From the IMG/VR virus record IMGVR_UViG_3300042330_000127, positions 1 through 21,796 of that record: 21,796 nt of DNA; one strand, 5' to 3'. The stretch's first letter is position 1. Every line of letters begins with the position of its first letter. Positions 1 through 21,796 of this stretch are shown here, in pieces. Origin of the DNA: a virus. The notes under the pieces are model-generated. The model ran no database searches. It saw only the letters and a list, made by a program, of their open reading frames with translations, and was not told where the DNA came from. The position numbers and the translations under genes are program-made.

Positions 1-331
1 CTTTCGACTTGAAGGGTCTTCCCCTTTTCTTTGGCTGTGGAATAGAAACATCCTCTAGCCTCTTGTTTGGCACTAACGGTAAATCGCTCTCGTCTGTCGA
101 CACTTCGTTCAAGGTTGATAAAGACGCTGGGAACTGGGATGTTGATAGGCTTTTTTTTTGACCTTTTTCTTCGCCCATAATGTCAAAGCAATGCGACTTT
201 CCAAACTTGCAGCATAAGTTGTAAAGTTCTTCGCTGATTTGCGTTTCTTTAGTGATAGAAACAATTTGCGTTCCTGCTCGAAATACTATAGAGCCAACGT
301 CTTTTTTAAGTTTAAATTTTTGAGGTATCAT
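1..331 (-). CDS. Hypothetical protein with AT-hook-like motif, 3' end cut by window edge
   Basis: The reading frame starts at ATG 329-331 and stays open to base 1 (110 complete codons), so the C-terminus lies outside the window. The first 50 residues or so look globular (starting MIPQKFKLKKDVGSI). A Ser/Thr/Pro-rich linker follows, and then a basic KKRGRPFK motif resembling an AT-hook, which binds the minor groove of AT-rich DNA. I do not recognise the family. A run of nine A residues (codons CAA AAA AAA AGC near residues 56-59) divides the globular part from the linker, and the -1 frame after it is also open to the edge. The gene follows the glycosyltransferase genes after a 16-base gap and probably shares their transcript. 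Function unknown; coding status fairly sure. Confidence 0.6.
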   Translation of the reverse strand, partial: MIPQKFKLKKDVGSIVFRAGTQIVSITKETQISEELYNLCCKFGKSHCFDIMGEEKGQKKSLSTSQFPASLSTLNEVSTDESDLPLVPNKRLEDVSIPQPKKRGRPFKSK

Positions 332-347
332 ATTTTGATTTTATTGT

Positions 348-956
348 TTACAAATCTACTTTAATTAGTTCTACACCGCAAATCTCGTCACGTTCTACTA
401 TCTTGTAACGTAGGCTATTTAAGCCGTCAAACGCCCATGTGTGCTGTGTTCTATTCAATCGCTCTTTATTCGCTTTGTATTCGCTTGTAATGGGTTGTTT
501 TTCGTGCTTTAGTGACTTGTATCTATGCAACTCGAATTTAGTGCGGATGTTGTTTAGCTTTGTTCGGGTGAATAAGTCATCATCTTCGCCACCCCATCCC
601 CAATAATTATTTGAAAATCCATTGCACTTCAAAAAACTTTCGGCATCAAAAGCCGTTACGCCACCAAAACAAGTTTCATACGGTACTTTGTAATTGAACT
701 GCTCACATAAACCGCTAAAGTGGACCGCTCCATCAATAGGCTGTGTGTAATGTGCTAGGCTTTCGGCTAATAAATCAACATCATGAAAGCAAACCGTTTT
801 ATCAGTGCACTCATTAAAGCCTATATTCAGCAACTTACCACGATTAAATAACTCGTTATTCGCTTGTTCGACTACTAAAATGTCAAAGCCTTTGTAGTGC
901 TCTACAAATTGTTTTAAGTGGTCAAGTCTATTTCGGTATGGAACTATTAACTTCAT
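348..956 (-). CDS. Beta-1,4-galactosyltransferase-like glycosyltransferase (GT7 family)
   Basis: A 202-residue protein with essentially all landmarks of the animal beta4GalT (GT7) catalytic domain, in order: VPYRNR (5-10), FNRGKLLNIGF (37-47), the metal-binding FHDVDL (57-62, DVD), CFGGVTAF (96-103), NNYWGWGGEDDD (116-127), a His at 151 where the family has a metal ligand, and DGLNSL near the C-terminus. Family members transfer Gal or GalNAc from a UDP-sugar to a terminal GlcNAc or a related acceptor. There is no signal peptide or membrane anchor, so it should act in the host cytoplasm. The first Tyr of the animal YFGG motif, which limits the donor to UDP-Gal, is Cys here (C96). The start codon overlaps the end of the second glycosyltransferase gene, so the two are translationally linked. 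The acceptor is unknown; a virion protein, a host surface glycan or modified DNA are all possible. Confidence 0.88.
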   Translation of the reverse strand: MKLIVPYRNRLDHLKQFVEHYKGFDILVVEQANNELFNRGKLLNIGFNECTDKTVCFHDVDLLAESLAHYTQPIDGAVHFSGLCEQFNYKVPYETCFGGVTAFDAESFLKCNGFSNNYWGWGGEDDDLFTRTKLNNIRTKFELHRYKSLKHEKQPITSEYKANKERLNRTQHTWAFDGLNSLRYKIVERDEICGVELIKVDL

Positions 957-1594
957 TGATTATGGTTAATTATTGCCCACTCTAGGCACTTATCAATTCG
1001 CTCGGTCTGCTTCACGTCCTTGCCATACTCACGACTATACCATGAATGTATGCCTATCGGTTTGTCGTTAATGTTTATCACCGTACTTGTACCATCTGTT
1101 GAAGTTATCTTTGTAAAGTTAGCGTGTTTGAAGTTCAAATGTAGCCAATAGAATAACCCTGCAAACGGCTCATCTACATTGCCATTCTTTTCGCACTGGT
1201 TTGCGTAGTCATAAACCTTTGAGTTGTCAAATTTTGACAATTTAGTTTTAATCATGTCCACGTTAAATACATTAAAGAACGGATTGACGTGGAAAAATGA
1301 TTTGTCTCTATGGCTAATCACTCCCTTATCGGGAACACCACAATAGGCAAAGTCATTTCGTGTCATGTCAGCAATCACTTGGTCTATTAAATCTTCATTG
1401 GTAACAAAGAAATCTTCGTCAGCGTTTACGATTATGCCATTGTAGTTTTCAAGAATGTGAAGGAGATAAGTCAGCGCACCATGAAACCCTGTAAACTGTT
1501 GCAACCTTACGAAAGTATTGTCATCACGCCATAATGATTTTGATAGGCTGTAAAGTTTATCGTTTGCGCTTCGGGTTATAATTGTTTTCTTCAT
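953..1594 (-). CDS. Putative GT-A fold glycosyltransferase
   Basis: A 213-residue protein. The NADEDFFV segment (57-64) looks like the end of a GT-A nucleotide-sugar domain, with D59-E60-D61 as a candidate metal-binding DxD motif following a hydrophobic strand (GIIV). Downstream are AYCGVPDKG (83-91), a conserved-looking HVNPFFNVFNVDM segment (102-114), and a late IGIHSWYSREYG segment that could supply acceptor-site residues. There is no signal peptide or transmembrane helix. It overlaps its neighbours by 4 bases at both ends (ATGA-type junctions), including the beta4GalT-like gene directly downstream, so the two enzymes are probably made together and may act one after the other on the same glycan. 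Glycosyltransferase identity is inferred from the motif and context. The exact family and sugar are not identifiable by eye. Confidence 0.6.
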   Translation of the reverse strand: MKKTIITRSANDKLYSLSKSLWRDDNTFVRLQQFTGFHGALTYLLHILENYNGIIVNADEDFFVTNEDLIDQVIADMTRNDFAYCGVPDKGVISHRDKSFFHVNPFFNVFNVDMIKTKLSKFDNSKVYDYANQCEKNGNVDEPFAGLFYWLHLNFKHANFTKITSTDGTSTVININDKPIGIHSWYSREYGKDVKQTERIDKCLEWAIINHNQ

Positions 1595-1872
1595 GCAAAT
1601 ATCTGTTTTACTTCATTACTAAATAGTTTTACGCTATGCTCTAATTCAGTTACTCCATGTCCATCTTTCTTATTGCAAAAGCTATCAAAGTCACAACCGA
1701 TATACTTCATATCTTTAAAATACCAAACGAACGCCACGCCATTGAAAACTTTATCCGCTTTCATTCGCTCAAAGCGTTTATCCGTAGCCTCGTAAATACT
1801 AGGAAAGTGTTTAAGTGTGGCTAACCTTGTTAAACTTAGAAGCCAATGTCTGTATTTCTCGATTTCGCTCAT
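1591..1872 (-). CDS. Hypothetical protein, 93 aa
   Basis: A small, mixed-charge, probably cytoplasmic protein of 93 residues that starts MSEIEKYRHWLLSLTRLA. It contains an aromatic-rich centre (FVWYFKDMKYIGCDFDSFC, about 48-66) with two cysteines (C60 and C66). No signal peptide or membrane segment is visible and I do not recognise the family. It overlaps the genes on both sides by 4 bases, which marks it as a genuine member of the tightly packed glycosyltransferase unit. A role supporting the two downstream glycosyltransferases can be suggested from position only. Confidence 0.6.
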   Translation of the reverse strand: MSEIEKYRHWLLSLTRLATLKHFPSIYEATDKRFERMKADKVFNGVAFVWYFKDMKYIGCDFDSFCNKKDGHGVTELEHSVKLFSNEVKQIFA

Positions 1873-2210
1873 ATCATTTTTTTATAAATATCAATCCGAC
1901 TTTTAATAAACTCGCATAATTCATATTTCTCTAATGCCTTAAACTCAATCAATGCTTTAGTCAAAGCGTATTTATTTACCTTTAAAATCTCAGCATCACT
2001 ACTATTGTACTTCGCTATGTTAGTCGTATAATATTTGCGCATTGAAACCATCGCATCAACCAAACATGAACTGCAATTCCCTTTTAATTTCTTGTTGAAA
2101 ATTAGTGTATAGTAATATCGGATAGTTACTCCGCTTACATTGTTTACGCTACCTTTTGAGATTACATTCTCATTCAACTCATTTAAAAAAGATAGGCTTC
2201 TCACTTCCAT
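1869..2210 (-). CDS. Hypothetical protein, 113 aa, first gene of glycosyltransferase unit
   Basis: A 113-residue, mostly helical protein with one CSSC pair (about residues 46-49) and a Lys/Glu-rich helical C-terminal half. No membrane segments or known motifs are visible. It is the first gene after the intrinsic terminator at 2236-2264 and so probably opens a separate transcription unit that continues through the glycosyltransferases. Its ATG (2208-2210) is preceded by TATATTTG and a 4-base gap, and TTG lies 19 bases further upstream. That matches a Bacteroidota-type promoter giving a leaderless or nearly leaderless mRNA. Function unknown. Confidence 0.6.
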   Translation of the reverse strand: MEVRSLSFLNELNENVISKGSVNNVSGVTIRYYYTLIFNKKLKGNCSSCLVDAMVSMRKYYTTNIAKYNSSDAEILKVNKYALTKALIEFKALEKYELCEFIKSRIDIYKKMI

Positions 2211-2214
2211 TGTA

Positions 2215-2244
2215 CAAATATAGACAAACGTATTTAAAAAACAA
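2215..2244 (-). promoter_or_regulatory. Candidate Bacteroidota-type promoter, TTG-N19-TATATTTG
   Basis: On the minus strand TTG (2242-2244), a 19-base spacer and TATATTTG (2215-2222) match the known Bacteroidota primary-sigma promoter pattern (TTTG/TTG, 19-21 bases, TAnnTTTG). The -7 element ends only 4 bases before the ATG at 2210, so the start point would fall at or next to the A of the ATG. It lies just downstream of an intrinsic terminator, which fits a restart of transcription for the glycosyltransferase module. Confidence 0.5.
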
Positions 2245-2264
2245 TAGCCACTCGAAAGTGGCTA
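2236..2264 (-). terminator. Intrinsic terminator with UUCG tetraloop
   Basis: Read on the minus strand, an 8-bp perfect stem (arms at 2257-2264 and 2245-2252) closes a UUCG tetraloop and is followed after three bases by six U residues (2236-2241). UUCG loops are exceptionally stable. It lies 31 bases downstream of the stop codon of the probable tail-tube gene and before the hypothetical gene starting at 2210, so it marks the 3' end of the virion operon. Confidence 0.8.
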
Positions 2265-2294
2265 AAGTTTATGCAACTAAGGGAGCGAGAAGAA

Positions 2295-2870
2295 TTAAAC
2301 TACTGCTTTGCTGATGTTGTCCAAGTAAGCGATTGACGTAGCCAATGAACCTCCGTTTAAGAAGTATTTAGGCAAGTAGCGTTGTTCGCCACTCAAAGTC
2401 AACAACATTCCTGTGTCATCTTGTAAAGCCGTTCCAGTACCACCTGCGAATGCCGATGCTTTCAATCCTTTGTCCAATCCGTAAACTTCGATTTGGTCGT
2501 TTTCGTTTTGGAAAATAACAATCAAATCTTTGGCTTTGAACAATGTTTCAACTGCCGCACGTTCTGATGGTGTAGCTGTGAAAATCTTAATCGCTGCGCT
2601 GTGGTTGAATGTGTTGGTATTATCACCAATCACGCCTTCAATAACACCGTTGTGAGTGTAATCTTTGCCTGTAACCGTAATCAACTTATAAGCATCGCTC
2701 GAATTGTCAACGCCCATTGTAATGGTGTTAACGTATCCGTTAGCGTCAGTTGTAGTGCTTACGACTTGGCTCTTTTGCGTTACCCAAACTCTACGGTTTA
2801 CACCGCCAACTTGGTTTTCTTTTTCGCATCCTTGTCCGATGCTCTCTAATATGTCAATGCAATCTGCCAT
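2295..2870 (-). CDS. Probable major tail (tube) protein
   Basis: A 191-residue soluble protein, rich in Gly, Thr, Asn and Asp with alternating hydrophobic beta-type stretches. It has the general make-up of siphovirus tail-tube proteins. Recognisable segments are DANGYVNTITM (42-52), FNHSAAIKIF (88-97), a helical ERAAVETLFKAK segment (103-114), LIVIFQNENDQIEVYGL (116-132), and a Gly-rich turn followed by DDTGMLLTLSGEQ (150-162). It is the last virion gene, 53 bases after the capsid gene across a G/C hairpin and directly before a strong terminator. That is a typical place for a highly expressed structural protein. The tail-tube assignment is by character and position, not by a catalytic motif. 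A head-completion or other structural role is possible. Confidence 0.55.
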   Translation of the reverse strand: MADCIDILESIGQGCEKENQVGGVNRRVWVTQKSQVVSTTTDANGYVNTITMGVDNSSDAYKLITVTGKDYTHNGVIEGVIGDNTNTFNHSAAIKIFTATPSERAAVETLFKAKDLIVIFQNENDQIEVYGLDKGLKASAFAGGTGTALQDDTGMLLTLSGEQRYLPKYFLNGGSLATSIAYLDNISKAVV

Positions 2871-2894
2871 TTTATGTTTTATTTAAGATATTAA

Positions 2895-2915
2895 AAGGGG
2901 GATTTGCACCCCCTT
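2895..2915 (-). terminator. GC-rich hairpin after capsid gene (partial terminator or attenuator)
   Basis: A 7-bp stem (AAGGGGG/CCCCCTT on either strand) with a 7-base loop lies in the 53-base gap after the major capsid stop codon. On the transcribed minus strand only four U residues follow, so termination may be partial. On the plus strand the downstream tract is stronger (TTAA then eight T). It could stabilise the 3' end of the capsid mRNA or lower transcription into the tail-tube gene. Confidence 0.5.
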
Positions 2916-2923
2916 AATTTTTT

Positions 2924-3925
2924 TTAGAAACCTGCGATTACGTTCAAGTCACCGTAGCCGTATTGGTAGTCAATCATGGCACTAGCTGGTGAAAATACTT
3001 TGTCCTCTTTACGGTCGTAGAATGGCTCGATGCTTTCAAAACCGCTACCATCAATCATGATGTGGTGGTTTGTAGGCAAAGTCAAGATAACTCGGTTCGG
3101 GTCGGTTACACTTGGAGGTGAACCTGCTGTTCCGTAAAGTGCTAATCCTCTGTCAACGTAGTTAGCGTTAATCATTGGAATGCCTTGATAAGAGATACCA
3201 GTCACACCATTTTGAAGAGATGCACGGTCAATCAAGTTACCACCTACTGCGGTGTTGATTTGCAAGAAACGGCTCCATGCTTCGTAAACTTTTTGAGTTA
3301 CAATGAACGCTTTAGTTCCGTTGTCAAAAGTTTTAAGCAAATCGCTCTGTGCTGTGTAGATACCATACAAAGTACCTTCGATGTTTGTCAAAGACAAATC
3401 GCTGTCAGTGATTGCACCTGCATCAACCGTTCCGTCATTTGCGGCTACACCTGCTAAAAGTTTTTGATAAACTCCATCCATACCGCTCAAGAAGTTAGTA
3501 GTAGATGAAGTGTCAGCAAGGAACAAAGCGTAAAGTAAGTTAGTGTTGAAAGCGTTTGATTGCTTAGTCACGATACGGTCAACAATCTCTGGTGTCAATT
3601 CACCTTTTCTCCATCCGTCTGGAAGGCTATCGCCCCAAATTGATTTAACGAAGTCGGTATAACATTGCTCAAAAGAAAAATCCAACTCATAAGGGTCAAG
3701 AGCCTTTTTAGTGATTGGCGTTCCTGTTTTGTAATCCCATCCACAAGTCGCCTTGATAGTTGGTGCATCTGTAAATTCAGCATCAAAGTATAATTCTTTG
3801 CCGATTTTACCAAAGTGAATTGTGAACGGTAAAGCGTTAATCTTTGGGTCGTTCAATAGCGGTTTATAGAATACCTCGTATGGTATCGAACCGTTTGCTG
3901 GTAGTGCTGTTACTGCGTTTGCCAT
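2924..3925 (-). CDS. Major capsid protein (HK97-fold type, probable)
   Basis: A 333-residue soluble protein placed directly after the ClpP-like prohead protease/scaffold gene, the canonical position of the major capsid protein. The composition fits an HK97-type capsid subunit: an N-terminal arm, a central alpha/beta part containing a long helix-rich segment (about 100-160), a KAFIVTQKVYEAWSRFLQ stretch (about 206-223) that resembles the P-domain helix region, and a C-terminal beta-rich part with GISYQGIPMINANYV (about 244-258), a segment typical of such proteins. The start is ATG at 3923-3925 in an A-rich leader without Shine-Dalgarno sequence. No transmembrane segment. A hairpin directly after the stop codon may set its expression relative to the next gene. 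The identity is from context and sequence character. Confidence 0.75.
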   Translation of the reverse strand: MANAVTALPANGSIPYEVFYKPLLNDPKINALPFTIHFGKIGKELYFDAEFTDAPTIKATCGWDYKTGTPITKKALDPYELDFSFEQCYTDFVKSIWGDSLPDGWRKGELTPEIVDRIVTKQSNAFNTNLLYALFLADTSSTTNFLSGMDGVYQKLLAGVAANDGTVDAGAITDSDLSLTNIEGTLYGIYTAQSDLLKTFDNGTKAFIVTQKVYEAWSRFLQINTAVGGNLIDRASLQNGVTGISYQGIPMINANYVDRGLALYGTAGSPPSVTDPNRVILTLPTNHHIMIDGSGFESIEPFYDRKEDKVFSPASAMIDYQYGYGDLNVIAGF

Positions 3926-3956
3926 GTCTTATTGTTTTTGTTTTTAGTTTATTAAT

Positions 3957-4511
3957 TTATTTGTTTTCCTTTTCGGCTCTACGTTTAGCGATTACTTCCA
4001 TTGCTGAAAGTTTTGGCGCATCTTGGTTAGTGTTATTTGACTGACCTGCTTCGGCTTTGAAGTTCTTGCCAGTTACAAGTAATGCTTCAAAAGACTTCAC
4101 CTTAGTTGCAAGTGCTACGATTTCGTTCTTAGTGTCGTTAATCAAAGTTTCTTTCTCGTTTACGATTTCTTCTTTAGCGGCAAGTTGTGCTTTCAAATCT
4201 TCGATTTGTGCATTTGCTTCTTTTAGTTTCGCATCTTCAACTTCAACTTCAACTTCTTTTACCGCTGTAACTACACCCTCTGCAACGGTGTAAGTAGCTG
4301 TATCTACAACGTAATCACCATCTGCCAAAGGTGTCAACATTGTTTCGTCTTCAAATACCAAAGTGCCTTCGGTAAGTGTTGAGCCATCAAAGTGGATTAC
4401 TTTGCCGTCAATAGTTTCGGTCATTGCTGCCTTAAATAATTTTGATGTGAGTTTTGCAAGGAATGATTTTATTCCTGTCAACTCGGCTTTGATTTCGGTT
4501 TGTTCTGCCAT
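3957..4511 (-). CDS. Candidate nested scaffold protein from internal start in protease gene
   Basis: An in-frame ATG at 4509-4511 (codon 200 of the protease gene) sits exactly at the junction between the ClpP-like domain and the coiled-coil half, and would yield a 184-residue protein beginning MAEQTEIKAELTG. The bases before it (AAAACAATTAAC) form an A-rich leader much like those before the major capsid and tail-tube genes. Separate expression of the scaffold half from an internal start is well known in other phages, for example lambda C/Nu3. Whether it is used here is inferred from position and context only. Confidence 0.4.
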   Translation of the reverse strand: MAEQTEIKAELTGIKSFLAKLTSKLFKAAMTETIDGKVIHFDGSTLTEGTLVFEDETMLTPLADGDYVVDTATYTVAEGVVTAVKEVEVEVEDAKLKEANAQIEDLKAQLAAKEEIVNEKETLINDTKNEIVALATKVKSFEALLVTGKNFKAEAGQSNNTNQDAPKLSAMEVIAKRRAEKENK

Positions 4512-5108
4512 GTTAATTGTTTTATTTTGATTAGATAAATACGCTGCTATTTTGTACTTGGTGAACGCCTTAATTTCACCGCCCATGATTTCATCTGCAA
4601 ATCCTAGTTCTATTGCTTCACTTGCTGTTAGTGTTGTTTGACGGTCTAAGATTGGTTTCAAATCTTCGGTGCTTTTGCCTGTGATAGTTGAGTAGAAATT
4701 AACTATCTTATTTTCCGCACGTTTCAAATCTTCGGCTAGTGCTTCCAAGTCTTTTGCTTCCATTGCGTTTGGTGCATCGGGCATCCAAAAAGGATTGTGA
4801 ACAAAGAACTCGCTGTTTGCGTACATTTTTCTTTTGCCCTTTTTACCTGCTTGGAATATCACCGTAGCGATACTGCCACACATACCGTTCACTATTGTGT
4901 TAACCGTAAACGGCAAAGACATTAAACGGTCATGAATTGCAAAGCCTTCTGTTACTGAACCGCCACCGCTATTGATAAACACATTTAGTTCTTCAATATC
5001 TTGGTGCTGGTCAAGGAAATTGTTTAACGTAGTCAAGTCGAAAGACGCTTCATCAAAGAAACCTTGCTGACCGATATAACCGTTAATGTAAAGCGTTGCG
5101 CTGTTCAT
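3957..5108 (-). CDS. ClpP-like prohead maturation protease fused to scaffold domain
   Basis: A 383-residue protein. Residues 1-190 are a ClpP/SppA-fold serine protease: INSGGGSVTEGFAIHD (45-60), catalytic Ser79 in GMCGS, His104 in FFVHNP, and probable Asp155 in LDRQTTLTASEAIELGFADEI (154-174). In phages this family cleaves the scaffold and capsid during prohead maturation. Residues 200-383 look like scaffold: a short linker, an acidic beta-type segment (about 228-290), a long coiled coil (about 290-350), and a basic, flexible C-terminus. An internal ATG (codon 200) opens the scaffold half. The gene lies immediately upstream of the capsid gene. Its start (5106-5108) is preceded by TTTTTTTG and a 4-base gap, the same arrangement as several other starts here. 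It diverges from the plus-strand cassette across a 56- to 80-base regulatory region. Confidence 0.87.
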   Translation of the reverse strand: MNSATLYINGYIGQQGFFDEASFDLTTLNNFLDQHQDIEELNVFINSGGGSVTEGFAIHDRLMSLPFTVNTIVNGMCGSIATVIFQAGKKGKRKMYANSEFFVHNPFWMPDAPNAMEAKDLEALAEDLKRAENKIVNFYSTITGKSTEDLKPILDRQTTLTASEAIELGFADEIMGGEIKAFTKYKIAAYLSNQNKTINMAEQTEIKAELTGIKSFLAKLTSKLFKAAMTETIDGKVIHFDGSTLTEGTLVFEDETMLTPLADGDYVVDTATYTVAEGVVTAVKEVEVEVEDAKLKEANAQIEDLKAQLAAKEEIVNEKETLINDTKNEIVALATKVKSFEALLVTGKNFKAEAGQSNNTNQDAPKLSAMEVIAKRRAEKENK

Positions 5109-5120
5109 AGTACAAAAAAA
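5109..5120 (-). promoter_or_regulatory. TTTTTTTG-N4-ATG start element of the protease gene
   Basis: On the minus strand TTTTTTTG ends at 5113, four bases before the ATG at 5106-5108. This is the same geometry seen before the genes starting at 2210, 11914, 12891 and 17588. It lacks the TA of the consensus -7 box and has no clear -33 box at 19-21 bases, so its role as a promoter for the protease-capsid unit is tentative. Confidence 0.35.
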
Positions 5121-5139
5121 GGGAGAATATCAAAGCCAA

Positions 5140-5171
5140 TTTGTTTTTGTCCTAAAATCAAACTATGTTTG
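5140..5171 (+). promoter_or_regulatory. Bacteroidota promoter TTTG-N20-TATGTTTG for the plus-strand cassette
   Basis: TTTG at 5140-5143, a 20-base spacer and TATGTTTG at 5164-5171 match the Bacteroidota promoter consensus in both boxes and in spacing. The predicted start point is near 5176-5178, so the ATG at 5165 lies inside the promoter and translation should begin at the next in-frame ATG, 5189-5191. It drives the only plus-strand genes in the window. Confidence 0.7.
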
Positions 5172-5178
5172 TCCTAAA
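5146..5178 (+). repeat. 11-bp direct repeat TTTGTCCTAAA overlapping the promoter
   Basis: Two perfect copies of TTTGTCCTAAA lie at 5146-5156 and 5168-5178, a 22-base period, close to two helical turns. One copy sits in the spacer and the other covers the last bases of the -7 box and the predicted start point. This placement is what a repressor operator would have. The ribbon-helix-helix-like protein encoded in the cassette is the natural candidate to bind it, which is inference. Confidence 0.55.
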
Positions 5179-5188
5179 CTTTTTAACC

Positions 5189-5368
5189 ATGTCAATCCGA
5201 AACAAATACATCAGCGCATCAGTTACGTTCGTACTATGCTATTTACTTTGCGCCTTTATTGGTGCTAATCTTAACCCTTTGCAATGGTCTGAGTGGGTTA
5301 GATTGTTTTTCATTATAGCCTTGTTTATTCCTAGTCAGTTAACCAAAACTATTGCAAATGGCAAGTAA
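5189..5368 (+). CDS. Small membrane protein with two hydrophobic helices
   Basis: A 59-residue protein, from the ATG at 5189-5191. An earlier in-frame ATG at 5165 lies inside the promoter -7 box and is unlikely to be used. Two hydrophobic segments (about 9-27 and 38-50) are joined by a short NLNPLQWSEW loop and flanked by basic residues at both ends (SIRNK and KTIANGK), giving a probable hairpin in the inner membrane. It is on the plus strand, opposite to the virion operon that surrounds it, and overlaps the next gene by 11 bases. The size and topology are compatible with a small holin, a superinfection-exclusion protein or another membrane-acting moron product. The sequence does not decide between them, and the family is not recognised. 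Confidence 0.6.
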   Translation: MSIRNKYISASVTFVLCYLLCAFIGANLNPLQWSEWVRLFFIIALFIPSQLTKTIANGK

Positions 5369-5549
5369 AAAAGACGAAGCAGAAAAGTATAGTAAACAAC
5401 TCAAAACGCAGTTCACGCCTTATTGGTGGAAACGCTTAGAAAATCATTGCCAACTTCCGCAGTCAAATACAAGTGTGGCGAAGTTTGTGAGGGAAGCGGC
5501 TATTGAGAAGTATAATGAAATTTACAACTCCGATAAATTAACCGACTGA
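5358..5549 (+). CDS. Small ribbon-helix-helix-like protein, possible repressor
   Basis: A 63-residue basic protein starting MASKKDEAEKYSKQ at ATG 5358-5360. An in-frame ATG two codons earlier is possible. The order of elements, a short strand-like QLKTQFT segment (16-22), a helix (about 23-33), a turn, and the helix VAKFVREAAIEKYNEIYN (about 42-59), resembles the MetJ/Arc ribbon-helix-helix fold, whose members bind DNA as dimers at short direct or inverted repeats. It overlaps the membrane-protein gene by 11 bases, so the two are co-translated. Its 3' end overlaps the tape-measure gene on the other strand by 28 bases. An 11-bp direct repeat over the cassette promoter is a plausible target. 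The fold call is by eye and uncertain; expression as a gene is more certain. Confidence 0.6.
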   Translation: MASKKDEAEKYSKQLKTQFTPYWWKRLENHCQLPQSNTSVAKFVREAAIEKYNEIYNSDKLTD

Positions 5550-7885
5550 TTTCGGTTGTTCACAAAATTAGTGAACTCATCGTAAACAAGTTTCGGCTGT
5601 GGCATCTTAGCTATGCTATCGCTAAACATCTTCGCCATCGTACTAGCGTTGTTAACCTCGTTACTCATTGCCCTATCGCTATAACCCCCATCAGTTGTCG
5701 GGATGTAACCTGTGGCAAATTTCCTATTGCCTAATTGGAAGTTCGGTCTGTTACCTACTGCCATCTCCATCTGCGCTAATACTGGCGCAAATCGCTCCGT
5801 TGCCTTTGCTGTTATTACACTTTCGCCTCGTGATAACTTTGCATCTATGCTGTCGCTTGTTGCTGTTCCTGCACCGTCTAAACCAATAACGCCTGTGGCA
5901 AATCTTGGCGGTTGTTTACTTGCTATCATTCCAATTTGAACTGCTGAAAATGCTGCTGCTAATGCTGCAAATAACGGACCTGTAACCGTACCAACTAAAG
6001 GGATTGAAGCACCCGAAGTATAAGCCGCTAAAGTGGCGTTTATACCTTGCATTACTGCCGTTGCTAATTGTATAGCTTTGTTTTCTTCAAATTGTTTACG
6101 CTTCAACTCCGCACTTTGTTTAGCATATTCTTCCTCGCTTAATGCACCACTTTTTAAAGCCGCATCAAGTTCTTCTTGTTTACGTGCCGTTACCTCGCTA
6201 AGTATATCAGATATTGAACCGATAGTATTCAACGCTCCCCCTACAATACCTTGTATAGCCTGTATTTGCTCGGTTTGTATTTCTTCTGCTGTCTTTGCAG
6301 TTGACTTAGTTAATTCAGTTCCTTTTTCAGCGTACTTTTCTTTTATCGCTAATAACTCCTTTTGCTTTATTTCTTCAATTTTTACCTCGCTTAATCCTAA
6401 TGCTCTTAGGTCTTCAATACGCTTTTCAAAAGCCAACTCAAATAAAGCCTCCTCCTGCTCTTGACCACTTAGCAAAGTTTTTATTCTTAACTCTTCTAAA
6501 AAGGCATTACGGTCTGCAATTTTATTTAATCGGTTGACTTCATCTTGTTCTGCTTTCTCTTTATCAGAAATAGCTTTAGCGTCTGAAATAGCTTTTTTAG
6601 CCGCTGCGTCTGCTGCGTCTCTACCACGTTTTTCTTTTTCCTTTGCACTTTTATCTGCCGCCTTTTGCGCTTCGGCTTCGGCTTTTTCAATTATCTTATT
6701 ACGAGCATTAATCATTTTCTCGGAGAACTTATTTAATTCACCCTCTAATGATTGACGTTCTAATAAAGCTGTTTGGTATAATTTTAATTCTTCATCGGTT
6801 AATCCTTTTGTATCTTCAAGTCTTTTACGCAACGCTAATGACCTTTGAGTGTCCTCCTCCGCTAATATTTTTAATTCGGCATCAGATATTTCTAACTTTG
6901 CTTTTAGTGCTTTGGCTTGATTGTCTATTGAGATAACATTTCGCACGTTTGCTTTCCCAAAAATATCACGCTCCAATGCCTCCGCTTTCTCAATTAATTT
7001 AAGCCTATCTTCCTCGCTTTTAGTTCTATCTTTTGATGCAATTATTAAGGCATCAACTTGTGCACGACCTTTGGCTTGTGATATATTAAATGCGCCTTGT
7101 GTGTCCTCTAAATCACGAAGGACGTTTAATAAATTCATTGACGAGTTAACTATATCGTCAATACTTCCACCAGTTACTATTGCTCTAAATGCTGCGCCCA
7201 AAGCTGTTGTGCTATCCTCAACCGCATCAGCTACTGGTTTAAAATTTTCAAATACGGTTATAAGGGATTGAATACCCATTATAATCAACGGCAAACCTGT
7301 TGTAGCTAGTGCCGCACCAAAACCTTTAACGCCACCCCCTGCGGCTGTGAAACCTGCTTTAGCAGCCTCTAATCCTTTAGAAACCTCGCCAATGTTTACG
7401 CCAAATAAGTTTATTTGCTTCCCTGCTTCACTAAACCCTTGACCGTAGTTACCTACGTTACGAGTAGTGTTACCTAATGCCGCCTCTTGTTCCTTTATTA
7501 CCGTATTTAATTGTTTAGCGGTTGCGATTTGCTCTTTAGTTGGCTTCGCTGTTTGTATTAATTGATTGTATAAAGCGTTATAGGCTTTACGGTTTTCTGC
7601 TATGCTGTTTTCTTGTGCCTTCCCTGCTTTGATGTTATCTTCAGTGGCTTGGGTCATTATCTTTGTTGCACTAGTTTGTTGCACCAAAACATTGTTTAAC
7701 GCCCGTTGCTCTTTCTCTAATGCCTTTACTTCCGCATTTTGTGCAATGTATTCATTGGTCTGTTGCTTCCCTGCATCAGTCAACTCCTTTAGCTTTGTTT
7801 TAGACTGGGTCAACAAATCGTTAACGTCCTGCAATGCCGAAACGGTTGGAGTGGTGTCAATCTTAAATATTAGTGTATCTGCCAT
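5522..7885 (-). CDS. Tail tape-measure protein
   Basis: A 787-residue protein, much the longest structural gene product here. The N-terminal 140 residues and the region from about 290 to 560 are long, charged, Ala/Lys/Glu-rich coiled coils. Hydrophobic segments lie at about 188-212 and 608-656. The C-terminal part has the glycine-rich FATGVIGLDGAGTATSDSIDAKLSRGESVI segment (about 662-691), which in my experience is common near the end of tape-measure proteins. Such proteins set tail length and help DNA enter the cell; by the usual rule of about 0.15 nm per residue the tail would be near 120 nm. The gene follows the large tail-tip protein gene with one base between stop and start codons, and its last 28 bases overlap the convergent plus-strand gene. 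Confidence 0.88.
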   Translation of the reverse strand: MADTLIFKIDTTPTVSALQDVNDLLTQSKTKLKELTDAGKQQTNEYIAQNAEVKALEKEQRALNNVLVQQTSATKIMTQATEDNIKAGKAQENSIAENRKAYNALYNQLIQTAKPTKEQIATAKQLNTVIKEQEAALGNTTRNVGNYGQGFSEAGKQINLFGVNIGEVSKGLEAAKAGFTAAGGGVKGFGAALATTGLPLIIMGIQSLITVFENFKPVADAVEDSTTALGAAFRAIVTGGSIDDIVNSSMNLLNVLRDLEDTQGAFNISQAKGRAQVDALIIASKDRTKSEEDRLKLIEKAEALERDIFGKANVRNVISIDNQAKALKAKLEISDAELKILAEEDTQRSLALRKRLEDTKGLTDEELKLYQTALLERQSLEGELNKFSEKMINARNKIIEKAEAEAQKAADKSAKEKEKRGRDAADAAAKKAISDAKAISDKEKAEQDEVNRLNKIADRNAFLEELRIKTLLSGQEQEEALFELAFEKRIEDLRALGLSEVKIEEIKQKELLAIKEKYAEKGTELTKSTAKTAEEIQTEQIQAIQGIVGGALNTIGSISDILSEVTARKQEELDAALKSGALSEEEYAKQSAELKRKQFEENKAIQLATAVMQGINATLAAYTSGASIPLVGTVTGPLFAALAAAFSAVQIGMIASKQPPRFATGVIGLDGAGTATSDSIDAKLSRGESVITAKATERFAPVLAQMEMAVGNRPNFQLGNRKFATGYIPTTDGGYSDRAMSNEVNNASTMAKMFSDSIAKMPQPKLVYDEFTNFVNNRNQSVNLSEL
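5540..5557 (+). terminator. Small hairpin at the convergent gene ends (weak terminator candidate)
   Basis: AACCGA (5540-5545) and TCGGTT (5552-5557) form a 6-bp stem with a 6-base loop over the stop codon of the plus-strand cassette and inside the last codons of the tape-measure gene. There is no real U-run on either side (GTTGTTC on plus, AATTTAT on minus), so termination would be weak. It is noted because it lies where a convergent terminator would be expected. Confidence 0.3.
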
Positions 7886-7886
7886 C

Positions 7887-9812
7887 TTAATAAAGTTTTA
7901 CAAGTTCAACCAATGTACTCACGTTCCTGTTCGGGTTATAACCGCTTATCTTGCTCACATAAAAATAACTATTGAAGTATTCTATATAAATAGGAATAGT
8001 CAAGTCAAGTTGATTAATGTCTGAGGCGTTTAACCGTAGTAAGCAAGTGACTATCTTAGCCTTATCCAAAACATCAATAAAAGACTGGTAAAAAGTCGGG
8101 ATTAAATTATCATCAAACCCTAAATTGATTTCACCGCTCTTTTGAAAGTGAGTTAAAAGAATGTCCGTTGTCTGTGCGCTGTTACTTGTGCCGTCTGTGT
8201 AGGTAAACGCCACATCATTAAACTTGGCGAATAGAATACGCTGGTCTATTTCATCTTTAAACGTGCCGTCATCATTAAATATTTGCAAGTCTGCAACAAC
8301 TAAACCACCTGTTAATGCTTGTGTACTTGCGCTAAAATCAATCTCAATTAAATCTTGTTCGTCATCTAAATTCTGGTCATCTAAAGTTATTACTCCATTT
8401 GCGAATGTTGCGTTTTGGTTAGGGTCGAACACACTATCATATTGCCACGTGCAAAGATTTCTTTGAGCGTAGCCATCAACCGCAAATGTTATCTGTGGCG
8501 TATCGGTTAGGTCTAACTTATTTGACCAATCTAAAGCGTTTGGAATATTATCATTTAGCTTTTCAAACGGTACTATGTTAACTACTTTGTTTACTTCATC
8601 AACTTGAATAAGTGAGCAAGTCAACTTCAAATAAGTAGCTAGTAATTCGCTTTGTTTTGTATCGGGTAGTAAACTATTGACGGTTGTAAATTGACGGCTT
8701 ATAAAGTTAACTGACGGTAAAGCATTTACTTCAGTTGGAGTAACTACAACCGTATCTGTAATGGTTAATGAAGCATCAGCAACGGTGTAAATTGCAGCCG
8801 TTAAAAATGAAATGGTAATTGAGTTTGCATCATCTGTTAATGCTGACGGTGTAAGTGTTGCCGTTCCCGAATAAGTAAAAGTGTTTACGCCTACTACCAC
8901 ATCAGCCGCTAATCTTGTATCTGATATGCCTATTGAATTAACGTCTATCGTAATATTGCCTACGATTGTAACCGTTATATTTATTACAATGTTATAAGTT
9001 ACGGTTATTATATCATTTAGAATAACGCTACCATCCCAAGTTGCTATTGAACTAGGGTCAAAATAAATATCGCTACCACTAATTTTAGTAAGCATCATTA
9101 TTTTGTTAGCCGCTGCAGGAGCTGGTAAAACCAAAGTATCACCAAAAAACTCGCAGTTATATTTATCACCGTTAAAATCTCTCAACCACTCTTTACACAA
9201 CGGCAAAACCATTAACTGATTAGGATAACCGTATTTTAATTTCGTTTCATTGTTTAGCGTGTAATCTTGTGAAGCCGCTATTTGTTCTAAAATAAACTCA
9301 ATCGAAACGCTCGGTGGTTGGTAACGAATATCACCCAAAGCTATCGCAGTAGGTTGCTCAACATTCAAAGCGATTGAACGTGGAACGTCTAAATCCGTTC
9401 TCGTTGCAACGTAGTTAGTCAACGTGTGATAATAGTCATAAGCACTAAAATCAATATCAGTTAACTTGCCGTCCTTTAAAGCCGCAAAGAAATCACTATT
9501 GCCACCGTAAATGTTGACGTTATAACCTTGTGCGCTTTCCTTTAGCGTTGCAAATGAAATCTGTTGGTCAATACCGTTGGAATAGTAACGTGCCTTTAGC
9601 CGCCTGTATGGCTTAGTACCTATGTTATTTACGTCATCGGGATTTTCAAAGATAGCTTTGTTCTTTGCCGTTTTCGGGATGGTAAACTCGGCTGACCTTA
9701 CTCCGCTTCGCTTTTCAATTTCACCAATCTTAGCTATGGCGTATTCGATACTGATATCCGCATCAGTAGGCAAGTCAACTAATTTATCTTCGATGTATAA
9801 CTCACTAGCCAT
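7887..9812 (-). CDS. Large tail-tip or baseplate-hub-like tail protein with beta-rich insertion
   Basis: A 641-residue protein. The N-terminal half (1-235) and the C-terminal third (about 365-641) look like alternating beta strands and short helices, as in distal-tail or hub proteins of Bacteroidota phages. Between them, about residues 236-360, is a segment of almost pure Val/Ile/Thr strand (INITVTIVGNITIDV and similar) with few charges. It resembles an inserted Ig-like or carbohydrate-binding beta sandwich, which often serves receptor contact. There is no signal peptide or enzymatic motif. It is directly upstream of the tape-measure gene, unlike the usual order in which tip proteins follow it. 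The end of the preceding tail gene overlaps its start by 8 bases. The structural tail role is fairly sure; the exact position in the tail is not. Confidence 0.6.
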   Translation of the reverse strand: MASELYIEDKLVDLPTDADISIEYAIAKIGEIEKRSGVRSAEFTIPKTAKNKAIFENPDDVNNIGTKPYRRLKARYYSNGIDQQISFATLKESAQGYNVNIYGGNSDFFAALKDGKLTDIDFSAYDYYHTLTNYVATRTDLDVPRSIALNVEQPTAIALGDIRYQPPSVSIEFILEQIAASQDYTLNNETKLKYGYPNQLMVLPLCKEWLRDFNGDKYNCEFFGDTLVLPAPAAANKIMMLTKISGSDIYFDPSSIATWDGSVILNDIITVTYNIVINITVTIVGNITIDVNSIGISDTRLAADVVVGVNTFTYSGTATLTPSALTDDANSITISFLTAAIYTVADASLTITDTVVVTPTEVNALPSVNFISRQFTTVNSLLPDTKQSELLATYLKLTCSLIQVDEVNKVVNIVPFEKLNDNIPNALDWSNKLDLTDTPQITFAVDGYAQRNLCTWQYDSVFDPNQNATFANGVITLDDQNLDDEQDLIEIDFSASTQALTGGLVVADLQIFNDDGTFKDEIDQRILFAKFNDVAFTYTDGTSNSAQTTDILLTHFQKSGEINLGFDDNLIPTFYQSFIDVLDKAKIVTCLLRLNASDINQLDLTIPIYIEYFNSYFYVSKISGYNPNRNVSTLVELVKLY

Positions 9813-10515
9813 TTTGCATAGTTATTTCAGTAGCGTAAATAATTCTGACGCTAACATCAAAAAATTTATCGTTTGTGTTTCGCTTGGTGAATGTTCCTGC
9901 TTCAATCAACACTGGTGTAACTTCAAGCGTTCCATCTTGTAAAAAGTTTGCGATGTACGCCTGTGTGGTTTGCTTTAAACTTTCCATGTAGGCTAACGCC
10001 TCTTGTGGTATATCTCCAGTGGTAAGTATCTCGCTATCGGTTACGCCTCTACGCTCACTAACGGCTGTTAGATATTGTGGCGTTTGGTATGTTTCTGCAT
10101 CGGGTATCTCCGTTTCAAAAGTCGTGTTACCGTTAAATGGAAACACCGCCCAACCGCCTTGCCTTGTTAACCAACCTAGTAATTTAGTATTGCAATTAGT
10201 TGGTAAGTCAATTTGATTGTACGCTTCTAAGTTTAACTCCACAATGTACTCTACATCAGTTGCTCCGTAGCTTAATGTGTAACTAAAGGAATAGAACCCA
10301 ATATCTGCCACGTCTAAATTAATATACCAACCCAAACTAAAAGGAAACGAACCGAATGGAATAAACCACGCTGGTTCAGTCACATAGTTCCCTGCAATAC
10401 CTAAACCGTTAAATGTGTATGCCGTCACGCCTTGCATAATAGCCGCATCGAAGTAATCAGTAATCACTCCGCTATCGGTGCTGTCTTTAACGTAGGTCTT
10501 GACTTTCTTAATCAT
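9805..10515 (-). CDS. Probable tail structural protein, 236 aa
   Basis: A 236-residue protein beginning MIKKVKTYVKDSTDSGV. I prefer this start (ATG 10513-10515) because it overlaps the stop codon of the preceding gene as TAATG. A start at 10596 would add 27 residues inside that gene. The protein is rich in aromatic and beta-type residues (WFIPFGSFPFSLGWYINL, about 64-81), without signal peptide or membrane segments, and ends with a strand-rich region (LEVTPVLIEAGTF). No known motif identifies it. Its place in the run of fibre-like and tail-tip genes suggests a tail component. Confidence 0.55.
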   Translation of the reverse strand: MIKKVKTYVKDSTDSGVITDYFDAAIMQGVTAYTFNGLGIAGNYVTEPAWFIPFGSFPFSLGWYINLDVADIGFYSFSYTLSYGATDVEYIVELNLEAYNQIDLPTNCNTKLLGWLTRQGGWAVFPFNGNTTFETEIPDAETYQTPQYLTAVSERRGVTDSEILTTGDIPQEALAYMESLKQTTQAYIANFLQDGTLEVTPVLIEAGTFTKRNTNDKFFDVSVRIIYATEITMQNG

Positions 10516-11153
10516 TAGTAAGGTATTGTCGTATAAATAACGGTTATGTCTAATCTTCCACTCCCTGCTGTCGGGTTTCCGTTTTGAATTGCCCACATTA
10601 AAGCCTTGTTTGCAATAATGCTATTCCCATTCGTTGGCGAACTTGCTGAAACTATTGCACTTTTATTTGCTGTTTGCTCTAAAATAGTGGATATAGAAAT
10701 CAAACGATTATCCTCAATATCTAATGTGTCAAAGTATATTGATTGAGTTGTGTTTGTTGCATAAGCCGCTGTGATGTATGTATATTTTACAACTGCTGAA
10801 ATAGGTATGATTGCCAAACCTGCGCCTGGTGCTGCAATTAATTGAACTGGTGTTGTGTTCCCTGCCAATATCTGTGCGCTTCCAATGGCTACGGTTACGG
10901 ATTGCGTACTCCCTAAACCGCTCGACATACTCGCCCATGCTGAACCGTTGTAATATTCAAACTGACTATTATCAGTGTTGTATATTAGTAAGCCACTCGC
11001 TGGTGTTGCGATTGCGTTACGTTGTGCCGTTGTTAGCTGAATAGCTAAGTCTTGGTAGCTGTCAACCATGTCATCCAAGATAACTTGTTGAGGTGCGCTA
11101 AATGTACTCCCTGAAATGTCGGAAGCTAATTGTGTTTTGCTTTTTACTGCCAT
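10515..11153 (-). CDS. Probable tail fibre-like protein, 212 aa
   Basis: A 212-residue protein with the typical N-terminus of receptor-facing phage proteins in Bacteroidota: MAVKSKTQLASDISGSTFSA, then a short helix and the segment PASGLLIYNTDNSQFEYYNGSAW (about 51-73). A comparable motif recurs in fibre and appendage proteins. The rest is Ser/Thr/Ala/Ile-rich beta sequence with few charges, ending DITVIYTTIPY. It overlaps the previous gene by 10 bases and shares TAATG with the next. The likely role is an appendage or tail-surface protein. A head-decoration role cannot be excluded. Confidence 0.6.
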   Translation of the reverse strand: MAVKSKTQLASDISGSTFSAPQQVILDDMVDSYQDLAIQLTTAQRNAIATPASGLLIYNTDNSQFEYYNGSAWASMSSGLGSTQSVTVAIGSAQILAGNTTPVQLIAAPGAGLAIIPISAVVKYTYITAAYATNTTQSIYFDTLDIEDNRLISISTILEQTANKSAIVSASSPTNGNSIIANKALMWAIQNGNPTAGSGRLDITVIYTTIPY

Positions 11154-11914
11154 TGTATTTGATTTTCGTTTATTGTTCGTTTATCATCTGCGCTTCCATC
11201 AATTAATAGCTTGGTAAAACCGCACTCGCTAATTGAGTTTGCTTTCACATAATATCGGTTCAAATCTTCTACCGTTAACCCACTATTAGCCACATAGTTT
11301 TCACCCTTTAATGAACCGTTAAAAAAGTGGCGAAGATAAATATACTCTTTGCCACCAACCGTTATCGTTCCTGTATATATGTTGTAATTGACTTCGTCTA
11401 AATTGTAATGTATTTTGTATGGCGTAGGGAATGCCGCTTGTGCATAGCCGCTTAGATTAAACCTTAATCGCCCATTTAAATCTGCTTCTGGTCTGAATGT
11501 AGCGATTAACTTGTAAGGTTGAACCGTATTCATATCAACGCCACCGATAATCAATTCACCCACTTGCCATCCGCTATAAACGGTCACGCTAGGTAAGTCC
11601 ACAAACTCACAACCTGCACCAACCGAACTAATAACCGTACTCGGATAGGCTGTTTGTAAAGTAAAGTCGGATTGACTTGTGATTGACTTCACCACATGAA
11701 AACCAGTTAACGCCCCAAAGTTCCGAAAGTAAATACGGCTTCCCACTTCTAGGTCAGCACTAAATGAAGAAGTCAACACCACTTGAATAAGACCGTTATT
11801 AGGGAAATAAAAGAATGGTCGTGTGGGTAAAGAGTACACCCATGTGAACTCTCGATGTGCGCTAACCCACTTGTAAGGACGTTGGAAAAGTAAATAGTCG
11901 TTGGCTCGGCTCAT
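11144..11914 (-). CDS. Probable tail structural protein, 256 aa
   Basis: A 256-residue beta-rich protein with many aromatic residues, beginning MSRANDYLLFQRPYKWVSAHREFTWVY. Motifs such as VGSRIYFRN (57-65) and GFHVVKSITSQSDFTLQTAYP (about 71-91) give the impression of small beta-barrel repeats. No enzymatic signature, signal peptide or membrane helix is present. The gene starts after a 51-base gap, and its ATG (11912-11914) is preceded by TAAATTTG plus 4 bases, so it may begin a sub-transcript for the tail-fibre and tail-tip genes that follow. The tail role is inferred from position between tail-completion candidates and fibre-like genes. I do not recognise the family. Confidence 0.5.
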   Translation of the reverse strand: MSRANDYLLFQRPYKWVSAHREFTWVYSLPTRPFFYFPNNGLIQVVLTSSFSADLEVGSRIYFRNFGALTGFHVVKSITSQSDFTLQTAYPSTVISSVGAGCEFVDLPSVTVYSGWQVGELIIGGVDMNTVQPYKLIATFRPEADLNGRLRFNLSGYAQAAFPTPYKIHYNLDEVNYNIYTGTITVGGKEYIYLRHFFNGSLKGENYVANSGLTVEDLNRYYVKANSISECGFTKLLIDGSADDKRTINENQIQWQ

Positions 11915-11926
11915 GTTGCAAATTTA
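11915..11926 (-). promoter_or_regulatory. TAAATTTG-N4-ATG start element
   Basis: TAAATTTG occupies 11919-11926 on the minus strand, exactly four bases before the ATG at 11912-11914. It matches the Bacteroidota -7 box TAnnTTTG. No TTG lies at 19-21 bases upstream, so the -33 box is missing or diverged. It falls in one of the few real intergenic gaps of the virion operon. Confidence 0.45.
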
Positions 11927-11965
11927 AACAACTCTAAGCCGTTATTATTTTCGTGTCCTATTTAT

Positions 11966-12472
11966 TTATGCCGCCAATAATTCAAAAATCTCGGATTGGA
12001 TTTCTGTCACCAATAATTGAGCAAACTCGGCTTCGATGCTTCGCTGTAATTCTTCATTAAATATTCCGCTCACTAAATCGCTCCCACCTGCTTGATATAT
12101 GGTCGAACCCTCTTGATGTATTCGCCTTGCAATTAAGAAGGCTAAACTATCTTTACTTATTCCATCGGGTATAATTCCTTTGTCATCTATCCATTGCCTT
12201 ATCGCACGTTTAACCGCACCATTGCCTCCGTTCTTTGTCGGTCCTCTACCGTTTTGTAGATACTGAATATAATCATTGCCGTAAATGCTTAGCACCGTTC
12301 CGTTGGTTACTTCAAACCGTATTGACTTGGCTAGTTTGCCACTTGCGTTTACAACACTCTCAAACGTGCCATTTGCGCCCCTGCGCTGTATTAGCTTTGT
12401 TTGGATGTCATTCACCAACTGCTCGGTTAATTTGACCCCTAATTCGTTTAATCTCGCCTCTAAGTTAATCAT
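11966..12472 (-). CDS. Head-tail/neck protein, HK97 gp10-like (tentative)
   Basis: A 168-residue protein with a helical N-terminus (MINLEARLNELGVKLTEQLVNDIQTKLIQRRG), a LAKSIRFEV strand (47-55), and YLQNGRGPTKNGG (70-82), a glycine-rich turn also seen in head-tail joining and minor tail proteins of the HK97 gp10 type. Helical segments then run to the C-terminus (VTEIQSEIFELL). It overlaps the preceding gene by 4 bases, and the two are probably neck or tail-completion partners. The assignment to gp10-like proteins is by motif resemblance and neighbourhood and is not certain. Confidence 0.5.
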   Translation of the reverse strand: MINLEARLNELGVKLTEQLVNDIQTKLIQRRGANGTFESVVNASGKLAKSIRFEVTNGTVLSIYGNDYIQYLQNGRGPTKNGGNGAVKRAIRQWIDDKGIIPDGISKDSLAFLIARRIHQEGSTIYQAGGSDLVSGIFNEELQRSIEAEFAQLLVTEIQSEIFELLAA

Positions 12473-12891
12473 GGCTCACAAACTTTGCTGGATTTGATTT
12501 GAAGTTGAAATCTCACGAACATTCCGTTTGTCACTCCGCTAAACTGCTTATAAAACGGTTCTGCTTCATAGTTGCTCACTATCTTACCGCTACCTTGTAA
12601 AGCTAGGTGAAACCGTCTTTGCATGGTGTCGGCTTCGTCTGTGCTGTTTAACAAGTCATCTGCCCCATCGTGAGGCGAACCGTCAAACAAAAATGCCATT
12701 AATATATTTGGGTTCACGTCTACGCCCATATTGGTCGGGTTTTGCACACGAAACGGATAAAGGTGTATTTGTGGCATCGGGTTGTCCTTGATGGCTAAAT
12801 TCGCATCGCTAACACGCCCATGATAGAACGTGCCGTTCGGGTTAATGGTTTGGCAAATGCCTTTGATGAAGTTTACGGTGTCTAAGTACAT
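12469..12891 (-). CDS. Tail terminator or completion protein candidate, 140 aa
   Basis: A 140-residue soluble protein that starts MYLDTVNFIKGICQTINPNGTFYHGRVSD. An acidic segment (about 69-89, FDGSPHDGADDLL and following) precedes a MQRRFHLALQG helix and a final beta strand (MFVRFQLQIKS). Size, fold impression and position just before the gp10-like gene fit a tail terminator or connector protein, which is inference. The 12-base gap before its ATG holds TATTTTTG four bases upstream, directly after the TAG of the preceding reading frame. The start at 12889-12891 is favoured by this. Confidence 0.5.
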   Translation of the reverse strand: MYLDTVNFIKGICQTINPNGTFYHGRVSDANLAIKDNPMPQIHLYPFRVQNPTNMGVDVNPNILMAFLFDGSPHDGADDLLNSTDEADTMQRRFHLALQGSGKIVSNYEAEPFYKQFSGVTNGMFVRFQLQIKSSKVCEP

Positions 12892-12903
12892 AAAGCAAAA
12901 ATA
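12892..12903 (-). promoter_or_regulatory. TATTTTTG-N4-ATG start element in a 12-base gap
   Basis: TATTTTTG (12896-12903, minus strand) fills the whole gap between the TAG stop codon of the chaperone extension (12904-12906) and the 4-base spacer to the ATG at 12889-12891. It matches TAnnTTTG but has no clear TTG at 19-21 bases upstream. The gap contains nothing but the element and spacer, which suggests it is under selection. Confidence 0.45.
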
Positions 12904-13194
12904 CTATTTTCTCATCATTTTCTGCTGTTGCTGTTGTGCGGCTTGTAAATCTTTTTGATACATGGACTTTTCAAAGTCGTGAAGGAGAATATCGTAAATC
13001 AAAGTCGCCTGCATATTTGTGACTTCCTCAATAGTTTTGCCCCATCTGTCCATCATGGCAAAGATAGTGGCTTTCGCTCCGAACTTTTTGAACCTGTCCA
13101 CGTTTGCTATTGCCTCCGCTTGGCTTGGTTTGTAGTCGTTCAATCTTTTATAACGCTCAAAGAACTTTTTGAGTGCAGAAAAAAAAAAGCGCAA
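12904..13194 (-). CDS. Tail-assembly-chaperone-like frameshift extension (reached by -1 shift)
   Basis: An open frame of 96 codons with no ATG at its beginning; the only nearby initiation codon is TTG at 13192-13194. It overlaps the upstream gene by 55 bases, and the two frames join cleanly through a -1 shift on a run of ten T (13179-13188), giving a fusion of about 227 residues that continues FFFSALKKFFERYKRLND. The extension is basic and helical and ends with a Gln-rich tail (AAQQQQQKMMRK). Many long-tailed phages make such a fusion (lambda G and GT) to help load the tail-tube protein on the tape measure. The shift is inferred. A homopolymer sequencing error or two separately started proteins are alternatives. 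Confidence 0.6.
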   Translation of the reverse strand: MRFFFSALKKFFERYKRLNDYKPSQAEAIANVDRFKKFGAKATIFAMMDRWGKTIEEVTNMQATLIYDILLHDFEKSMYQKDLQAAQQQQQKMMRK

Positions 13195-13586
13195 ATAGGG
13201 TTCGCCTCATCAGTAGGCACTTCGCTAAAATCAATGTCGGTGTAGATTTTCGCAATGCCAATCAAAGCGTCCTTCGGTTTGTCATGTTGAAGGAGTAAAG
13301 ACTTCGCCATCTCTAGTTTGCCGTAGCTTTCACGCCCAATGTCAATTTGTTTATCTTTTTCTAAGTAAGCGTTTGGAGGCTCGTGCATAAACTGCAATGC
13401 CGTAAACAACGCCCCTAGTGCTTCGCTGTTTAGCTTGTTTAATGTTGTGGTCGGTACACCTAGCAAACAACTAGCTTGGTCAAGTGCTGTTTCATGGTTT
13501 AGAAACTCGATGTACTTCTTAAAAGGCACATCGCCCCAATTAGTCGGGATGTTAATTAGTTCCTCGTTTATTTTTCCTTGTATCAT
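13140..13586 (-). CDS. Tail-assembly-chaperone-like protein (upstream frame)
   Basis: A 148-residue protein beginning MIQGKINEELINIPTNWGDVPFKKYIEFL. It is mostly helical and acidic, with a possible globular domain in residues 14-125. Its last 12 residues (LHSKSSLSVIKD) are encoded after a T10 run and look unrelated to the rest, as expected for the unshifted product of a programmed frameshift. Its TerL-proximal position is odd for a tail assembly chaperone, which normally sits between the tail-tube and tape-measure genes. The protein may therefore be another phage assembly factor. Its ATG (13584-13586) overlaps the terminase stop region by 4 bases. Confidence 0.55.
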   Translation of the reverse strand: MIQGKINEELINIPTNWGDVPFKKYIEFLNHETALDQASCLLGVPTTTLNKLNSEALGALFTALQFMHEPPNAYLEKDKQIDIGRESYGKLEMAKSLLLQHDKPKDALIGIAKIYTDIDFSEVPTDEANPICAFFFLHSKSSLSVIKD

Positions 13587-14730
13587 ATTAGACTATTTTT
13601 TCTTATTCCTGTGCTTGTTTTATGCTTGGTTAAATACATTGTGCTGTATCGTAGTGGGTCAATGCAATGATTAAACGCATCAACTGGTATTCCTGCTTTT
13701 TTATCGTTCCAAATATAGTTAGATAATTCTTTTCGTAAATTGTGCGATGTTCGTGTTATCACTATTTGATAGTCTTGCATCTTTGTTATCCCTGCGCTCA
13801 CACTTCCTGCACCCTTTTCGCATGGTATTATATTCGTTCCTTTTCGTCTCAAATCGTCTATCAATCTAGGTTCAGCACTATCCGCAATGATTAACTCATT
13901 CGGCTTCGTGGCTTGTTTATTTGCCTCGAATATTTCGTTTGTACCCATGCCAACGGTTGAATAAAACTTTTCATCAGCGTAGATAATCTTTTTCTTTTCG
14001 TCAACCGCCACTTTGACTAAAGTTGTCGGGTCAACACTAAAGCCATAATCTTGACCGTAAACGTATGGCAAAGAATTATCGAACTCCCCATGTGTCCAGT
14101 TGGTGAAGATTGCGCCTTGTCGGTTTGCCCTTTCACCGCTTCCGTAAATTGTCCACCAATATTGGTTTGACTTTCTGCTTTCGATGTCCTCAATCTGCGC
14201 TTGGGTCAAATATGGATTGTCTTTGTAGGTGGTTATTAGCGGTGGATATTTTTCAATGTAAGGGTCAAGCCAATGTTCCAAACCTAAAGCAGGGTTATAA
14301 TCGCAAATAATTCTATGCCTTGTTCGTGGGAATAGTTGGTCGATTGTTTCTTGTGGGAACTGGTGCGCCTCGTTTATCCAAATGAAGTCACGGCTGCGTC
14401 CGTGTATCTTTGCAGGAGTGTCCGCACCGTAGTAGCTTATTATATTGCCGTGCAAATTATAATAGTGTTCGCTTTTGTTATGGTGCAAATCATTATACAC
14501 GCCACACTCAATTAGAACGTCTTTAAAGTCTTTCCAAGCCGTTGCACGTAAAGCAGTAAAGGTATCACGAACTATGTCTATATCAAGCCCTGTGTAATTC
14601 TCACATAGCCAAATGATGTAATAGATAACCGAGTAACTTTTCCCCGACCTTGTGCCACCTTGCAAAAGTGTTATCCGTTGCGACTTAACTTTTTTTTTAA
14701 AAAGCGAAAGTTTGGATTACTATTCTTCAT
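13583..14730 (-). CDS. terL: Terminase large subunit (TerL), needs a -1 frameshift or corrected A-run
   Basis: Packaging motor ATPase/nuclease. Counting from the TTG at 14663-14665, Walker A is GGTRSGKS (3-10), Walker B FIWINEA (94-100, catalytic Glu99), the coupling motif DYNP (122-125), and RNase-H-fold nuclease acidic residues are Asp205 (GQDYG), Asp261 (IADSAE) and Asp335 (HCIDPLRY). The frame has no ATG: upstream of Walker A it reads KKKVKSQRITL back to tandem stop codons. The ATG at 14728-14730, overlapping the small-terminase stop by 11 bases, reads MKNSNPNFRFLKKK and then, after nine A residues, leaves the frame and stops at 14671. A -1 shift on A-AAA-AAG, or one extra A, yields a normal N-terminus and 382 residues. 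The coordinates cover this joined gene; a TTG start at 14665 would leave Walker A only two residues from the N-terminus. Confidence 0.9.
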
Positions 14731-15028
14731 CTTCCTCGTTTAGCCATTCGGGTAAATTCTTCTTTGAAACAGAAACGTCCATTGTTTGCTTTGCTTTGCC
14801 GTATGCTCGGTCTAAAAGCACCTCCGCTGCCCTCACATCGCCTTTACTAGCTTTCGCCCTTAACGCCTTTAAAATCGCCTCACCTGCCGTTATGCCGTCC
14901 TTTTCTTCGCCAAGCACATCAGCCAATAGTTTATCCAATTCGGGTAGCTTTTTAGGTCTGCCGTTTGGGTTTCCGCTTTCGCCTTTTTTGAAAGGCTTTA
15001 GGTTTTCTTTGTTCGGGTTTTTATTCAT
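14720..15028 (-). CDS. terS: Terminase small subunit candidate (DUF5681-like, KGxSGNPxGRP motif)
   Basis: A 102-residue, highly charged protein. The N-terminus holds FKKGESGNPNGRPKKLPELDKLL (about 14-36), the KGxSGNPxGRP signature of DUF5681-type proteins, which often lie immediately before the large terminase gene and are taken as small terminase subunits. The middle is helical (TAGEAILKALRAKASKGDVRAAEVLLDRAYGKAKQ), a DNA-binding or oligomerisation helical bundle in that view. The C-terminus is acidic (LPEWLNEEDEE). The TAG stop codon is followed at once by an in-frame TAA. The start is ATG 15026-15028. The next gene's ATG overlaps its end by 11 bases. The signature is solid; the TerS role rests on context. 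Confidence 0.75.
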   Translation of the reverse strand: MNKNPNKENLKPFKKGESGNPNGRPKKLPELDKLLADVLGEEKDGITAGEAILKALRAKASKGDVRAAEVLLDRAYGKAKQTMDVSVSKKNLPEWLNEEDEE

Positions 15029-15030
15029 TG

Positions 15031-15831
15031 TTAATTCTCTGTTAATCCTTTAAATGCTTTTAGCGGATAAAACACCAATGAGTTTCTATAACCGCCCTCA
15101 AATGTAGGGATAATCGGTGTAACTCCATGCACATTTCTCCACGCTGGATAAACCAAAATAGAATTATCTTGTTGTCCTATTGTTGCATTGTAATCGGGTA
15201 TATGCAAATCACCTCCTTTTGAATTATGTTTCTTGCAAATAATAACATTTACTGCTCCAATTATGTTTTTAGTATCCCTATGGAATGGTGCTGAAATATT
15301 ATAGTTTGAAATTGAACTTGTAAATAAATTTCCAAACCTCCATTTTTGTGGCACATCTTTAAATAATTCAACTTGATGTTCATATTGTGTTGGTAATAAT
15401 TCTTTTATTAACTGCTCACTTTCCTTTGCAAGTAATAACATTGCTTTTATAAAAGTTTCTGATTTTTTATTTAAATGAACACTTGAAATTGATGGATATG
15501 GTCTTGACATATGAGGTTTTGGTGGAATACTTCCTATTATTGCACTTAATTGCTCAACTTCATTTTTGTATTTAAAGTTTCCAGTTTTTTCATCAATACC
15601 ATCTCCTGTTCTTCTTGTCAATAAAGTTTTTTTTACGTTTTTACTTCTAAATTCTGCATTTGCTAAGTCTGCCAACTTGCACATTTTTTCAGGCATTTTC
15701 GTAAGGTAAAAACCTATCGGTTCGCCATCTGCATAAAAGATACAATCTTCAGTAACATTAGGCTCAATATATTCACACGCTTCTCCAATTTTACGATTAT
15801 GCTTTACTTCAATTAAATCTATACGTTTCAT
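15031..15831 (-). CDS. 2-oxoglutarate/Fe(II) oxygenase, TET/JBP-like (putative DNA base hydroxylase)
   Basis: A 266-residue protein. The C-terminal 90 residues form a double-stranded beta-helix oxygenase pattern: HRDTKN (184-189) with Fe ligands His184 and Asp186, KGGDLHIPD (205-213), a DNSILVYPAWRNVHGVTPI segment (222-240) with the third ligand His235, and Arg249 in YRNSLVFY as 2-oxoglutarate anchor. The HRDxxN form followed by KGGxLxxP is close to TET/JBP enzymes, which oxidise the methyl group of 5-methylcytosine or thymine in DNA. Prolyl-hydroxylase-like families also use HxD...H...R, so the substrate is uncertain. The N-terminal 160 residues are unassigned. It forms a unit with the FkbM methyltransferase (3-base gap) and the ParB-like gene, and the DNA here looks more AT-rich than the flanking genes, suggesting acquisition. 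Confidence 0.65.
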   Translation of the reverse strand: MKRIDLIEVKHNRKIGEACEYIEPNVTEDCIFYADGEPIGFYLTKMPEKMCKLADLANAEFRSKNVKKTLLTRRTGDGIDEKTGNFKYKNEVEQLSAIIGSIPPKPHMSRPYPSISSVHLNKKSETFIKAMLLLAKESEQLIKELLPTQYEHQVELFKDVPQKWRFGNLFTSSISNYNISAPFHRDTKNIIGAVNVIICKKHNSKGGDLHIPDYNATIGQQDNSILVYPAWRNVHGVTPIIPTFEGGYRNSLVFYPLKAFKGLTEN

Positions 15832-15834
15832 ATA

Positions 15835-16533
15835 TTATTTATTAAATGCGAAAACATTTGTACAAGCTGGAAACCAACTTTTTTGCCAAACATCATAATC
15901 ACGTGTTTTGAATTTTGCTGTATTTCCAATATCTTTCAAATCGTTGTATTGCTTTTGTTGTTTTTCAATAATTTTCCAAAATCTCGGCAAACTATCATCA
16001 ATATCGAAACTCCATTCATAAACTAATTTTTTAAATACTTTTTTTGTATTTTCTAAAATCAACATTTCAGCTCCTTCAATATCCATTTTGCAACAATCAA
16101 ATTTTTTAGCTTCATCTTCAAAATTTAAACAAGGAACTTTTATTCCTTTGTTATTCCATTTCTTCACTATTGAATTTCTCCAAACATTGCCGTTGTTGCC
16201 AATAAATAAAATGATTTCTTTAGTGTCATTATGGACTAATGCAGCTTGTTTCACTTCTGCAGTAAATCCATTTAGTTCTAAATTCTTTTTAATCATTTCG
16301 CAATTAAAAGGGTCTGGTTCATAAACTGTAACCTTTGCACCTTTTGAACAAGCTAATAAAGTAAATGCCCCTACATTGCCACCGCAATCCATCCAAGTTT
16401 CACCTGCTTGAATTGTCATTGATTTCTTTAAATAAACTTCATTACCTAAAACTTCATCAAATGTTTTTTTATCTGACATCCCATCTCTGTAATAAAATTT
16501 AATTCCTTTGATTTCTCCTTTGTTTAATTTCAT
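15835..16533 (-). CDS. FkbM-family SAM-dependent methyltransferase
   Basis: A 232-residue class I methyltransferase. Motif I is WMDCGGNVGAF (47-57) for the SAM glycine loop; the acidic end of strand 2 is VYEPDP (70-75, Glu72 for the ribose). KMDIEGAE (149-156), the FkbM family hallmark, supplies further active-site residues. FkbM proteins methylate hydroxyl groups of sugars or small molecules; in phages their substrates are mostly unknown. The start is ATG 16531-16533, overlapping the ParB-like gene by 4 bases, and the oxygenase gene follows after 3 bases, so the three are likely one translational unit. The gene is AT-rich, with long T and A runs. Joint action with the oxygenase on modified DNA or on a glycan is possible and unproven. 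Confidence 0.87.
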   Translation of the reverse strand: MKLNKGEIKGIKFYYRDGMSDKKTFDEVLGNEVYLKKSMTIQAGETWMDCGGNVGAFTLLACSKGAKVTVYEPDPFNCEMIKKNLELNGFTAEVKQAALVHNDTKEIILFIGNNGNVWRNSIVKKWNNKGIKVPCLNFEDEAKKFDCCKMDIEGAEMLILENTKKVFKKLVYEWSFDIDDSLPRFWKIIEKQQKQYNDLKDIGNTAKFKTRDYDVWQKSWFPACTNVFAFNK

Positions 16534-17102
16534 ATCTTATTTTTTTCTTCTTTAAGATATTCCATTATCATTCCACCAACATAACCGCCTTTGTCTCTCC
16601 AAAACTTTACAAGTGCATAAGCCTCTTCATAGTGTTCTGCTTCAAATTCAATCTGTATAGCTTTCTTAACACCATCAGTCATTTCTTCAAGTTGCTTTGA
16701 AACATCTTCATCATCAAGAATAGAATAATCAACTGCTGGTGAAAAAGTTGGAACATCTAATCCCCAATCCCCTAACTCCTCAGCATCCCATTCGTTTGCT
16801 AACATCTCCCAATCCCATTCACCACCGCTAGTATTATCTTTGATAAGAAATTCACGTTGCTGTTCTTCGGTTAGTTTGTCAGCAACAATAACTGGTATCT
16901 CTTTCAATCCTGCTTCTACACAAGCTTTGTAGCGCATATTGCCACCAAGTATAATCATATCAGCGTTAACCACTATCGGACGAATGTCAAGCATTTCGGG
17001 GAAGTCTTTTATTGACTGCACCAACTTTTTAAACTTGTCATCTTTAATTAATCTTGGATTGTTTGGATTTAGTTTGATTTTGCTAGTTGCTATTTTCTTC
17101 AT
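16530..17102 (-). CDS. ParB/sulfiredoxin-domain protein (ParB-like nuclease type)
   Basis: A 190-residue protein. Residues 1-80 hold the ParB/Srx N-terminal domain: IKLNPNNPRLIK (9-20), a helix (22-35), IRPIVVN (40-46), ILGGNMRYKACVEAG (51-65), in which GGNMRY matches the GxxR box, and IPVIVAD (69-75). The C-terminal part is acidic with EWDWEMLANEWD (94-105), a stretch often following this domain in phage proteins, and a long amphipathic end. It lacks a visible ParB helix-turn-helix, so a centromere-binding role is unlikely. Phage versions commonly lie beside terminase or DNA-modification genes and may be nucleases, CTPases or modification factors. It is translationally coupled to the FkbM gene. 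Confidence 0.82.
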   Translation of the reverse strand: MKKIATSKIKLNPNNPRLIKDDKFKKLVQSIKDFPEMLDIRPIVVNADMIILGGNMRYKACVEAGLKEIPVIVADKLTEEQQREFLIKDNTSGGEWDWEMLANEWDAEELGDWGLDVPTFSPAVDYSILDDEDVSKQLEEMTDGVKKAIQIEFEAEHYEEAYALVKFWRDKGGYVGGMIMEYLKEEKNKI

Positions 17103-17114
17103 CGCTTTTGTTTT

Positions 17115-17588
17115 TTATTTTTTATCTATCTGTTCTAATTTCCTTTGTGCCCATGCAACGCCCTCATCACCACCCCACGCATCCCACATTAAACCACCGC
17201 ATCCATCTTTGTAAGGTACTTTGCTGTTTTGCCTATGCCGTTCAAATGATGCCATTCGTGCTATCGTATCTCGGCTAATTGGTTCTCTGTTCGCCAGTTG
17301 GTTTGCTCTTGCCCATCCAACTAAAGTTCCGCATCCTTTCGGGTTGCCACTTTCATCCCTATACTTCAATGCACGTTTAGCGTTCTCGGTTGCGGCTTTC
17401 GGGTAATCGTTGTACGTTTCAGCGTTTAAGATTTCTTTCTGCGCTTTTAAATCATTTGCATGGCTGTACAAACAAAGTCGGTATCTTTGCGCTTCGTCTT
17501 TGTATTCATTAACCATAACATCATCACTCATGCAACGCTGAATGAAATCGTCTTTGCTTTCGTTGGTTTTTGGTTTAGGTATTGGCAT
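17115..17588 (-). CDS. Conserved phage protein with capsid-protease-associated motifs, 157 aa
   Basis: A 157-residue protein. The N-terminus, MPIPKPKTNESKDDFIQRCM, is the short PIPKPxxxExxxxFixRC element that in my experience recurs in Bacteroidota phage proteins, frequently at the ends of prohead proteases or portal-linked proteins. The middle (about 58-105) contains YPKAATENAKRALKYRDE and the CGTLVGWARANQLANRE stretch. The C-terminal region includes RMASFERHRQN (106-116) and MWDAWGGDEGVAWAQRK (134-150). The latter is a conserved domain found at the end of many phage structural or protease-like proteins and has no known function. Here it occurs on its own, in the accessory block and not in the capsid block. 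The start at 17586-17588 is supported by TATTTTTG four bases before it. Confidence 0.65.
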   Translation of the reverse strand: MPIPKPKTNESKDDFIQRCMSDDVMVNEYKDEAQRYRLCLYSHANDLKAQKEILNAETYNDYPKAATENAKRALKYRDESGNPKGCGTLVGWARANQLANREPISRDTIARMASFERHRQNSKVPYKDGCGGLMWDAWGGDEGVAWAQRKLEQIDKK

Positions 17589-17600
17589 GGGTCAAAAATA
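17589..17600 (-). promoter_or_regulatory. TATTTTTG-N4-ATG start element
   Basis: TATTTTTG at 17593-17600 (minus strand) ends four bases before the ATG at 17586-17588. It fits the Bacteroidota -7 box. The -33 region lacks an obvious TTG. The 81-base gap upstream of this start also contains a hairpin, so a new transcript (conserved phage protein, ParB-like, FkbM, oxygenase, terminase) could begin here. Confidence 0.5.
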
Positions 17601-17638
17601 GTAATTAATTTTATTTCTGTTAGCTTAATCATTCATTA

Positions 17639-17654
17639 ACCGCAAAAGTGCGGT
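17639..17654 (-). terminator. Hairpin without U-run between DNA-metabolism and accessory blocks
   Basis: ACCGCA and TGCGGT form a 6-bp stem with a 4-base loop in the 81-base gap after the small acidic gene. The bases after it on the minus strand (TAATGAATG) are not a U-run, so intrinsic termination is doubtful. It may mark an attenuator or a protein-binding site. It lies upstream of a candidate start element at 17589-17600. Confidence 0.35.
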
Positions 17655-17669
17655 GTATTGCACATTATG

Positions 17670-17909
17670 TCATTCTTCTTCGGGTTCAGATACTTCTTCT
17701 TGTTCTAATTCACTAATAAAGTCCATTTCATAAACTTGGATCAGTTTCACCCCATCTTCTATTTCGTCAAAGGTCAATAGCTGTGGCAATTTCAAATCTC
17801 GTATTTTTCTGAGCGCATCTTTGTACGTTGGTGCATACACCACAATGTTAGTGCCTTCAAAGTTTTTATAATCTAATACTTGAAAAGTCCATTGATATAG
17901 CTGGTCCAT
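17670..17909 (-). CDS. Small acidic hypothetical protein, 79 aa
   Basis: A 79-residue protein beginning MDQLYQWTFQVLDYKNFEG. A short strand-helix-strand core (about 5-60) is followed by a strongly acidic tail (ISELEQEEVSEPEEE). It has no membrane segment or Cys and no recognised motif. Its start codon overlaps the exonuclease stop codon by one base, so it is probably co-translated with that gene. The acidic tail might bind a DNA-binding partner, which is speculation. Confidence 0.6.
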   Translation of the reverse strand: MDQLYQWTFQVLDYKNFEGTNIVVYAPTYKDALRKIRDLKLPQLLTFDEIEDGVKLIQVYEMDFISELEQEEVSEPEEE

Positions 17910-18859
17910 TATTTATCATTTATCGATTTGAACATAATGTTTTCGAGCATCCGAATGTAACTACGGTTGGATATTTTATAAAACTTGCGGCACGAATTAC
18001 ATTTCATGTGGCGTTTGATGTAACCCATTGCCGTTGCATCGGTGTGAGATAGTTGCACGTTGTCACTCGCACATTCTGGACAATGCCACTTTTCACCGCC
18101 TTTCAAAACTGCCATGTTCGTGTTGTGGTAAATGTACGGTGACATAACCATATAAACATCCTCTAAAACTGCCACATCTTGAACACAATATTCAACCATC
18201 TTTTTTAGTGAAGCCTTATTTTTATGTTCGCAAATGTCAATCCACAACTTCATGCCCTCATGGTCAAGTTTGCGCCCTACATTCAACACCTTACCGAGAT
18301 AGTCAAGTTTATTACTAGCGAAGCGAAAGTATTGGCGTGACTTCTTTAGCGTGTCAAGTGTGCGATAAATAGGAAACATTAAATTGCCAGTTAATATTGC
18401 CCTTGTGCGAAGTTCTTTGATGTCAAATTTATCACCGTTGTGCGCCACTATCTCATCAGCGTGTTTAATTACTTGGATAAAGTCTTTTACTAGCTTGGTA
18501 TCATCTTGGTTTTCATCCCACTTTAGAACGTGAACTTTGTCTTCATACTGCCATTTGTAGGCTATGCAGATAATTTTCTTTTGCCTTAAAATGTTATCGG
18601 GATTAATGTTGACTTTCCAAAATTGAAATGTAGGCACAATGTAATAACTTGTTTCGATGTCAAAGAACAGCCTTTTGATTTCGCTATTTTGTTTTTTAAG
18701 GTTTGCCTTATTTATAAACCTGCTGACCTCTCTTCTAAAACTTTCTGGTTTAACGTCTATCTTAAACTTTTTGAAAATCTCATCCGCAATTTGAGTAATG
18801 TTTTGAGTGCTTTCATACCTTACTCGAATATACTCTTGGATTTCTTTAGTTAGAACCAT
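17909..18859 (-). CDS. DnaQ/RNase-H-fold 3'-5' exonuclease with HTH-like N-terminus and zinc ribbon
   Basis: A 316-residue protein with three parts. Residues 1-55 look like a helix-turn-helix (ITQIADEIFKKFKIDVKPESFRREVSRF). Residues 62-240 are a DEDD exonuclease: FFDIET (65-70, Asp67/Glu69), VAHNGDKFD (138-146, with Asp143 or Asp146), and MVEYCVQDVAVLEDVY (221-236, Tyr224 and Asp228 as in DEDDy enzymes). This resembles the exonuclease domain of family B polymerases and the RNase_H_2 group, without a polymerase. Residues 257-295 hold Cys260-x2-Cys263 and Cys287-x2-Cys290, a zinc ribbon. The likely role is DNA end or flap processing in phage replication or recombination. It lies in the replication block, 42 bases after the VRR-NUC gene. 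Confidence 0.82.
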   Translation of the reverse strand: MVLTKEIQEYIRVRYESTQNITQIADEIFKKFKIDVKPESFRREVSRFINKANLKKQNSEIKRLFFDIETSYYIVPTFQFWKVNINPDNILRQKKIICIAYKWQYEDKVHVLKWDENQDDTKLVKDFIQVIKHADEIVAHNGDKFDIKELRTRAILTGNLMFPIYRTLDTLKKSRQYFRFASNKLDYLGKVLNVGRKLDHEGMKLWIDICEHKNKASLKKMVEYCVQDVAVLEDVYMVMSPYIYHNTNMAVLKGGEKWHCPECASDNVQLSHTDATAMGYIKRHMKCNSCRKFYKISNRSYIRMLENIMFKSINDK

Positions 18860-18883
18860 TGGCTGTTTATTTAATTGTGGCGA

Positions 18884-18896
18884 AATTACCGTAATT
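18884..18896. repeat. 13-bp palindrome AATTAC-C-GTAATT upstream of exonuclease gene
   Basis: A perfect 6-bp inverted repeat with one central base lies in the 42-base gap between the VRR-NUC stop codon and the exonuclease start codon, 24 bases upstream of the latter. This is one of few gaps in the replication block. The size and symmetry are typical of operator sites, but AT-rich sequence makes chance occurrence fairly likely. Confidence 0.3.
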
Positions 18897-18901
18897 AATT
18901 C

Positions 18902-19138
18902 TCATAATGCTTTATTTACGTATGCTTTAAATCCTAAATCATTTAACTGCTTTAGTCGGTACTCCTGTAAAGGTTTCAAAGTATCTGTCTTTTCTTTGCA
19001 CTCAATGAAGATAGCTTCACCGTCTTTCAAACATAATAAATCTGGGATGCCGTTTTTTGATGTCCTAATTAAATTAATCACAAAGTAACCTTTTGCCTCC
19101 ATTTCTTTTATGACTTTGGTTTGTTGTTTACTTGCCAT
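18902..19138 (-). CDS. VRR-NUC domain nuclease
   Basis: A 78-residue stand-alone PD-(D/E)xK nuclease of the VRR-NUC type. The active-site residues are visible: Glu12 in the first helix, GIPDLLCLKDG (30-40) with Asp33, and IECKEK (45-50) with Glu46 and Lys48. The segment KPLQEYRLKQLNDLGFKAY follows and ends the fold. Phage VRR-NUC proteins are thought to cut branched or junction DNA and are often encoded beside SNF2-type helicases, as here (31-base overlap with the helicase gene). The length is normal for the minimal domain. A role in recombination or genome resolution is inferred from the family. Confidence 0.87.
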   Translation of the reverse strand: MASKQQTKVIKEMEAKGYFVINLIRTSKNGIPDLLCLKDGEAIFIECKEKTDTLKPLQEYRLKQLNDLGFKAYVNKAL

Positions 19139-20337
19139 TTCTTAAATGTTTGCAGGACAAAGTCCTTTTTTTTAGCTACTGCTTTATAAATCTGCCATTC
19201 AATTCCATCTTTAGCAAACACCCAAAATATATCACTTTGCTTTCGGTTTATAGTTGTCATTCTGTCCCTCGATTGCCAGTAGCTAATCGCACTAAAATCA
19301 ATATTGTAATAAACTAAAGCCTCCGCACTTGACAAATTAATGCCTTCACGTCCACTTATTATTTGCAAAACTATGGTTTTATTTGAATAATTGAACTCCT
19401 CGATATTGTCGGTAACGTCAAAGTGCTTCTTGATAGCGTCCAATTCAGCAATAAACTTGTAGAAAATAGCTATTTTTTTACCTGCAAACCTTTGTTTTAT
19501 TGCCACTGCTTTGCTGTCGTCAAAGTCTATTCGATTGCCGTCCTCAAACTTCACCGTTCCGCTATACATTTGATGAACCTTTTGCATTAACTTGACCGAT
19601 GTGTCAGCTAAAACTACTCCACTTTTACCATCAATAATCAAATCCTTACTTAGTCGGTCAATAATAGCATAGGTTGACGGCTTCATTTCTACGGTCATGA
19701 AGTGTTCGTTTATTTCGCTCACAAATCCTGCTTCCTTTTGCGTATAGGTCAACATTATAGGGTCGATGTACTTTATAACCTTATCGTAGTTAACCACGCT
19801 ATAATCGTTTGACGTGCCGTATGAAGTGTATTTTAGTTTTATAGTGCCGAAGTCATTATGCCATTTGTAGAAATTCGGATAGTTTCTAAACGGTGAATAT
19901 TTTGAAACAAATAGCTGGTGGAAGATTTGAGCGTTGCTTTCGGGTAGTAGCGTTCCTGTCATTAAAATAACCTTGCAACCGTTTGCACATATTCGCTTCG
20001 CTTGTTTTGTTCTGATGCTAGGTTTCGGGAACGCTGCCAAACTATGGCTTTCGTCAAAGATTACTAGTTCGTAATTCGATTTATGTTTATGAAGTTGCTC
20101 GTAGTTAATTATCGTAATCGGATACGTGTAACCTGCTGTGGCGTAGTCTTTCTCTATACTGCTTATTGCTTTTAGCTTAGTGACAAATAAAACATTTGAG
20201 TAGTTACTGCCTATTGATAATGCGATGTGACTTTTGCCCAACCTAACCATATAATTAAGTATTAACAAGCCTTTAGCCTTTAATATTTCACCACCTTTAG
20301 CAACGGCTTCGGATTGGTATTCTCTTAGTTGGAACAT
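19108..20337 (-). CDS. SNF2-like SF2 helicase/ATPase, compact
   Basis: A 409-residue superfamily 2 ATPase. The Q-type N-terminus is LREYQSEAV (4-12). Walker A is atypical: NYMVRLGKSH (28-37). The DESH box is at 95-98 (VIFDESHS). Motif III is LMTGTLLP (125-132). Motif V is SGREGINLSSA (328-338), and motif VI YWQSRDRMTTINRKQ (353-367) matches the QxxxRxxRxxQ type of SNF2 enzymes. It is much shorter than cellular SNF2 proteins, as is common for phage versions. It would use ATP to translocate on double-stranded DNA, probably with the VRR-NUC nuclease encoded next to it. The start ATG (20335-20337) follows the stop codon of the primase/helicase gene after one base. Confidence 0.87.
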   Translation of the reverse strand: MFQLREYQSEAVAKGGEILKAKGLLILNYMVRLGKSHIALSIGSNYSNVLFVTKLKAISSIEKDYATAGYTYPITIINYEQLHKHKSNYELVIFDESHSLAAFPKPSIRTKQAKRICANGCKVILMTGTLLPESNAQIFHQLFVSKYSPFRNYPNFYKWHNDFGTIKLKYTSYGTSNDYSVVNYDKVIKYIDPIMLTYTQKEAGFVSEINEHFMTVEMKPSTYAIIDRLSKDLIIDGKSGVVLADTSVKLMQKVHQMYSGTVKFEDGNRIDFDDSKAVAIKQRFAGKKIAIFYKFIAELDAIKKHFDVTDNIEEFNYSNKTIVLQIISGREGINLSSAEALVYYNIDFSAISYWQSRDRMTTINRKQSDIFWVFAKDGIEWQIYKAVAKKKDFVLQTFKKWQVNNKPKS

Positions 20338-20338
20338 A

Positions 20339-21796
20339 TTAGAAAGGTGCTTCGGTTAATTTTAAATCAATAGAAAACCAACGCTCATGATGTGACTTTC
20401 CTTCGTTATAATCATGGTCAACAAACCTTGCATAGCTTTCTAGCCACTTTTTAAACTTCTTATTTGTTAGCCACTTTTTATAGTCTTGGTACTCGTTGGT
20501 GAAGTTTTCAAAAATTGTAGTTTTATTTATACGCTCGTTGTGCGCTATAGCTCCGTCCTTTGTCCATTCGTAGAACTCAAATGAAGTTTCTTTGATGAAC
20601 TTTCTAACCACTAGGTTATTGAATTCATTTTGAACTAAGCCGTTTGTCAAATAATACTGCAAACAATTAACCATGTAGCTGTCAAACCTTGCCCATTCGC
20701 TTTCGCTCCAGTCGTCAAAAAGTAAATGCCCGAAGTGGTCTAATGGTGTACGGTTAGCACTAAAGTAGCTACTCATTTCGATTTCAAACTTTCTGCGCTC
20801 AAATGAACCGCCAACACCTCCAACGGTGTAATTAGTTGTGATTAATATTTTCGGACTTTTTTGGATGGGTAGTTTAATCGCATCTTGTCCTTTGTACTCT
20901 AAAGTGATACCCTCAGTAATTAAGCTAAAAAGACTTTCAAAACTGAAGTTCTTTTTAACATCGTCAAATACTAATAGTTGGCAATCGGTTGAAACGGTTT
21001 GATAGGGGAAGGACTTATTAAACTCAAATGTCTTGCCGTCAATCATGCTGACCTTTTTCATCTTCGCTATGGCGTTCCAAAATAAACCTTTGCCACTTCC
21101 CCCATTCGGGTTCTCGCTTATTGTTTCGTCATTAAAAATAATCGCTTTATTATTTGCTGAAGTCTTGAAAGTGTGAAGGAGATAACCAATCACTGACTTA
21201 AATGTGTTGTACTTTTGAATGTCTTTACCGCTAACTAACCAGATGAACTCACGGAATATAGCTGGATGGTGGTCTGTTTCATTATACTCACGGTTTATTA
21301 TTTGGTTCTTCCATACATAGTCATTTAACCTTACATAGTCTATTTGTTCTACTCCGTCCTTTGTAACTCTCAAAGCGCAGTTTGAATAGTAAATAAAACA
21401 TTCAGTTGGTGTATCTTCTTTTAGCTGAATGTCGGCTGACTTTAAAAAAGATAGATAGTTTGATGTAAAAAATTGTGGGTTTCCTGCAATGTAGTCATAA
21501 GGCTTCGCCCCTATTTTATCATTGCTCAATAAATAATCAAGTACAAAATCTTTGATTTTCTTTTCGTTAGTTTCCTCAATGAAGTTTTGTTCCTTACGGA
21601 TAAAGGTGTAAGTGTTACCGTTAGCTGGATAATACTTCATGAAGTTGTTTTGCTCGAGCCACCTTTTGAATTTTAAAGGACTTAATATTATTCGCCCTTT
21701 GTCGGTTATGTTCCAAAACTCATCTACCTCCATCGACCCCTTTACTCGTTCAATAGTTTCTAAGTCTTGGATTTCGATGTTCTCACGTTGTAGTGA
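20339..21796 (-). CDS. Primase/helicase, SF3-like AAA+ ATPase (may be 5'-truncated by window edge)
   Basis: A replication ATPase of the D5/phage primase type. Counting from ATG 21731-21733 (464 residues), the N-terminal third (FWNITDKGRIILSPLKFKRWLEQNNF at 6-31) resembles the start of helicase-like proteins of Bacteroidota phages. Walker A is NPNGGSGKGL (208-217), Walker B LLVFDD (253-258), sensor I ILITTN (296-301), and the following GSFERR (309-314) supplies a candidate arginine finger. These fit SF3 helicases that unwind DNA as hexamers. A separate archaeo-eukaryotic primase domain is not visible. The frame stays open upstream of the ATG for 21 codons to the window edge (including LQRENIEIQDLETIERVKG), so the true start may be outside. 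AAGGGG lies close before the internal ATG, so a start at 21733 is also possible. Confidence 0.85.
   Translation of the reverse strand, partial: SLQRENIEIQDLETIERVKGSMEVDEFWNITDKGRIILSPLKFKRWLEQNNFMKYYPANGNTYTFIRKEQNFIEETNEKKIKDFVLDYLLSNDKIGAKPYDYIAGNPQFFTSNYLSFLKSADIQLKEDTPTECFIYYSNCALRVTKDGVEQIDYVRLNDYVWKNQIINREYNETDHHPAIFREFIWLVSGKDIQKYNTFKSVIGYLLHTFKTSANNKAIIFNDETISENPNGGSGKGLFWNAIAKMKKVSMIDGKTFEFNKSFPYQTVSTDCQLLVFDDVKKNFSFESLFSLITEGITLEYKGQDAIKLPIQKSPKILITTNYTVGGVGGSFERRKFEIEMSSYFSANRTPLDHFGHLLFDDWSESEWARFDSYMVNCLQYYLTNGLVQNEFNNLVVRKFIKETSFEFYEWTKDGAIAHNERINKTTIFENFTNEYQDYKKWLTNKKFKKWLESYARFVDHDYNEGKSHHERWFSIDLKLTEAPF

Follow-up and report, generated by a model that had tools for sequence, protein, structure and literature searches.

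A viral TET/JBP-type oxygenase linked with a ParB-like protein and an exchangeable tailoring enzyme in a putative thymine-modifying cassette

The DNA analyzed here, referred to as the window, is the whole stretch of 21,796 nucleotides of IMG/VR virus record IMGVR_UViG_3300042330_000127 (positions 1 to 21,796). On its minus strand, a gene for a TET/JBP-type oxygenase (hereafter TET) follows the genes for a ParB-like protein and an FkbM-type methyltransferase, which lie upstream with overlapping or touching ends, and it precedes two terminase genes. The features are as follows:

16530..17102, minus strand: ParB-like protein of 190 aa, the constant partner of TET (PF02195, head model and linkage)
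16533..16742, minus strand: constant C-terminal tail of the ParB-like protein, residues 121-190, a proposed docking element (conserved identity and linkage with TET)
15835..16533, minus strand: FkbM-type methyltransferase of 232 aa with a MDIEGAE motif, the tailoring-slot gene (PF05050, TIGR01444 and linkage)
15031..15831, minus strand: TET/JBP 2OG/Fe(II) oxygenase gene, 266 aa, an intact open reading frame with an ATG start (PF12851, invariant residues and fold), with iron ligands H184/D186/H235, 2OG-binding arginine R249, and N189 of HRDxxN
14720..15028, minus strand: neighbor in the position of the terminase small subunit (DUF5681; PF18932 and position)
13583..14665, minus strand: neighbor, terminase large subunit (PF04466, PF17288)

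A sequence-only reading of the locus had proposed a TET/JBP-like oxygenase with a likely role in DNA hypermodification from an HRDTKN motif, a KGGDLHIPD motif, a later histidine and an arginine. All of these are present in the open reading frame at 15031-15831, with HRDTKN at residues 184-189, KGGDLHIPD at residues 205-213, the later histidine at H235 and the arginine at R249 within YRNSLVFY. Three phage groups (freshwater, marine cyanophage-like and actinophage) contributed to an alignment of 48 relatives, in which H184, D186, N189, H235 and R249 are unchanged at identities down to 24%. The Tet_JBP profile PF12851 matches the window protein with 40.4 bits (curated cut-off 34.9, E = 2.3e-10), and in the same family profile search neither a prolyl-hydroxylase nor any other oxygenase family matched at E ≤ 1. 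When the window's own genome was searched with Tet_JBP, the match had an E value of 1e-12, and 0 of 14 control genomes gave one. The single window sequence found no match in the PDB with phmmer and 0 relatives in a scan of genome contigs, so that a family profile was required: a profile built from the TET alignment and searched against all PDB sequences ranks human TET2 at the top (E = 6.5e-4), followed by CMD1 and NgTet1, and a family-profile scan of the contigs recovered seven TET relatives, one of them on a Pedobacter contig. On that contig, from Pedobacter nanyangensis (L202, 7070-8438), the TET-like gene, at 33.1 bits vs 34.9 just under its cut-off, overlaps a divergent ParB-like gene that also scores below the Pfam threshold; as P. 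nanyangensis is a cultured species, the pair is a possible laboratory model.

The structure agrees with the profiles. An AlphaFold2 model of the window TET, built with the relatives' alignment, has a pLDDT of 93.7, and the top 26 rows of a Foldseek search with it are all TET-family structures (CcTet, TET2, NgTet1 and CMD1). In a second structural alignment, the model matches TET2 with a Z score of 19.4 over 242 residues and NgTet1 with 19.0, whereas the non-TET 2OG oxygenases score lower (14.7 for FTO and near 13 for AlkB). No protein or small-molecule hydroxylase thus matches better than the TET enzymes, which come first by both sequence profile and structure. Because the range aligned to TET2 spans residues 1-266, the first 160 residues lie within the TET fold and form no separate substrate domain, in contrast to the initial view that they match nothing and might set the substrate. 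The evidence for the TET family is far beyond chance, and the window gene product is a genuine TET/JBP-type DNA-base oxygenase by computed family, fold and catalytic residues, with a predicted activity. The sequence-only reading was therefore right about the oxygenase family, the terminase neighborhood (small- and large-subunit genes downstream of TET) and the likely role, which the findings below support; it was wrong about the N-terminal region, and it overlooked the FkbM and ParB genes and the evidence bearing on thymine or cytosine.

The gene order of the window recurs in many other loci. Of the 268 distinct TET sequences, 217 are immediately preceded by a ParB that bears the shared tail, 31 lie near the start of a contig or record with little upstream sequence, and the 20 others are mostly from actinophages. 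The usual order in the 217 distinct loci is ParB, tailoring gene or genes and TET, mostly followed by terminase genes. The 80 IMG/VR relatives of the window TET that were retrieved are 76-100% identical to it and are found in varied phage backbones with divergent terminases; ParB lies upstream in nearly all of these loci with enough sequence, L026 being the exception, and the marine and actinophage relatives extend this pattern. Open reading frames with the tail lie near TET in 298 of 300 cases, the other two being on contigs that end too soon. Most tail loci were collected through the cassette, and the fairer test of linkage is thus a search started from the ParB profile, in which TET was found in 78 of 80 loci and the other two contigs stop too early. 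Similarly, 80 of the 80 closest FkbM relatives retrieved sit in a ParB/TET cassette, 79 of them directly before TET; the counts from the FkbM and ParB searches refer to the closest relatives, and remote homologs outside the cassette are possible. In the remaining FkbM locus (L264, 3001-6509), an amino acid:DNA transferase (ADDT), a Rossmann-fold protein (FAD-type by eye) and a kinase-like gene stand between FkbM and TET in one cassette.

It is also evident that the slot between ParB and TET is variable. FkbM fills it in 125 loci and in 6 of 10 initially unassigned ones, about 131 in total with the window included. Family PF20691, named TET-Associated Glycosyltransferase, occupies 54 slots (two members were profiled, and one exceeds the cut-off while the other falls just short of it), and a second family, called glycosyltransferase-like by eye only, occupies 8. 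This by-eye call applies to the slot family of L041 and its relatives, which has no Pfam or PHROG match. The slot is empty in ten loci (e.g. L016 and L132), the minimal unit being ParB plus TET. ADDT (PF18724) is over its cut-off in the slots of L035, L050, L069 and L264, and the slot sets that bear it also hold GNAT acetyltransferase, sub-threshold glutamine amidotransferase and P-loop kinase-like genes. In a locus of another kind (L045, 947-2247), a glycosyltransferase and a sulfotransferase (PF03567) lie between ParB and TET, a hint that the DNA may carry a sulfated sugar. On a DNA tree of the 80 TET genes, at least 19 changes of slot content are needed, a count that recombination within TET could inflate and that comes from a quick tree search; the well-supported branches of the TET tree alone require at least 14 glycosyltransferase changes. 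Sister TETs can carry different slots, as in L028 (glycosyltransferase) and L032 (FkbM). With or without such inflation, the slot enzymes are freely recombined.

The ParB-like protein shows another kind of exchange. The window protein matches PF02195 with 35.4 bits (cut-off 26.3), and its model (pLDDT 82.5, pTM 0.56) has a head that best matches CTP- or CDP-bound ParB structures. The constant tail comprises the C-terminal 67 residues, in the window DYSILDDEDVSKQLEEMTDGVKKAIQIEFEAEHYEEAYALVKFWRDKGGYVGGMIMEYLKEEKNKI, whereas the heads fall into seven types at 45% identity. For example, the ParBs of L025 and L210 have tails of 91% identity and heads of 15%, and those of L025 and L033 again have tails of 91% identity and heads without a detectable match. 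The constant tail is absent from the actinophage and Pedobacter ParBs. Both TET and the slot enzyme are conceivable docking partners of the tail, but cassettes with an empty slot keep it, which makes TET the simpler choice. We infer that the role of ParB in the cassette is to bring TET to DNA.

Taken together, these features suggest a post-replicative pathway in which TET would add a hydroxyl to the 5-methyl group of thymines in the DNA of the phage itself and so form 5-hydroxymethyluracil (5hmU). Recruitment of TET to DNA would fall to the ParB-like protein, which has an exchangeable head and a constant tail that would dock TET, and an exchangeable tailoring enzyme, here the FkbM-type O-methyltransferase, would then decorate the new hydroxyl. 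The final base in the window phage would be 5-(methoxymethyl)uracil, which would be expected to make the DNA more resistant to host nucleases. We lean toward this full sequence of events, in which ParB targets TET, TET makes 5hmU from thymine and FkbM caps it as 5-(methoxymethyl)uracil. A more far-reaching version is a combinatorial DNA-marking machine in which the ParB head chooses the site, the tail docks TET and the end product depends on the slot enzyme, here 5-(methoxymethyl)uracil; this we put forward only tentatively. The site choice proposed for the ParB head can be likened to the exchangeable specificity domains of type I restriction-modification systems.

Thymine is the probable substrate of TET for three reasons. 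First, work by Lee from 2018 and 2022 is said to place ADDT enzymes in thymidine hypermodification, which starts from 5hmU. An enzyme that acts downstream of 5hmU is encoded beside TETs about 77-82% identical to that of the window (L050, L035 and L069), and this favors thymine over 5-methylcytosine (5mC). The same pairing of TET and ADDT, with an annotated 5hmU kinase, is found in actinophage Wooper, whereas the window as a whole lacks both a kinase and ADDT and has FkbM in its cassette. Second, all 48 of the 48 aligned TET sequences have a leucine (Leu257) where TET2 (YQH) and NgTet1 (FAH) have a histidine after the last core strand, a residue that contacts cytosine; the invariant leucine at this place also favors thymine. 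Leu257 is not decisive, however, because CcTet has lost a conventional 5mC contact and still acts on 5mC (PMC12730594). Third, C5 methyltransferases are missing from the cassette and from the whole genome of MED4-184.

The same observations bear on a cytosine version of the pathway, in which a C5 methyltransferase of phage or host would supply 5mC, TET would convert it to 5-hydroxymethylcytosine (5hmC) and FkbM or a glycosyltransferase would decorate the latter. Systems of this type, in which a phage TET acts on 5mC made by a C5 methyltransferase and the product is glycosylated, were reportedly described by Burke et al. in 2021 (cited in PMC12730594). They resemble the present cassettes in that the TET product is decorated further, with TET-associated glycosyltransferases occurring in sister cassettes, and differ in that their 5mC comes from a C5 methyltransferase, which the window cassette does not have. 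The TAGT family is also present in T-even-like phages that glucosylate 5hmC (PMC13390438), and outside the cassette, 9 of 50 records gave PF00145 C5-methyltransferase matches; one of them is L004, which encodes a TET identical to the window's. The match in L004 (2112-2756) is a protein of 214 aa encoded about 8 kb upstream, of which only the first 80-90 profile positions match PF00145; matches of similar size are present in L009, L056 and L063. On the other hand, 41 of the 50 records, many of the 50 being fragments, have no such match; one of the 41 is the complete genome of the ParB-FkbM-TET carrier MED4-184, and no C5 methyltransferase is found inside the cassette. With the thymidine-hypermodification ADDT enzymes sharing the slot and the leucine replacing the TET2/NgTet1 histidine in 48 of 48 sequences, the cytosine version appears unlikely.

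The identity of the slot enzyme in the window is clear from its profiles (PF05050, 43.0 bits, cut-off 22.7; TIGR01444, 58.7 bits, cut-off 37.7), and its MDIEGAE motif, at residues 150-156, is kept in at least 97% of 89 sequences. FkbM enzymes are O-methyltransferases, and many kinds of hydroxyl are methylated by them. Since the slot is otherwise filled by enzymes that act on a 5-hydroxymethyl group, the simplest prediction is that FkbM methylates this hydroxyl to give 5-(methoxymethyl)uracil. The co-occurrence of FkbM and ADDT in L264 suggests that FkbM may act on an acceptor other than the bare hydroxyl, and a second alternative is that TET and FkbM do modify DNA but that the acceptor of FkbM is a sugar, an attached amino acid or a different base, with ParB as a mere loading or partition factor that makes no sequence choice. 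The breadth of hydroxyls methylated by FkbM enzymes and the kinase-like genes accompanying FkbM and ADDT in L264 agree with this alternative, as does the lack of a known role for ParB domains that neighbor DNA methyltransferases or are fused to them (PMC12783734). However, FkbM is the sole slot enzyme in about 130 loci, so that the cassette itself would supply neither a sugar nor an amino acid as its acceptor, and the exchange of heads on a constant tail is the behavior of targeting domains. We regard this alternative as improbable.

TET/JBP proteins of Prochlorococcus and Mycobacterium phages are labeled queuine tRNA-ribosyltransferase or DpdA-like in PHROG 6059 and in several deposited records (NC_020847.1, NC_020857.1, NC_022064.1, PP035218.1 and others). 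That the protein is such a DpdA-like tRNA-guanine transglycosylase inserting 7-deazaguanine into DNA is scarcely credible and was rejected on profile and fold, as no transglycosylase family matches at E ≤ 1 in Pfam or NCBIfam, the structure model matches TET2, NgTet1 and CMD1 (a 2OG oxygenase fold), and Hutinet et al. define DpdA2 of Vibrio phage nt-1 by TGT similarity. The public name of this TET family can now be corrected.

Related arrangements are found in isolated phages. In Prochlorococcus phages MED4-184 and MED4-117, the order ParB-FkbM-TET before the terminase is the same as in the window and the tail is present, although the phage backbone and host differ; their TET is 50% and their FkbM 58% identical to those of the window, and the three genes are annotated as DNA methylase, hypothetical protein and queuine tRNA-ribosyltransferase. 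Homologous TETs also occur in Gordonia phage Wooper, Rhodococcus phage Tonitrus and the gene 2 proteins of Mycobacterium phages, with ParB upstream and the tailoring genes and terminase in one block. These actinophage operons differ from the window in that TET is only about 25-30% identical, the tailoring genes come after TET instead of between ParB and TET, ParB has no constant tail, and FkbM is absent. JBP1 and JBP2 carry extra domains, whereas targeting in the window cassette would come from a separate ParB-like protein. In kinetoplastids, these two TET/JBP oxygenases act on thymine in DNA, and the product is glycosylated to base J (PMC11065319). Tonitrus has been reported to carry a set of five genes, putatively for thymidine hypermodification (PMC11955845). 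The CmoX/CmoY carboxymethylcytosine systems likewise make a handle and decorate it in two steps, often with a ParB-domain neighbor without known role, but their handle is made on cytosine by a C5 transferase and here by an oxygenase (PMC12783734).

Already known are TET/JBP enzymes in phages, the glycosyltransferases that accompany them and, in actinophages, the arrangement ParB-TET-ADDT. As far as checked, the dominant pairing with FkbM, the swapping of slot genes flanked by the constant tail and TET, and the exchange of heads on ParB appear to be new, and no report of FkbM with TET, or of 5-(methoxymethyl)uracil in phage DNA, was found in the limited literature searched. The commonest tailoring enzyme of this lineage is FkbM, and it points to an as yet undescribed base, which is directly measurable because the isolated phages MED4-184 and MED4-117 carry ParB-FkbM-TET. 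For the job of ParB beside DNA-modifying enzymes, the exchange of heads on a constant tail, which accompanies TET wherever the sequence is long enough, offers a concrete and testable answer, namely that of a targeting subunit. These results suggest that in many phages of fresh and marine waters, thymines of the phage's own DNA are marked in a mix-and-match fashion, and a thymine-specific, ParB-guided oxygenase, if true, would be of practical use in the laboratory.

At the far end of the window, a galactosyltransferase-7-like gene (PF02709, PF13733) and an unassigned neighbor lie on the minus strand (348-956 and 953-1594). These genes were considered as candidates for the system but set aside, as they are near TET in no other fetched locus. 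The major capsid protein of the window had no match in the phage collection. Several genes of the window have no Shine-Dalgarno sequence, and TAnnTTTG-like motifs are located upstream of positions 12891, 17588 and 2210 on the minus strand; this pattern suggests that the host belongs to the Bacteroidota.
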